From the NCBI RefSeq assembly GCF_009646335.1, contig NZ_WJBU01000002.1:248001-312000 (forward strand): a stretch of DNA of 64,000 bases. Direction: 5' to 3'. The notes beneath the pieces were generated by a model. That model worked only from the letters and a program-made list of their open reading frames with translations. It ran no database searches and was not told the DNA's origin. The DNA is from Caenimonas koreensis DSM 17982 (GTDB lineage: Bacteria; Pseudomonadota; Gammaproteobacteria; Burkholderiales; Burkholderiaceae_C). Position 1 is the first letter of the stretch, and the number at the start of each line of letters is the position of its first letter. A program made the position numbers and the translations under genes. Positions 1 through 64,000 of the stretch are shown here, in pieces.

Positions 1-409
1 GGAAGCTCAGCATCTGGCCGTTCGGTGCCGTGTAGTAGCCCGCAACGGCGGGCACGTAGGCGGCGGTGTCGAACTTCTTGCCGGCGTCTGCCATGACCTT
101 GCTCACCGGGACGATAGCGCCCTTGGAGGCCATCATCGTGGCGGTACCCACTTCGAACACCTGCAGGATGGTGGGAGCATTGCCCGCGCGGAACGCGGCA
201 ATGGCAGCAGTCATGGACTCGTCATAGCCGCCCTTGTAGACGGGCACGACCTTGTAGTCCTTCTGCTTGGAATTGAAGTCAGCGGCGAGCGCGTTGACGG
301 TCTCGCCATTGACGGCGGTCATCGAGTGCCACCACTGGATTTCGGTCTGTGCCTGCGCGCCGGCAGAGATTGCAAGCGCGACGGCCGCGAGGGAGAGTTT
401 CAGCTTCAT
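1..409 (-). CDS. ugpB: UgpB, glycerol-3-phosphate ABC transporter substrate-binding protein (N-terminal part)
   Basis: The gene reads off the left edge, so only the first 136 residues are visible. It begins with a Sec signal peptide ([20 protein letters not shown]) and a predicted cut before [10 protein letters not shown]; the IQWWHSM stretch just after cleavage is typical of UgpB. The mature protein should bind sn-glycerol-3-phosphate or its diesters in the periplasm and deliver them to UgpAE-UgpC, whose genes would lie beyond the edge. The ATG at 409 is preceded by a purine-rich AGGAGC-like site. Another carbohydrate-type binding protein of the same family cannot be excluded from this fragment. 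Confidence 0.85.
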
Positions 410-470
410 TGATGCTCCTGGATGACTTCGGATACGGGTCCTGCCGGACAACTGTCAGGCGGTAGCGCCG

Positions 471-497
471 AATTTAAGGACTATTTGTGACAGTCAA
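471..497 (-). promoter_or_regulatory. candidate sigma-70 promoter for ugpB
   Basis: On the minus strand there is TTGACT (497-492) and TAAATT (476-471) separated by 15 bases, about 60 bases upstream of the ugpB ATG. The spacer is shorter than the ideal 17. The rest of the 410-652 gap holds no gene. Confidence 0.3.
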
Positions 498-652
498 TGT
501 ACTGACGCCTTGGCGGGCGCCACAAGCGGGGTTTCCATAAGGTGGCGGCCAGACGGCGAGGCAGGCCCTACGGTCACTGTGCGTTGCTGCACTGCGGTAA
601 CATCCTTTTCCAGCCGCGATGCATTCGTTTGGCTGACAGGAAAGCAGCCACT

Positions 653-3600
653 TTGAACGCTCCGATTTCGCTCCAACAGCTGGTCGCCTCGGCCGACAGC
701 GACGCCCCGCGCCTGCGCGAGATTCCGTACAACTACACCTCGTTTTCCGACCGCGAGATCGTCATTCGCCTGCTGGGCATGCGCGCCTGGGCGCTGCTGA
801 ACCAGTTGCGCGAGGAAAGGCGCACGGGCCGCTCGGCGCGCATGCTGTACGAGGTGCTGGGCGATATCTGGGTCGTGCAGCGCAACCCGTACCTGCAAGA
901 CGACCTGCTCGACAACCCGCGTCGCCGCGGCCAGCTGGTCGATGCGTTGAACCACAGGCTCGGTGAGGTCGAAAAGCGGCGCACACCCGGCGCCGATGCC
1001 GAACGCGATGCCCTGGTCGGTGAACTCCTCAAGGACGCCCGCGAAGCGGTGCGCGCCTTCGACACGAGCTTTCGTGACATGGCGCAGCTGCGCAGGCAGA
1101 CGCAGCGTGCGCTGCGCCGCTACACGGCCCGGGACAACATCAAGTTCGACGGCCTGTCGCGCGTGTCGCACGTGACCGATGCGACCGACTGGCGGGTGGA
1201 ATATCCGTTTGTGGTCCTCACGCCCGACACCGAGGCCGAGATGGCGGGCCTGGTCAAGGGGTGTATCGACCTGGGCCTGACGATCATTCCGCGCGGGGGC
1301 GGCACGGGCTACACGGGCGGCGCAATCCCGCTGACGTGGAAGAGCGCGGTGATCAACACCGAAAAGCTCGAAGCGATGACCGAGGTCGAGATGGTGTCGC
1401 TGCCGGGCCATGCGCAGCCGCTGCCGACCATCTGGACTGAAGCGGGCGTGGTGACGCAACGCGTTGCCGATGCAGCTGAGCGCGGCGGTTTCGTCTTTGC
1501 AGTTGATCCGACATCGGCCGAAGCATCGTGCATTGGCGGCAACATCGCCATGAACGCGGGCGGCAAGAAAGCCGTGTTGTGGGGCACAGCGCTCGACAAC
1601 CTGGCCTCCTGGCGCATGGTCACGCCGCAGGCGCAGTGGCTCGAAGTCACGCGCATGGACCACAACCTGGGCAAGATCCATGACGCCGAGGTTGCCACCT
1701 TTGAATGCCGTTATTTCGAGGCCGACGGCAAGACGCCGGTGCGCACCGAAACCCTGGTGATCCCCGGAAGCACTTTCCGCAAGGAAGGGCTGGGCAAGGA
1801 CGTGACCGACAAGTTCCTGTCGGGCCTGCCGGGCATCCAGAAGGAAGGCTGTGACGGCCTCATCACGAGTGCGCGCTGGGTGGTGCACCGCATGCCCAAG
1901 CACACGCGCACTGTGTGCCTCGAATTCTTCGGCAACGCACGCGATGCGGTGCCAAGCATTGTGGAAATCAAGGACTTCATGTTTGCCGAGCAGGTGCGCA
2001 CAGGCGTGCTGCTGGCCGGGCTCGAGCACCTCGACGACCGCTACCTGAAGGCTGTGGGCTATGCGACGAAGTCCAAGCGCGCCGTCTTGCCGAAGATGGT
2101 GCTGGTGGGCGACATCGCTGGCGACAACGCCGATGACGTGGCGCGGGCTACTTCCGAGGTTGTGCGCATCGCCAATTCGCGTAGCGGCGAAGGCTTTGTG
2201 GCGATCAGCCCCGAAGCGCGCAAGAAGTTCTGGCTGGACCGCAAGCGCACCGCTGCGATCAGCAAACACACCAACGCCTTCAAGATCAACGAAGACGTCG
2301 TCATTCCGTTGCCGCGCATGGCCGAGTACACCGATGGCATCGAGCGCATCAACATCGAGCTGTCGCTGGCTAACAAGCTCAAGCTGGCTGATGAGCTGAT
2401 TGCTTTCTTCAGCCGCGGCTCGCTTCCTTTGGGCAAGCAGGATGACGCGAGCGAAATTCCGTCGGCCGAACTGCTCGAAGACCGCGTGACGCAGGCGCTG
2501 GACTTGCTGCGCGCGGTGCGCGCGCAGTGGCAGGACTGGCTGGACAACGTTGATCCACTGTTTGCCCAGCTGCAAGAGCATTCGCTGCGCGCGAGCTGGA
2601 AGACGCAGATTCGCGCGCCGCTGCAGACGATATTCAGCGGCGACCCGTTTGCCGCGATCCTGGCCGAGTGCGCGGCCATTCACCAACGCGTACTTAAAGG
2701 GCGCGTCTGGGTGGCGCTGCACATGCACGCGGGCGACGGCAATGTGCACACCAACATCCCGGTCAACAGCGACAACTACGAGATGCTGCAGACGGCGCAT
2801 GGGGCCGTGAAACGCATCATGGTGCTGGCGCGCGCGCTCAATGGCGTGATCTCGGGCGAGCATGGCATCGGCATCACCAAGCTGGAGTTCCTGACTGACG
2901 ACGAGCTCAAGCCGTTTGCCGACTACAAGCAGCGAGTCGATCCGCAGGGGCGTTTCAATCGTGGCAAGCTGCTGCGTCACGCGCAAGTTGACTCGGCGAC
3001 ATCCGTGTATGCCGACTTGACGAACGCCTACACGCCGTCTTTCGGGCTGATGGGCCACGAGTCGCTGATCATGCAGCAGTCCGATATCGGCGCCATCGCC
3101 GAAAGCATCAAGGACTGCCTGCGTTGCGGCAAGTGCAAGCCGGTGTGTGCCACGCACGTGCCGCGCGCGAACCTGCTCTACAGCCCGCGCAACAAGATCC
3201 TGGCGACCTCGCTGCTGGTCGAGGCGTTTCTCTATGAAGAGCAGACGCGGCGCGGTGTTTCGATCAAGCACTGGCAGGAATTCGAAGATGTCTCCGATCA
3301 CTGCACCGTGTGCCACAAGTGCGAGTCGCCTTGCCCGGTGAAGATTGACTTCGGCGATGTGTCGATGAACATGCGCAACCTGCTGCGCAAGATGGGGCAA
3401 AAGAGCTTCCGCCCCGGCAATGCGGCGGCCATGCTCATGCTGAACGCGACGAATCCCGAGACGATCAAGGTCATGCGATCGGCGATGGTCGATGTGGCCT
3501 TCAAGGTGCAGCGGCTGGCCAATGACCTGCTGCGCGGGCTTGCGCGCAAGCAGGCCGCAAGACCGCCGTCCACGCACGACCGCGCGCCTGTCAAAGAGCA

Positions 3601-4558
3601 GGTCATCCACTTCATCAACAAGAAGTTGCCTGGTGGTTTGCCCAAGAAAACTGCGCGTGCCTTGCTGGACATCGAGGACAAGGACTACGTCCCTATCATT
3701 CGCAACCCGAAGGCAACGACGGCCGAGACGGAGGCGGTCTTCTACTTCCCGGGCTGCGGCTCTGAGCGCCTCTTCTCGCAGGTCGGGCTTGCCACGCAGG
3801 CGATGCTCTGGCACGCGGGTGTGCAGACGGTGCTGCCACCGGGCTATCTGTGCTGCGGTTATCCGCAGCGCGGCTCCGGGCAGTTCGACAAGGCCGAGAA
3901 GATCATCACGGACAACCGGGTGCTCTTCCACCGCGTGGCCAACACGCTGAACTACCTCGACATCAAGACCGTTGTGGTCAGTTGCGGCACTTGCTACGAC
4001 CAGCTGCAGGGCTACGAGTTCGACAAGATCTTTCCGGGCTGCCGCATCATCGACATCCACGAGTACCTGCTTGAAAAGGGGATCACGCTCGACTTGTCCG
4101 ACCCTGCAGCGGCCAGCGGCTACCTGTTCCACGACCCTTGCCATTCGCCCATGAAGCTGCAGGAGCCGATGAAGACGGTGAAAGCGCTGATGGGCGACAA
4201 CATTCGCAAGTCCGAGCGTTGTTGCGGTGAGTCCGGCACGTTCGGCGTCACGCGGCCGGACATTTCCACGCAGGTGAGATTCCGCAAGGAAGAGGAACTG
4301 CGCAAAGACGAGGTGGCACTTCGTTCGTCCATGAAGGACGCGCCCAACGGGCCTGGCGACAAAGGCAACATCAAGATCCTCACGAGCTGCCCGAGCTGCC
4401 TGCAGGGCCTGTCGCGATACGGCAACGACCTGCAGAACGGCCTGCTGGAGGCGGACTACATCGTGGTCGAGATGGCCAACCGCATCCTGGGCGACAACTG
4501 GATGGCTGATTACGTGCATGTGGCCAACAGCGGCGGCATCGAGCGGGTGCTGGTGTGA
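653..4558 (+). CDS. large FAD/Fe-S oxidoreductase with DUF3683 domain (D-lactate/glycolate dehydrogenase-like)
   Basis: About 1,301 residues. An N-terminal DUF3683-type region is followed by a FAD-binding type 4 domain ([10 protein letters not shown] near residue 213), a FAD-oxidase C-terminal domain ([12 protein letters not shown] near 689), two 4Fe-4S cysteine clusters ([11 protein letters not shown] near 821 and [11 protein letters not shown] near 883) and two CCG domains (CCGYPQRG near 1066, CCGESGTFG near 1189). The set resembles GlcD plus GlcF or Dld plus LldE in one chain, so it should oxidise a 2-hydroxy acid and pass electrons to quinone; the substrate is unknown. The frame is open from 542, but TTG at 653, with AGGAAAG upstream, gives the start expected for this family (NAPISLQQL). 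The stop overlaps the next gene. Confidence 0.88.
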
Positions 4559-5010
4559 GTCGCGCCGCCGGCTGCCCGTTGTGCGAGGGGCCGGGCGGCA
4601 GTCTTGTTTTCGAATGTGCTGCCTTTCGCGTCATCCGCGCGAATGAGGCCGGATTTCCCGCGTTCTACCGGGTGGTGTGGCAAGAACATGTCGCGGAATT
4701 TTCGGACCTGTCGCCCGCCGATCGATCCGTCGTCATGAGCGCGGCCGTTGTGGTCGAGCAAGCGCTGCGCGAGGTGCTCCAGCCCGACAAGATCAACCTC
4801 GCCGCATTGGGCAACGCCGTACCGCATCTTCATTGGCATGTTGTCGCGCGCTACCGCTGGGACGAGCGATTTCCCGCATCGGTGTGGTCGCCCGTGCTGC
4901 GCGCACCCGACGCTGCCAGTCTTCAGGCAGTCGAAGCGAAACTCGAAGCGCTCGATGCGCTGATTTCGCAGCGCTTGAGGGCCGGGTCCGGAAATTGCAC
5001 GGGCTTGTGA
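4555..5010 (+). CDS. HIT family nucleotide-binding protein
   Basis: 151 residues starting at GTG inside the GTGA overlap with the oxidoreductase stop, so translation is probably coupled. The histidine triad HLHWHV lies near residues 91-96 and is preceded by [10 protein letters not shown], as in HIT hydrolases acting on nucleoside phosphoramidates or dinucleoside polyphosphates. An N-terminal CPLC pair may bind zinc. The family is soluble and cytoplasmic. The pairing with a DUF3683 oxidoreductase suggests co-expression but does not reveal a substrate. Confidence 0.88.
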
Positions 5011-5019
5011 CTTCTGCAC

Positions 5020-5043
5020 GCATCCCCCTGCATAGGGGGATGC
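5020..5043. other. 10-bp perfect hairpin after the HIT gene
   Basis: Positions 5020-5029 pair perfectly with 5034-5043 around a GCAT loop, starting 10 bases after the HIT stop. No T-run follows, so it is not a textbook intrinsic terminator. It may stabilise the 3' end of the upstream transcript. Confidence 0.4.
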
Positions 5044-5132
5044 AGCGGTAGTGGCGGCAAGCACAAGCGTGTATAACCGCCGATGAGAAGTGGTTATCAG
5101 AGGTAACGTGAGCTCTCCGGAGGTGTTTGATC

Positions 5133-6566
5133 ATGCTGGCCCGACAAATTGAAAAACCGGCGTTCGCGCCAGGTGCGCTGACCGGTCTCGCCATCGGCCT
5201 GTGTCTGCTGGTTGTAGCGGCGCAATCGCACGCACAGACCGCCGGCGAGGTGGAGTTCTCCCGCGGCGTTGGTTTCGCCCAGACGCCGGGGCAGACCCCC
5301 CGCACGCTTGGCAAGGGCTTGCCCCTTCGCGAAGGCGACCGGCTCACAACGTCAGATGGCGCCTCTGCCATCATCAAACTCGAAGACGGCACCCGCATGA
5401 CGGTGCGGCCCAATTCCGAACTGGTCCTGACGCAATATCACTTCAAGGAAAACGCGCCCGACAACAGCATGCTGATGCAGCTGGTGCGGGGCGGTTTTCG
5501 CGCAGTGACCGGGCTCATCTCCAAGAACGCGCCGAATGCGGCGAAGGTGCAGACCAACACGGCAACGATCGGCATCCGTGGCACTGACTTTGATGCGCGC
5601 GTGTGCGCGCGCGAGTGCGGGGCCGAGTCGGCCAAGGTCGAGGAAAAGGCCCGGCCGAACGCCGTGCTGGCCAGCGCCAAGGTCGTGAACTCGCGCGGTG
5701 AAGTCAATGCGACCGACGCGAGCGGCACGCGCCGCCGCGTTGTCGATGGCGGCAGCATCTACCCGGGCGACCTGGTCGAAACGGGCGCAGGCACGAATGC
5801 CGTGCTCGCGTTCCGCGACGAAAGCAAGGTCACGCTGGGCTCCACGACGCGCTTCCGTGTCGACAACTTCGTGTACGACGAAAAGAACGCCGGCGAAGGC
5901 CGCTTCCTGGTCTCGTTGCTCAAGGGCTCCGTGCGCGCATTGACGGGGTTGATCGGCAAGGCCAACACGCGCAACGTCGGCTACGCGACCGCCACGGCCA
6001 CCATCGGTATCCGCGGCAGCGGCGGCGACATCGTCTGCACCGGCGCCTGCGCAGGCGAGCCGGGCGCGCCAGGCACTGGCCTGACTGTGTATGCATGGCT
6101 CGACTCGTTCACCGTGTCGCCTTGCGCGGCAGGCAGCCAGCCATTGACTCAAGGCGGCTCCTGCAATGCAACGGCGCTTCAAGTGCTTCAAGCGGGCCAG
6201 GGCCTCTATATCCCGCCCACAGGCCCGATGCAGTTCATTGCGAATCAGCCGACGATCGACGCGCCGCGCCCGGATGGCGTCGTCGTTCCGCCGAAGTTGT
6301 TTTCTGGCGACAACGTTCCGGAAAACAGTGAAGGGCTTTTTGTCTTCGTTCGCGACGGCCACATCGAGATCGCCACTGCGAATGACATCTTGCAGCTGGG
6401 CAAGGGCGAAGCCGGTTTTGCGGGGCTCGGCGGTGAGACGCGTCGGCCGAACACGGTGCCGCGATTCCTCGATTTCGACAAGATTCCCCTGCCCAATTCC
6501 AAGAACCCGCTGCTTGTGAGCGTTCTGAACGAGTCGGGCGTCAAGACCGGGGGCCAGTGCAAATAG
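5133..6566 (+). CDS. FecR-domain protein with two FecR modules
   Basis: 477 residues. ATG at 5133 sits 9 bases after GGAGG; a TTG two codons upstream is less likely. A hydrophobic N-terminal segment ends in SHAQ, consistent with export. Two FecR-like modules follow, each ending in a similar (T)ATIGIRG motif (near residues 148 and 288). There is no transmembrane helix or anti-sigma segment like that of true FecR, and no sigma factor is adjacent. Proteins with this architecture are usually exported and of unknown function. The next gene, 79 bases on, is a TpsB transporter, so a role in the same surface system is plausible. Confidence 0.8.
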   Translation: MLARQIEKPAFAPGALTGLAIGLCLLVVAAQSHAQTAGEVEFSRGVGFAQTPGQTPRTLGKGLPLREGDRLTTSDGASAIIKLEDGTRMTVRPNSELVLTQYHFKENAPDNSMLMQLVRGGFRAVTGLISKNAPNAAKVQTNTATIGIRGTDFDARVCARECGAESAKVEEKARPNAVLASAKVVNSRGEVNATDASGTRRRVVDGGSIYPGDLVETGAGTNAVLAFRDESKVTLGSTTRFRVDNFVYDEKNAGEGRFLVSLLKGSVRALTGLIGKANTRNVGYATATATIGIRGSGGDIVCTGACAGEPGAPGTGLTVYAWLDSFTVSPCAAGSQPLTQGGSCNATALQVLQAGQGLYIPPTGPMQFIANQPTIDAPRPDGVVVPPKLFSGDNVPENSEGLFVFVRDGHIEIATANDILQLGKGEAGFAGLGGETRRPNTVPRFLDFDKIPLPNSKNPLLVSVLNESGVKTGGQCK

Positions 6567-6645
6567 CATTTGGCGGGGTGACAAGAACGTAACGCCGATG
6601 AGACAATTCCCGCTCATCGGTTACCAATAAGAGGGCGAGAATCCT

Positions 6646-8286
6646 ATGGTCACAGGGCTTTTTGCGCCCCGTTCACGCGGCGGCCTGAACCGCCTGAGCT
6701 GGGCAGTCGCGGTCGCGTTTTGCGCAACCGGTTCTGTACTGGCCCAGGCACCCACCAACGCGCCGATGGCCTCCGCGGCCCCAACGCCGGTGTTTGCCAT
6801 CAAGGGTTTCAAAATCACCGGCGACAACCCGCTCGGTGATGGCGACACCTCCAGCGTCCTCGCCCCCTTCCTGCGCAGCGACGCAACGATCGATACGCTC
6901 CAGAAAGCCACCGCAGCGCTTGAAACCGCCTTGCGCGACAGGGGCTTCGGCCTGCATCGCGTTGCCTTGCCACCGCAGGAAGTCGGCGACACCGTCACAC
7001 TGAATATCGTCAAGTTCACGATCGGCAAGGTCGTGATCGAGGGCCGTTCGATCTACGACGAGGCCAATGTCCGCGGCACGCTGCCCGAGCTGCGCGAAGG
7101 CGAGAGTCCGAACTTCAAGACGCTGGCCATCCAGACTGCGATCGCCAACGAAAACCCCAACAAGCTGATTCAGCTGGGGTTGAAAGAAGGTGACGAGGCC
7201 GACAAGATCGACGCCACGATCACCGTCAGCGAAAAGAAGCCATGGAATTTTGCGGCCAGCCTGTCCAACGGCGGCTCGCCATCGTCCGGGCGTGACCGGT
7301 TCACGATTTCGGGTGGCCACTCCAACCTGTTCAACCGCGACCACAGCTTTGCCGCCGCCTACACGACGTCCCTGCAGAAGACGGGCGACGTCAAGCAGCT
7401 CGGCCTGACCTATCGCGTTCCGCTGTATGCGTACGGCGGCGTGCTCGGTGCCACCTACACGCGCTCCGACGTGGTGGGTAATTTCGGTACCTTCTCGAGC
7501 ACCGGCGCTGGCCATACCCTGGGCGTCAACTACACGCTGCACATGCCGCCCGATGGTGGTCAGCGCACCTACTGGACCTTCGGCCTGGACGACAAGGTGT
7601 TCGACGCCACCGTGATCAACGGCGTCGTCGCGCCCGGCCTCGTCGACAGGCGCAGCCGTCCCCTGACCGTGGGCTACAGCTCGCGCACCGACACTGACAC
7701 GGCATCCTGGTCGTGGAATGCCGATCTGGCCATGAACACGGGCAGCGGCAACAACAACGACCTCTTCTCCTACCAGAACGAAAACGCGCGCATCGACACT
7801 GTTCACTGGAAGGCCCTGCGCGGTGCCTTCAGCTACGTTGCACCGTTCGCCAACAAGGAATGGGTCTGGGCTGTTCGTGGTCAGTATCAGTACAGCCCCG
7901 ATGTATTGATTGCTGGCGAGCAGTTCGGCCTGGGCGGTCTGGGTTCTGTGCGCGGCACGGACATCGACAGGCCCATTACGGGCGACAGTGGTCTGTCGGG
8001 CACCTTCGAAGTGACTTCGCCCGAGGTCTCTCCCGGCTTGCGCTTCATCGGTTTCTTCGATGCCGGCTACCTGAGCAACAACAAGTCGAATGGCCTGGCC
8101 GACAAGCCCACATCTGACTGGCTGAGCAGCGTGGGCCTGGGCCTGCGTTATTCCGCAGAGCCGTTTGCGCTCTCCATGGATTACGGCCGCCTGATTCATG
8201 GCAGCAAAGTGCCATTGATCCTGAACTCCGCCGCGCCCAAGCGCGGGGACGACCGCTTCTACCTGAGCTTGTCCGTACGGTTCTGA
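6646..8286 (+). CDS. ShlB/FhaC/HecB-family two-partner secretion transporter (TpsB)
   Basis: 546 residues. A signal peptide ending near LAQA is followed by a POTRA-type region (about 45-200) and a C-terminal ShlB-type beta-barrel with alternating hydrophobic strands and the conserved VRGTD motif near residue 440. The protein ends in an aromatic residue (SLSVRF), as outer-membrane barrels do. Such proteins export one large TpsA exoprotein across the outer membrane. No TpsA gene (filamentous haemagglutinin-like) is next to it; the neighbours are FecR upstream and DUF971 downstream. Confidence 0.88.
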   Translation: MVTGLFAPRSRGGLNRLSWAVAVAFCATGSVLAQAPTNAPMASAAPTPVFAIKGFKITGDNPLGDGDTSSVLAPFLRSDATIDTLQKATAALETALRDRGFGLHRVALPPQEVGDTVTLNIVKFTIGKVVIEGRSIYDEANVRGTLPELREGESPNFKTLAIQTAIANENPNKLIQLGLKEGDEADKIDATITVSEKKPWNFAASLSNGGSPSSGRDRFTISGGHSNLFNRDHSFAAAYTTSLQKTGDVKQLGLTYRVPLYAYGGVLGATYTRSDVVGNFGTFSSTGAGHTLGVNYTLHMPPDGGQRTYWTFGLDDKVFDATVINGVVAPGLVDRRSRPLTVGYSSRTDTDTASWSWNADLAMNTGSGNNNDLFSYQNENARIDTVHWKALRGAFSYVAPFANKEWVWAVRGQYQYSPDVLIAGEQFGLGGLGSVRGTDIDRPITGDSGLSGTFEVTSPEVSPGLRFIGFFDAGYLSNNKSNGLADKPTSDWLSSVGLGLRYSAEPFALSMDYGRLIHGSKVPLILNSAAPKRGDDRFYLSLSVRF

Positions 8287-8290
8287 CGCG

Positions 8291-8319
8291 TCTTCAAGCA
8301 GGCCTGCGCAGCCTAGAAT
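8291..8319 (+). promoter_or_regulatory. candidate promoter placing the start site at the DUF971 ATG
   Basis: TAGAAT at 8314-8319 is a good -10 element; a weak -35 (TCTTCA, 8291-8296) lies 17 bases upstream. A start seven bases after the -10 would fall on the ATG at 8326, which has no Shine-Dalgarno sequence. This hints at a leaderless mRNA. Confidence 0.35.
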
Positions 8320-8325
8320 CTGCGC

Positions 8326-8736
8326 ATGGCAGGTTTACGCTCCGACTCTCCAACTCCGTCGTCACTCACGGTTCACGGCAAATCGCGCGTCATTGAAGTC
8401 GTCTTTTCGGATGGCGCGCATTTCCGTATCCCGTTCGAGTTGATGCGCGTGTATTCGCCATCGGCCGAAGTGCAGGGGCACGGACCAGGCCAGGAAGTAC
8501 TGCAGACCGGCAAGCGCGACGTAGGGCTGCTGGCACTCGAGCCCGTCGGCAACTACGCTGTGCAGCCGAGGTTCTCCGACGGCCACGACACCGGCATCTT
8601 CTCGTGGGACTACCTGTATTTCCTGGGCTCGCAAGAAGCCAGGCTGTGGTCTGACTATGAGCGCCGCCTTGGTGAGGCAGGGCTCGGGCGCGACTCGCCG
8701 ATGCCCGAAAAAGCCGGCCACGGCTGCAGCCATTGA
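8326..8736 (+). CDS. DUF971 (gamma-butyrobetaine hydroxylase N-terminal-like) protein
   Basis: 136 residues. The DUF971 fold is recognisable from the FSDGAHFRIPFELMRVYSPSAE stretch near residues 28-49 and VGNYAVQPRFSDGHDTGIFSW near 85-105. The C-terminus carries HGCSH. The same domain in eukaryotic gamma-butyrobetaine hydroxylase binds zinc, and in bacteria it is sometimes linked to Fe-S cluster biology. The gene precedes ubiE, an arrangement I recall as common in Burkholderiales. Its molecular role is not established. Confidence 0.85.
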   Translation: MAGLRSDSPTPSSLTVHGKSRVIEVVFSDGAHFRIPFELMRVYSPSAEVQGHGPGQEVLQTGKRDVGLLALEPVGNYAVQPRFSDGHDTGIFSWDYLYFLGSQEARLWSDYERRLGEAGLGRDSPMPEKAGHGCSH

Positions 8737-8825
8737 TTCAATGCATACCCGGCACCACCTGAGGGTTGTGTCCACGCAGGGCCAGATAGGGCCTAGCATG
8801 CAACCCATTCACCCTGGACCCCACG

Positions 8826-9557
8826 ATGAGCAAGACCCATTTCGGCTTTGAGTCCGTTGATGAACGCGAGAAGGCCAAGCGCGTTCGCGGCGTGTTTGAT
8901 TCTGTCGCGCCGAAATACGACGTGATGAACGACCTCATGTCCATGGGCCTGCACCGCGCGTGGAAGGCCTTCACGATGCTCGTTGCGAATGCCAGGCCCG
9001 GTGATCGTGTCCTCGACATTGCAGGCGGCACTGGCGACCTCGCGCTGGCATTTGCCAGGAAGGTCGGCACGACCGGTATGGTGGTGCACACCGACATCAA
9101 CGAGGCCATGTTGCGCACCGGCCGGGACCGGCTGCTGGACGCCGGCGTCGTGCTGCCAACGCTGGTCTGCGACGCAGAGAAACTGCCATTTGCAAGCGGG
9201 AGCTTCGATACGGTGACTGTGGCCTTCGGCCTGCGCAACATGACCCACAAGGACGAGGCGCTGGCTGAAATGAATCGCGTCCTCAAAGCCGGCGGCAAAC
9301 TGCTCGTGCTCGAATTCTCGAAGGTCGCCCAGCCCCTGTCGAAGGTGTACGACTGGTACTCGTTCAATGTGTTGCCACAGCTGGGCCGCCTCGTCGCCGG
9401 CGATGCGGCAAGCTACAAGTACCTTGCCGAGTCGATCCGCGTGCATCCGGGGCAGGAAGAACTCAAGTCCATGATGAAGAAAGGCGGCTTTGGGCATGTG
9501 GACTTTCATAACCTGACGGGCGGCGTCGTCGCCCTGCATGTTGGAATCAAGTGCTAG
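8826..9557 (+). CDS. ubiE: UbiE, demethylmenaquinone / 2-methoxy-6-polyprenyl-benzoquinol C-methyltransferase
   Basis: 243 residues, the usual length. SAM-binding motif I is [13 protein letters not shown] near residues 60-72, followed by [13 protein letters not shown] and VLEFSKV, both UbiE signatures. The enzyme performs the C-methylation step of ubiquinone (and menaquinone) synthesis in the cytoplasm or at the inner membrane. It heads a same-strand group with a Tim44-like gene, ubiJ and ubiB, so most late ubiquinone accessory functions are encoded together here. Confidence 0.96.
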
Positions 9558-9588
9558 CAGGACGTTTCGTTCTACAGGAGACAAGAAA

Positions 9589-10572
9589 ATGAAGATGTGG
9601 ACTTGGGCGCTCGTCGCCATGCTGACCTTCGGCAGTCTTGACGCCGAGGCCGCGCGTCGACTGGGTGGTGGCAGCTCGATGGGCCGGCAGTCAAACAACG
9701 TCACGCAGCGCGAGGCCGCCAAGCCTGCCGCGCCCGCCAACCAGAACCAGGCCACCCCCGCGCCCGCCGCCCCCGGTGCTGCTGCCGCGGCGCAACCACC
9801 CAGGAGGCCATGGGGCGCCATGCTGGGCGGCCTGGCCGCTGGCCTGGGCCTCGCCTGGCTTGCCCATTCGCTTGGGCTGGGCGCTGAGTTCGGCCAGTTC
9901 CTGATGATTGCGCTGCTCGTGCTGGTCGTCATGATGGTGATCGGCTTCGTGATGCGCTCGCGCCGCGGACCACCTGCGCGGCAGCGCACGTACGCGTTTG
10001 AAGGCGCTGGCGGACCGGCTGATGTCGCCGCATCGCCGCCGCAGTACAGCCCTGACAAGGTCGGCAACGATGCCTCGGCGCGCCCCTGGGAGCGCAGCAG
10101 CATGGCATTCGATTCGTCCAAGTACAACGGGCAGGGCAGTGGCGTGCAGATCGGCTCGGCCCTTGCGGGGCCGCAGTCGTGGGGCGTGCCTGCGGGCTTC
10201 GACACCCGAGGCTTCGTGACGGCGGCCAAGCGCAACTTCATCACCCTGCAAGACGCCTGGGACCGCTCCGACATGGTGTCGCTGCGCTCGATGATGACCG
10301 ACGACATGCTGGTCGAGATCAAGTCGCAGCTGGCCGAGCGGGAGAACCACACGGCGGGCCAGCCGAACAAGACGGACGTCGTCATGCTCGAGGCGCAGTT
10401 GCTCGGTATTGAAGACCTGGGCAACGACTACATGGCCAGCATTGAATTCTCCGGGATGATCCGCGAAGACCCGTCGAGTGGCCCGAGCCCATTTCGCGAG
10501 GTGTGGAACATGACCAAACCCAAGAGCGGCACAAGCGGATGGCTGGTCGCTGGAGTCCAGGCGCTGCAATGA
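9589..10572 (+). CDS. Tim44-like domain membrane protein
   Basis: 327 residues from ATG at 9589, eight bases after a clear ACAGGAG site. The chain shows an N-terminal signal (ALVAMLTFGSLDAEA), a glycine/serine and proline/alanine-rich linker, two hydrophobic segments near residues 80-125, and a C-terminal Tim44-like domain (from about 205) with TLQDAWDRSDM and MLEAQLLGIED. Bacterial Tim44-like proteins are membrane-attached and of unclear function. The position between ubiE and ubiJ appears conserved in relatives (from memory) and may link it to membrane quinone biology. Confidence 0.82.
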   Translation: MKMWTWALVAMLTFGSLDAEAARRLGGGSSMGRQSNNVTQREAAKPAAPANQNQATPAPAAPGAAAAAQPPRRPWGAMLGGLAAGLGLAWLAHSLGLGAEFGQFLMIALLVLVVMMVIGFVMRSRRGPPARQRTYAFEGAGGPADVAASPPQYSPDKVGNDASARPWERSSMAFDSSKYNGQGSGVQIGSALAGPQSWGVPAGFDTRGFVTAAKRNFITLQDAWDRSDMVSLRSMMTDDMLVEIKSQLAERENHTAGQPNKTDVVMLEAQLLGIEDLGNDYMASIEFSGMIREDPSSGPSPFREVWNMTKPKSGTSGWLVAGVQALQ

Positions 10573-10575
10573 GGT

Positions 10576-10642
10576 TTGGCGTTGGGCGTTGAGCGTGGGG
10601 CGTGACTTCGCAAAACGCTGAACGCCGAGCGCTCAACCCATA
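10576..10642. repeat. imperfect palindromic intergenic repeat
   Basis: The gap before ubiJ consists of a GCGTT/AACGC-rich imperfect inverted repeat: GGCGTTGGGCGTTGAGCGT (10579-10597) against ACGCTGAACGCCGAGCGCTC (10615-10634). It looks like a small dispersed repeat rather than coding sequence. Confidence 0.5.
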
Positions 10643-10650
10643 ATAGGGGG

Positions 10651-11244
10651 ATGGCCACACCATCCCCCTTTGCATTTCTGGACGACTTCGTTTCCAAGGT
10701 GACCCGCGGGTTGCAGCCACCGGCATGGGTGGTCGAGGAAGTCCAGCGCCGCATCGTTCTTGTTGTCAACCACGTGCTCATGCAAGAGAGTGAAGCGACT
10801 TCCCGTCTCGCGAAACAGGCGGGCCGCGTGGTCGAGGCGCGCTGGCGTGTATTCACGATGCGCCTGGCCATCACGCCCGCGGGTCTGTTTGACATCGCCT
10901 CTGCGGCGGTCGCACCCGATCTCACGCTCACCCTCACTGAAGAGTCCCCCTGGGGTTTGGCGCAGGCCGCCTTGCGTGGCGACAAACCGCCGGTGCGCAT
11001 TGCGGGCGACGTGCAATTCGCCGCAGAGATCAACTGGCTGGTGGAGAACGTGCGCTGGGATCTGGAGGAAGACCTCTCGCGCGTCATCGGCGACGCACCT
11101 GCTCACGCCATCGGCGAAGCGGCGCGCCGCGCGACGCAGGCGCTGCGGCAATTTGTCGCTCGCTCGCCGGGCGCGCCGGACAAGCCGGGCCCGGTGACCG
11201 TGGCGACGCCTGAGCCAACCACGAGTCCCCAGGCCGGTTCATGA
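10651..11244 (+). CDS. ubiJ: UbiJ-like SCP2-domain ubiquinone biosynthesis accessory factor
   Basis: 197 residues. An SCP2 sterol-carrier-like fold spans the centre ([18 protein letters not shown] then [20 protein letters not shown]), with the typical UbiJ ending of a helical region ([17 protein letters not shown]) and a variable proline/threonine tail. UbiJ binds ubiquinone intermediates and helps organise the soluble Ubi enzyme complex. The TGA overlaps the ubiB ATG (ATGA), so the two are translationally coupled. Confidence 0.88.
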
Positions 11245-12806
11245 CGCGCTACCTGCGCGGTATCTTCATCGTCTGGGTGGCGTGGCGCTACGGGCTGGAC
11301 GAGCTTCTTTTGCAGAGCTTCAAGCGGCCAGGCCTCACGGCCTTTGCCCGCGTCATGGCCTTCGGCCGGAACTTGCGCGCACCACGGGGCCAGCGGCTGC
11401 GCGAAGCACTGGAGCATCTAGGCCCCATCTTCGTGAAATTCGGGCAAGTGCTGTCCACGCGCCGTGACTTGCTGCCCCCCGACGTCGCAGACGAGCTCGC
11501 GCTGCTGCAAGACCGCGTGCCGCCATTCGACTCGTCGATCGCCATCGCGACGATCGAGCGCGCATTTCGCAAACCCATCGACACCATCTTCACCAGCTTT
11601 GAACGTGAGCCGGTGGCCAGCGCCTCGATCGCGCAGGTTCACTTTGCAACGCTGATCACCCGCGACGGGCAGACGCGCCAGGCCGCTGTGAAAGTGCTTC
11701 GACCGGGGATGCTCCCCGTCATCGACAAAGACATCGCCCTCATGCGAATGATGGCCGGCTGGATCGAGCGAATTTCAGACGATGGCAAGCGCCTGAAACC
11801 GCGTGAAGTTGTCGCCGAATTCGACAAGTACCTGCACGACGAACTCGACCTCATGCGCGAGGCAGCCAACGCTGCGCAGTTGCGCCGCAATATGGCCGGC
11901 CTCGACCTCGTGCTCATCCCCGAGATGTACTGGGACTATTGCCATCCGGAAGTGATGGTGATGGAGCGCATGTACGGCCTGCCGATCAACCAGATCGACA
12001 AGCTGCGCGAGGCGGGCGTCGATCACAGGCAACTGGCACGCGACGGCGTCACCATCTTTTTCACGCAGGTGTTTCGCGACGGTTTCTTTCACGCCGACAT
12101 GCACCCCGGCAACATCCAGGTGAGCCTGGCGCCGGCCACGTTCGGGCGCTACATCTCGCTGGACTTCGGGATCATCGGCACGCTCACGGAGCACGACAAG
12201 GAATATCTCGCCCAGAACTTCACCGCGTTCTTCCGGCGCGACTACAAGCGGGTGGCGGAACTGCACATCGAGTCCGGCTGGGTGCCTGGCGACACGCGCG
12301 TGGACGAACTCGAGTCCGCGATCCGCAGCGTGTGTGAGCCTTACTTCGACAGGCCGCTCAAGGAAATATCGCTCGGCCTCGTGCTGATGCGCCTGTTCCA
12401 GACCTCGCGCCGCTTCAACGTCGAGATCCAGCCGCAGCTCGTGCTGCTGCAAAAGACACTGCTGAATATCGAAGGGCTGGGGCGCGACCTCGACCCGGAG
12501 CTCGACCTGTGGGCCACGGCCAAGCCGTTCCTCGAGAAATGGATGATCGAGCAGGTCGGCCCCCAGAAACTGTTGCAGGAGCTGCGCGACCAGGCGCCGC
12601 GCTACGCCAAGCTCCTGCCCGAGCTGCCGAGGCTGGTGCACCAGTTCCTGCGGCAGCGCCAGGACGGTGAGCGCAACGAGCTGATCGAGCTGCTTGCCGA
12701 GCAAAAGCGCACCAACCGGCTGCTGCAGACACTGGTGGCAGGTGGCGTGGGTTTTGCTCTGGGGCTGCTGGTGATGCAGTTCTTCCTGCGCATTCCGATG
12801 TTTTAG
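11241..12806 (+). CDS. ubiB: UbiB, ADCK/ABC1-family protein for ubiquinone biosynthesis
   Basis: 521 residues, typical length. The KxGQ motif ([16 protein letters not shown] near residues 64-79), an ATP-binding Ala-rich loop ([12 protein letters not shown]) and the kinase-like catalytic segments ([11 protein letters not shown] near 283-293 and SLDFGIIG) are all present. Two hydrophobic helices close the C-terminus, as in UbiB. It is an atypical kinase/ATPase needed for ubiquinone synthesis at the inner membrane. Confidence 0.96.
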
Positions 12807-12885
12807 GACTGCGTCCGGATTTTTCGCATAATGCGCACCCAGCAAGTGGCGCAAACGAAACTGCCGCAAAACGATTGGGGCTCGC

Positions 12886-14358
12886 ATGAATAACACGCTG
12901 ATCACGTTCGTCGTCCTGTATCTGCTCGGCACGCTCGCCATTGGCGTCTGGGCCGGAACACGCATCAAGAACACGACCGACTTCGCCATCGCCGGGCGGC
13001 GCTTGCCACTGATCATGGTGGTGACCACCACGTTCGCCACCTGGTTTGGCGCCGAGACCGTGATGGGCATTCCGGCGAAGTTCGTGCAGAGCGGTTTGAA
13101 TGCCGTGGTCGAAGACCCGTTTGGCGCCGGCACCTGCCTGATCCTGGTCGGCCTGTTCTTCGCGACCAAGCTCTACAAGATGAACCTGCTGACGATTGGC
13201 GACTTCTACCGCCAGCGATTCGGCCGCGGCATCGAAGTGTTCTGCTCGATGGCGATCATCCTGAGCTACCTCGGCTGGGTGGCTGCGCAGATCACGGCGC
13301 TGGGTGTTGTCTTCTCGGTGCTCACCAATGGTGCGATGTCGGAAGTGACGGGCATGGTCGTCGGCACGCTCGCCGTGCTGGTGTATGTGGTGATTGGCGG
13401 CTTCCTCGCTGTCGCCTGGACGGACTTCATCCAGATGATCGTGCTGGTCGTGGGTATGTCGATCATTGCGATCTTTGCGAGCGACCTTGCGGGCGGCGCG
13501 AGCAACGTCATCGCGCTGGCGCAGAACAAGGAGCTGTTCAAGTTCCTGCCCGCACCCACCTTCACTGAGATCGCCTTCTTCGTTGGCGCGGCCCTGACCA
13601 TGATGCTTGGCAGCATCCCGCAACAGGACGTCTTCCAGCGGGTCATGTCCGCGAAGGACCAGAACACGGCACGCAATGGCGCCGTGATTGGCGGTGTGAG
13701 CTACATCCTGTTTGCGTTCGTGCCCATGTTCATCGTGGCGAGCGCCGTGGTCGTGATGGGCGAAAGCGCGCTGTCGCTCGCCAAGGACGACTACCAGCGG
13801 CTGCTGCCCACGTTCGTGCTGACCAAGATGCCGCTGATCATGCAGATCCTGTTCTTCGGTGCGCTGCTCTCGGCGATCAAGAGCACGTCGTCGGCAACGC
13901 TGCTCGCGCCTTCGACCAGCTTCGTGGAAAACATCCTGAAGAACCTGCGCCCCGGCATGAAAGACAAGGAGCAGCTGTTCGCGATGCGCGCCACCATCGT
14001 TGTCTTCACCGGTGTCGTGCTGGCCTATGCGATTGCGATGAAGGGCACGTCGATCTATGACCTCGTGTCGTCGGCCTACCAGGTCACGCTGGTCGGCGCG
14101 TTCGTGCCGCTGGTGATGGGGCTCTACTGGAAGCGCGCGACGACCCAGGGCGCGATCTTGTCCGTTGCAGCCGGCATCGCTGTCTGGGTGGCCTTCTTTC
14201 CGCAAGTCGGTGGCGAGGAGTTGAGCAAGTTGTTCCCGGGGCAGCTGGCGGGGCTGGCCGCTGCGTTCGTTGGCATGATTGCCGGCTCGCTGTTGCCGCA
14301 GGTGCTGAAGAACCGGCATGAGCATACGAGTCACCTGGTGCCGGGGGCTTCGGTTTAG
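12886..14358 (+). CDS. sodium:solute symporter family (SSS) transporter
   Basis: 490 residues with about 13 hydrophobic segments. SSS hallmarks include the opening helix, RRLPLIMVVTTTFATWFGAET near residue 42, and KSTSSATLLAPSTSF near 333, which matches the Na-binding region. The closest functional types would be proline, pantothenate or monocarboxylate symporters, but the substrate cannot be read from sequence. It stands alone between ubiB and the palindrome block. A CATAAT -10-like element lies at 12828-12833. Confidence 0.88.
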   Translation: MNNTLITFVVLYLLGTLAIGVWAGTRIKNTTDFAIAGRRLPLIMVVTTTFATWFGAETVMGIPAKFVQSGLNAVVEDPFGAGTCLILVGLFFATKLYKMNLLTIGDFYRQRFGRGIEVFCSMAIILSYLGWVAAQITALGVVFSVLTNGAMSEVTGMVVGTLAVLVYVVIGGFLAVAWTDFIQMIVLVVGMSIIAIFASDLAGGASNVIALAQNKELFKFLPAPTFTEIAFFVGAALTMMLGSIPQQDVFQRVMSAKDQNTARNGAVIGGVSYILFAFVPMFIVASAVVVMGESALSLAKDDYQRLLPTFVLTKMPLIMQILFFGALLSAIKSTSSATLLAPSTSFVENILKNLRPGMKDKEQLFAMRATIVVFTGVVLAYAIAMKGTSIYDLVSSAYQVTLVGAFVPLVMGLYWKRATTQGAILSVAAGIAVWVAFFPQVGGEELSKLFPGQLAGLAAAFVGMIAGSLLPQVLKNRHEHTSHLVPGASV

Positions 14359-14419
14359 TTTCGGGGCGCTCGCGTCAGGGGGACTCTGGCTGTCTGTTCG
14401 GGGTCGTCTGTTCAGGGCG

Positions 14420-14662
14420 CTCGCGGCAGGTGGACTCTGGCGGGGCCTCATGCTTTTGTGGTTTGCGCTGTCGCGCAAACGTCGCTTCAAGAATTGGCTC
14501 GAAGCCGGTGCGAAAGAAACTCGCTGCGCGTTCGCAAGCGGACTCTCCGCTCAGACAACTTTCGCAGCTAGATGACGTGTCGCGCTAAAGCGCGATCCGG
14601 CTTCGAGCCAATTCTTGAAGCCACAAAAGAAATCGGCCCCACCAGAGTCCACCTGCCGCGAG
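14420..14662. repeat. palindromic element A (243 bp)
   Basis: The outer arms 14420-14440 and 14642-14662 are perfect 21-base inverted repeats (core GGACTCTGG). Inner arms 14484-14508 and 14597-14621 are a second perfect inverted repeat of 25 bases. A separate 8-bp hairpin (GTTTGCGC / GCGCAAAC) sits at 14461-14480 in the left arm only. Confidence 0.85.
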
Positions 14663-14823
14663 TTCACCAACTGGGGGTGGTGACAAAGTCTCGGCTCGCT
14701 TCGCATTGCCTGGAATGAGGGACAGTGCGGTAGAGCGAGACGGTGTTTGCGGCCAATTGCTGCGTGCACTCACCGGCAAGAAGCAGAGCGGTCGGTATCT
14801 CGTTGATCAAGCGCAGCTGTTGG

Positions 14824-15066
14824 CTCGTGGCAGGCGGACTCTGGCGCGGCCGACTTTTGTGAGCGGCTTTGAAATTTGTCTTCAGGCCGGATCGCGCTTG
14901 CGCGACGCGTGAACTGACTCGCAAAAGCTGTTTGACCGGAGAGTTTGCTTGCAAACTCGCAGGGAGTTCTTTTGCGCCGGCCTGAAGACAAATTTCAAAG
15001 CGAAGTTTGCGCGACTAGCGCAAACCGTCACAGCAGGAGGCCGCGCCAGAGTCCGCCTGACGCGAG
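14824..15066. repeat. palindromic element B (243 bp)
   Basis: Arms 14831-14851 and 15039-15059 are a perfect 21-base inverted repeat whose core matches element A. Inner arms 14867-14890 and 14977-15000 are a perfect 24-base inverted repeat with a sequence different from that in A. The same GTTTGCGC / GCGCAAAC hairpin occurs at 15005-15025, here in the right arm. Total length equals that of element A. Confidence 0.85.
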
Positions 15067-15180
15067 CTGCCCTGGACAGACAGAGCGCCCTGAACAACCA
15101 GAGCCCCCCCCCGAAACAAAGAGAGCGCCCTGAACAGAGCAGACAACCGCCAAAGTCTCGCACCACCAAGGCCAAAACGG

Positions 15181-15207
15181 TTGAGTTTTCACCCTGCCGC
15201 CTATAAT
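15181..15207 (+). promoter_or_regulatory. candidate sigma-70 promoter for fmdB-DUF502-aspS
   Basis: A perfect TATAAT lies at 15202-15207, with TTGAGT at 15181-15186 (spacer 15). It stands just after the palindrome block and 51 bases before the fmdB ATG. Confidence 0.55.
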
Positions 15208-15258
15208 TGAAGGCTTTGCAACTGGCCGCGCCGCGCGTGCCGCCAACCCGTCCAACCC

Positions 15259-15612
15259 ATGCCTATCTACGCCTACAAGTGCGCCACCTGCGGCCATGCC
15301 AAAGACGTGCTTCGGAAAATCAGCGATCCCCCGCTGACGACCTGCCCTGCGTGTGGCGCGGAAACCTTCGTCAAGCAAGTCACGGCGGCCGGCTTCCAGC
15401 TCAAGGGCTCGGGCTGGTACGCAACAGACTTCAAGAACGGATCGGGCGCAACCGTTGCCGCACCCTCAGACAAATCAGACAAGTCAGGCGATGGCGCAGC
15501 ACCTGCTGAAGGCGCCAAGCCTGCTGAGTCGAAAGCCGCCGACGCCAAGCCCGCCGATTCCACACCGAAGCCAGCCGTGAGCGCACCCGCGCCGTCGGCC
15601 AGCAAAGACTGA
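15259..15612 (+). CDS. FmdB-family zinc ribbon protein
   Basis: 117 residues. The N-terminal 45 residues form the FmdB putative regulatory zinc ribbon: MPIYAYKCATCG with a second pair CPAC near 34-37, then FQLKGSGWYATDF. The remainder is a low-complexity Ala/Lys/Pro/Ser tail, as is usual for this family. Its role is unknown; it is commonly the first gene before DUF502 and aspS in Burkholderiales. Confidence 0.88.
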   Translation: MPIYAYKCATCGHAKDVLRKISDPPLTTCPACGAETFVKQVTAAGFQLKGSGWYATDFKNGSGATVAAPSDKSDKSGDGAAPAEGAKPAESKAADAKPADSTPKPAVSAPAPSASKD

Positions 15613-15623
15613 AAGGGCACGAC

Positions 15624-16229
15624 GTGGCCCCGCTTCGCAAATGGCTCCTCTCCGGCTTGCTGGTGATCGTCCCCGTGGCGATCACCATTGCCGTGCTGCA
15701 GTGGATCATCGGCACCCTCGACCAGACGCTGCTCATCCTGCCTGAGGCGTGGCGGCCCGACAAACTGATCGGCGTGCACATCCCGGGCTTTGGCGTGCTG
15801 CTCACGCTGGGCATCCTGCTGCTCACAGGCGCTGTGGTGAGCAACTTCATCGGCAAGAAGCTCGTGGGCTGGGGTGACAAAGTCGTCAGCCGCATCCCTG
15901 TCGTGCGTTCGATCTATTCGAGCGTCAAGCAAGTCTCCGACACCCTGTTTTCCGAAGGCGGCAACGCCTTTCGCACGGCAGTGCTCGTGCAGTGGCCGCG
16001 TGAAGGCGTCTGGACGATTGCGTTCGTCACTGGCGCGCCGGGCGGTGAAGTCGCCGCGCACCTCGATAGCGACTACCTCAGTGTTTATGTTCCCACCACG
16101 CCCAATCCCACGGGCGGCTATTTCGTGATGCTCCCCAAGAGCGACTGCGTCGAGCTGAAGATGAGCGTGGATGAAGCGCTCAAGTACGTCATCTCGATGG
16201 GCGTCGTCGTACCCGGCAGCGTTCGTTAA
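15624..16229 (+). CDS. DUF502 membrane protein
   Basis: 201 residues from GTG at 15624, 11 bases after the fmdB stop. Two transmembrane helices (about residues 8-28 and 53-73) precede a soluble region with [33 protein letters not shown] and [14 protein letters not shown]-like motifs (here [14 protein letters not shown]), which define DUF502. Function is unknown; the gene precedes aspS. Confidence 0.9.
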
Positions 16230-16281
16230 GGCAGGCCCGCCTCCAGCGCCTGCCGCTCCTTTGTCAAGAAAGTCTGCTCCT

Positions 16282-18084
16282 ATGTCTTCCCAAATGCGCA
16301 CCACCTACTGCGGCCTCGTGACCGAGGCGCTGTTGGGCCAAACCGTCACCCTGTGCGGCTGGGTCAATCGCCGGCGCGATCACGGCGGCGTGATCTTCGT
16401 GGACGTGCGTGACCGCGAAGGCTACGTGCAAGTCGTCTGCGACCCCGACCGCGCCGACATGTTCAAGACGGCCGAAGGCCTGCGCAACGAGTTCTGCGTG
16501 CAGGTCAAGGGCCTCGTGCGCTCACGCCCCGACGGCACGACCAACGACAACATCAAGAGCGGCAAGATCGAAGTGCTGTGCCACGAGCTGACGGTGCTCA
16601 ACCCGTCCGTCACACCGCCGTTCCAGCTCGACGACGAAAACCTGTCCGAGACGACGCGCCTTGTGCACCGCGTGCTCGACCTGCGCCGCCCGTACATGCA
16701 GAACAACCTGATGCTGCGCTACAAGGTGACGATGGAGGTGCGCAAGTTCCTCGATGCCAACGGCTTCATCGACATCGAAACGCCGATGCTCACCAAGAGC
16801 ACGCCCGAGGGCGCGCGCGACTACCTCGTGCCTTCACGCGTGCACGACGGCATGTTCTTCGCGCTGCCGCAGTCGCCGCAGCTGTTCAAGCAGCTGCTGA
16901 TGGTGGCCGGCTACGACCGCTACTACCAGATCACCAAATGCTTCCGCGACGAAGACCTGCGCGCTGACCGCCAGCCTGAGTTCACGCAGATCGACGTCGA
17001 GACATCGTTCCTCACGGAAGAGGAAATCCGCACGATGTTCGAAGGCATGATTCGCAGCACCTTCATGAACGTGAAGGGCATCGATATCGGCGCCTTCCCC
17101 GTGATGAAGCACGCCGACGCAATGCGCCTGTACGGCTCCGACAAGCCTGACCTGCGCGTGAAGATGGAATTCACCGAAATCACCGACGTGATGAAAGACG
17201 TTGATTTCAAGGTGTTCTCCGGCCCTGCCAATGCGGAAGACGGCCGCGTGGTGGCGTTGCGCGTGCCCGGCGGCTCCGACATGAGCCGCAGCGAGATCGA
17301 CGGCTACACCGAGTTCGTGAAGATCTACGGTGCCAAGGGCCTGGCGTGGATCAAGGTCAACGATGCAGCAGCCGGCCGCGAAGGCCTGCAGTCGCCCATC
17401 GTGAAGAACCTGCACGACGCAGCCATCGCCGAGATTCTCAAGCGCACGGGCGCGGCCAATGGCGACCTGATCTTCTTCGGCGCCGACAAGGCCAAGGTCG
17501 TGAACGACGCCATCGGCGCGCTGCGCGTGAAGGTCGGTCACAGCCCGTTCGGCAAGGCGCACGGCCTGGTCGAAGGCGAGTGGCGCCCGCTGTGGGTCAT
17601 CGACTTCCCGATGTTCGAGTTCGACGAAGACGCACAACGCTGGAACGCCGTTCACCACCCGTTCACTTCGCCCAAGGATGGTCACGAAGACTTGCTGGAA
17701 ACCGATCCGGGCAAGGCTGTTGCCAAGGCGTACGACGCCGTGCTCAACGGCATCGAACTCGGCGGTGGCTCCGTTCGTATCCATCGTGAAGACGTGCAGA
17801 GCAAGGTATTCCGCGCGCTCAAGATCGACGCTGAAGAGGCACAGCTGAAGTTCGGCTTCCTGCTCGACGCACTGCAATACGGCGCGCCGCCGCACGGCGG
17901 CATTGCGATCGGCCTGGACCGCTTCGTGATGCTGATGACGGGCGCCGAAAGCCTGCGCGACGTGATCGCCTTCCCCAAGACGCAGCGCGCGCAAGACCTG
18001 CTCACGCAAGCGCCCGGGCCGGTTGACGAGAAGCAGCTGCGCGAGCTGCATATTCGGCTGCGCAATACGGCAGCGGCAGCCTGA
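16282..18084 (+). CDS. aspS: AspS, aspartate--tRNA ligase
   Basis: 600 residues. An N-terminal OB-fold anticodon-binding domain ([21 protein letters not shown] near residues 21-41) is followed by the class II catalytic core with motif 2 ([20 protein letters not shown]) and motif 3 ([15 protein letters not shown]), plus the bacterial GAD insertion. It charges tRNA-Asp. The frame opens at 16171, but ATG at 16282 gives the family start ([13 protein letters not shown]). A GGCAGGC/GCCTGCC stem at 16230-16254 lies upstream. Confidence 0.97.
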
Positions 18085-18093
18085 CGCAAGCGT

Positions 18094-18339
18094 ATGGCCT
18101 TGACGTCTGCTGGCGAGAAGAAGTCTTTCGCCCAGCGCAAGAAGGAGCTCGATGAGACCTACAAGGACTGGTTCGCCGAACAGAACGCGTTGGTCGAGAA
18201 GTACGGCATTCCCCTTGAGGAATTCGTACCTGGTAAGCGCCTTGACGCGGTTCGGGATCTGGATGGGCCTGTTGCGTCACTGAAGCACGAGGCCAGTCTG
18301 CTCGTTCACGCGTTGGATGCGGTTGTCTCCGGTGTCTGA
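18094..18339 (+). CDS. small hypothetical protein (81 aa)
   Basis: 81 residues, starting nine bases after the aspS stop and overlapping the start of nudB. It is charged and probably helical at the N-terminus (KKSFAQRKKELDETYKDWF), with NALVEKYGIPLEEF in the middle. The motif faintly resembles the C-terminal part of CcdA-type antitoxins, but no toxin gene is adjacent. The tight spacing on both sides supports real translation. I do not recognise the family. Confidence 0.6.
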   Translation: MALTSAGEKKSFAQRKKELDETYKDWFAEQNALVEKYGIPLEEFVPGKRLDAVRDLDGPVASLKHEASLLVHALDAVVSGV

Positions 18340-18787
18340 CCCACGCCCCTTCAAAATCCCCGAGTCCGTCCTCGTCGTCATTCACACGCCGGCGCTCGAC
18401 GTCCTGCTCATCCAGCGCGCCGACGCACCGGACTTCTGGCAGTCCGTCACCGGCGCCAAAGACTTCATCGATGAGCCATTTGAAGCGACTGCGGCGCGTG
18501 AAGCCTTCGAAGAGACCGGCATCGGCGCGCAGCTCGGCGTGCTCACCGACTGGCAGCTCGAGAACATCTACGACATTTACCCACGCTGGGCACATCGTTA
18601 CGCACCCGGCGTGACGCGCAACACCGAGCACGTGTTCGGGCTTTGCGTGCCCGACGGAACACCCGTCACGCTCAACCCGCGCGAGCACACGGCCTTCTGC
18701 TGGCTGCCCTGGCGCGAGGCCGCTGACAAGTGTTATTCGCCCAGCAACGCCGAAGCCATCCTGTTGCTGCCACAATTTGTGCGATGA
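18332..18787 (+). CDS. nudB: NudB, dihydroneopterin triphosphate diphosphatase (Nudix)
   Basis: About 151 residues from GTG at 18332 (MSDPRPFKIPESVLVV); an ATG at 18317 would add five residues. KIPESVLVVIHTPALDVLLI is a NudB-type opening. The Nudix box reads GAKDFIDEPFEATAAREAFE then ETG; the glycine-to-glutamate spacing is one residue longer than the E. coli pattern. The enzyme removes pyrophosphate from dihydroneopterin triphosphate in folate synthesis, and folE, the first step of the same pathway, lies 5 kb downstream. The stop overlaps the next ATG. Confidence 0.85.
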   Translation: MSDPRPFKIPESVLVVIHTPALDVLLIQRADAPDFWQSVTGAKDFIDEPFEATAAREAFEETGIGAQLGVLTDWQLENIYDIYPRWAHRYAPGVTRNTEHVFGLCVPDGTPVTLNPREHTAFCWLPWREAADKCYSPSNAEAILLLPQFVR

Positions 18788-19518
18788 GTGGATCACTAGT
18801 CAGGATTGCGACTTACAACATCCACAAAGGCGTCCAGGGCGTCGGGCCTGTGCGCCGCCTTGAAATCCATAACATCGGCCACGCAGTCGAGCAGCTCGAT
18901 GCCGACATCATCTGCCTGCAGGAAGTGCGCAAGCTGCACCGGCGCGAGGAAAAGCATTTCACGCGGTGGCCGCAATTGCCCCAGGCCGAATTCCTCGCAC
19001 CCGAGGGCTACGACTCCATCTACCAGACCAACGCGACGACCAAGCACGGTGAGCATGGCAATGCGCTGCTCAGCCGCTGGCCGATCCTGCACAACGCGCA
19101 TGAAGATGTGTCGGATCATCGCTTTGAGCAGCGGGGCTTGCTGCACGCGCACGTGGTCGTGCACGACCACCCGATTCATGTTGTCGTGTTGCACCTGGGC
19201 CTGATCGCATCGAGTCGCGCGCGGCAGATCCTGAAAGTCCTTGCGTTCATCGAGCGTGAAATTCCCAAGGGCGAGCCTGTCGTTGTCGCAGGTGACCTCA
19301 ACGACTTCGGCGCGAAGTTGCGCCCTGCCATGAAAGCCGCCGGCTTCCTGGACTTCATCGGCGCGGGGCAGTTCACCTTTCCGTCGCGCCTGCCGCTCGC
19401 GCAACTCGACTTCGTCTATGCCCGCGGCCTCAGGCCCACCGGCGTTGAAGTGCCGCGTGGACCCATCTGGGGGCGCATGTCAGACCACCTGCCGCTGATC
19501 GCGGAGTTTCACCTCTAG
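18784..19518 (+). CDS. endonuclease/exonuclease/phosphatase (EEP) family protein
   Basis: 244 residues starting in an ATGA overlap with nudB. EEP motifs are clear: RIATYNIHKGVQ near residue 7, DIICLQEVRKLHR near 41, VVVAGDLNDFG near 165 and RMSDHLPLIAEF at the C-terminus, providing the Asn, Glu, Asp and His of the active site. Members cleave phosphodiester or phosphoester bonds. The gene sits directly before clsB; the same pairing (EEP before clsB, as ybhP-clsB) occurs in E. coli, so a link to phospholipid metabolism is possible. Confidence 0.9.
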   Translation: MSGSLVRIATYNIHKGVQGVGPVRRLEIHNIGHAVEQLDADIICLQEVRKLHRREEKHFTRWPQLPQAEFLAPEGYDSIYQTNATTKHGEHGNALLSRWPILHNAHEDVSDHRFEQRGLLHAHVVVHDHPIHVVVLHLGLIASSRARQILKVLAFIEREIPKGEPVVVAGDLNDFGAKLRPAMKAAGFLDFIGAGQFTFPSRLPLAQLDFVYARGLRPTGVEVPRGPIWGRMSDHLPLIAEFHL

Positions 19519-19525
19519 GGCTTGG

Positions 19526-20743
19526 ATGGCGCAGGCAGATTCCACACCGCGCCCCGGTCACCGGCTCGAGCTGTTGTGCGGCGCTACGCAGTACTGCCCC
19601 GCGCTGGTCGAGGCGATCGATGCGGCCGTGCACACCGTGCTGCTGGAAACGTACATCTTCGACTTCACCCGCATGAGCCTTGAGGTGGCGTATGCGCTGG
19701 AGCGTGCCGCACGGCGCGGCGTCATCGTGCGCATCGCCGTCGATGGCTTTGGCACCGCTGACATTCCCGGGCACTGGCAGGAGCGATTCCTGCAAACCGG
19801 TGTGCAGTTGCGCGTGTTTCGCCGGCTCGGCTGGCTGGGCATGGCGTGGCCGGGCAACTGGAGCCGCCTGCACCGCAAGCTGTGCGTGGTGGACGGTGTC
19901 ACCGGGTTCTGCGGCGGCATCAACCTGCTCGACGACCTGTTCGACCCGAACCATGGCGTGCTCGAATCGCCGCGATTCGACTTCGCGGTTCGCGTGGCTG
20001 GCCCGCTGGTTGCACAGATCGAAACCACGATGAATCGCCTGTGGATGCGCATGCAGGCCGTGCAGGACATGCGCCACGCACGCCTGGCAGGTGCCATCAC
20101 ATCGCTGCGCGCTGCAGGTGCGCAGGCGCCCTTGCCACAAGTGGCAGCACCGGACAGTGCACACCTGGCCCGCGCTGCGTTCGTGCTGCGCGACAACGTG
20201 CGCAACCGATCCAGCATCGAGCGCAGCTACCGCCGTGCCATTGCCACCGCGCGCGATGAAATCATCATTGCCAATGCCTACTTCGTGCCGGGTCGCAAGC
20301 TACGCCGCGCGCTGATCGAGGCCGCTGGCCGCGGCGTGAAGGTCAGGCTGCTGCTGCAGGGCCGCTACGAATATTTCATGCAGTACTACGCCGCGCGCCC
20401 TGTGTACGGTGCGTTGCTGGAAGCCGGCGTCGAGATCCACGAGTACTCGGCGAGCTTCCTGCACGCCAAGGTGGCGGTGATCGACAGCCGGTGGGCGACA
20501 GTGGGCTCATCGAACCTCGATCCGCTCAGCCTGCTGCTGGCGCGCGAGGCGAACCTGGTCGTCGAAGACGCTGAGTTCGCCGTGCAACTGCGCTCGCAAC
20601 TCGTGCACGCCATCGACACGGTGGGCGGCGCGATGAGCGCGCTTGACTATGCCAACCGGCCGTTTCGCCAGCGCGTGTTCGAGCGCGTTGCTCTCGTCGT
20701 GATGCGCGTGCTGCTGCTCGTCCAGGGCAAGCATTACCTGTGA
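19526..20743 (+). CDS. clsB: ClsB, cardiolipin synthase B (phospholipase D family)
   Basis: 405 residues. Two HKD motifs are intact: HRKLCVVDGVTGFCGG near residue 114 and HAKVAVIDSRWATVGSSN near 313. No strong N-terminal membrane helices are present, which favours ClsB over ClsA. It condenses phosphatidylglycerol with another lipid to make cardiolipin at the inner membrane. The gene begins seven bases after the EEP stop and its TGA overlaps the exonuclease GTG. Confidence 0.92.
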   Translation: MAQADSTPRPGHRLELLCGATQYCPALVEAIDAAVHTVLLETYIFDFTRMSLEVAYALERAARRGVIVRIAVDGFGTADIPGHWQERFLQTGVQLRVFRRLGWLGMAWPGNWSRLHRKLCVVDGVTGFCGGINLLDDLFDPNHGVLESPRFDFAVRVAGPLVAQIETTMNRLWMRMQAVQDMRHARLAGAITSLRAAGAQAPLPQVAAPDSAHLARAAFVLRDNVRNRSSIERSYRRAIATARDEIIIANAYFVPGRKLRRALIEAAGRGVKVRLLLQGRYEYFMQYYAARPVYGALLEAGVEIHEYSASFLHAKVAVIDSRWATVGSSNLDPLSLLLAREANLVVEDAEFAVQLRSQLVHAIDTVGGAMSALDYANRPFRQRVFERVALVVMRVLLLVQGKHYL

Positions 20744-21801
20744 AGCCGAACGACCTCGTCGTGCAGCGACCCGAAGGCCTGTATTGCCCGCCGGGTGACT
20801 TCTATATCGACCCGTGGCGACCCGTGGCACGGGCCGTGATCACGCATGCACATGCCGATCATGCCCGCTATGGGCACGGCCACTACCTCGCGTCCAGCGA
20901 TGCGCAGGGCGTGCTGCGTGTGCGGCTCGGTTCGATCGACTTGCAGACGCTGCCTTATGGCGAGCGCATCTCGCACAACGGTGTGACGCTGTCGCTTCAT
21001 CCGGCGGGCCATGTGCTGGGCTCGGCGCAGGTCAGGCTTGAACATGGCGGCCAGGTATGGGTGGCCAGCGGCGACTACAAGGTCGCGCCCGACCCGACGT
21101 GCGCAGCGTTCGAGCCGGTGAAGTGCGATGTGTTCATCACCGAATCGACATTCGGCATGCCGATCTATCGCTGGATTCCCGATGAAGAGCTCTTCACCGG
21201 CATCAATGACTGGTGGAGCCGCAATGCCGCAGCCGGGCGTGCGAGTGTGCTGGCGTGCTACAGCTTCGGCAAGGCGCAACGCGTGCTGGCGGGTGTTGAT
21301 GCGTCGATCGGGCCCATCATCGTGCACGGCGCCGTCGAGCCGCTCAATGCCGCCTATCGCGAAGCTGGCGTCGCCCTGCCGCCCACGCGGCTGGTGACCG
21401 ACGTCGCCGACAGGAGTGAGCTCAGGCGCGCGCTGGTCGTATGCCCGCCGAGCGCAGTGGCGAGCACGTGGCTGCGCCGCTTCGGTGAGGCAAGCACCGC
21501 ATTTGCCAGTGGCTGGATGCAGCTTCGCGGCGCGAGAAGGCGCGGCGGCTATGACCGCGGGTTTGTGCTGTCGGACCACGCCGACTGGCCGGGGCTGATG
21601 GGTGCCATCGGCGCGACGGGCGCGCAGCGCGTGATCGTCACGCACGGCAGCATTGCCGCGATGGTGCGCTACCTGCGCGAGCAGGGGCTGGAGGCTGAAT
21701 CGTTCGACACCGAATATGGCAGCGACGACCTGGAAGCCGCTGTTGAGAAAGGCGGGAGCGCTGAACTACCGGCTGAACCGCCCCAGGAGAGCGCGCCATG
21801 A
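20740..21801 (+). CDS. ligase-associated DNA damage response exonuclease (metallo-beta-lactamase fold)
   Basis: 353 residues, GTG start in a GTGA overlap. The zinc-binding motif HAHADH is near residue 32, HPAGHVLGSAQ near 87, and the beta-CASP-like end is DHADWPGLM then THG. The family is found with an ATP-dependent DNA ligase and an Lhr-type helicase in bacterial DNA repair; here the ligase follows with a 4-base overlap and the helicase is at 30.5 kb. Confidence 0.92.
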   Translation: MKPNDLVVQRPEGLYCPPGDFYIDPWRPVARAVITHAHADHARYGHGHYLASSDAQGVLRVRLGSIDLQTLPYGERISHNGVTLSLHPAGHVLGSAQVRLEHGGQVWVASGDYKVAPDPTCAAFEPVKCDVFITESTFGMPIYRWIPDEELFTGINDWWSRNAAAGRASVLACYSFGKAQRVLAGVDASIGPIIVHGAVEPLNAAYREAGVALPPTRLVTDVADRSELRRALVVCPPSAVASTWLRRFGEASTAFASGWMQLRGARRRGGYDRGFVLSDHADWPGLMGAIGATGAQRVIVTHGSIAAMVRYLREQGLEAESFDTEYGSDDLEAAVEKGGSAELPAEPPQESAP

Positions 21802-23486
21802 GGCAGTTCGCGCAACTGTTCACCGAACTCGATGCGACAACCTCCACCAACGCCAAGGTGGAAGCGCTCCAGCGCTACTTCGACCAGGCGGACGCACGCG
21901 ACGCGGCGTGGGCTGTTTACTTTCTGTCCGGCGGCAAGCCGCGGCAGGTCGTGTCGATGTCGATCCTCGCTGGCCTTGCCTGCGACATCGCAGCATTAGC
22001 GCCGTGGTTGTTCGATGAGTGCTACCAGGCCGTCGGCGATCTTGCGGAGACCATTGCCCACATCCTGCCGCGTGACGCGCAGCCTTCGGATGTGGGGCTG
22101 GCAACCTGGGTGGAAGAGCGGCTGTTGCCTTTGCGTGGCCTGCCCGAAGAAGAAATCGTGGCGCGCATTCGCAGCTACTGGCGCGAGCTCGACCCGCAAG
22201 GCCGGTTCCTGCTGTCCAAGCTCGTGGGCGGAGGCTTTCGCGTCGGCGTGAGCAAGCTGCTCGTGCAACGCGCGCTGGCCGCGCACTCAGGCGTCGACGC
22301 CAAGCGCATTGCGCAGCGGATGATGGGCTACACCGACATCAAGGTCGCCCCGACAGCGCAACGCTTTCTGGCGCTTATTGCCAACACGCCCGAGGGCGAG
22401 GCCGCACCTCAGGACGCGGGGCAACCGTATCCGTTCTTTCTTGCGCACCAGCTCGACGCGCCGGTTGAAGTGTTCGCGAGCAAGCTCGGCCCGGTCACCG
22501 ATTGGCAAGTGGAATGGAAGTACGACGGCATCCGCGGCCAGGTGGTCAAGCGTGCGGGCCAGGTGTGGGTCTGGTCGCGCGGCGAGGAACTGGTCACGGA
22601 GCGCTTTCCGGAAATTGTTGCGCTTGCGAATGACCTGCCCGATGGCACCGTGCTGGACGGCGAGATCCTGGTGTGGCTCGATGGCCGTCCCGCGCCGTTT
22701 TCGTTGCTGCAGCAGCGCATCGGCAGGAAGACGCTCACCAAAAAAATCCTTGCCGACGCGCCCGTGTCATTCATGGCCTACGACCTGCTGGAAGAAAGCG
22801 GTGTGGATGTGCGTGCCGCCCCGCAGCATGAACGCCGCCAGCGCCTCGAATTGCTGCTGGCCACCACGCGCCTGATGATGTCGCCGGTCGAGTCGGCGAG
22901 CTCGTGGGCAGAGTTTGCGCAGCGCCGCGAGCAATCGCGCGAACTCGGCATGGAAGGCTTCATGCTCAAGCGCAATGATGCGGCGTACGGCACAGGCCGC
23001 ACCAAGGCCGAAGGCCTGTGGTGGAAGTGGAAGATCGAGCCGATGACGATCGACTGCGTGCTGATCTACGCACAAGCCGGCCATGGCAGGCGCGCCTCGG
23101 TCTACACCGACTACACCTTCGCCGTCTGGAACCGCGAGCCGCGAGACCAGGCCGAAGCCGATGCTGTGATTGAAGCGATCGCCGGCAAGGTGCCCGCGCA
23201 GCCCGATGCCTTGCAGCTCGTTGCGTTTGCGAAGGCGTATTCGGGCCTGACCGACGAGGAGTTCAGGCAGGTCGATGCGATCATCCGCAAGTCGACCATC
23301 GAGAAATTCGGGCCGGTGCGCAGCGTGAAGCCTTCGCTCGTGTTCGAGCTCGGCTTTGAAGGCATCAACCGCAGCCCGCGCCACAAAAGCGGCATTGCGG
23401 TGCGCTTTCCGCGCATGCTGCGCATACGCTTCGACAAGCCGCTACACGAGGCAAACACGCTTGAAGATCTGGAGCGGCTGCTGTAA
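21798..23486 (+). CDS. ATP-dependent DNA ligase, LigC/LigB type (cisplatin damage response)
   Basis: 562 residues, ATG inside an ATGA overlap. The N-terminal DNA-binding domain (about residues 1-205) is followed by motif I EWKYDGIRGQ with adenylated Lys near 240, DGEILVW (motif III), and EGFMLKRNDAAYG with VLWKWK-like motif V (LWWKWK). The C-terminal OB fold ends with GINRSPRHKSGIAVRFPRMLRIR. It seals nicks using ATP, in addition to the NAD-dependent LigA expected elsewhere. Confidence 0.95.
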   Translation: MRQFAQLFTELDATTSTNAKVEALQRYFDQADARDAAWAVYFLSGGKPRQVVSMSILAGLACDIAALAPWLFDECYQAVGDLAETIAHILPRDAQPSDVGLATWVEERLLPLRGLPEEEIVARIRSYWRELDPQGRFLLSKLVGGGFRVGVSKLLVQRALAAHSGVDAKRIAQRMMGYTDIKVAPTAQRFLALIANTPEGEAAPQDAGQPYPFFLAHQLDAPVEVFASKLGPVTDWQVEWKYDGIRGQVVKRAGQVWVWSRGEELVTERFPEIVALANDLPDGTVLDGEILVWLDGRPAPFSLLQQRIGRKTLTKKILADAPVSFMAYDLLEESGVDVRAAPQHERRQRLELLLATTRLMMSPVESASSWAEFAQRREQSRELGMEGFMLKRNDAAYGTGRTKAEGLWWKWKIEPMTIDCVLIYAQAGHGRRASVYTDYTFAVWNREPRDQAEADAVIEAIAGKVPAQPDALQLVAFAKAYSGLTDEEFRQVDAIIRKSTIEKFGPVRSVKPSLVFELGFEGINRSPRHKSGIAVRFPRMLRIRFDKPLHEANTLEDLERLL

Positions 23487-23530
23487 CCCCTTGCCGAACC
23501 CGGCCTTCAATAGCAGTGTTAGGATTTGCG

Positions 23531-24256
23531 ATGCTTATGAAGGCCGACCCGTCCTCCACCCTCACGCCCGATGACGACGGCACGCCTGTGTCCGTCAAGA
23601 TTCGCGAGCGTGTTGTCGCGGCGCGCAAGCGCTTCCACTCGAACGACAACATTGCAGCCTTTATCGAGCCGGGCGAGCTTGAAAAGCTCCTTGACGAAGT
23701 CGAGGAGAAGATGAAGGGCGTGCTCGAGAGCATGGTCATCGACACATCGAACGACCACAACACGGGCGACACCGCGCGGCGCGTGGCCAAGATGTACCTC
23801 AACGAGGTGTTCAAGGGCCGCTATCTCAAGCAACCCGCCATAACCGAATTCCCGAATGCCGAGCACCTGAACGAGCTGATGATCGTCGGCCCGATCACCG
23901 TGCGCAGCGCCTGCAGCCACCACTTCTGCCCCGTGATCGGCAAGGTCTGGATCGGCGTCATGCCCAACGAGCACACCAACGTGATCGGCCTGTCGAAATA
24001 CGCGCGCCTGGCTGAATGGGTCATGAGCCGGCCGCAGATCCAGGAAGAAGCGGTTGTGCAGCTGGCGGACCTGATCATGGAAAAGACACAGCCCGATGGC
24101 CTGGCCATCGTGATGGAAGCCAGCCACTTCTGCATGGCCTGGCGCGGCGTGAAAGACATGGACGCGAAGATGATCAACTCGGTCATGCGTGGAGCCTTCC
24201 TGAAAGATCCCGCACTGCGCCGCGAATTCCTCGCCCTCATCCCCGGAAAGAACTAG
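23531..24256 (+). CDS. folE: FolE, GTP cyclohydrolase I
   Basis: About 241 residues from ATG at 23531 (a second ATG at 23537 is also possible). Zinc ligands are the Cys and His of CSHHFCPVIGKVWIG near residue 130 and Cys in EASHFCMAWRGVKD near 200. It converts GTP to dihydroneopterin triphosphate, the first step of folate synthesis. nudB, acting next in the pathway, lies 5 kb upstream. A BLUF gene starts 12 bases later. Confidence 0.94.
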   Translation: MLMKADPSSTLTPDDDGTPVSVKIRERVVAARKRFHSNDNIAAFIEPGELEKLLDEVEEKMKGVLESMVIDTSNDHNTGDTARRVAKMYLNEVFKGRYLKQPAITEFPNAEHLNELMIVGPITVRSACSHHFCPVIGKVWIGVMPNEHTNVIGLSKYARLAEWVMSRPQIQEEAVVQLADLIMEKTQPDGLAIVMEASHFCMAWRGVKDMDAKMINSVMRGAFLKDPALRREFLALIPGKN

Positions 24257-24268
24257 GAAACCAACACC

Positions 24269-24691
24269 ATGCTCGTACGACTGCTTTACGCCAGCCGCGC
24301 GGTGGACACGAGCCCCGAGGCCATCGAGTCGATCCTCAACCAGTCGCGCCAGCACAACCCGGTGACCGGCATCACCGGCATCCTTTGTTATGGCGGCGGG
24401 ATCTTCCTGCAGGCCATCGAAGGCGGCCGCATGCAGGTCAGCGAGCTGTTCGGCCACATCCAGCGCGATGTGCGCCACAAGGACGTCGCGCTGCTGCACT
24501 ATGAAGAAATCTCCGAGCGTCGCTTTGGCGGCTGGACGATGGGGCAAGTCAACCTGTCCAAGCTCAATCACGCGATCTTGCTGAAGTATTCTGAAAAGCC
24601 GGAGCTCGATCCGTACTCGGTGTCGGGCAAAGTGTCGTTCGCACTGCTTGAAGACCTGATGGCCACGGCCAACATCTGCGGCCGCGCCTAA
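24269..24691 (+). CDS. BLUF-domain blue-light (FAD) sensor
   Basis: 140 residues, essentially one BLUF domain with a short C-terminal tail and no output domain. Key flavin-site residues are present: Tyr7 in LLYAS, Asn30 in HNPVTGITG, Gln48 in FLQAIEG, and Trp89/Met91 in GGWTMG. Such short BLUF proteins change conformation on blue light and act through a partner protein. The partner is unknown; the gene is 12 bases after folE. Confidence 0.93.
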   Translation: MLVRLLYASRAVDTSPEAIESILNQSRQHNPVTGITGILCYGGGIFLQAIEGGRMQVSELFGHIQRDVRHKDVALLHYEEISERRFGGWTMGQVNLSKLNHAILLKYSEKPELDPYSVSGKVSFALLEDLMATANICGRA

Positions 24692-24697
24692 TCACTT

Positions 24698-25579
24698 GTG
24701 CCCGCGAGCGCACTCGCTCTCGTCCTTCTCGCCGGACTGATTCACGCCAGCTGGAACATCGCCGCCAAGAAGGCCGGTGGTGACTCGCGCTTTGCTGTTT
24801 TCACCACCGTCGTGATGATCGTCTTCTGGGCGCCGCTCGGCATCTGGCTTGGTGTGAAGCAAATGCCCGCATGGGGGCGCAACGAGTGGCTGCTTGTTGC
24901 CGCAAGCGCGGTCTTCCATACGATGTACTACATCGTGCTGCTGCGCGGCTATCGCAAGGCCGATCTCACCGTGGTGTATCCACTGGCGCGTGGGTCGGGT
25001 CCGTTGCTCTCGTCGCTGGCGGCAATCATGCTGCTGGGCGAAAGCATCTCGGCGCTGGGGGTGGCGGGCATTGCAGGCGTAGTCGTCGGTGTTTTTCTCA
25101 TCGCAGGCGGGCCGGGCCTGTGGCGCGCAACGCCGGGCGCAGAGCGCCGTGCGCGCGTGAACAAGGGCATGTTCTACGGCGTGCTCAGTGGTGCCTTCAT
25201 CGCGAGCTACACCGTGGTGGATGGCTACGGCGTGAAGTACCTGCTGATGTCGCCGATCCTGCTCGACTATGCGGGTGCTGTTTTCCGCCTCGCTGTATTG
25301 GCGCCGGCGTTTTTGCGCGACGTGCAGACGGCTGCGCTGATGTGGCAGCGGCAATGGAAGTACGCGGTGTTCGTCGGCATCATCAGCCCCGTGTCGTACG
25401 TGCTGGTGCTGTACGCGATGCAAGTCGCGCCGCTGTCGCACGTCGCGCCTGCGCGTGAAGTGTCGATGCTGTTCGCAGCGCTCATCGGCGGCCAGTTGCT
25501 CGGTGAGGGCGACAGGCTGATGCGTGTTGCCGGCGCCGTGCTGATCGGCTCAGGCGTGATGGCGCTCGCGCTGGGTTGA
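24698..25579 (+). CDS. EamA/DMT-family permease
   Basis: 293 residues from GTG at 24698, with ten hydrophobic segments in two EamA repeats (starting near residues 5 and 155). HASWNIAAKKAGG near residue 15 and the VYPLARGSGPLLSSLAAI stretch near 92 are typical of DMT exporters. The substrate (amino acid or metabolite) is unknown. The start lies six bases after the BLUF stop, so the two are probably co-transcribed. Confidence 0.88.
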   Translation: MPASALALVLLAGLIHASWNIAAKKAGGDSRFAVFTTVVMIVFWAPLGIWLGVKQMPAWGRNEWLLVAASAVFHTMYYIVLLRGYRKADLTVVYPLARGSGPLLSSLAAIMLLGESISALGVAGIAGVVVGVFLIAGGPGLWRATPGAERRARVNKGMFYGVLSGAFIASYTVVDGYGVKYLLMSPILLDYAGAVFRLAVLAPAFLRDVQTAALMWQRQWKYAVFVGIISPVSYVLVLYAMQVAPLSHVAPAREVSMLFAALIGGQLLGEGDRLMRVAGAVLIGSGVMALALG

Positions 25580-25583
25580 TCTG

Positions 25584-26420
25584 ATGATGACGAACGAAGC
25601 GATGCATGCGCCCCTGTTGCTCGGCTGCGATTTCTCCAGCAGCCCGACCAAGCGCAAGCCGGTCGTGATGGCACTGGGCACGCAACGCAGTGGCCGCGTC
25701 GTGCTGTCGAAGCTGGAGAAGTTTGCGACGCTGCAGGCGTTTGGCGAATGGCTCGCGCAACCGGGTGAGTGGACAGGCGCTTTTGATTTCCCTTTCGGCT
25801 TGCCGCGCGAACTGGTGGAGCAGCTGCAATGGCCGCTTGACTGGCACGAGTGCATGCTCCATTACGCGAGCCTGTCGCGCCCGCAGATTCGCGACACGTT
25901 TGCAGCGTTCTGCAACGCGCGGCCTGTCGGCTCCAAGTTTGCGCATCGCGCCTGCGACCACCTGGCGGGTTCGAGCCCGTCGATGAAGTGGGTGAACCCG
26001 CCAGTGGCGTACATGTTGCACGCGGGTGTTCCGCTGTTGCTCGATGCCGGTGTTCATTTGCCCGGGTTGCGTCAAGGCGACGAAACGCGTGTTGCGCTGG
26101 AGGCGTACCCGGGCCTGCTCGCGCGTGAGTTGATCGGCAACCGCAGCTACAAGAACGACGACAAGGCCAAGCAGACGCCCGAGCGCCTGATTGCGCGCAA
26201 AGACCTGATCACCGCGCTCGAACACGGCCAGACCCGTTTGAAGTTGCGCCTGAAGCTCACGCATGCCCAGCGCGACATGCTGGTTGACGATGCAAGTGGT
26301 GATTGCCTGGATGCCGTGCTGTGCCTCATGCAGGCGGCTTGGGGTGCGGGGCAGGGCGGGCCGCGCTTCGGGTTGCCTGCGAGGGCTGATCCGCTGGAGG
26401 GGTGGATTCTCAGCGCGTAG
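25584..26420 (+). CDS. DUF429 domain protein
   Basis: 278 residues. The DUF429 opening GCDFSSSPTKRKPVV near residue 13, FDFPFGLPRELV near 66 and the C-terminal DASGDCLDAVLCLMQAAWG near 235 define the family, which has an RNase H-like fold with acidic residues. Function is unknown. The start is four bases after the permease stop, closing the folE-BLUF-EamA-DUF429 run. Confidence 0.87.
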   Translation: MMTNEAMHAPLLLGCDFSSSPTKRKPVVMALGTQRSGRVVLSKLEKFATLQAFGEWLAQPGEWTGAFDFPFGLPRELVEQLQWPLDWHECMLHYASLSRPQIRDTFAAFCNARPVGSKFAHRACDHLAGSSPSMKWVNPPVAYMLHAGVPLLLDAGVHLPGLRQGDETRVALEAYPGLLARELIGNRSYKNDDKAKQTPERLIARKDLITALEHGQTRLKLRLKLTHAQRDMLVDDASGDCLDAVLCLMQAAWGAGQGGPRFGLPARADPLEGWILSA

Positions 26421-26466
26421 GCCGTGGGTCCGGGCCCTCGCGGCAGGCTCTGCCAGCTGAGAGCGT

Positions 26467-28125
26467 TCAGTGCTCGCCCACGTGAGCCAGCGCCACCAGC
26501 GCCTCCGCATCCGTGCGGTACATCGCCAGCAGCGGGCTCGCATAGAGCGCACCTGAGCGCTCCAGCACCCGCTCCACAGGCAACTTGATGCCGCTGATGT
26601 GCAGCTTGATGCCCTGCGACTCGAACATCTTGCGCAGCCGCAAAAATACCTCCACCCCCGTGGTGTCGATGCGGTTGATCGGCTGCGCGAACAGGCACAC
26701 ATGCCGCACATCCGGATGCGCGGCCAGGTGATCGACAATTGCGCGCTCGAATGAACTCGCCGACGCGAAGTCCAGCTCGCCGTCCATCCGCAGTGCGTAC
26801 AAATGCGGCGCGAGCAGCGGCAACGACCACAAGTGTCGATCGCGCAAACTGCCATCAGGATGCAGGCCCGTTTCGATGATGCGGGGATGCAGCCGCAAGT
26901 ACAGAAAGTGCGCGAGCCCGATCAGCACGCCCGTCATCACACCCCAGTAAATTCGCGGCGCCGTGATGATCGTGACGGCGAAAGTCACCAGCGCTGTCGA
27001 TGCCTCGACACGGTCAATGCGCCACAACTGTTGCAGCGTACGGGGCTTCACAAGCCCCGCCACCGCGACGACCACAACGGCGGCCAGCGCAGCGCGCGGC
27101 ACATGCTGCAACGCGGGCGTCAGCACCAGCAGCACCACCACCACAATCGCCGTGCTCAACACCGTCGCCCAGCCGGTGCGCGCGCCCGAATACAGCGTGA
27201 TCGCTGACCGCGAGAACGACGTGCTCGTGGGAAAGCTGCCCGACAACGCAGCGGCGATCTTGCCCGCGCCCTGGCCGATCAAGTCCTGCCCCGCATCCCA
27301 GCGCTTGCCATCGTGCTGGCTTTCGATCTTGGCGCTCGATGCCATCTCCAGCGAGCTCACCAGCGCAATCACCAGCGCAGGCACCACCAGCGCGCCCATC
27401 TGCGTCCAGCCGGGCCATGCCGGCCAGTACGGTGAGGGCAAGCCCGCAGGCAATGCGCCGACGACTGCGCCGTGCGCCGAGTAGCCCGACAGCCAGGCCA
27501 CAAGGCCAGACACCGCAATGCCAATCAGCACCGCGGGCAGGCTTGGCAACCATCGCTTGGCTGCAAGAAAGAACACGACATTCGCGATGCCGAAGGCGAG
27601 CGCCATCGCGTCGAGTGAAGGCGCGTTCAACAGTTCCGCAAGGCCGCCGTGCAACCCGATCAGCGCGGGCACTTGCGACGCAATGATCAGCAGCGCTGCC
27701 GCCTGGCTGAAGCCCGCAAGCACGGGCGAGCTCACCAGGTTCAGCACCCAGTCGGCACGCATCGCACCGATGGCCAGCTGGATGCCGCCCGAGAGCAGCG
27801 CGAGCCACGCGACCAGTGCAATCCAGTTGCCGCTCATCGGCTCGGCCAGGCCGATGAGTGAGGTGCCGACCAGCACGCTCGTCAACGCCGACGGCCCGAC
27901 GGACAGCCGTGTCGAGCCACTGAACAACACCGAAATGAGCGCTGGCAAAAACGCGGCGTACAGCCCGGTGACAAGCGGCATGCCAGCCAGACTCGCGTAC
28001 GCGACTGACTGCGGAATCATCACCACCGCCACGGTGATGGCGGCGACGGTCTCACTGCGCAGCAGCGCCGCATCCAGCCGCGGCCAGCGCAGGAAGGGCA
28101 GCCAGCGGGAGAGATCGGTTTTCAA
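26467..28125 (-). CDS. SulP-family anion transporter with STAS domain
   Basis: 552 residues. About 11-12 transmembrane segments (residues 20-410) include the SulP signature IPQSVAYASLAGMP near 36, followed by a C-terminal STAS domain (RIDTTGVEVFLRL near 494). SulP proteins carry sulfate, bicarbonate or related anions across the inner membrane. The start is TTG at 28125, in a TTGA overlap with the sulfatase stop; the upstream open extension is antisense-type noise. Linkage to the sulfatase favours sulfate as substrate. Confidence 0.88.
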   Translation of the reverse strand: MKTDLSRWLPFLRWPRLDAALLRSETVAAITVAVVMIPQSVAYASLAGMPLVTGLYAAFLPALISVLFSGSTRLSVGPSALTSVLVGTSLIGLAEPMSGNWIALVAWLALLSGGIQLAIGAMRADWVLNLVSSPVLAGFSQAAALLIIASQVPALIGLHGGLAELLNAPSLDAMALAFGIANVVFFLAAKRWLPSLPAVLIGIAVSGLVAWLSGYSAHGAVVGALPAGLPSPYWPAWPGWTQMGALVVPALVIALVSSLEMASSAKIESQHDGKRWDAGQDLIGQGAGKIAAALSGSFPTSTSFSRSAITLYSGARTGWATVLSTAIVVVVLLVLTPALQHVPRAALAAVVVVAVAGLVKPRTLQQLWRIDRVEASTALVTFAVTIITAPRIYWGVMTGVLIGLAHFLYLRLHPRIIETGLHPDGSLRDRHLWSLPLLAPHLYALRMDGELDFASASSFERAIVDHLAAHPDVRHVCLFAQPINRIDTTGVEVFLRLRKMFESQGIKLHISGIKLPVERVLERSGALYASPLLAMYRTDAEALVALAHVGEH

Positions 28126-29438
28126 CGCTGGGGCATGTCCTTCACCGAGAAGCCGAGGCTCACGGTGGCGTCTGGCGGTATCGGCGGCATGGTCGCGTTC
28201 CACGCCTGCCACGCGTCGCGCATGTCGGCAAGGCGCTGCGGCTGGCGCGTGGCCAGGTTGGCGCGTTCGCGCTCGTCAGCCGGAATGTCGAAGAGGTAGT
28301 CGTTGCCATCCACGCGCAGGTATTTCCAGTTGCCGTCGCGCAGCGCGCGTTGGCCGCGGTGGTTCATGCGCCAATGCAGCGGGCGGTCGAAAGAGACTGA
28401 AGAGTCGCGCAGCACCTTCATCAACGACACACCGTCGAGCGGGTAGTCAGGATGCGCCTTCGCGCCACCTGCTTCGAGCATGGTGGCCGACCAGTCCATC
28501 GTCATGCACAACTGCTCGCTGAGGCCGCCAGCCTGTATCACCGCTGGCCAGTGCGCAATCCACGGCACGCGGATGCCGCCCTCCGTCAAGTCCATCTTGC
28601 CGCCCACGAGTGGCCAGTTGTCCGAGAAGCGCTCGCCGCCGTTGTCGCTCGTGAACACGACCAGCGTGTTGTCGGCAATGCCTTTTGCGCGCAGTGCCTG
28701 CATCACCCAGCCGATGCCTTCGTCCATGTGATGGATCATCTTGCGGTAGCTGTGTATGTTGCCGCCGTGCAGGTGAAAGAGGTTGTCCTTCACCTCCTGC
28801 GCCAGCGCTTCGTCGTCGCGCGTCTCCCACGGCCAGTGCGGCGCGGTGTAGTGCAGGCTGAGGAAGAAGGGCGCATCGCCCGCGCCCGCACGCCCGATGT
28901 AGTCAACCGCGCGGCGCGAGATCAGGTCCGTGAGGTAGCCCGGCTCGTGCTTTTCTTCCTCGCCCTCCCACAAGTCATGCGCGCCCGTCCAGCCGCAGTG
29001 CGTGAAGTAGTCCACCCCGCCCGACATGGGCCCGAAGAATTCGTCGTAGCCCGAGCGCAGCGGGCCGAACGAAGGCGGATAGCCCATGTGCCACTTGCCG
29101 ATCAACGCCGTGCGATAGCCCGCGTCCCTCAACAACGACGGCAGCGTGGGGTGTTCGGGCGGCAGGCCCAATGTGGTGCTGCCGCGGCTCTTGCTGTTGA
29201 TCGGCTCTTCGGCCGCGCCGCGCAGCCGGTACTGGTAGCGCGCCGTCATCAAGGCAAAGCGGGTGGGCGAACAGACGGGCGAATTCGAGTAGCCCTGGGT
29301 GAATTTCAGGCCGTTGGCCGCCAGCCCATCAAGCACGGGCGATACCGGCGCGCGCCCGCCATAGCAGCCAAGATCAGCAAAGCCAAGGTCGTCTGCAACG
29401 ATGAAGATGATGTTGGGCTTGATGTTGGGCTGTTTCAC
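28122..29438 (-). CDS. sulfatase (arylsulfatase family)
   Basis: 438 residues. The formylglycine motif CSPTR (in NSPVCSPTRFALMTAR near residue 56) is intact, with metal-binding Asp in IIFVADDLGFADLGCYG near residue 12 and HMDEGIGW and TSDNGGERF further on. It hydrolyses a sulfate ester. There is no signal peptide, so it may act in the cytoplasm. An activating formylglycine-generating enzyme is not in the window. It lies between a Bug-type binding protein upstream and SulP downstream. Confidence 0.92.
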   Translation of the reverse strand: MKQPNIKPNIIFIVADDLGFADLGCYGGRAPVSPVLDGLAANGLKFTQGYSNSPVCSPTRFALMTARYQYRLRGAAEEPINSKSRGSTTLGLPPEHPTLPSLLRDAGYRTALIGKWHMGYPPSFGPLRSGYDEFFGPMSGGVDYFTHCGWTGAHDLWEGEEEKHEPGYLTDLISRRAVDYIGRAGAGDAPFFLSLHYTAPHWPWETRDDEALAQEVKDNLFHLHGGNIHSYRKMIHHMDEGIGWVMQALRAKGIADNTLVVFTSDNGGERFSDNWPLVGGKMDLTEGGIRVPWIAHWPAVIQAGGLSEQLCMTMDWSATMLEAGGAKAHPDYPLDGVSLMKVLRDSSVSFDRPLHWRMNHRGQRALRDGNWKYLRVDGNDYLFDIPADERERANLATRQPQRLADMRDAWQAWNATMPPIPPDATVSLGFSVKDMPQR

Positions 29439-29444
29439 AGCGAT

Positions 29445-30440
29445 TCAGTCCGTGGTCACGAAGTTCACCGCACGCATGATGCGCCCCCACCGCGCCGTGT
29501 CTTCACGCATTGTCTTGAGCAGTGCCTCGGGGCCATCGCCCACGGGGTACATGCCGTTGACGAGCAACTGCTGGCGCACCTCGCGCGAATTGACGGCTTT
29601 GGTGAACTCGGCGCGCAATTTGTCGAGCACCGGCTGCGGCGTTTTGGCGGGTGCGTAAAAAGAGAACCACGAATTGGCGACCACGTCCGGATAGCCCTGC
29701 TCCGCAAACGTGGGGATGGCGGGCATGGGCGGCGAGCGTTTCGAGCCGCTGGTCGCCAGCACTTTGACGCGGCCCGTCTGCAGCGACGTGATCGCGCCGC
29801 CTACCGTGTCGAAGAACACCGGGACCGTGCCGCCCAGTATGTCCTGCCGTGCGGGCGTGGAGCCACGGTAGGGGATGTGCAGCATCTGCAGGCCCGCTGA
29901 ACGATTGAGCATTTCGCCCAGGAAGTGCGAGGGCGTGCCCGCACCATAGGATGCAAAGCTGACCTTGTTGCCTTGCGACTTCGCCCAGGTGATGAACTCG
30001 GCCAGCGTGTTCGCGGGCACGTCCTTGTGCACCGTCAACGCCAGCTCGAAGCTCGCCGCGTTGACGATGGGCGCGAAGTCCTTGAACGGGTCGTAGTTCA
30101 GGCTCTTGTACGCATTCGGGAACATCGTCATGGTGCCAGCAGTGCCCAGCATGATGGTGTGCCCGTCTGGCTCGGCGTTCTTCGCGACTTCGATGGCGAT
30201 GCGGCCCGCCGCGCCGCCGCGGTTGTCGAGCACCAGCGGCCCGAGGGTGGGCCGCACATATTCGCCGATGGCGCGCGTGAGCACGTCTTGCGTGCCACCG
30301 GCAGGCACGCCGATCAGCACGTGGATGGGTTTGGTCGGAAATGCTGTGGCTGAGGTTTGCGCGCGGATGCCCCATGGCAGGAGGCCGGAGGCGATCAATG
30401 CAGCGGTAGCGCGCCGCCGCGGTGAAAAGCTGTGGTTCAT
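29445..30440 (-). CDS. Bug-type (TctC) tripartite tricarboxylate transporter substrate-binding protein
   Basis: 331 residues from ATG at 30440; the much longer upstream open frame is antisense to the helicase. The signal region has a twin-arginine-like SPRRRATAALIAS and ends near IRAQT. The Bug fold follows: PIHVLIGVPAGG near residue 39, GRIAIE, HIPYRGS and a VP(x)FFDT-like segment. It captures a carboxylate or related solute in the periplasm. Membrane subunits (TctA/TctB) are not adjacent. Six bases separate it from the sulfatase, suggesting the imported or sensed compound may be a sulfate ester. Confidence 0.88.
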   Translation of the reverse strand: MNHSFSPRRRATAALIASGLLPWGIRAQTSATAFPTKPIHVLIGVPAGGTQDVLTRAIGEYVRPTLGPLVLDNRGGAAGRIAIEVAKNAEPDGHTIMLGTAGTMTMFPNAYKSLNYDPFKDFAPIVNAASFELALTVHKDVPANTLAEFITWAKSQGNKVSFASYGAGTPSHFLGEMLNRSAGLQMLHIPYRGSTPARQDILGGTVPVFFDTVGGAITSLQTGRVKVLATSGSKRSPPMPAIPTFAEQGYPDVVANSWFSFYAPAKTPQPVLDKLRAEFTKAVNSREVRQQLLVNGMYPVGDGPEALLKTMREDTARWGRIMRAVNFVTTD

Positions 30441-30480
30441 CGACTTGTGGGTGTTTGCTTCGAAGCATACTGTGCGGGCA

Positions 30481-32979
30481 ATGCGTACGCCAACGGTGCC
30501 GCCCCCTATTGATCCTTCCTCCCGTATTGAGTCGCCCGTGCAGCAGTGGCTTGCGGGGCGTGGCTGGGCAGCCTTCGAGTTCCAGCAGGAGGTGTGGCAG
30601 GCCATTGCGCAGGGCCGCAGCGGCATGCTGCATGCCACCACGGGGAGCGGCAAAACGTATGCCGTGTGGCTGGGCATACTCGATCGCCTGCTGCATGACC
30701 ACCCGCCGGACCGTGGTGCCGAGCCATTGCGAGCGATCTGGCTCACACCCATGCGGGCGCTTGCCGCCGACACCACGCGCGCCCTGTCGCAGCCGCTGCA
30801 TGCGCTTGCGCCGCAGTGGACCATCGGCCAGCGCACCGGTGACACACCCGCTTCCGAGCGTGCGAGGCAGGACAGGCGCTTTCCCACGGTGCTGGTCACC
30901 ACGCCTGAATCGCTCAGCCTGATGCTCACGCGTGCGAATGCGCGCGAAGAGCTGCGATCGGTTGAATACGTGGTCGTCGATGAATGGCACGAGCTGATTG
31001 GCAGCAAGCGGGGTGTGCAGGTCCAGCTTGCCATGGCGCGGCTGTGGCAGTTCAACACCAGGCTCGTCGCGTGGGGCCTGAGCGCGACGCTGGGCAACCT
31101 GCGTGAGGCCATGGAGGTTCTGTGCCAGCCTGCCATTGCACAAGGCACCGCGCCTGAACCTGCGCTGGTGCGCGGGCGCATCGACAAGAGCCTGGTGATC
31201 GACACGTTGATTCCACCGGAGCCTGGCAAGTATTCGTGGGCGGGGCACCTGGGCGCGCGCATGCAGCAACCCGTGGTCGATGAGATCGCGAAGTCGGGCA
31301 CCACACTCGTGTTCACCAATGTGCGCTCGCAGGCGGAGATCTGGTACCAGCTGCTGCTCGAAGCCAGGCCCGAGTGGGCGGGCGAGATTGCGTTGCACCA
31401 CGGCTCGATGGACAAAGCCACGCGCGACTGGGTGGAGCAGGGCCTGAAAGCGGGCACATTGCGCGCGGTCGTGGCGACCTCCTCGCTCGACCTGGGCGTG
31501 GACTTCCTGCCGGTGGAACGCGTGCTGCAAATCGGCTCGGCCAAGGGCGTCGCACGCATCATGCAGCGCGCGGGCCGCAGCGGTCATGCGCCCGGCCGCT
31601 CCAGCCGCCTGACGCTCGTGCCGACCAACACGATGGAATTGATCGAGGCGGCCGCAGCGCGTCGTGCCGCGTACGCAGGGCGGGTCGAGGAGAGGCAGTC
31701 GCCCGACAAGCCGCTCGATGTGCTTGTGCAGCATCTCGTGACGATCGCGCTCGGTGGCGGCTTCGTGGCGGCGCAGCTGTATGCCGAAGTGCGCACGGCC
31801 TGGGCCTATCGCAGCCTGACGCAGCAGGAGTTTGACTGGGCGCTGGCGTTTTGCGAGCGGGGCGGCGCGAGCCTCACGGCTTACCCCGACTACCACCGCA
31901 TCGTGATGAACGAAGAGGGCGTCTATCACGTGCCCGACCGGGGCATCGCCAAGCGTCACCGGCTGGGCATCGGCACCATCGTGAGCGATGCGTCGATGCA
32001 GGTGAAGTACATGAGCGGCGCGAACATCGGCACGATCGAAGAGGGCTTCATTGCGCGCCTGCGGCAGGGCGACTGCTTCTTCTTCGCGGGCAAGCTGCTT
32101 GAATTCGTGCGCGTGCGGGAGATGGCTGCGTATGTGAAGAAGGCCGCGAAGAACAAGGGGACGGTGCCCTCGTGGCAAGGCAGCAAGATGGCACTGTCCA
32201 CCGAGCTGGGCGATGCCGTGCTTGAGATGATGCAGCGCGCCGCGCAGGGCGACTTCTTCGAGCCGGAGCTGCAGGCGTCGCGGCCCATGCTGCAGACCCA
32301 GGCGCGCCTGTCGCGCATTCCCACACCTGACACGCTGCTGGTCGAGGCATTCACGTCGCGTGAAGGGCATCACTTGTATGTCTACCCCTTCGCAGGGCGG
32401 CACGTGCATCTGGGCCTGGCGAGCTTGCTGGGGTGGCGCCTCGCGCGCCAGCAGCCCAACACGTTCAGCATGTCCGTGAACGACTACGGCTTCGAGCTGG
32501 TGAGCGCGCAGCCGTTCAATGTCACGCCCGTCGTGGACACATCCGTTTTCGATACGGCGCAGCTATTGCATGACGTGCTCGCATCGCTGAACTCCACCGA
32601 GCTGGCGCAAAGGCGCTTTCGCGAGATCGCCCGGGTGGCGGGTCTTGTGTTTTCAGGCTATCCGGGGCAGCCCAAGAGCACCAGGCAGCTGCAGGCGTCG
32701 AGTGGCCTGTTCTTCGAGGTATTTCGCAAGTACGACGAGGGCAACCTGTTGCTCACGCAGGCACAGAAAGAAGTGCTGAGCCAGGAGCTGGAGATCTCGC
32801 GCCTGCGCGCCACGCTCAAGAAAATGAGCAAGCTGCGTGTGGACTACGTGCAGCTGCGCCACCCCAGCCCCATGAGCCTGCCGCTGATGGTCGAGCGTTT
32901 CCGCGAGCAGCTCACCACGGAGCAGCTCTCCACCCGGCTCGACCGGATCATTCGCGATATGGAGAACGATCCCGGCTGA
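30481..32979 (+). CDS. ligase-associated DNA damage response DEXH helicase (Lhr-type)
   Basis: 832 residues from ATG at 30481. Walker A is ATTGSGKTYA near residue 52, DEWH near 167, and motif VI QRAGRSGHAPGR near 360. The C-terminal half holds a DEAD-associated winged-helix region. This family works in mutation repair with the exonuclease and ATP-dependent ligase; those genes are 7 kb upstream, interrupted by folE-BLUF and the sulfatase group. The gene is divergent from the Bug protein, 40 bases apart. Confidence 0.93.
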   Translation: MRTPTVPPPIDPSSRIESPVQQWLAGRGWAAFEFQQEVWQAIAQGRSGMLHATTGSGKTYAVWLGILDRLLHDHPPDRGAEPLRAIWLTPMRALAADTTRALSQPLHALAPQWTIGQRTGDTPASERARQDRRFPTVLVTTPESLSLMLTRANAREELRSVEYVVVDEWHELIGSKRGVQVQLAMARLWQFNTRLVAWGLSATLGNLREAMEVLCQPAIAQGTAPEPALVRGRIDKSLVIDTLIPPEPGKYSWAGHLGARMQQPVVDEIAKSGTTLVFTNVRSQAEIWYQLLLEARPEWAGEIALHHGSMDKATRDWVEQGLKAGTLRAVVATSSLDLGVDFLPVERVLQIGSAKGVARIMQRAGRSGHAPGRSSRLTLVPTNTMELIEAAAARRAAYAGRVEERQSPDKPLDVLVQHLVTIALGGGFVAAQLYAEVRTAWAYRSLTQQEFDWALAFCERGGASLTAYPDYHRIVMNEEGVYHVPDRGIAKRHRLGIGTIVSDASMQVKYMSGANIGTIEEGFIARLRQGDCFFFAGKLLEFVRVREMAAYVKKAAKNKGTVPSWQGSKMALSTELGDAVLEMMQRAAQGDFFEPELQASRPMLQTQARLSRIPTPDTLLVEAFTSREGHHLYVYPFAGRHVHLGLASLLGWRLARQQPNTFSMSVNDYGFELVSAQPFNVTPVVDTSVFDTAQLLHDVLASLNSTELAQRRFREIARVAGLVFSGYPGQPKSTRQLQASSGLFFEVFRKYDEGNLLLTQAQKEVLSQELEISRLRATLKKMSKLRVDYVQLRHPSPMSLPLMVERFREQLTTEQLSTRLDRIIRDMENDPG

Positions 32980-32982
32980 CGC

Positions 32983-34074
32983 TCAGGCCCTGCTGTCCGG
33001 CTGCGGCGGCGCATGAATCACGTCGTGGACGTACTTCAACTTCTCGAGCGCGTGCGCTGACAGCGCGAACGGATACGCGTCGTCTTGTCCGAGGCTGCGA
33101 TTGAGGCTGTTCACGAGCAGGGTCAGTGGCACCCATTGATCGACGAGCTGCATGAACTCGGCCTTGTCTGTCTCAAACGGATTGGTGACTTCTTCCTCGT
33201 TGTCGTCGCCAGGGACGACGACCTTGGTGTTGTACGACGATGCCGTCTCCAGCAGGTCGACCATGTGCAGGTAGTGTGCCCAGGTCTCGGCCCAGTCTTC
33301 CCATGGGTGCGCGGTGGCGTACGCGCTCACATAGTTGTCTTGCCAGCCGGCTGGCGCGCCGCTGCGGTAGTACGTGTCGAGTGCTTCGCGGTACAGCACC
33401 GACTCGTCGCCGAAGATCTCGCGGAACGACTCGAGGCGGCCGCCATCACGAATCAGCTTGTCCCAGTAGTAGTGGCCGGACTCGTGACGCAAGTGCCCGA
33501 GCAGGGTGCGATAAGGCTCGCGCAACTCGACGCGGCGGCGCACGCGTTCGGCGTCGTCGGCCTCTGCAATATTCAGCGTGATGACGCCATTGACGTGACC
33601 CGTGATCACCGCCTGCCCGGGCTGGTCTGCCAGGAATTCGAAGATGGGTCCGTCACTCAGGCCACTGGGAATGTCCACGGAGGCAAGCCGCAGCTTGGCG
33701 AGCGTATAGAAAAGGCGCCGCTTCGCGACTTCGATGCGGTACCAGCGCTGGTGGTTGTCGCCAAGCGTCAGGTCTGGCAACAGGCGGGTCTGGCGGCACG
33801 ACACGCACAGCTCGTTCGGGTCGTCAACGGGCACGGCAAAGTTGCATGCCTGGTGCGCTGTGTGGTTGGCGCACAGCCTGTAGAAGCGTTTGGCGCCGCT
33901 GCGCCGGCTGGACGACTTGCGCTGCCAGCAGCCCGCAGGTTTGCCCGGTGCCGGCTCGATCGAACACAGCGCCAGCCTGTGGGCAAGGAACGCGAGGTCA
34001 CTTCCGCAGAGCAGGCACTGGACGTTTTCGAAGAACAGTGCATGCCCGCAGTGATCGCAGCGGAAGGTTCTCAT
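32983..34074 (-). CDS. zinc-binding metallopeptidase family protein
   Basis: 363 residues from ATG at 34074. An N-terminal zinc-ribbon has CDHCG and CLLCG pairs (residues 5-20), with further CxxC-type cysteines near 90-105. The catalytic-like HESGH is near residue 198, preceded by LLGHLRH and followed by YYWDKL; ETWAHYLHMVD lies near 290. Such proteins look like secreted or cytoplasmic zinc peptidases but have no leader here. It converges with the helicase, the stops being three bases apart. Confidence 0.85.
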   Translation of the reverse strand: MRTFRCDHCGHALFFENVQCLLCGSDLAFLAHRLALCSIEPAPGKPAGCWQRKSSSRRSGAKRFYRLCANHTAHQACNFAVPVDDPNELCVSCRQTRLLPDLTLGDNHQRWYRIEVAKRRLFYTLAKLRLASVDIPSGLSDGPIFEFLADQPGQAVITGHVNGVITLNIAEADDAERVRRRVELREPYRTLLGHLRHESGHYYWDKLIRDGGRLESFREIFGDESVLYREALDTYYRSGAPAGWQDNYVSAYATAHPWEDWAETWAHYLHMVDLLETASSYNTKVVVPGDDNEEEVTNPFETDKAEFMQLVDQWVPLTLLVNSLNRSLGQDDAYPFALSAHALEKLKYVHDVIHAPPQPDSRA

Positions 34075-34111
34075 TGCAAGCCTCAATGCAAAAAGCGCAA
34101 ACCAGAACGAC

Positions 34112-34141
34112 AAAGGCAGGCGATGTCACTCGCCTGCCTTT
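34112..34141. terminator. bidirectional intrinsic terminator
   Basis: Positions 34112-34123 and 34130-34141 form a perfect 12-bp stem (AAAGGCAGGCGA / TCGCCTGCCTTT) with a 6-base loop, flanked by A and T runs. It lies 35 bases beyond the BON gene stop on the minus strand. Confidence 0.7.
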
Positions 34142-34176
34142 GAGGGGCGGGCAAGCCGGCCGCTGCCCGCAAGTCC

Positions 34177-34494
34177 TTACGGACGAACCGACAGGTTGTT
34201 GAGCACCTGGCGAACACCCTTGGTGTTGCGCGCGATGTATTCGGCTTGTGCCTTCTCCGTTGACGACTTGGCGAAGCCGGACAGCGACACGGCGCCGTTG
34301 AGCGTTTCGACCTTGATCGCGCCGGCATCCACGGTCTTGTCTTCGACGAACTTGGCCTTCACCGCGGTGGTGATGGCTGCGTCATCGACATAAGCGCCGA
34401 CGGTTTCCTGGTTGCGCACAACGGCGCAGCCAGTGGACACGAGGGTGGCGCCGGCGACGAGGGCGATAGCGATGGCTCGGGTTGTGTAGTTCAT
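34177..34494 (-). CDS. BON-domain lipoprotein (OsmY-like)
   Basis: 105 residues. A lipoprotein signal ends in the lipobox VSTGC (Cys near residue 23). One BON domain follows (AITTAVKAKFVEDKTVDAG, then VETLNGAVSLSGFAKS). BON proteins associate with membranes and phospholipid in the periplasm and are often stress-induced. A terminator follows; a 110-base gap separates it from the 34.6-kb gene upstream. Confidence 0.9.
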   Translation of the reverse strand: MNYTTRAIAIALVAGATLVSTGCAVVRNQETVGAYVDDAAITTAVKAKFVEDKTVDAGAIKVETLNGAVSLSGFAKSSTEKAQAEYIARNTKGVRQVLNNLSVRP

Positions 34495-34603
34495 GAGTTT
34501 CTCCTTCAGTTGACAAAAAATTGGCTAGCGGTGCCCCAGCTTCACTCTCAGACTCACCCGCGTGTGGCACCACGCCTCGCAGGTTTGTTTTTTCTTTTCT
34601 GCG

Positions 34604-35095
34604 CTACGGCGAATATTCACCGTCGTAGCTCGCTGCCGAAATGGCCGACATGACCATGCCTGACAGCTGCGATGACTTCAGCACCGCGATGACCAGCCCC
34701 GTGACCGATATCAGCCGCCACGGACGTGTGACGACGACGAGCCCGCCCAGCGCGACGGCCGCTCCGAGGTACACCACAGGACGCCTGGCTGCGTACGAGG
34801 ACAACATCGGCGTCACCAGATCGAGCCCAGTGCGCGCAGGGTGACGACGCCACCAGGTGCCCGCCGCACGCCTGAAAGCGCCGGCCCAGCCCGCGCCGTG
34901 GCGCCTGGCATCTGCATACTCTTTGTGCGCGTCGGCGGCCGCCGCATCCGGGTTGCGGCTGCCATTGCTGGCCTTCGCACGACCGGTGGAGCCTGATGGC
35001 CTCGAGCCTGGCAATTCGTTGCCAGGCTCGCGACGCCACACGTATTCGATGATGGCGAGCCGCGTGAGCGCGAGCTTGTCTGTCGCGTCGCTCAT
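34604..35095 (-). CDS. hypothetical membrane-associated protein downstream of the YqjE-like gene
   Basis: 163 residues from ATG at 35095, in an ATGA overlap with the YqjE-like gene. A basic N-terminal region with Arg/Gly/Ser-rich sequence is followed by two hydrophobic segments near residues 95-140 (VVYLGAAVALGGLVVV and LISVTGLVIAVL). Its position matches yqjK in the enterobacterial yqjCDEK cluster, but length and sequence do not clearly match. I cannot assign a family. Confidence 0.65.
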   Translation of the reverse strand: MSDATDKLALTRLAIIEYVWRREPGNELPGSRPSGSTGRAKASNGSRNPDAAAADAHKEYADARRHGAGWAGAFRRAAGTWWRRHPARTGLDLVTPMLSSYAARRPVVYLGAAVALGGLVVVTRPWRLISVTGLVIAVLKSSQLSGMVMSAISAASYDGEYSP

Positions 35096-35466
35096 GAGTT
35101 CGCCCCAATCGTGCGCAGCGCCTGAGAATCTGCTTCCAGCTGAGCCCGCAACTGCGTAAAGCCTTTGGAAGGCAATTTTTGCCTGGCGACCACTACCGCA
35201 ACGACGGCCATTACCAGCGCGACCCCGGGTGTGACCACCAGGGCCCAGCTGAAGTCGTCGTGCATCGCACCGAGCATCACGGCCACACCACACAGGATCA
35301 GGAACACCAGCAGCGCCATGACCGCAACGCCCCAGGCCAGTACCCGGCGGGCCACATGCAGGCCGACACTCGACGCCTCTTCCTGTGCAAGCGCGGTATA
35401 GGCAGCGACGTGGTCCATCACCAGCTCGGGGCGAGTGATCAGGACTGTGAAGACCGGATGGACCAT
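35092..35466 (-). CDS. YqjE-like DUF1469 (holin superfamily III) membrane protein
   Basis: 124 residues from ATG at 35466 (a GTG at 35472 would add two). Two hydrophobic segments are WGVAVMALLVFLILCGVAV near residue 45 and VVTPGVALVMAVVAVVVA near 77, as in DUF1469 proteins. Despite the holin label in databases these are chromosomal envelope proteins, here next to a YqjD-like gene as in E. coli. It probably works with the DUF883 protein at the inner membrane. Confidence 0.75.
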   Translation of the reverse strand: MVHPVFTVLITRPELVMDHVAAYTALAQEEASSVGLHVARRVLAWGVAVMALLVFLILCGVAVMLGAMHDDFSWALVVTPGVALVMAVVAVVVARQKLPSKGFTQLRAQLEADSQALRTIGANS

Positions 35467-35494
35467 TGGCACGCGCGGATGCTCTCTTGTGCGA

Positions 35495-35740
35495 TCAGTA
35501 GTAGCGGTTCTCGCTGCGGCGCAGCGCGATCACCAGGCCTGCGATTGCGGCGCCTACGGCGGCGGCGATCAATGCAGACTGCAGGGGACGCTCGCTCACG
35601 TAGCGGGTCGTGGCCTGGGTGTAGTTGCCCAGGTTGTTCGCGCCGCGGTGTGCGAGGTCACGCGCGCCGACACGAAGGTCGCGAATCTTGTCGCTTGCCG
35701 CATCCAGGGCCGTGCTGGCGAGTTCTTTGGTGTTGGTCAT
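35495..35740 (-). CDS. YqjD-like DUF883 protein
   Basis: 81 residues. A helical, charged N-terminal two-thirds (KELASTALDAASDKIRDLR) leads into RPLQSALIAAAVGAAIAGLV, the single C-terminal transmembrane helix, and the tail RRSENRYY. This is the DUF883/YqjD architecture. In E. coli YqjD binds ribosomes to the inner membrane in stationary phase. The YqjE-like gene follows on the same strand. Confidence 0.82.
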   Translation of the reverse strand: MTNTKELASTALDAASDKIRDLRVGARDLAHRGANNLGNYTQATTRYVSERPLQSALIAAAVGAAIAGLVIALRRSENRYY

Positions 35741-35765
35741 GTGGGAGTTCCGTTAGGTGGATGAA

Positions 35766-35930
35766 TCAGCTCTTGCGACCCAGGCCGATCACGAATGCGA
35801 CGACGGCCATGATCACGAAGACGAAGAACAGGATCTTGGCGATCGAAACGGCGCCGGCGGCAATGCCACCAAAGCCGAAAACGGCAGCGATCAGCGCGAT
35901 CACGAGGAACACGACGGCGTAGTGCAGCAT
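35766..35930 (-). CDS. DUF1328 small membrane protein
   Basis: 54 residues from ATG at 35930 to TGA at 35766. Two hydrophobic helices are separated by [14 protein letters not shown], the DUF1328 hallmark, and the protein ends in LGRKS. It is an inner-membrane protein of unknown function, often present with stress or envelope genes. It begins the small-protein group read towards the YqjD-like gene (25 bases). Confidence 0.9.
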
Positions 35931-36114
35931 CTGTATCTCCATGGCGGGGCAGGCCCGCGTGTTTTGAATGCGTCTTGCAAACCCTGCAAGTCGCCTGCAG
36001 CAAGTGTCAGCGCAGCAGCCGGGTCTGCCTGATCAGCGGCAGGCGTGATCGGCTGTGGGCATTCGCGTTGGAGTGGTGTAGGAGAGCGCCGACTGGCGCG
36101 CGGCGCTTGCCTGC

Positions 36115-37521
36115 CTATGCGCAAGCAGCGGCAGCCACCTTGGGCATGACGGCCGCGATGCGCGTGCCTTTGCCGGGCGCGGAGGTCACCATCAGCTTGC
36201 CGCCGGCGGCTTCGACGCGGTGACGCATGCCGGCAATGCCGTGCGTCGAGGGGCGGATCTGCGACACATCGAAGCCCTTGCCGTTGTCCTTGATGTCAAC
36301 TTCCACAAAGCTGTCGTAGTCGCGCACGCTGATCTCCACCTGTGCGGCCTCGGCATACTTGCCGACGTTGGTCAGCGACTCCTGCACCAGCCGGTACACC
36401 GTGAGCTGTTGCCCTTCGTCAAGATCGACGGGCTCGAGCTCGCACGTGACCTCCAGCGCTGCGCGATCCGAGAATTCGCGCGCCAGGATTTCGAGGGACG
36501 CCGTCAACCCCAGGTTGGACAGCGACGAGGGGCGCAAGTCTTCGATGATGCGGCGCTTGAGCGCAATGCCGCTATTGAGCGCGCCGGTCAAGTGTTGCAG
36601 GCGCTCGGCAATCTCCGGCCCGGCCTGCGGGCCCAGGCGCGATTTCAGGCGCGCGACATCGAGCTTGGCTGCCGTGAGCAGCGCGCCGAGTTCATCGTGC
36701 AGCTCGCGCGCGAGATGGCCGCGCTCTTCTTCGCGCACGTTCTGCAGGTGCGTGGCCAGTTGCGCGAGCGAGGCCGTGCGTTCGCGGACCTGGCGCTCGA
36801 GCAAGTCGCGCTCGCGCTCCAGCGCTTCCTGCTGGCGATCTCCCGCGAGCTTGAGCTTCGTCGTCTGGCGCAGGTACAGGTAGAAGGCCAGCAGGCCCAG
36901 CACCGTCACGCCTCCGATGCCCAGGCGCGAGAGCATGAGCGTGCGGCGCACCTGGCGCTGGCTCACGTCCATGCGCGCGGTCGAACTCTCGATCAGCTTG
37001 GCGGCCTGTTCACGGATCGCATCCATGTGCTCCTTGCCGACGTCGGTCATCAGCACGAACTTCCACGCGTCTTCGTTGCCCTGCTTGCGCATGCGCACGG
37101 ACAAGTCCATCTCGGCGAGCTTGCGCTGCACGTTGCGCGACAGTTGCGCGAGCGTCGCATATTCGTCGGCGTTGTTTGTGTACACGAGCCGAAGCGCGTC
37201 AAGCTGTTCTGTGAGCTGAGCGAGTGCGGCGTTGTACGGCTCGAGGTAGCGCGGATCGCCGGTGAGCAGGTAGCCGCGCGAGCCTGTTTCTGCATCGAGC
37301 ACGTGCTGCAGTACGCGATTGAGCGAGGCGCGCGTCTTCGACGCTTCAGCAATGTCGTTGAGTGCGCTGGCCGACTGGTTGTAGCCCGTCTCGTTGATGC
37401 CGATCAGGAAAGTCGCCGCCACGAGCGCGAGCACGAGGCTGATGGCTATCCTGGGCAGCGTGCGCGAAGGCAGGGAAGAGGGCGCAGGTGTCGCCGGGCG
37501 CGTTGGTGTCAATGTCTGCAC
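36115..37521 (-). CDS. CHASE3-domain sensor histidine kinase (NarL/UhpB class)
   Basis: 468 residues. Two membrane helices (about 24-43 and 198-216) bracket a CHASE3 periplasmic domain with the conserved ETGSRGYLLTGD near residue 78. A coiled coil then leads to a HisKA_3 dimerisation domain with phosphoacceptor His275 in ARELHDELGALL, and an HATPase domain (DNGKGFD, GIAGMRHRVEAAGG). The HATPase end carries the G2 box GKGTRI. The cognate regulator, 49 bases upstream on the same strand, has only a receiver domain. Confidence 0.93.
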   Translation of the reverse strand: MQTLTPTRPATPAPSSLPSRTLPRIAISLVLALVAATFLIGINETGYNQSASALNDIAEASKTRASLNRVLQHVLDAETGSRGYLLTGDPRYLEPYNAALAQLTEQLDALRLVYTNNADEYATLAQLSRNVQRKLAEMDLSVRMRKQGNEDAWKFVLMTDVGKEHMDAIREQAAKLIESSTARMDVSQRQVRRTLMLSRLGIGGVTVLGLLAFYLYLRQTTKLKLAGDRQQEALERERDLLERQVRERTASLAQLATHLQNVREEERGHLARELHDELGALLTAAKLDVARLKSRLGPQAGPEIAERLQHLTGALNSGIALKRRIIEDLRPSSLSNLGLTASLEILAREFSDRAALEVTCELEPVDLDEGQQLTVYRLVQESLTNVGKYAEAAQVEISVRDYDSFVEVDIKDNGKGFDVSQIRPSTHGIAGMRHRVEAAGGKLMVTSAPGKGTRIAAVMPKVAAAACA

Positions 37522-37570
37522 CTGTTGTGCATGGAATTCTCGCGGGTTGCAAGCACGGTTGCCTGCACGC

Positions 37571-37990
37571 TCACGCGCCAGCCCTCGCCTGCCCGATGCA
37601 GTAGTCCACCAGTGCGTCGATCTCGTTGGACTTGTCGAACACGGCGTCGGCGCCCAACTGGCTGCAGCGCTTGCGCATGTCGGGCGTGGCGTAGTTGCTC
37701 AGGACCACCACGCGCTGGCCGGGGCGCCGCTGCATGCACGCTTCGAGCACACCCAGCCCGCTGCCCTTCTTGAGGAACAGGTCGACGATGGTCAGGTCCC
37801 ATGTCGACTGGTTGGCCGACAGCCACGACCTCGCGTCCGATTCAGTCTCGGCCCAGCCAAGGGCCTGCACGGACGCGAGTTCCTCCAGCGTGCCGACCAG
37901 GTTCTCACGGATGGTGGGGTTGTCTTCGACGATATAGGTACGCAGTTGCACGGTTGTTGGGTGGAGCTGCAGGGGCGAAATGTCGGTCAC
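37571..37990 (-). CDS. single-domain response regulator (receiver only)
   Basis: 139 residues, a CheY-like receiver with no DNA-binding domain. Acidic residues Glu22/Asp23, phosphoacceptor Asp70 (TIVDLF), Ser98 and Lys120 are all in place. It precedes the CHASE3 kinase in a two-gene unit. HisKA_3 kinases normally pair with HTH-bearing regulators, so output here may go through protein contacts or a further phosphotransfer. The 12-bp minisatellite begins 84 bases upstream of the start. Confidence 0.9.
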   Translation of the reverse strand: MTDISPLQLHPTTVQLRTYIVEDNPTIRENLVGTLEELASVQALGWAETESDARSWLSANQSTWDLTIVDLFLKKGSGLGVLEACMQRRPGQRVVVLSNYATPDMRKRCSQLGADAVFDKSNEIDALVDYCIGQARAGA

Positions 37991-38074
37991 TGACGTGTGG
38001 TGCTGATTCTGCCAGTCACGCCGCGGATGGGCGGTAGGAAGTTTCCTACAGCCATGACGCTGTCACCGTTGCGA

Positions 38075-38210
38075 CCATACCCGCACCCATACCCGCACCC
38101 ATACCCGCACCCATACCCGCACCCATACCCGCACCCATACCCGCACCCATACCCGCACCCATACCCGCACCCATACCCGCACCCATACCCGCACCCATAC
38201 CCGCACCCAT
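38075..38210. repeat. 12-bp minisatellite with G-quadruplex potential
   Basis: About 11.3 perfect copies of CCATACCCGCAC fill 136 bases of the 311-base gap between the divergent response-regulator and AsmA genes. CCC occurs every six bases, 22 times, so the minus strand carries 22 GGG runs separated by 3-base loops (TGC and TAT alternately). The rest of the gap shows no gene; the open frame it creates encodes only HPYP repeats. Confidence 0.95.
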
Positions 38211-38301
38211 GTCTGCCCCATGTACGCCGTAGTCGCAGGACGACAGGTGCTGACGCAGAGCACTGACTGCGAAAGCGGCGCATGCCCTCCACACTCACCC
38301 G

Positions 38302-40431
38302 ATGAGCAATGCCACGCCCCCTTCTTTTGCGCAACTGCGTCGCACACCCTGGGTCAAGTGGCTCGTGGCAGTGGTGGCCGCCATCACGCTGCTCGCCCTG
38401 CTGGTGATCTTCTTCCCGTGGGATGTGCTGCGCGGCCCGCTCAATCGTTACGTGAGCGAGCGCACTGGCCGGCACTTCGAGATCACGCGCAAGCTTGATG
38501 TCAAACTCGGTCGCACGACGCGCGTGTTCGCCGATGGCCTGGAGTTCGCGAATCCGGCCTGGGCGCAAGACAGGAACCTGGTCACCGCTGAAAGCGCGGA
38601 GCTGGACATCGAGCTGTCTGCGCTGTTCCACCGCCGGATCGAGATTGCGCGCATCGCATTGCGCAAGCCGGTGCTGGGCCTGCAGATCGAGCCGGACGGC
38701 AGGCGAACCTGGGCATTGGGCCGCGACGAAGGCGATCCGCAGAATATTCCGCACATCGGGCTGCTGGTTGTCGACAACGGCTCGGCGCACTTCGTGGCAA
38801 GCGAGCACGGTGCGGACATCCTGACCGAATTCGCGATCGACACGGCAGCCTCGGCGGCGGCGCATCCGATGCCAATGACATTCAAGTCCAAAGGCACCTG
38901 GTGCAAGGAGCCATTCACCGCACAAGGCCGGACAGGCAGCGTATTGACTATCAACAGCGCCAGCCGCGAGCCGTTCCCGCTGGAGGTGAGCGCCGCGTCG
39001 GGCACGACGGCCATGCAGGCCAACGGCGCTGTGGCGAGTCTGGCCACTTTTGACGGCGCCGACCTGAGCTTCAACTTGCGTGGCCAGGATCTGTCGACGC
39101 TCTACAAGCTGCTCGGCGTGGTCCTGCCTGCGACGCCGCGCTACGCGTTGCGTGGCCACCTGCTCAGGCAAGGCGATGTGTGGCATGCGCGCGGGTTGAA
39201 CGGAAAACTCGGCAACTCCGACCTGGTGGGTGAACTGGACTTCGACCGTTCAAAGGATGTGCCCCACCTGGCGGGCAGGCTGCATTCGCAATCGCTGGAC
39301 TTTGATGATCTTGCGCCGCTGGTCGGTTTGCCTGAGCAGCCGCGCAGTGCAGCTGCAATGCCCGCAGTCGCGCCGGGTGGCAAGGTCGAGAAGGTCGTGC
39401 ACGACAAGGGGCACAAGGTGCTGCCAACCGCGCAACTCGATCTTGCGCGCCTGAAGGCGATGACCGCCGAAGTGGACTACAGCGCGGCACGCGTGGTGAA
39501 TGCGCGTGGCCTGCCGCTGGAGCGAATGAGCTTGCGGGTGGTGATGGCAGATGGCTTCCTGCGGCTGGGCCCGATGAAGCTGGGCGTTGCCAGCGGCTCG
39601 CTTGCCGGCTCGATCATCATCAACGGCAACACCAACCCTGCGCTGGCCGAGGCGCACCTGGATGCGCGTGCCCTGGAGCTGAACAAACTCTTTCCGAGGT
39701 TGAAGATCACGCAGGCGAGCTTCGGCAAGTTGCACGGCGACATCGACCTCAAGGGCCGCGGCAACTCAGTGGCGACGATGCTCGGCACATCGTCGGGCAG
39801 TGTGTCGATGCTGATGGGTCGTGGCGAGATCAGCAACCTGCTGATGGAGTTCGCCGGGCTGGACGGCGGCGAGATCATCAAGTTCCTGATCCGGGGCGAC
39901 AAGAACGTGGTGCTGCGGTGCGGTGCGGCCTCCTTCGATGTGAAAGACGGCCTGATGACGAGCCGCGCATTCGTGCTCGATACCGAAGACACGATCATCT
40001 ACGGCAGCGGCGGCATCAGCCTGGCCAGGGAGTCGCTGGACCTGACATTGCGGCCCTACCCCAAGGACATGAGCATCCTGTCGCTGCGTTCGCCGCTCAC
40101 ACTTTCCGGTACGTTCGACGCGCCAAAGGCTGGCGTGGACAAGGGCGCACTTGCGCAGCGGGCCGGCTTCGCGCTCGCGCTCGGCGCGCTCAATCCGCTG
40201 CTCGCGCTTGCTTCGACGGTCGAGACAGGCCCGGGCAAGGATGCGAATTGCCGCACAGTGCTGCGCGATGCCGCCTCCACCGACATGCAGGCCAAGGTGG
40301 CGATCATGGCGCAGGAGGGCGCTGACGCGAACAACGGCGCGGCAGCGCCTGCGGACCAGCGCAAGCCCACGTTCTGGCAGCGCATCTTCGGTGCGGGCAA
40401 ACCCGCTGCCGCAGCCGCCGCGACACGGTAG
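38302..40431 (+). CDS. AsmA-family protein
   Basis: 709 residues. One N-terminal transmembrane helix (about residues 17-35) is followed by a long periplasmic AsmA domain: RYVSERTGRHFEITRKLDV near 50 and DLTLRPYPKDMS with LRSPLTLSGTFDAPKAGVD near 600. The C-terminal tail is low complexity (Ala/Lys). AsmA-like proteins sit at the inner membrane and affect lipid transport to the outer membrane. The start ATG lies 91 bases after the minisatellite. Confidence 0.9.
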   Translation: MSNATPPSFAQLRRTPWVKWLVAVVAAITLLALLVIFFPWDVLRGPLNRYVSERTGRHFEITRKLDVKLGRTTRVFADGLEFANPAWAQDRNLVTAESAELDIELSALFHRRIEIARIALRKPVLGLQIEPDGRRTWALGRDEGDPQNIPHIGLLVVDNGSAHFVASEHGADILTEFAIDTAASAAAHPMPMTFKSKGTWCKEPFTAQGRTGSVLTINSASREPFPLEVSAASGTTAMQANGAVASLATFDGADLSFNLRGQDLSTLYKLLGVVLPATPRYALRGHLLRQGDVWHARGLNGKLGNSDLVGELDFDRSKDVPHLAGRLHSQSLDFDDLAPLVGLPEQPRSAAAMPAVAPGGKVEKVVHDKGHKVLPTAQLDLARLKAMTAEVDYSAARVVNARGLPLERMSLRVVMADGFLRLGPMKLGVASGSLAGSIIINGNTNPALAEAHLDARALELNKLFPRLKITQASFGKLHGDIDLKGRGNSVATMLGTSSGSVSMLMGRGEISNLLMEFAGLDGGEIIKFLIRGDKNVVLRCGAASFDVKDGLMTSRAFVLDTEDTIIYGSGGISLARESLDLTLRPYPKDMSILSLRSPLTLSGTFDAPKAGVDKGALAQRAGFALALGALNPLLALASTVETGPGKDANCRTVLRDAASTDMQAKVAIMAQEGADANNGAAAPADQRKPTFWQRIFGAGKPAAAAAATR

Positions 40432-40500
40432 AAACGTTGCTTGGCAGGGCAGTGACCGGCCCGTAAACTGGCCGCTCCACTATTCGATGGAGACAAGCAG

Positions 40501-40782
40501 TTGATTCACTTCGTATTGCACGATGCACACGACACCGTGGCGGTGGTGGTCGTCGAAGGCGTCAAGGCGGGCGCAGGCCTCACGGGCTGGGTCATGGACG
40601 ACGACCGCATGGTTGACTTGCAGGCCCGCCAGGACATCCCCATCGGTCACAAGATCGCGCTCAAGGACATGGCCGTGGGCGACACCGTCGTCAAGTACGG
40701 CATCGACATGGGCCGGGTCGTCGCGCCCATCCACGCGGGCGAACATGCCCACGTCCACAACATCAAAACGAAACGGTGGTGA
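40501..40782 (+). CDS. suyA: UxaA/SAF-domain small subunit, probable (2R)-sulfolactate sulfo-lyase alpha (SuyA)
   Basis: 93 residues, TTG start at 40501 with GGAGAC just upstream. A single SAF domain ends in [16 protein letters not shown], the metal-binding style ending of altronate dehydratase small domains. Separate small and large UxaA-type subunits of this size match SuyA/SuyB, which split sulfolactate to pyruvate and sulfite. Altronate or galactarate dehydratase-like action cannot be excluded. Stop and start of the next gene are only five bases apart. Confidence 0.65.
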
Positions 40783-40787
40783 ATCAC

Positions 40788-41963
40788 ATGGCAGTTATCC
40801 AGAGTGACACCACGTTTCTCGGCTACCGGCGCGAGAACGGCCGTGTGGGCGTGCGCAACCACGTCATCATCCTGCCGCTCGACGATCTGTCGAATGCAGC
40901 TGCCGAAGCCGTCGCGCACAACATCAAGGGCGCGATGGCGATTGCCCATCCGTACGGCCGGCTGCAATTCGGCGCTGACCTCGAGCTGCATTTCCGCACG
41001 CTGATCGGCACGGGCTGCAACCCGAATGTGGCGGCGGTTGTCGTCATCGGCATCGAGGACGGCTGGACGAAGAAAGTCGTCGATGGGATCGCCGCCACCG
41101 GCAAGCCCGTGACGGGCTTCGGCATTGAAGGCCACGGCGATCACGACACGATCATGCGTGCAAGCAAGGCCGCGCGCGAATACGTGCAGTGGGCGAGCGA
41201 GAAGCAGCGCGAGCCGTGCCCCATCAGCGATCTGTGGGTGTCCACCAAATGCGGCGAGTCGGACACAACATCGGGCTGCGGTGCGAACCCCACGGTGGGC
41301 AATGCGTTCGACAAGCTGCACAAGCTGGGCACCTACCTGTGCTTCGGCGAGACGACCGAGCTCACGGGCGGCGAGCAGATCGTCGCGGCGCGCTGCGCGA
41401 ACGACGCGGTGCGCGAGCAGTTCATGTTCATGTTCAACCGCTACCAGGACGTGATCAACCGCCACAAGACGAGCGACCTGTCGGACTCGCAGCCCACCAA
41501 GGGCAACATCGCGGGCGGCTTGACGACGATCGAAGAAAAAGCGCTGGGCAACATCCAGAAGATCGGCAAGACCTGCACGGTGGACGGCGTGATCGACAAG
41601 GCCGAGATGCCGACGCATCCGGGCCTGTGGTTCATGGATTCGTCGAGTGCAGCGGCGGAGATGGTGACGCTGTGCGCCGCGTCAGGCTACGCGGTGCATT
41701 TCTTCCCGACGGGGCAGGGCAACGTCATTGGCAACCCTATCCTGCCGGTGATCAAGATCTGCGCGAACCCGCGCACGGTGCGGCTCATGAGCGAGCACAT
41801 CGACGTCGATACCTCGGGCCTGCTGCAGCGCGAGATCACGCTCGACCAGGCGGGCGACCAGCTGCTCGAATGCATGCTGCGCACGGCGAACGGGCGCCTG
41901 ACAGCGGCCGAGGCACTGGGCCACCGCGAGTTTGTGCTCACGCGTCTTTACGAGTCGGCGTAA
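40788..41963 (+). CDS. suyB: UxaA-family large subunit, probable (2R)-sulfolactate sulfo-lyase beta (SuyB)
   Basis: 391 residues from ATG at 40788; GTG at 40779 or 40776 are alternatives. [19 protein letters not shown] near residue 11 and the [17 protein letters not shown] segment near 148 are characteristic of the UxaA C-terminal domain in its SuyB form, which has an Fe-S cluster-type cysteine set. About 390 residues matches SuyB rather than the fused UxaA. It follows suyA and overlaps the Ldh-family gene by one base. I assign it by resemblance from memory; substrate is untested. Confidence 0.65.
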
Positions 41964-42964
41964 TGCCTGTCCTGGGCTTTGACGAGGCCGTGCAGCTCGC
42001 TTATGCGCAGCTGCACAAGGCTGGCGCAAGCCACGACATGGCCGCCAGCACCGCGCGTGCGCTCGTGCTTGCTGAAGCCCAGGGCATTTCTTCGCACGGC
42101 CTCGTGCGGGTGCAGCAGTACTGCGTGCACTTGCTCAATGGCCGCGTGAAGGGCGATGCAGAACCATCGCTGCTGCGGCGCAAGGGAACGGCGGTGCTGG
42201 TTGATGCAAAGCAGGGCCTGGCCTTTCCTGCATGCGACTTCGCTGTGCAAGAGGCGATTGGCATGGCGCGCGACACGGGCATCTGCATCGCCGCTGTGAC
42301 GAACAGCCATCACGCCGGCGTGCTGGTCGATCACCTGCGTCCTGCGGGTGCGGCGGGGTTTGTTGGCCTGGCGTTCGCCAATTCGCCCGCGGCCATGCCA
42401 GCGGCAGGCGGGCGCCATGCGATGTTCGGCACGAACCCGATTGCCGCGATCTTTCCGCGGCGCAGTGATGACCCGCTGCTTATTGACCTCGCGCTGTCTG
42501 AAGTGGCACGCGGCAAAGTCATGGCGGCAGCGCGTGACGGCCGCGCCATTCCGCAAGGCTGGGCGCTCGACAAGGACGGCAACCCGACGACAGATCCGTG
42601 GCTCGCGATGGAAGGCTCCATGCTGCCGATGGGTGCGGCGACCAGCAGCAAAGGCGCGATGCTGGCGCTGATCGTCGAGCTGCTCGTCACGACGCTGACT
42701 GGCGCGAACTTCGGCTTCGAGGCGTCGTCGTTTTTTGTGGATGAAGGCAATGCGCCGCGGATCGGCCAGGCGTTCATCCTGATCGACCCTGCGTCGCTGG
42801 CCGGCCCGGCGGTTTACTACGAGCGGATGGAGACAGTGATCGCAGAGATGCTCTCCGACGACGGCGTGCGGCTGGCCGGTGCCAGGCGGCTCGCGCTGGA
42901 GCGCAAGGCGCGCGCAGAAGGCCTCGCGATTTCCGATGCGCTGTATGCGCAGCTGCGCCTGTAG
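41963..42964 (+). CDS. Ldh-family (malate/L-lactate dehydrogenase type 2) oxidoreductase, possible ComC
   Basis: 333 residues; ATG at 41963 shares one base with the suyB TAA. Ldh2 family motifs include ISSHGLVRVQQY near residue 42, VTNSHHAGVLVDHLR near 113, and FGTNPIAAIFPR near 155. The family uses NAD(P)H on malate, lactate, sulfolactate and similar acids. After SuyAB the natural guess is (R)-sulfolactate dehydrogenase (ComC), which interconverts sulfolactate and sulfopyruvate. The reaction is inferred from context only. Confidence 0.8.
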   Translation: MPVLGFDEAVQLAYAQLHKAGASHDMAASTARALVLAEAQGISSHGLVRVQQYCVHLLNGRVKGDAEPSLLRRKGTAVLVDAKQGLAFPACDFAVQEAIGMARDTGICIAAVTNSHHAGVLVDHLRPAGAAGFVGLAFANSPAAMPAAGGRHAMFGTNPIAAIFPRRSDDPLLIDLALSEVARGKVMAAARDGRAIPQGWALDKDGNPTTDPWLAMEGSMLPMGAATSSKGAMLALIVELLVTTLTGANFGFEASSFFVDEGNAPRIGQAFILIDPASLAGPAVYYERMETVIAEMLSDDGVRLAGARRLALERKARAEGLAISDALYAQLRL

Positions 42965-42974
42965 TTCGTATGGT

Positions 42975-43024
42975 TTCCTCCCCTCCCGGGGGAGGGTTAG
43001 GGTGGGGGCACTCCCCGCCGCTAG
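42975..43024. repeat. dispersed C/G-rich palindromic repeat
   Basis: Between the convergent ends of the Ldh gene and moeB is a motif of CTCCCCTCCC, GGGGGAGGGTTAGGGTGGGGG and CCCCGCCGCTA in short order. A close relative in the same orientation occurs at 56879-56931 inside metG. The G-run part could form a G-quadruplex or a hairpin. Confidence 0.7.
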
Positions 43025-43027
43025 TTG

Positions 43028-43780
43028 TTACCCCCGATGCCCGCACACCGCGCACGCCCCATCGCGCGCGACCTGCACTTCATTCCATTCCATCGTTCGC
43101 GCGTCCAGCATTTGCAGCCGTCCGGCCAGCGATTGCCCGACGCCGGCGATGAGCTTGAGTGCCTCGGCCGCCTGCATCGCGCCGATGATTCCCACGATTG
43201 GCGCGAACACACCCATCGTTGCGCACAGCGTTTCTTCGAAGTCGGGGTCGAACGGAAACACGCATGCGTAGCAAGGTGCAGTGGTGTAGCGTGTGTCATA
43301 GACCGAGATCTGCGCGTCGAACCGTATGGCAGCGCCCGACACGAGCGGTTTGGCGTGCGCCACGCAGGCTGCATTCACTGCATGCCGGGTCTTGAAGTTG
43401 TCCGTGCAGTCGATCACCACGTCGGCCCGCGGCACGAGGCGATCCAGCAGCGCGGTATCGGCGCGTTGCGTAATCGCGTCCACGATGGGTTCCGGGTTGA
43501 TGGCGCCAATGGCCTCACGTGCGGACTGCGCCTTTGGCTGGCCCACGCGCGCCATGCTGTGGGCAATCTGGCGCTGCAGGTTCGTGAGGTCCACCGTGTC
43601 GTGGTCCACCAGCGTGATGCGGCCAACGCCTGCCGTTCCGAGGTAGAGCGCGACCGGTGAGCCCAGGCCGCCCGCGCCGATCACGAGCACGTGGGCCGCG
43701 GCGATGCGCTGCTGGCCTTCCACGCCGATCTCATCGAGCAGGATATGGCGCGAGTAACGCAGCAACTGGTCGTCGGTCAT
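43028..43780 (-). CDS. moeB: MoeB/ThiF-family adenylyltransferase (molybdopterin-synthase adenylyltransferase)
   Basis: 250 residues. The nucleotide-binding glycine loop VIGAGGLGSPVALYLG is near residue 33, with NLQRQ and DCTDNF further on. Zinc cysteines are CYAC near 170 and CAVCG at the end. It adenylates the C-terminus of MoaD in molybdenum cofactor synthesis; ThiF acting on ThiS for thiamine is the alternative. No moa or thi genes are adjacent. Confidence 0.88.
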   Translation of the reverse strand: MTDDQLLRYSRHILLDEIGVEGQQRIAAAHVLVIGAGGLGSPVALYLGTAGVGRITLVDHDTVDLTNLQRQIAHSMARVGQPKAQSAREAIGAINPEPIVDAITQRADTALLDRLVPRADVVIDCTDNFKTRHAVNAACVAHAKPLVSGAAIRFDAQISVYDTRYTTAPCYACVFPFDPDFEETLCATMGVFAPIVGIIGAMQAAEALKLIAGVGQSLAGRLQMLDARTMEWNEVQVARDGACAVCGHRG

Positions 43781-43819
43781 GTGGCGGATTGTGGAGGAAA
43801 GGGCATGGCCGCAAAAGAA

Positions 43820-43841
43820 AAAGCCGGCTGGCGCCGGCTTT
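43820..43841. terminator. intrinsic terminator downstream of ctpA
   Basis: Positions 43820-43828 pair with 43833-43841 around TGGC (AAAGCCGGC / GCCGGCTTT), with flanking A/T runs. It lies 23 bases past the ctpA stop on the minus strand. Confidence 0.75.
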
Positions 43842-43863
43842 GTTCAGGACCCAAGGGCCAGGA

Positions 43864-45303
43864 TCAATTTTCCTTCTTCTCTTCCTTGCGCTCGACCATC
43901 GTCTTGGAGATGAGCACCGGGCGACCCTTGAGCTGGTTGAGTGCCTGAACCAGCTGGAAGTCCTTGTCGCTGCCGAACTCGGGCACCTTGGGCCGCTCGC
44001 TCGGCGCCTTGCTGGCCTGTTCCTCGGCCTTCTTGCGCGCTTCGTCGCGGGCCTTTTCGCGAGCCGCGTCCTTCACTTCTGCGCCTTGGCCGCTGCCCAG
44101 GTGCTTTTCAAGGTCAGCCTCGCGGGTGCGCAGCACCGAGAACACGTTGCCTTCTTCAGACTCGTCCACCATCACGTCGGGCACGATGCCCTTGGCCTGG
44201 ATCGACTTGCCGCTGGGCGTGTAGTAGCGGGCTGTTGTGAGCTTCAGGCCCGTATCGGGGCCGAGGGGGCGCACCGTCTGCACCGAACCCTTGCCGAACG
44301 TCTGGCTGCCGATCACGGTGGCGCGGCGATGGTCCTGCAGGGCGCCAGCGACGATCTCGCTGGCGGACGCAGAGCCTTCATTCACGAGCACCACCAGCGG
44401 CACTGTCTTGATCGACGCGGGCAGGCGGCGCAGCGGGTCGTTGCCGGCGCGGCGCTGGTAGTACTCCGGCGCGGCCTTGTAAGTGAACTTCGATTCGGCC
44501 AGCTGGCCGTTGGTCGAAACCACGGTGACGTTTTCCGGCAGGAAAGCCGCAGAGACGGCGACCGCTGCGTCGAGCAGGCCACCCGGGTCGTTGCGCAGGT
44601 CGAGCACCAGGCCCTTGAGGTTGGGCTCAGCCTTGTAGATCTCTTCGAGCTTGCGCGCAAAGTCGTCAACCGTGCGCTCCTGGAACTGCGACAAGCGGAT
44701 CCAGGCGTAACCCGGCTCCAGCACCTTGCCCTTGACGGACTGCGTCCTGATTTCTTCGCGGTTGATCGTGACGGGGAAGCTGCGGCTTTCGTCCTTGCGA
44801 TAGATCGTGAGCATCACCTTGGTGTTGGGCTCACCGCGCATCTTCTTGACGGCTTCATTGAGCGACAGGCCCTTGACGGCCGTGTCGTCGATCTTGGTGA
44901 TGAGGTCGTTGGGCTTGAGGCCTGCGCGGAAGGCCGGCGAGCCTTCGATCGGCGAGACAACCTTGACGAGGCCGTCTTCCTGGGAAATCTCGATGCCGAC
45001 GCCCACAAAACGGCCCGTCGTGCCTTCCTTGAATTCCTTGAAGGACTTCTTGTCGAAGTACTGCGAGTGAGGATCGAGGCTGGCCACCATGCCGGCAATC
45101 GCATCCTGGATCAGCTTTTTCTCGTCGACGGGCTCGACGTAGTCGCTCTTGACCATGCCAAATACGGCGGCCAGCTGCTGCAGCTCCTCCAGTGGCAAGG
45201 GGGCGAGCGCTCCTCGTGCAACCGTTTGCAGCGACACCGTGGTCAGCGCGCCAGCGAGTGCGCCAACAGTAACCCAGCCGGCAATCTTCAGTTTGTGGCT
45301 CAT
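43864..45303 (-). CDS. ctpA: CtpA-type S41 carboxyl-terminal processing protease
   Basis: 479 residues from ATG at 45303. An N-terminal signal or anchor (VTVGALAGALTTVSLQTVA) precedes a PDZ domain (IEGSPAFRAGLKPNDLITKI) and the S41 catalytic domain with nucleophilic Ser in NEGSASASEI and the Lys in GSQTFGKGSVQT. It is periplasmic and degrades or trims proteins with hydrophobic C-termini. A low-complexity charged tail (Glu/Lys/Ala-rich) follows. The terminator lies just after the gene. Confidence 0.94.
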   Translation of the reverse strand: MSHKLKIAGWVTVGALAGALTTVSLQTVARGALAPLPLEELQQLAAVFGMVKSDYVEPVDEKKLIQDAIAGMVASLDPHSQYFDKKSFKEFKEGTTGRFVGVGIEISQEDGLVKVVSPIEGSPAFRAGLKPNDLITKIDDTAVKGLSLNEAVKKMRGEPNTKVMLTIYRKDESRSFPVTINREEIRTQSVKGKVLEPGYAWIRLSQFQERTVDDFARKLEEIYKAEPNLKGLVLDLRNDPGGLLDAAVAVSAAFLPENVTVVSTNGQLAESKFTYKAAPEYYQRRAGNDPLRRLPASIKTVPLVVLVNEGSASASEIVAGALQDHRRATVIGSQTFGKGSVQTVRPLGPDTGLKLTTARYYTPSGKSIQAKGIVPDVMVDESEEGNVFSVLRTREADLEKHLGSGQGAEVKDAAREKARDEARKKAEEQASKAPSERPKVPEFGSDKDFQLVQALNQLKGRPVLISKTMVERKEEKKEN

Positions 45304-45430
45304 GCGACTCAATCCAGTCCTCTAGTGTCGAAAATATACACCTGCGAGTGGAGTAAGAGGCAAATCGCATGCCCGCAGTTCCCGCGGGTGTTGCTGTGAC
45401 TCTGTGAAAAAGTCTTTGTTTACCTGAACT

Positions 45431-46132
45431 TTACTGCTGGGGCAGCCCCAGGTAGTAGCTGCGAATCGGCTTGAGGTGCTCGTCGAGCTCGTAGACCAGC
45501 GGGACGCCGTTCGGGATGTTCAGGCCGACGATGGCGCTGTCGCTGATGTTGTCCAGGTATTTGACCAGCGCGCGGATCGAATTGCCGTGCGCCGTGATTA
45601 GCACGCGCTTGCCCGCCTTGATGGCCGGCGCAATGCTTTCGTTCCACACGGGCATCACGCGCTCGACCGTGTCCATCAGGCACTCGGTCAGCGGCAGCTG
45701 GCCGGGTTCGAGCTTGGCGTAGCGCACGTCGCCGCGTTCGCTGCGGATGTCATTCGCGTCGAGGGCGGGCGGCGGCACGTCGTAGCTGCGGCGCCAGATC
45801 AGGACCTGCTCGTCGCCGTACTGCCTGGCGGTTTCGGCCTTGTTGAGCCCCTGCAGCGCACCATAGTGACGCTCGTTGAGCCGCCAGGTATGCAGCACGG
45901 GCAGCCAGGTGCGATCCATTTCGTCGAGGCAGTGCCACAGGGTATGCGTCGCTCGCTTGAGGACGCTCGTGTAGCAGACATCGAAGTCGTAGCCTTCTTC
46001 GCGCAGCACGCGCCCGCAGGACTTGGCTTCGTTCACGCCCTGGGGTGTCAGGGGCACATCGACCCAGCCCGTGAATCGGTTTTCGAGGTTCCAGGTGGAC
46101 TGGCCGTGGCGGATGAGCACGAGCTTGAACAT
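45431..46132 (-). CDS. gpmA: GpmA, 2,3-bisphosphoglycerate-dependent phosphoglycerate mutase
   Basis: 233 residues from ATG at 46132, upstream of which the frame stays open only by chance. The catalytic RHG is at residues 8-10 ([12 protein letters not shown]), followed by [10 protein letters not shown] and later [13 protein letters not shown]. It interconverts 3- and 2-phosphoglycerate in glycolysis. The adjacent rhodanese gene diverges, with an 83-base gap. Confidence 0.95.
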
Positions 46133-46215
46133 GGGTTTTGGATGGAGTGAATGCGTGGCGTAACCCGGCATTTTAGAATCGAGGGCTGACCCCCAACCCG
46201 CGCCCAAGGAAACAA

Positions 46216-46623
46216 GTGAAATTCATTCTCGACAACTGGCAGCTCATCGCGGTTGCGCTCGCCTCTGGCGGCATGCTGATGTGGCCCGTCATTCAGGGGG
46301 CAACTGCCGGTGGCATTTCCACGGCAGGTGCCGTGCAACTCATCAACCGCGAACGCGCCATCGTTGTTGATGTGTGCGAGGCTGACGAGTTTGCCGCTGG
46401 CCATGTGGGCGGCGCCAAGAACGTGCCCGTCGGCGAGCTTGAAAAGCGGTTGCCGGAAGTCGTCAAGAACAAGACCGTACCGCTGATTCTGGTCTGCGCC
46501 ACCGGCGCTCGCGCCAACCGGGCGCTGGCTACGGCCAGGAAGCTGGGCTACGAGCAGGCACAGGTCCTCACGGGCGGGCTCAAGGCCTGGCGCGAGGCCA
46601 ACCTGCCGGTCGAAAAAGCCTGA
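46216..46623 (+). CDS. membrane-anchored rhodanese-like protein
   Basis: 135 residues from GTG at 46216. One N-terminal membrane helix (about 9-28) is followed by a rhodanese domain with active-site Cys94 in [11 protein letters not shown]. The domain ends in [16 protein letters not shown]. It may transfer sulfane sulfur or act as a redox/thiol carrier at the inner-membrane face. A TAGAAT -10-like element is at 46174-46179. It is followed by grxC and secB, an arrangement I recall in other betaproteobacteria. Confidence 0.88.
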
Positions 46624-46644
46624 CGCCCGGCCTGAGAGACGCAC

Positions 46645-46917
46645 ATGCAATCCGTCACGATGTACACCACGGCCGTCTGCCCATACTGCATTCGCGCCAA
46701 GCAAATCCTCAAGGCGCGCGGCGTCGAATCGATCGACGAGATCCGTGTCGACATGCAACCCGATGAGCGCATGAAGATGATGGAAATCACCGGCCGGCGC
46801 ACCGTGCCGCAGATCTTCATTGGCAACACCCACGTGGGCGGCTGCGACGACCTCATGGCGCTCGACAGCCGCGGCGGCTTGATGCCGCTGCTGCAGGGCG
46901 CGGCCACCGCCACCTGA
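46645..46917 (+). CDS. grxC: GrxC, glutaredoxin 3
   Basis: 90 residues with the dithiol active site CPYC at residues 12-15, the TVPQIFIG cis-proline stretch near 53 and GGCDDLMALD near 66, all classic for glutaredoxin 3. It reduces protein disulfides or glutathionylated proteins using glutathione in the cytoplasm. It lies 21 bases after the rhodanese gene and before secB. Confidence 0.94.
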   Translation: MQSVTMYTTAVCPYCIRAKQILKARGVESIDEIRVDMQPDERMKMMEITGRRTVPQIFIGNTHVGGCDDLMALDSRGGLMPLLQGAATAT

Positions 46918-46975
46918 GCGGCTGCCAAAACCCAGCTGAGATAATCCCCGTTTTCCCCGAACCTCAAAGACAACC

Positions 46976-47458
46976 ATGGCCGACGAACAGCAGCAACCTT
47001 CCACCGAACCCGTTTTCCAGATCCAGCGCGTCTACCTGAAGGAAGCTTCGCTCGAGCAGCCGAATTCCCCCGCCATCCTGCTGGAGCAGGAACAGCCCTC
47101 CGTCGACATCCAGCTGGGTGTCGAGGCCGGCAACGTGGCCGACGGCGTTTTCGAAGTGAGCGTCACGGCCACAGTGACGACCACCATCAAGGACAAGACG
47201 GTGTTCCTCGTTGAAGCCAAGCAAGCCGGCATCTTCGAAATCCGCAACCTGTCGGCCGAGCAGATGAACCCGATCCTGGGCATTGCGTGCCCGCAAATCG
47301 TGTACCCGTACCTGCGCGGCAACGTGGCCGACCTGGTCACGCGCGCGGGCTTTCCGCCGGTGCACCTGGCTGAGATCAACTTCCAGGCCATGTACGAGCG
47401 CCAGCAGGCCGAACTGGCGCAGGCAGCCGCGCCGTCGCAGATCATCACGACCGCCTGA
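46976..47458 (+). CDS. secB: SecB, protein export chaperone
   Basis: 160 residues. The SecB fold is evident from [19 protein letters not shown] near residue 12, [21 protein letters not shown] and [20 protein letters not shown] near 101. It holds precursor proteins unfolded and delivers them to SecA. gpsA follows by 20 bases, the classic grxC-secB-gpsA order of proteobacteria. Confidence 0.96.
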
Positions 47459-47478
47459 AGCGACCCCCGGGCCCGCCA

Positions 47479-48480
47479 ATGAAGATCGCGATCTTCGGCG
47501 CTGGCGCCTGGGGCACAGCACTTGCCAGCGCCGCGGCTGCGCGGCACGACGTGACGCTTGTCGCGCGTGACGCGCAGCAGGCGCAGGCCATGCAGTCGTC
47601 GCGCGAGAACCAACGCTACCTCGCTGGCGTTGCGCTGGCACCGCAGCTGAACGTCGTTGCGCAAAGCACTGCCCTCATGCCTGAGCTGGCGGGCAGCTGC
47701 GAGCTGGCCGTCATCGCCACCCCCATGGCTGGTTTGCGCCAGAAACTCATCGAGTTGCAAGACTGCCCCGCGACGGTGGCCTGGCTGTGCAAAGGCTTCG
47801 AGCTGCCACAGCAGGGGCATGACGGCCTGCTGGGCCACGAGATTCGCGCGCAAGTCGCACCGCGCTTGCAGGCTGGCGTGCTGAGCGGGCCCAGCTTTGC
47901 GCTGGAGGTGGCGCGCGGCCAGCCCACGGCGCTTGTGGCCGCCAGTTCAGAGCGCGCCGTGCGTGAAGCGCTCGTGCGCGCTTTCCATGGTGCGAACGTG
48001 CGCGTGTATGCCAACGACGATCTCGTTGGCGTTGAAGTGGGCGGCGCCGTCAAGAACGTGCTGGCGATTGCAACGGGCTTGTGCGATGGCCTGGGCCTTG
48101 GTTTGAACGCGCGCGCTGCGCTGATCACGCGCGGCCTGGCCGAGATGACGCGGCTGGGCATCGCGCTGGGCGCGCGCGCTGAAACGTTCATGGGCTTGTC
48201 GGGGCTGGGTGACCTGGTGCTCACAGCCACCGGTGACCTCAGCCGCAACCGGCAGGTGGGCCTGGCGCTCGCAAAAGGCCAGACGCTGGACCAGGCCGTG
48301 GCCTCACTCGGGCATGTGGCAGAAGGCGTTAACAGCGCACGCACGGTGGTTGCACGCGCTCTGGCCCTGGGCGTGGACATGCCGATAGCGTCGGGTGTGG
48401 TGGCCCTGCTTGATGGCGCTGTCACGCCCGCACAGGCGCTGGCTGCTTTGATGGGCCGCGGCCCGGCGGCGGAGGCGTAA
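47479..48480 (+). CDS. gpsA: GpsA, NAD(P)H-dependent glycerol-3-phosphate dehydrogenase
   Basis: 333 residues. The N-terminal Rossmann motif [10 protein letters not shown] near residue 6, [16 protein letters not shown] near 135, and [20 protein letters not shown] near 190 identify GpsA. It makes sn-glycerol-3-phosphate from dihydroxyacetone phosphate for phospholipid synthesis. It follows secB closely. Confidence 0.96.
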
Positions 48481-48505
48481 CGCGCCGTTCTCAAGCGATC
48501 TTTGC

Positions 48506-48823
48506 TCAGGCGATCTTCGCGAGCGCCTCACGGATCACATCCACACTGCGCGGCCGCACGACGCGCGCCTGCTCAACACCATCGCGCAGGAACACCAGCG
48601 TTGGCCACAACGTGACGTGAAAGGAGCGCCCCAGTTCCCGGCCGCTGCCGTCTTCCACCTTGACGTGCTGCACATCGCCGTGCCCCTGCAGCATTTGCTG
48701 CACAAGCGGCGCGGCGGCCTTGCAGTGGCCGCACCAGTCGGTGCCGAAGTTGAGCACCATGGCGCCCGTCGCACTGTCGATTTCCGTGCGCGTTGGCGCC
48801 TGCGTCATGTAGGCGGATTCCAT
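48506..48823 (-). CDS. thioredoxin-like protein
   Basis: About 105 residues from ATG at 48823; ATGs at 48832 and 48808 are alternatives. The redox site is WCGHC (TDWCGHCKAAAP) rather than the standard WCGPC, and the cis-Pro segment is LWPTLVFLRDG. It is cytoplasmic and should reduce disulfides or sense redox state. It converges with gpsA and is divergent from nadC. Confidence 0.88.
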   Translation of the reverse strand: MESAYMTQAPTRTEIDSATGAMVLNFGTDWCGHCKAAAPLVQQMLQGHGDVQHVKVEDGSGRELGRSFHVTLWPTLVFLRDGVEQARVVRPRSVDVIREALAKIA

Positions 48824-48878
48824 GCCGAACATTGTCTCTGATCCACGCGGATTCCGGCATGCGGCTATGCTTGGCGGC

Positions 48879-49742
48879 ATGAGTCTGCCCTTTGATTTTT
48901 CTACTGCTTCCATCGAGCGGCTGGCCCGCGACGATGCCGCTCGCGCCATTGCAGAGGATGTTGGCGATGGTGACCTGACAGCCAGCCTGGTGGACCCCGC
49001 ACGCCGTGCGCGCGCGCGCGTTCTGGCCCGCGAAGCGGCGGTGATTTGCGGCCAGCCGTGGTTCGATGCCGCCGTCAAACTCGTTGAGCCGCACGCGACT
49101 GTTCATTGGCTCGTGCGTGAAGGCGCAAGGTGCACCGCAGACCAAATCGTTGTTGAGATAGAAGGCACCGCACGCGGGCTTCTCACGTCCGAGCGCACCG
49201 CGCTCAATTTCCTGCAGATGATGAGCGCCGTTGCCACCAAGACGGCAACGTATGTCGATGCCGTTCGAGGCACGCGCGCCAGCATCGTCGATACGCGCAA
49301 GACCCTGCCGGGATTGCGGCTTGCGCAGAAGTACGCCGTGCGCGCGGGCGGCGGCACCAATCACCGCATCGGCCTGTACGACGCCGTGCTCATCAAGGAA
49401 AACCACATTGCTGCCGCCGGCGGCGTGACGCAAGTGCTGAAGGCAGCGGCGCAAGCTGCGGCGAGCGCGACATTCATCGAGATCGAAGTCGAGACGCTCG
49501 CGCAGCTGGAAGAAGCCCTGGGTGCCGGCGCGAAGATGATCCTGCTCGACAACATGCCGCTGCCCACTTTGCGTGAAGCCGTTCGCATCAACAATGGTCG
49601 CGCCATTCTCGAAATCTCCGGCGGCGTGACGCTTGATTCGGTGCGGGCGCTGGCTGAGACGGGCGTGGATCGCATCTCCATCGGCGCGCTCACCAAAGAC
49701 GTGAAGGCCACCGATTTTTCCATGCGCCTGAAGGAGCTGTGA
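48879..49742 (+). CDS. nadC: NadC, nicotinate-nucleotide pyrophosphorylase (carboxylating)
   Basis: 287 residues from ATG at 48879. It has the quinolinate phosphoribosyltransferase motifs [13 protein letters not shown] near residue 24, [16 protein letters not shown] near 138, [20 protein letters not shown] near 157 and LEISGGV near the C-terminus. It converts quinolinate and PRPP to nicotinate mononucleotide in de novo NAD synthesis. The stop shares a base with the nadA ATG. Confidence 0.96.
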
Positions 49743-50863
49743 TGAGCGCAGTCATTCCGATCTTCGACGTCGAGTACGACCACCCCGAGCCCGCGGCCAA
49801 CGCGTGCGACACACGTCATGCGTGGGCGCGCGTACCTGTGGAGCCGCTGCCGCACGAGCGCGCCGAACTCAAGGAGCGCATCAAGCGCCTTTTGAAAGAG
49901 CGCAACGCCGTGATGGTGTCGCACTACTACGTTCACCCGGACCTGCAGGACCTGGCTGAAGAGACTGGCGGCATCGTGAGCGACTCGCTCGAGATGGCGC
50001 GCTTTGGCCGTGATCACCCGGCGACGACGCTGGTGGTCTCGGGTGTGCGGTTCATGGGCGAGACATCGAAGATTCTTTCGCCTGAAAAGCGCGTGCTCAT
50101 GCCTGATCTGGATGCGACCTGCTCGCTCGATCTCGGCTGCCCTGCCGACGAGTTCTCCGCGTTTTGCGACCAGCATCCGGACCGCACTGTCGTGGTCTAT
50201 GCGAACACGAGCGCCGCCGTCAAAGCGCGGTCTGACTGGCTCGTCACGTCCAGCTGCGCGCTCGACATTGCGCGCGCCCTCAAAGACAAAGGCCACAAGC
50301 TGCTGTGGGCGCCAGACAAACACCTCGGCTCGTACATCCAGCGCGAGACTGGCGCGGACATGGTGTTCTGGAACGGCGCATGCATCGTGCACGACGAGTT
50401 CAAGGCGTTCGAGCTGGTGGAGCTGAAGAAGCAGCATCCGAAGGCGAAAGTGCTTGTGCACCCGGAGTCACCGGCTGACGTGATTGCACTGGCCGATGCA
50501 GTGGGTTCGACCTCGGGCATCCTGCGCGCTGCGAAAGAGCTGGACGCGCAGGAGTTCATCGTAGCGACGGACAACGGCATGATGCACAAGCTGCGCACGT
50601 TGAACCCCGGCAAGGTGTTCATCGAAGCGCCGACTGCCGGCAACAGCGCGACGTGCAAGAGCTGCGCGCACTGCCCGTGGATGGCGATGAATGGCCTGGC
50701 AGGTCTGGCACATGTGCTGGAGACGGGCGCCAATGAAGTTCACGTCGACCCGGCATTGGGTTTTCGTGCGCGCTTGCCGATCGACCGGATGCTGGCTTTC
50801 ACGGCGGCATTGAAGGCGGGTCAGCCTGCGGGCTCGCTGGTGCCGAACATCGGCGCGGCCTGA
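49742..50863 (+). CDS. nadA: NadA, quinolinate synthase
   Basis: 373 residues. Iron-sulfur cluster cysteines are in [10 protein letters not shown] near residue 120, the [10 protein letters not shown] stretch near 208 and [13 protein letters not shown] near 305. [14 protein letters not shown] near residue 58 is a NadA hallmark. It condenses iminoaspartate and dihydroxyacetone phosphate to quinolinate. nadB, which makes iminoaspartate, lies 1.1 kb downstream on the opposite strand. Confidence 0.96.
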
Positions 50864-50887
50864 GGCAGCGCTGGCGTTCGCTGTGTC

Positions 50888-51442
50888 CTAGTTGAACGCG
50901 ATCCGGTAGCGAAAGCTCGGCTTGCTGCCGAACTGCGGCAGCTTGAGAAACCGCTCGATCATCACGCCGCCATTGGCTTCAATCACGCGCTGCGAGGCGA
51001 TGTTCGTCTGATCGCACGTGATGATGGCGTAGGGCAGTCCTTCTGCGCGCGCTTCATCGAGCAACTGGCGCAAGGCCGACGTTGCATAGCCCAGCCGCTG
51101 CTTCCACGGCACCACCGCGTAGCCGATGTGCCCAAGCACGCGCGCCGGCAATTCCGATGTGCCCGGCTGCCAGCGAAAGTTGATGCTGCCGGCAAACTCG
51201 CCGTCCCACATCCAGCGCGTATAGCCGGGGATGCGGTTCACCAGCGTGCCGTCCGGCAATTTGACTTTGGGCCCATTGCCTTCGCGGTCTTCCATGCTCG
51301 CGATGAATGCCTGCGCGTCATCGCGAATGCGCGCGAGCTCCTCGGCGCCCGCTTCCGGGCGAATCGAATCAGCGGACCAGACGCGCTCGAGCGCGGCGAT
51401 GTAGCTGGGTAGGTGATCGAGTGCAGGTCGAACGAGTTGCAT
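50888..51442 (-). CDS. GNAT-family N-acetyltransferase
   Basis: 184 residues from ATG at 51442. The acetyl-CoA-binding region is around GHIGYAVVPWKQRLGYATSA near residue 108, with ITCDQTNIASQRVIEANGG near 143. Substrate is unknown. The gene converges with nadA (24 bases between stops) and is followed at its upstream side by a second GNAT gene. Confidence 0.85.
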   Translation of the reverse strand: MQLVRPALDHLPSYIAALERVWSADSIRPEAGAEELARIRDDAQAFIASMEDREGNGPKVKLPDGTLVNRIPGYTRWMWDGEFAGSINFRWQPGTSELPARVLGHIGYAVVPWKQRLGYATSALRQLLDEARAEGLPYAIITCDQTNIASQRVIEANGGVMIERFLKLPQFGSKPSFRYRIAFN

Positions 51443-51453
51443 CGCTGGCGGCC

Positions 51454-51975
51454 TCAAAGCGTTTTGACGAAAAGCCGGTTGTCGTGCGAGACGCCTTCGT
51501 AGGTATAGAGCGTGCCGCCCGCATCGGTGTAGCCCTGGCGCGGATAGAAGCGCAGCGCCCGTTCGTTGTGTACCCACGCCGTGAGCCAGAGGGTTGCGGC
51601 ACCCGCGCGGGCGGCTTGCGCCTCCACCTCGCGCATCAGCGCTGAGCCAATGCCTTGGCCTGTTGACGCTTCCTGCACGTAGAGCCTGTCCAGCTCAGCG
51701 GCCGGCGTAGTTGCGTCGAGCAGTTCATGGCGTGCGCCGGGCGTCCACTTGGCAAACCCGAGCAGGAATTCATCGCGCGTGGCAACGAGCACCTTCACCG
51801 ATGCATCGCTTAATTCGCGCGTCACCGCATCGAGCCCGACAACGCCTTGCACTTCGCGCGCAATCTGCGCCGAGACGCCACGCGGCGCATAGGTGTCGAG
51901 GAAGACCTGCGTTGCCAGCACGCTGATGCACAGCGCGTCTTCGGCGGTGGCTGCACGAATGACCAGGGGGCTCAT
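51454..51975 (-). CDS. GNAT-family N-acetyltransferase
   Basis: 173 residues from ATG at 51975. Acetyl-CoA motif QEASTGQGIGSALMREVEAQ lies near residue 106, followed by LTAWVHNERALRFYPRQGY, a classic GNAT ending with a FYxxxGY motif. It is a different subfamily from the neighbouring GNAT; substrate unknown. It begins 25 bases after the nadB stop on the same strand. Confidence 0.88.
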   Translation of the reverse strand: MSPLVIRAATAEDALCISVLATQVFLDTYAPRGVSAQIAREVQGVVGLDAVTRELSDASVKVLVATRDEFLLGFAKWTPGARHELLDATTPAAELDRLYVQEASTGQGIGSALMREVEAQAARAGAATLWLTAWVHNERALRFYPRQGYTDAGGTLYTYEGVSHDNRLFVKTL

Positions 51976-52000
51976 TGCAACGCCTTGCGCCCGCGAAGTT

Positions 52001-53602
52001 TCAGGCCGGCACCAGGATCGTCGGGTGCGCGACGTCTTCGAGCTGCGGATAGTCCTTGATGAAGTGGCCGCCACGGCTTTCATGCCGCGCCTGCGCGCTG
52101 CGCACGATCAGCTCGGCCACCGTCACCAGGTTGCGCAGCTCCAGCAAGTCTCGAGTCACGTGGAAGTTCGCGTAGAACTCCTGGATCTCTTCCTGCAGCA
52201 AGGCAATGCGGTGCGACGCGCGTTCGAGCCGCTTGTTCGTGCGCACGATACCCACGTAGTCCCACATGAAGCGGCGCAGTTCGTCCCAGTTGTGCGAGAT
52301 GACCACCGTCTCATCCGCATCGGTGACACGGCTCTCGTCCCAGGGCGGCAGCACGGGTGGCATGGGCAGCGAATGCTCCTGGATGTCCTTGGCCGCCGCG
52401 CGGGCGAACACCATGCATTCGACAAGCGAGTTGCTCGCCAGGCGATTCGCGCCATGCAAGCCCGTGTAGGCGCACTCGCCGATGGCCTGCAGGCCCTTGA
52501 GGTCCGCACGGCCCGCCAGGTCGGTGTGCACGCCGCCGCAGGTGTAGTGCGCTGCGGGCACGACGGGAATCGGCTCGCGCGTGATGTCGATGCCCAGCTC
52601 CAGGCAGCGCGCGTAGATGTTCGGGAAGTGTTCCTTCACGAACTCGGGCGGCTGGTGCGAGATGTCGAGGTACACGCAATCGACGCCGTGTTTCTTCATC
52701 TCGAAGTCGATGGCCCGGGCCACCACATCGCGCGGCGCGAGTTCGGCGCGCGGATCGTGCTGCGGCATGAAGCGCGTGCCGCCAGCCGATTGCGGCAGCA
52801 GCAGCCTGCCGCCTTCGCCACGCACGGCCTCGGTGATCAGGAACGACTTGACGTGCGGGTGGTACAGGCACGTCGGGTGGAACTGGATGAACTCCATGTT
52901 CGTCACGCGGCAGCCCGCGCGCCACGCAGCCGCAATGCCGTCGCCGGTGGAGGTGTCGGGGTTGGTCGTGTACAGGTACACCTTGCCCGCGCCGCCTGTC
53001 GCCAGGATGGTGTGCGGCGCGCGATAGGTGATGACTTCGTCAGTGGTTTCGTCGAGCGCGTACAGGCCCAGGCAGGTCGGCCCGTTCGTCGAGCCAGCAC
53101 CGAGCTTGGTGCTGGTGATCAGGTCCACCAGCATGTGGTTTTCGAGCACGGTGATGTTGGGCGTGCGGCGCACTACTTCGATCAGCGTGCGCTGGACGGC
53201 AGCGCCCGTGGCGTCTGTCGCATGGACGATGCGGCGCGCGCTGTGGCCGCCTTCGCGCGTGAGATGCAGGTGGCCTTCTTCCTGCGTGAACGGCACACCG
53301 AGTTCGCGCAGCCAGTCCACTGCTTCAGGCGCGTGCTCGACCACGTAGCGCGTTGCGTCGATGTCCGACAGGCCAGCGCCAGCAACCAGCGTGTCATCGA
53401 CATGCGATTCGAACGAGTCGTCTTTGCTGAACACAGCCGCGATGCCGCCTTGCGCCCAACCGGATGAGCCATCTGCCATCGACCGTTTGGTCAGGATCGC
53501 GACGCGATAGTTGGGTGCGAGGTGAAGGGCGGCGGTCAGTCCCGCGAGGCCGCTGCCGACGATCAATACGTCGAAGTCGCGCGCGGCGGATGATTCAGGC
53601 AT
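52001..53602 (-). CDS. nadB: NadB, L-aspartate oxidase
   Basis: 533 residues. The FAD-binding [14 protein letters not shown] is near residue 17, with [11 protein letters not shown] near 46 and the substrate region HPTCLYHP. The C-terminal helical domain is typical of NadB. It oxidises aspartate to iminoaspartate, which NadA uses. It is convergent with nadC-nadA across the two GNAT genes. Confidence 0.96.
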
Positions 53603-53616
53603 CAGGTTTCCTGCGT

Positions 53617-54474
53617 TCAGGCGGGCTGGTAAGCCAGCCGCACATAAATGGGGGCGTAGGCCTCGGCTTGCGTGAGGTCGATCAGCGATTCCTTCGCGAG
53701 TTCGAGCATCGCGATGAACGTGACGATGAGCACCGACATGCCGCGCGAGACATCGAACAGATCTTCGAATTCGACAAACTTGTGCCCCTGCAGGCGGCGC
53801 AGCACGATCGACATGTGCTCGCGCACCGAGAGCTCTTCACGCGTGATCTTGTGATGCTGCACGAGCTTGGCGCGCTTGACGATATCGCGCCAGGCTTCCT
53901 GCAGGTCGACCACGTTCACATCCGGAAAGCGCGGCTGCAGCGCCTGCTCGATGAACACCTGCGCGCGCAGCACGTCGCGCCCGATCTGCGGCATCTCGTT
54001 CAGGCGGGCGGCGGCAAGTTTCATCTGCTCGTATTCGAGCAGGCGGCGAACGAGTTCGGCGCGCGGGTCTTCAGGCTCTTGCCCTTCGGCCACCTTCTTG
54101 GGTGGCAGCAACATGCGCGACTTGATCTCGATCAGCATCGCCGCCATCAGCAGGTATTCGGCAGCGAGTTCGAGGTTGCGCGTGCGGATTTCATCGACAT
54201 ACACCAAGTACTGCCGCGTCACAGCGGCCATCGGGATGTCGAGGATGTTGAAGTTCTGCTTGCGGATGAGGTACAGCAGCAAGTCCAGCGGGCCTTCGAA
54301 CGCCTCCAGAAAGACTTCGAGTGCATCCGGCGGGATGTACAGGTCGGTCGGCATGGCGAACAGCGGCTCGCCGTAGAGCCGGGCCAATGCGACCTGGTCG
54401 ATCACCTGCGGGATGCCGGGCACGTCCGCCACGGGCGCGTCGGGCAGGGTCGTTGTATCGACAGATGCCGACAT
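53617..54474 (-). CDS. scpA: ScpA, segregation and condensation protein A
   Basis: 285 residues. The core motif [19 protein letters not shown] near residue 59 and the [20 protein letters not shown] stretch near 248 are ScpA signatures. ScpA is the kleisin that joins SMC and ScpB in chromosome condensation. scpB is not in the window. It reads on toward nadB with only 14 bases between. Confidence 0.93.
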
Positions 54475-54489
54475 CGCGCGGGGCTGCTT

Positions 54490-54723
54490 TTAGTGGCCGG
54501 TGCCGTTGCCGCCGTACACGTACGGTGTCTGCGCCACGCGTGCGTCGCGCCATTCGGCCTGCGCTTGCCGGTTGACCTGTTTGTCCCACAGCAAGGCCCT
54601 TCCGGCGCGCTGCTGCGCTTCGAGATTGGGCTGTTCGGACTTGAGCTGGCCGATGAACTGCGAAACGTCCGACTCATAGTCGGGACGGCGGAAGATGCGG
54701 ATCATCAGGGACGAGAAAGACAT
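54490..54723 (-). CDS. DUF3460 small protein
   Basis: 77 residues. RRPDYESDVSQFIGQLK and LEAQQRAGRALLWDK match the DUF3460 family of betaproteobacteria. It is a soluble small protein of unknown function, placed immediately upstream of scpA (15 bases) and probably co-transcribed. Confidence 0.88.
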   Translation of the reverse strand: MSFSSLMIRIFRRPDYESDVSQFIGQLKSEQPNLEAQQRAGRALLWDKQVNRQAQAEWRDARVAQTPYVYGGNGTGH

Positions 54724-54735
54724 AGTCGGGCGATT

Positions 54736-56355
54736 TTACCTGCCAGCATCGAACCCCGCGCGCACGATCACTTCCCGCACCTCTGGCTGCAGGTTGTCCA
54801 GGCGAAGCGTTCCCGTTCTTTGCAGTGCCGCCTTCTGGACGCCGCGCAACGCATCGAGGCCGCTGGTGTCGATGTGCACGAGCTGCAGGCAGTCGAGCAC
54901 GACGACAGGCTGGTCAGGGCCTTGCTCGATCGCTTCCACCACCTCGTCCACTTTCGCCACGGCACCAAAGAAAAGCGAGCCGTACAGCTTGAACTGCAGC
55001 ACGGTGCCGTCTGCCGGGACGCGCTCCACGGTGAAGACGCCGCTCATGCGCCGGATGAACAGCGCGCAGGCGGTGACCAGGCCCACTTCCATGGCGACCG
55101 TCAGGTCGAACACGATCGTGAGGAAGAACGTGCCGAGCATCAGGATGCGGTAGTGCGCGCTGTAGGTTTTCAGCTTGGCGAACTCATGCCACTCGCCCAT
55201 GTTGAAAGCCACAAACAGCAAGATGCCGGCCAGCACGGCGAGGGGCACATGCAGCGCCAGCGGCGCCGCAGCCATCACGATCACGGCGATGGTGATGGCG
55301 TGCGTGATGCCTGCGACAGGTGTGGTGGCACCTGCGCGCACGTTGGTCACCGTGCGCGCGATCGTGCCGGTGGCTGGCATGCCACCAAAGAACGGCACCA
55401 CGAAATTCGCGATGCCTTGCGCCATCAGTTCCTGGTTCGGGTCGTGCCGCCGCAGCGTCGAGGCCTGGTCTGCCACACGTGCACAGAGCAGTGACTCGAT
55501 GGCGCCTAGCAGTGCGATCGTGATCGTGGGCGTGACCAGCAGCTTGACGGTCTCCCACGAAAAGGCGGGCAGTGCGAACGCCGGAAGCCCGCGCGGGATG
55601 GAGCCGAACTTCGAGCCGATTGTCTCCACGGGCAATTTGAAGTACCACGCAAAGAGCGTGAGCGTGACGAGCGCGACGATAGGGCTGGGCACACGCGCCG
55701 AAATTGCAGCGGTGCTGCTCATCCCCGGCAGATTCATCGCGCCCTTGATCGGCGAATTGCTGCCCCACAGGCGCGGCCATAAGAACAGGCCCAACACGCA
55801 GGTCACACCCAGCGCGAAGGAATACGGATTGAACGTGTCGATGTGGCGGCTGATGAGCGTGAGCTGCGCGAAAAAATCCGCAGGCATCTTCGCGATGCTC
55901 AAGCCGAGCCAGTCTTTGATCTGCGAGCTGGCAATGAGCACGGCGATGCCGTTGGTAAAGCCGATGACGATGCTCACCGGCACGAATCGCACCAGGCGGC
56001 CCAGCCGCAGCACGCCCAGCAGGAAGAGCAGCACACCCGCGCACGAGGTAGCGATGAGCAGGTTGGCCAGGCCGTAGCGCTCGACGATGCCGTACACGAT
56101 CACGATGAATGCGCCGGCAGGCCCGCCGATCTGCACGTTGGAGCCACCGAGCGCGGCGATGATGAAACCCGCGAGGATGGCGGTCCACAGGCCGGCTTCG
56201 GGTTTGAGGCCTGACGCGATGGCAAACGCCATGGCCAGCGGCAGGGCGACGATGCCTACGGTGATGCCGGCGCCCAGGTCGCGCAGGAAGCGGTCACGGT
56301 CGTAACCAGGCAACGCGTCCAGCAGCCGCGGACGGAAAACGAACGGAAATTTCAA
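54736..56355 (-). CDS. SulP-family anion transporter with STAS domain
   Basis: 539 residues. Ten to twelve membrane segments (from about residue 27) show the SulP region VGIVALPLAMAFAIASGLKPEAG near residues 34-56, and a C-terminal STAS domain has LVHIDTSGLDALRGVQ near 498. Bicarbonate or sulfate are the usual substrates. This is the second SulP in the window; its STAS is closer to the standard DTSG form than the sulfatase-linked copy. A 155-base gap with no gene precedes the metG stop. Confidence 0.9.
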   Translation of the reverse strand: MKFPFVFRPRLLDALPGYDRDRFLRDLGAGITVGIVALPLAMAFAIASGLKPEAGLWTAILAGFIIAALGGSNVQIGGPAGAFIVIVYGIVERYGLANLLIATSCAGVLLFLLGVLRLGRLVRFVPVSIVIGFTNGIAVLIASSQIKDWLGLSIAKMPADFFAQLTLISRHIDTFNPYSFALGVTCVLGLFLWPRLWGSNSPIKGAMNLPGMSSTAAISARVPSPIVALVTLTLFAWYFKLPVETIGSKFGSIPRGLPAFALPAFSWETVKLLVTPTITIALLGAIESLLCARVADQASTLRRHDPNQELMAQGIANFVVPFFGGMPATGTIARTVTNVRAGATTPVAGITHAITIAVIVMAAAPLALHVPLAVLAGILLFVAFNMGEWHEFAKLKTYSAHYRILMLGTFFLTIVFDLTVAMEVGLVTACALFIRRMSGVFTVERVPADGTVLQFKLYGSLFFGAVAKVDEVVEAIEQGPDQPVVVLDCLQLVHIDTSGLDALRGVQKAALQRTGTLRLDNLQPEVREVIVRAGFDAGR

Positions 56356-56510
56356 TGAATGCTCCCGGAGTTGAACGGACCAGAAAAGTCAGTTCAATTC
56401 CGGGGGGCCGCAGTGATGCAGTCGCGTGATGAAACGCTTGCGGCGCGAGAGGGGCAGAAAGGGGGTACGGCCCATGGAGCCAGTTTACGCCTGCCCTTGA
56501 AGCCGAGTTG

Positions 56511-58562
56511 CTATCGAACGCGCATGCCCGGCATTGCACCCGGCGAGGGCTCGAGCACGTAGATGCCCGGGTTCGCCTTCTCGTCGCCGTGGCTCGCCGC
56601 CAGCACCATGCCTTCGCTCACGCCGAACTTCATCTTGCGCGGCGCCAGGTTGGCCACGAGCACGGTGAGCTTGCCGACGAGTTGCTCCGGCTTGTAAGCC
56701 GATGCGATGCCGGAGAACACGTTGCGCATGCGGCCTTCGCCAGCGTCGAGCGTCAGTTGCAGCAGCTTGGTCGAACCCTCGACGGCCTTGCACTCGACGA
56801 TCTTCGCGATGCGCAGGTCGATCTTCACGAAGTCGTCGATGGTGATGGTGGGGGCGATTTCTTCGCCCACTGGCAGTTCACTCCCTCCCCCGTTGGGGGA
56901 GGGTTGGGGTGGGGGCTCTTCCCCCGCTACCTCAAACAGCGCATCCAGCTGCTTCACGTCAACGCGCTGCATCAAGTGCTCGTACTTGCCCACGCTATGC
57001 CCCGCACCCAGCGGCGCAGCAGCGTTGCTCCAATCCAGCGGCGCGCAGGCGAGAAACTTCTCCGCTTGCGCAGCGAGCGTCGGCAGCACGGGCTTCAAGC
57101 ACGCCGTCATCACCTTGAAGCTCTCGATGCACGCAGAGCAAATAGCAGCCGCCTCATCAGCCTTGCCTTCCTTCACCAGCTTCCACGGTGCAGCAGCATC
57201 GAAGCGCAGATTGACCTTGTCGGCATACGCCATGATTTCGCGCAGTGCGCGCGCGTAGTCGCGACCTTCATACAGCGCCTGCGTGTTGCGCACCAGGGCC
57301 TGCGCTTCTTCATCAACGGGCGACGCGACCAGCTGGCCTTGCGGAATGAACTTCACCGCCCGGCTGGCAATGTTCACGTACTTGCCAATCAAGTCGCTGT
57401 TCACGCGCGCCATGAAGTCATCGGGGTTGAAGTCGATGTCTTCGTTGCGGCCGTTCAGCTTGGCGGCCAGGTAGTAGCGCAGCCACTCGGGGTTCATGCC
57501 CAGCGACAGGTACTTCAGCGGGTCAAGCCCCGTGCCGCGGCTCTTGCTCATCTTCTCGCCGTTGTTCACCGTGAGAAAGCCGTGCACGAACACCTTGTTG
57601 GGCACCTTGCGGCCGCTGAAGTGCAGCATCGCGGGCCAGAACAGCGTGTGGAACGTGATGATGTCCTTGCCGATGAAGTGGTACTGCTCCACGGTCGGGT
57701 CGGCGATGAACTTGTCGTAGTCCACACCGATCTTCCCAAGGTAGTTCTTCAGCGAAGCGAGATAGCCCACCGGCGCATCGAGCCACACGTAGAAGTACTT
57801 GCCCGGTGCATCAGGAATCTCAATGCCGAAGTACGGCGCATCGCGGCTGATGTCCCAGTCGCCCATGGCCGTCTTGCCGTCGGCATCAGGCTCGAGCCAC
57901 TCGCTGATCTTGTTCAGCACTTCGGGTTGAACCGCGCCGCTGGTCGTCCACTCTTTGAGGAACGCCATGCAACGCGCATCGGACAGCTTGAAGAAGAAGT
58001 GCTCCGATGTCTTGAGCACCGGCGTCGCGCCTGAGAGGGCGGAGTAGGGGTTGATCAGGTCCGTCGGGCTGTAGACCTTGCTGCACACCTCGCAGTTGTC
58101 GCCGTACTGGTCCTTCGCGTGGCAGTTGGGGCACTCGCCCTTGATGAAGCGGTCGGGCAGGAACATGTTCTTCTGTGGGTCGAAGAACTGTTCGATGGTC
58201 TTGCTCGAGATGAGGTTGTTGGCCTTCAGGTCGCGATAGATCTGCTGCGCGAGCTCATGGTTTTCAGGCGCGTCGGTGCTGTGCCAGTTGTCGAAGGCGA
58301 TGTGAAAGCCTTCGAGGTACGGCTTGCGGCCCGCTGCGATTTCAGCGACGAACTGCTGCGGCGTCTTGCCCGCCTTTTCGGCGGCAATCATGATCGGCGC
58401 GCCATGCGCGTCGTCGGCGCACACAAAGTGCACCTGGCTGCCCTGCATTCGCTGGTGCCGCACCCAGATGTCGGCCTGGATGTATTCCATGATGTGGCCG
58501 ATGTGGAACTTGCCGTTGGCGTACGGCAAGGCGGTGGTAACGAAGAGCTGGCGCTGTGTCAT
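56511..58562 (-). CDS. metG: MetG, methionine--tRNA ligase
   Basis: 683 residues from ATG at 58562. The HIGH motif is FHIGHIMEY near residue 20, zinc cysteines CPNC and CEVC near 145-160, and KMSKS near 340. A C-terminal tRNA-binding (EMAP-like) domain starts near 575. Between the two parts is a Pro/Gly/Ser linker ([13 protein letters not shown]) coded by a G-rich dispersed repeat that also occurs intergenically at 42975-43024. A TAGAAT -10-like element lies at 58589-58594. Confidence 0.96.
56879..56931. repeat. dispersed C/G-rich repeat inside metG
   Basis: The block CTCCCTCCCCC, GGGGGAGGGTTGGGGTGGGGG and CCCCCGCTA lies in frame within metG and resembles 42975-43024 in sequence and orientation. 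It codes the flexible linker before the C-terminal tRNA-binding domain, so it is tolerated there. Confidence 0.8.
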
Positions 58563-58703
58563 GTGGGTTGTCAGATGGGGAGCCGGGAATTCTATGCTTC
58601 GGTCTCGCGAATGCGCTTTGCATGTGCATATAAGAAAAAGATACACAGAACTGACTTATTTGATTCCTAGAATCCGCAGCTCTTTTGCAGTACGGATTCA
58701 CCC

Positions 58704-59183
58704 ATGGAACCCCCACTTCCCCCGCTCGAGGATGCCTATCGCAGTCTCATGGAAGACTTGGCGCAGCTCGTCGGCTTGCGCAGCCGGCCCGGCAGCCTTC
58801 ACCACACGGGCAACTTCAAATTCAACGGCGTGGCACTGACGATTGCGCTCGATTCGCGCGAGGGCCAACTTGTTCAAGTGTTCATCGACTTCGGCGCCTG
58901 CCCCACGGAAAAGGCCCTGCCTGTCTACAAGCGATTGCTCGAAGTCAACCTGCTGCTCGGCGCCCAGGGCAGCCCGCGCCTCGCGCTTGACCCCGTGACG
59001 GACCGCGTCGTCTTCACCTATTCGAGCGCCCTGCATGGGCTCACCGCGCAGGCGCTGCTCGCTGGCATCGAGCAGGCGGCCGGGCAGGCGAGCGAATGGC
59101 GCGAGAGTTTCTTTATTGACGAGACGCCACCTGCTCGCGCGCAAGGTGGCATGTTTGGGATGCGCCATGCACTGCACGTCTGA
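58704..59183 (+). CDS. CesT-like type III secretion chaperone
   Basis: 159 residues, mildly acidic. The pattern fits CesT/Tir chaperones: LTIALDSREG, then VQVFIDFGACPTEKALPVYKRL, LLEVNLLLG near residue 78, a hydrophobic LALDPVTDRVVFTYSS near 94 and a C-terminal EWRESFF. Such chaperones bind a secreted effector in the cytoplasm. The gene overlaps the next by 17 bases (59167-59183). A TAGAAT -10-like element lies at 58668-58673; Shine-Dalgarno is weak. No secretion apparatus genes are in the window. Confidence 0.75.
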   Translation: MEPPLPPLEDAYRSLMEDLAQLVGLRSRPGSLHHTGNFKFNGVALTIALDSREGQLVQVFIDFGACPTEKALPVYKRLLEVNLLLGAQGSPRLALDPVTDRVVFTYSSALHGLTAQALLAGIEQAAGQASEWRESFFIDETPPARAQGGMFGMRHALHV

Positions 59184-60426
59184 GCGTTTGCGCTCGCTGC
59201 GCACAGTGGGGGCGCACTGCCTGCGAGAAGTCATCGCCCAGCCACCTGCAAAACTGGCGGGGCTGGCAACCTTGTGCGCTACTGCAGGGGCGTGGTCGTC
59301 CGGCGACGAAACGATTGCAACCGGTCTTTTGATCGGCGCGACGGCAGGCGCGGGCGTGCTGGTGGTGGGCCGCATCGCCTGCCACCAGTTCGGCACGACG
59401 ACAGCGCGTAGCAAAGCAGCCGTGGCGCTGTCAGCAGCTGCGGGCGGTGGGCTCGCCGCCGCTTGCGCAATTGGCAACGAAGCGGCCGTGATGGCGACAG
59501 AGTCCATGGTGGCAGTGAGCGCGATTGCCTTGTGCGCAGCGCGTGTTGTTGCCGTCCGAAGCCGCGAGGAAGTGCCGCCGTGGATCAATGCGGGCTGTGT
59601 ATTGGCAGCTGTGGCCGCAGGCGTTATGGCCTTTTGTGCATTCACCATCGCGGTGCCACGCGGATCCCGCGCGATCCACATGGGAGGCGGGCCCGACGGA
59701 TTTCTTCTGGCGCGCCAGGCCGGCTCGCTCGTCGAGGCGCTCGCGGTCGAGATCGGCAAAGAGCTCCTGAGTGGCTGCGGCCCATCGGTTGATCGCCGCG
59801 GCTTGACCTTTGACGACCGGATCAAGGCGGCCGCGCAAGGGTTGCTGCCGTACATCGCCGCCTGCGTTCTCATCAACGGCATGGCCGCCCCGGCGCTGTT
59901 GGCCAATGGCGATGGAGTCAGCCAGGATGTCGTTTTCGAAGACCTCGTCGCCGCTGTGCTCGTCACCTGCCTGACCAACGTGCTGCGCAACGGCGTCAAT
60001 GCCACGGTGGTGATCCATACGTGGGACGGCGGCAAGCGCGACGGCCTGCCAGACAACCCGATTGACTATCAAGCCGAACCCAAGACGATGCTGGGCCGCG
60101 CTGCCACCATCGTCGATCGCTGGGCGGTGCGTTCGCTGTTGATGGCGGCGCGAACCGCCACCTATGTGTTCATGCGAACGCAAGGTTTTTCCATCGAAGC
60201 GTCGGCCATGGTGGCGCAGGGCAAATACGCAGTGTTCGCGCAGTTCCGCGAGGTGCTGGCTGACTTGATGGTTGGTGACGGTTGGTCGCCGCAAGTGCTG
60301 GTACATCTGCGCGAGACTGATCCGCCCTCGCGGATCGATCTTGAAGAGATAGAGGCGCAATTCGATGCGCAAGCGGTCGAGCTGGAATTTGAGCGGGTGC
60401 TGCAGCAGGCGGGTGCTACCGCGTAG
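59167..60426 (+). CDS. hypothetical multi-spanning protein, candidate T3SS substrate of the CesT-like chaperone
   Basis: 419 residues from ATG at 59167, inside the chaperone reading frame's last codons. Hydrophobic stretches lie near residues 30-65, 80-125, 140-165, 230-250 and 262-285. The amphipathic C-terminal third has VDRWAVRSLLMAARTATYVF and VHLRETDPPSRIDLEEIEAQ near residues 318-405. I recognise no family. The stop-start overlap with a CesT-like gene is the classic chaperone-substrate layout, so a translocator or effector is plausible. Confidence 0.6.
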   Translation: MHCTSERLRSLRTVGAHCLREVIAQPPAKLAGLATLCATAGAWSSGDETIATGLLIGATAGAGVLVVGRIACHQFGTTTARSKAAVALSAAAGGGLAAACAIGNEAAVMATESMVAVSAIALCAARVVAVRSREEVPPWINAGCVLAAVAAGVMAFCAFTIAVPRGSRAIHMGGGPDGFLLARQAGSLVEALAVEIGKELLSGCGPSVDRRGLTFDDRIKAAAQGLLPYIAACVLINGMAAPALLANGDGVSQDVVFEDLVAAVLVTCLTNVLRNGVNATVVIHTWDGGKRDGLPDNPIDYQAEPKTMLGRAATIVDRWAVRSLLMAARTATYVFMRTQGFSIEASAMVAQGKYAVFAQFREVLADLMVGDGWSPQVLVHLRETDPPSRIDLEEIEAQFDAQAVELEFERVLQQAGATA

Positions 60427-60492
60427 CTCAGCGTGTGCTCACGCGCGATGGGCCGAGTCGCTACACTCACCGCCAAACACGAGGCATTCCCC

Positions 60493-61587
<1,095 letters not shown>

Positions 61588-61626
61588 GGCGCACACGCTG
61601 CCAGGGCGCAGTGGCATGATGGCCCG

Positions 61627-63057
61627 ATGGAACCCGGCTTCGAAATCGACCCCAACGGCCTGCTCAAACCGCGCCGCCTCACGCTGGCGCAATGGCTGCG
61701 GGAAGGCTTGCGCGCGGGCCTGCTGCTGAGGCCGCGCGTCGGCGGCAGCGAGCCGAATCCGCTGCAAGTCGGTGCACTTGTATTGATCGTCGCGCTGATC
61801 GACATCGCACTCGGCCGTTTCGAAGTGATGGGCGAAGCTGCCTTCGACTTGCGCGGTGCACTCGCGCCCTGGTGGAGCACCGCTGCCATGCTGCTCATCG
61901 CCTGGTGGGGCCTGCCGCGCCGTGACGAGCATCTGCAGCGCCCCTCGGGCCTGCCCGCGTGGTTTGCGCTGTGGATGGGCGCCGTCATCCTGCCGAGCCT
62001 GGTTGCGCAGGTGCTGACGCTGGCTCAACTGCATGAGGCGCTGCCCGCGTTCCTGTCCGAATTCGAGTGGGAGGGCTGGCTGCTCTATGGCGGACTGTGG
62101 CTGTGGACCGTCGCTGCAGTGGTCCGGCTTCTCCATTCCTTCGCCGTACCACCGCTGCGCCTCGCGGTGGTGAGCGCCTGCATGATCGGCATTTTTGCGT
62201 TGAGTGCATGGCAGTTTCCCGACCGGCCGTGGCAGCCTGTGATGGCGCAGGCCGAGCCGGAAGCCGCCAACCGTATGCAGCTGAGCCAGCCGGTGATCGA
62301 GGCACAGCAGGCAACGCTGGAGCGCACGCTGCAAGGCGTTGCGCCACATCGTGAGGGGATCGTCGATGTGTATGGCATCGTGTTCTCGCCCTATGCAGAA
62401 GGTGAAGTGTTCATGCGTGAAAGCCGGATGGTTGCTGACCTGCTTGCCGAACGCTTCGACGCGCAGGGCCATGTCATCCACCTTGCCAACAACGCCGCGA
62501 CGCCCGAGAGCATTGCGTGGGCCACACCCGACAACCTCGATCGCGCTGTGGATGCGATAGCGGCGAAGATGGACCGTGAGAACGATGTGCTCGTGGTGTA
62601 CCTCACGTCGCATGGCGCGCGTGACTTCAAGCTTGCCGCGGCGAACCCGCCGCTGGAAGTCGAGCCGCTGAGCCCGGGCGACTTGCGCCGTGCGCTCGAC
62701 AAGGCCGGCATCCGCAACCGGGTGATCGCCGTGTCGGCCTGCTATTCGGGCGGCTGGATCGGGCCGCTGTCGAGCGAGTCCACGCTAGTGATGACCGCCG
62801 CAGATGCGGACCACACCTCGTATGGCTGCGGCAGCCGTTCCAAACTCACGTTCTTTGGCCGCGCGGTGTTTGATGAGCAGTTGCGCAAGACGCATTCGTT
62901 CGAGCAGGCCTTTGCGCAGGCGGTGCCGGTGATCAAGCAGCGCGAGATCGAAGGCAACAAGCCCGACGGCTTTTCGAATCCGCAGATCAGCGTGGGCGAC
63001 CGCATCCGGCCCGTGCTGCATGAGCTGGAGCAGCGGCTGGGCACCCGGCCCGGCTAG
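61627..63057 (+). CDS. membrane protein with C13 (legumain-like) cysteine peptidase domain
   Basis: 476 residues. About five membrane segments lie in residues 48-195 and a C13 peptidase-like domain in the C-terminal half. The catalytic dyad is His in LTSHGARD near residue 330 and Cys in SACYSGGW near 378, the clan CD pattern. Such bacterial C13 proteins are rare compared with legumains and caspases and have no agreed function. The domain faces one side of the inner membrane. It follows apbC by 39 bases. Confidence 0.85.
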   Translation: MEPGFEIDPNGLLKPRRLTLAQWLREGLRAGLLLRPRVGGSEPNPLQVGALVLIVALIDIALGRFEVMGEAAFDLRGALAPWWSTAAMLLIAWWGLPRRDEHLQRPSGLPAWFALWMGAVILPSLVAQVLTLAQLHEALPAFLSEFEWEGWLLYGGLWLWTVAAVVRLLHSFAVPPLRLAVVSACMIGIFALSAWQFPDRPWQPVMAQAEPEAANRMQLSQPVIEAQQATLERTLQGVAPHREGIVDVYGIVFSPYAEGEVFMRESRMVADLLAERFDAQGHVIHLANNAATPESIAWATPDNLDRAVDAIAAKMDRENDVLVVYLTSHGARDFKLAAANPPLEVEPLSPGDLRRALDKAGIRNRVIAVSACYSGGWIGPLSSESTLVMTAADADHTSYGCGSRSKLTFFGRAVFDEQLRKTHSFEQAFAQAVPVIKQREIEGNKPDGFSNPQISVGDRIRPVLHELEQRLGTRPG

Positions 63058-63127
63058 GCCCATGCGGCAAGCACCATTCAGGCCACCTCCTAATTCGGCA
63101 ATGAGACTTGCAGGTTAACGTCTCCCC

Positions 63128-64000
63128 ATGAACCATCCCTCGCCCTGGCAGCTCGGCTGGCGCACGCTCTGGCGCGATTTGCGCGCGGGCGAACTGCGTC
63201 TGTTGATCGTTGCCGTGACGCTTGCCGTTGCCGCGCTCACTGCAGTCGGTTTCTTTGCGGACCGTCTGCAGGGCGGCCTGACGCGCGATGCGCGGCAGTT
63301 GCTGGGTGGCGACGCCGTCGTCTCCAGTGACAACCCGACGCCAGCCTCGTTCATTGCCAAAGCCCGTGAGCTGGGCCTTGAAGGTGTCACGACGCTGGGC
63401 TTTCCAACAATGGCGCGCGCCAGCGACGAGCAGGGCGGCGGCACGCGGCTGGTAGCGCTCAAGGCCGTGTCGCCGGGCTATCCGCTGCGCGGCAGCCTCA
63501 AAGTCGCGACGCAGGCAGACGGCGAAGGTGCGGCCACGCGCGACGTGCCGGCCCGCGGTGAAGCATGGATCGATGCGCCGCTGCTGGAGGCGCTCGCGTT
63601 GAAGCTGGGCGATACCGTGCTGCTGGGCGATGCAAAACTCAAGCTGGCGCGCGTGATCGTGCTCGAGCCCGACCGCGGTGCCGGCTTCATGAGCTTTGCG
63701 CCGCGCATGATGATCAACCAGGCCGACCTGGCTGCGACGCAGCTGGTGCAGCCCGCCAGCCGCGTGACCTACCGCTTTGCCCTGGCCGGCACCGACGCGA
63801 AGGTGAGCGAGTTCGTCAAGTGGTCGCTGCAGGAAGTCAAGAAGCCCGAGATTCGCGGCGTGCGCGTGGAGTCGCTTGAAGGCGGCCGGCCCGAAATGCG
63901 CCAGACGCTGGACCGCGCCGAGAAATTTCTGAATCTTGTTGCGTTGCTCTCGGCGCTCCTCAGCGCTGTGGCAGTGGCGCTCGCCGCACGTGGATTTGCC
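63128..64000 (+). CDS. FtsX-family ABC transporter permease (YbbP-like), N-terminal part
   Basis: The first 291 residues are visible; the gene runs off the right edge. ATG at 63128 begins MNHPSPWQLGWRTLWRD. An N-terminal helix (LLIVAVTLAVAALTAVGFF) precedes a large periplasmic-type domain, and a second helix begins at the edge. This is the architecture of YbbP-type permeases of the YbbA/YbbP (SalY) type. The cognate ATPase would be expected downstream or upstream beyond the edge. Confidence 0.85.
   Translation, partial: MNHPSPWQLGWRTLWRDLRAGELRLLIVAVTLAVAALTAVGFFADRLQGGLTRDARQLLGGDAVVSSDNPTPASFIAKARELGLEGVTTLGFPTMARASDEQGGGTRLVALKAVSPGYPLRGSLKVATQADGEGAATRDVPARGEAWIDAPLLEALALKLGDTVLLGDAKLKLARVIVLEPDRGAGFMSFAPRMMINQADLAATQLVQPASRVTYRFALAGTDAKVSEFVKWSLQEVKKPEIRGVRVESLEGGRPEMRQTLDRAEKFLNLVALLSALLSAVAVALAARGFA

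What the first reader, a model, noticed from the sequence alone, without database searches (positions are those of the whole stretch)
58704..60426. Isolated CesT-like chaperone overlapping a novel multi-spanning protein: candidate T3SS chaperone-substrate pair
The sequence shows a 159-residue protein with CesT-like pattern whose last 17 bases overlap a 419-residue, hydrophobic protein of no family I know. Chaperone and substrate genes of type III secretion are usually side by side in this way. No apparatus genes lie within 64 kb, so the pair would be an orphan effector island wedged between metG and apbC.
Basis: partly seen in the sequence, partly recalled or inferred. Interest (0 to 1): 0.75.

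Follow-up and report, generated by a model that had tools for sequence, protein, structure and literature searches.

The report
Type III chaperone with membrane-spanning partner
In a bacterium related to Caenimonas, a gene of the type III secretion chaperone family, wedged between two housekeeping genes, overlaps a gene for a protein of no known family with six hydrophobic stretches that is likely its injected cargo; the same genome carries the genes of a type III injection machine and nine further such chaperone genes, so the pair is probably one piece of a scattered effector arsenal.

The parts
58704..59183 (+). P0001, 159-aa CesT-family (class I) type III secretion chaperone homologue
   Evidence: Pfam CesT 42.7 bits, cut-off 22; model pLDDT 82.3; best PDB matches ExsC, CesT, VecA, SchA; paralogues in the same genome
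59167..60426 (+). P0002, 419-aa protein of no family with six hydrophobic segments (residues 50-68, 84-102, 112-130, 145-163, 226-244, 255-273); inferred cargo of P0001
   Evidence: no family over cut-off; one relative found among the candidates scored from 5.8 billion proteins besides the window's own entry; same site in Caenimonas sp. SL110; hydropathy
58579..58678 (+). leader shared only with the relative's locus among those compared; inferred promoter region of the islet (and of divergent metG)
   Evidence: local alignment score 85 against the SL110 leader; 0 of 2000 shuffles reach it; best of 28 other genus members 47
56511..58562 (-). metG, left border of the islet
   Evidence: Pfam tRNA-synt_1g 466 bits
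60493..61587 (+). apbC/mrp, right border of the islet
   Evidence: Pfam NUBPL/ParA 348 bits; its start lies 8-142 bp from the metG start in 21 of 30 metG loci examined

Best explanation
The 159-aa protein is a CesT-family secretion chaperone homologue and the overlapping 419-aa protein with six hydrophobic segments is likely its cargo, a membrane-inserting effector that would be delivered by the type III secretion system encoded on another contig of the same genome. Shown: CesT family match, predicted CesT fold, gene overlap, the T3SS gene set, the other CesT loci, and the relative of P0002 at the same site of a second T3SS-bearing species. Inferred: coupled translation lets P0001 bind the start of P0002 as it emerges, which would keep its hydrophobic segments from being sent to the bacterium's own inner membrane (as published for SseF and its chaperone SscB) and bring it to the export gate; once injected, P0002 would insert into a membrane of a eukaryotic target cell, probably a protist. 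The target cell is a guess. The islet likely entered the metG/apbC junction before these two lineages parted, and the relative may have lost, or never had, the local chaperone gene; it has 10 CesT genes elsewhere, one of which could serve.
Against: The SL110 relative has no chaperone gene beside it (143 bp between it and metG). No GGAAC-N15-GTYAC box in the 200 bp before the pair (best score -6.8; the 14 sites 18.9-28.8). The window P0002 N-terminus is not enriched in polar residues (0.23, flank median 0.20). Six hydrophobic segments also fit an ordinary inner-membrane protein. G015, G030 and G038 have 5, 13 and 11 CesT matches but no SctV, SctC, SctN or SctR over cut-off, so CesT genes alone do not prove a T3SS client. 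One own CesT locus (L019) has no partner and one (L017) only a divergent one. No binding or secretion data.
Confidence: 0.6

Rival explanations
1. P0002 is an ordinary inner-membrane protein of the bacterium, and P0001 is a chaperone for another T3SS substrate that only happens to lie upstream.
For: Six hydrophobic segments at similar places in both relatives; no adjacent chaperone in SL110; no T3SS-type promoter box; charges are roughly compatible with an N-in topology (N-terminus 5 K/R, first loop 3, third loop 2, fifth 0).
Against: 17-base overlap; patchy distribution in T3SS-positive genomes (2 of 2); fast divergence between genus members, 45% against 83-87% for metG and apbC; six other CesT loci show the same chaperone-then-unknown-gene layout.
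Confidence: 0.25
2. P0001 is a CesT-like regulator rather than a secretion chaperone (as CesT itself has been crystallised with CsrA), and P0002 is a membrane sensor or partner in that circuit.
For: ExsC-ExsE and CesT-CsrA structures are among the best matches; some CesT genes in the genus have no evident partner (L115, L116, L040).
Against: The same fold match covers plain effector chaperones (SchA, SycH, SicP, VecA); no known domain in P0002.
Confidence: 0.08
3. The pair is a decaying remnant: the chaperone gene replaced the start of the cargo gene and P0002 no longer has a working export signal.
For: Window P0002 lacks about 17 N-terminal residues of its relative, a polar stretch; codon score is low (0.109 per codon against a flank median of 0.245); no promoter box.
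Against: Both frames are intact; low codon scores are general among islet genes (16 of 17 below the flank median); P0001 keeps the predicted CesT fold.
Confidence: 0.07

Closest known systems
Bordetella btcA-bteA chaperone-effector locus with the bsc T3SS (PMC7498569, passages)
   Same: Chaperone-effector pair far from an injectisome cluster, found by a computational chaperone screen; the T3SS here also has SctX and SctY and an ECF-type sigma factor gene inside the cluster
   Different: bteA is reported as activated by the ECF factor BtrS, while the window pair lacks the box seen here; P0002 matches no Pfam or NCBIfam family and has six hydrophobic segments; here nine CesT loci lie outside the cluster
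SseF with SscB, and Tir with CesT (membrane-inserting T3SS substrates; PMC6110835, abstract and passages)
   Same: T3SS-secreted proteins with membrane segments and a dedicated chaperone; P0001 has the predicted fold of CesT
   Different: SscB is, from recall, a TPR-type chaperone (its NCBIfam model matches the LcrH/SycD-like proteins of the own cluster), not CesT-type; P0002 matches no family and no PDB sequence, and was not compared directly with SseF or Tir; export of P0002 untested
Ramlibacter tataouinensis TTB310 T3SS (PMC3164672, passages)
   Same: T3SS in a nonpathogenic betaproteobacterium
   Different: Described there as Hrp2 family (listed as Hrc1 in PMC3734048, passages); the system here is Ysc-like (SctX, SctY over cut-off)

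Membership tests
CesT / class I T3SS chaperones (P0001) | Match to the curated family over its cut-off | tested here: met
   42.7 bits, cut-off 22
CesT / class I T3SS chaperones (P0001) | alpha-beta-beta-beta-alpha-beta-beta-alpha chaperone fold | tested here: met
CesT / class I T3SS chaperones (P0001) | Homodimer that binds the N-terminal region of a T3SS substrate | not testable with these tools
   no complex prediction or binding assay available
T3SS effector (P0002) | Gene beside its chaperone gene | tested here: inconclusive
   met in the window; absent in the SL110 relative
T3SS effector (P0002) | Carried by genomes with a T3SS | tested here: met
   2 of 2 carriers have SctV and SctC over cut-off
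T3SS effector (P0002) | Polar, unstructured N-terminal secretion signal | tested here: inconclusive
   relative 0.60 S/T/P/Q; window protein 0.23 against flank median 0.20
T3SS effector (P0002) | Co-regulation with the apparatus | tested here: inconclusive
   the box seen before apparatus genes and several islets is not before the pair, nor before four other own islets; regulation by other means was not tested
T3SS effector (P0002) | T3SS-dependent secretion or injection | not testable with these tools
   needs an experiment
T3SS translocator (YopB/YopD type) for P0002 | Encoded in the apparatus locus with an LcrH/SycD-type chaperone | tested here: not met
   P0002 lies on another contig beside a CesT-type gene; LcrH/SycD-like proteins are in the C38 cluster
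Ysc-family T3SS (apparatus on C38) | SctX and SctY present with core SctC, J, N, Q, R, S, T, U, V | tested here: met
   each over its NCBIfam cut-off

The most novel reading that the evidence does not exclude
P0002 founds a family of six-span injected membrane proteins, and the genome's nine CesT loci outside the apparatus cluster are a dispersed arsenal of mostly undescribed effectors, part of it run by an ECF sigma factor with its own box (GGAAC-N15-GTYACTC), used by free-living Caenimonas/Ramlibacter relatives against protists.
Probability: 0.35. Interest if true: 0.68.

Novelty: new member of a known kind. Interest (0 to 1): 0.52.

Why it matters
If true, it adds a cargo family to the T3SS substrates with several membrane segments and gives a test case for how a CesT-type chaperone keeps a six-segment protein away from the inner membrane. 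More broadly, chaperone genes and a promoter box lead to a set of unnamed candidate effectors in bacteria not known as pathogens.

Tried and rejected
Translocator reading of P0002: rejected (see membership). Relation of P0002 to other hydrophobic islet partners: none found (P0002 against the partners in L018, L020 and L119, E 0.16 or worse; profile comparison with the L018/L120 pair, probability 0.2). Structure of P0002: model not usable (pLDDT 38.2, two sequences), so no fold claim. Wider homologues: none beyond SL110 among the 7998 candidates scored in each of two searches, nor in two scans of genome contigs; PDB sequences none. The match in G086 (98 residues, 28%, three stops in frame) was dropped. 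Known hrp-type boxes (HrpL GGAACC-N-CCAC, PIP box; consensus recalled): 0 of 24 upstream regions. DUF6962 match of P0002: below cut-off, and not seen for the relative at E 0.05. PHROGs and PADLOC were not searched. Papers: listings for Ramlibacter, Caenimonas and Comamonadaceae with secretion terms and for orphan chaperone-effector loci showed nothing on these islets; of them I saw passages of PMC3164672, PMC3734048 and PMC7739468 only, and the library holds open papers only.

Full report
What is in the window. Two + strand genes sit between divergent metG (56511-58562, -) and apbC (60493-61587, +): P0001, 159 aa, 58704-59183, and P0002, 419 aa, 59167-60426, sharing 17 bases. P0001 scores 42.7 bits to Pfam CesT (cut-off 22); P0002 has no family over a cut-off. 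My own gene caller preferred a later TTG start for P0002, but the alignment with the relative begins at residue 13, so the start lies at or before that; the ATG at 59167 fits, and starts further upstream inside P0001 are not excluded.

P0002. Hydropathy shows six segments above 1.6 (19-residue mean), at similar places in the relative. The protein searches found the window's own entry and one relative, P0004, 444 aa, 45% identity, from Caenimonas sp. SL110 (7998 candidates scored each time out of a 5.8-billion library). The genome search found it in 2 of 99 genomes, own included; a third match of 98 residues with stops was dropped. The fold model is not usable.

Same site, different content. 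SL110 has 10 CesT matches elsewhere. Of 30 metG loci fetched from the 59 genus genomes (own and SL110 among the 30), 24 show the apbC start in reach; in 21 the gap is 8-142 bp, i.e. an empty site; in three it is 937-1406 bp. The leader upstream of the islet aligns between the two carriers (score 85; 0 of 2000 shuffles) and not with 28 other species (best 47), although some of these have a more similar MetG. The islet is therefore likely one old insertion, with later loss or gain of the chaperone gene.

The genome has a T3SS. SctV, R, S, T, U, C and Q pass NCBIfam cut-offs and SctD falls short (74.5 of 86); SctN, J, L and the SctI domain model pass, SctX and SctY pass. No NCBIfam family named the needle, gatekeeper or translocator candidates. 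The gene content and order resemble the Bordetella bsc locus as tabulated in PMC7498569 (passages). A sigma-70-family gene (Pfam regions 2 and 4, ECF-type by its size and layout) and a LuxR-type response regulator gene lie in the cluster. A second FHIPEP gene, on C4, I take as flagellar FlhA.

A dispersed set. Pfam CesT finds 10 genes over cut-off in the own genome and none in 14 control genomes. One lies in the T3SS cluster. Of the nine others, seven (window, L013, L014, L015, L016, L018, L020) have a family-less gene as next co-directional gene downstream, one (L017) a divergent one, one (L019) none. In L013 my caller first chose an antisense frame over the CesT gene; the CesT frame was read out. 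Eight partner candidates, the divergent one included: 0 of 8 have a Pfam family over cut-off; genes flanking the islets 17 of 18 (the test used 16 of 17, leaving out the second neighbour at 61627). Codon scores of islet genes lie below the flank median in 16 of 17. The three partners with an SL110 counterpart are 28, 32 and 45% identical, the four flanking genes compared 83-92%, the chaperones 46-78%. Partner N-termini, 13 sequences including five from SL110, are less hydrophobic (p 1e-6) and richer in S/T/P/Q (p 7e-4) than 94 flanking genes, with no difference in D/E (p 0.33); the window protein itself is not remarkable.

Association with T3SS. In 99 genomes (own included), SctV and SctC each pass in the same 10; CesT passes in 15, including all 10 (1.9e-10; related genomes are not independent). 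The other five are G003, G006, G015, G030, G038. G003 shows two SctN-like fragments, one at a contig end, and G006 is 81% complete, but G015, G030 and G038 (99% complete) show none of SctV, SctC, SctN or SctR over cut-off. Loss of the apparatus, an unassembled or withheld stretch, or CesT use outside T3SS are all open.

A promoter box. A search of 24 regions (200 bp) upstream of T3SS genes and islets in the two carriers against 102 flanking-gene regions gave GGAAC-N15-GTTAC in 11 of 24 and 0 of 102; three more have GTCAC. A matrix built from these and genome-wide sites scores 18.9-28.8 on the 14 sites and at most 5.0 on controls (the matrix was trained on the sites themselves). Genome-wide GGAAC-N15-GTYACTC occurs 20 times in the own genome (0 for the reversed control), 8 in SL110 (control 2), 5 in G003 (control 1) and 4 times in the other 18 genomes together (control 5), so the excess is clear in three of the 21 genomes. 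It resembles an ECF promoter; that the cluster's sigma factor reads it is inference, and the likeness to the HrpL box is recalled. The window pair has no such box (best score -6.8; 14 matches with up to two mismatches in the window against 16.6 expected, none at the pair). Ten of the 24 regions lack it, among them the SL110 relative and own islets L013, L014, L015 and L018.

Mechanism. Krampen et al. (PMC6110835, abstract and passages) report that the T3SS chaperone SscB binds both the chaperone-binding domain and the first membrane segment of SseF and prevents mistargeting to the inner membrane. Overlapping genes would let P0001 meet P0002 as it is made. This is the step I infer; export, host membrane insertion and the kind of target cell are untested.

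Verdict. The pair is most likely an orphan chaperone-effector pair (0.6), with an inner-membrane protein of no secretion role as the main rival (0.25).

Noticed in passing
G000 contigs outside the window (e.g. C38:93028, C38:104237, C7:77140, C35:30513, C42:136696); GGAAC-N15-GTYACTC occurs 20 times in the genome against 0 for the reversed control, before T3SS genes and several CesT islets; a likely ECF-type regulon. The remaining sites were read only with short flanks or not at all.
   Followed up: partly
G015, G030, G038 (L115, L116, L124-L128): 5, 13 and 11 CesT matches but no SctV, SctC, SctN or SctR over cut-off in 99% complete assemblies.
   Followed up: partly
L039:6700-7400 (-): Zeta-toxin-like P-loop kinase gene beside the P0002 relative at the same metG/apbC junction.
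   Followed up: no
L118:7291-8235 (+): Islet partner in SL110 with a weak PI3/PI4-kinase match (E 2.5e-4, below cut-off), a eukaryote-like hint; the L126 partner has a weaker RGS match (E 0.0036).
   Followed up: no
L040:5410-6351 and L019:6408-6869: Tandem CesT genes in SL110 and a single similar gene in the own genome (66-70% identity), without a family-less partner beside them.
   Followed up: no
L013:3721-7143 (-) and L014:3048-6299 (-): Family-less islet partners of 1140 and 1083 aa, the next co-directional genes after CesT genes.
   Followed up: no
window 61627-63057 (+): Peptidase C13 domain protein next to apbC.
   Followed up: no
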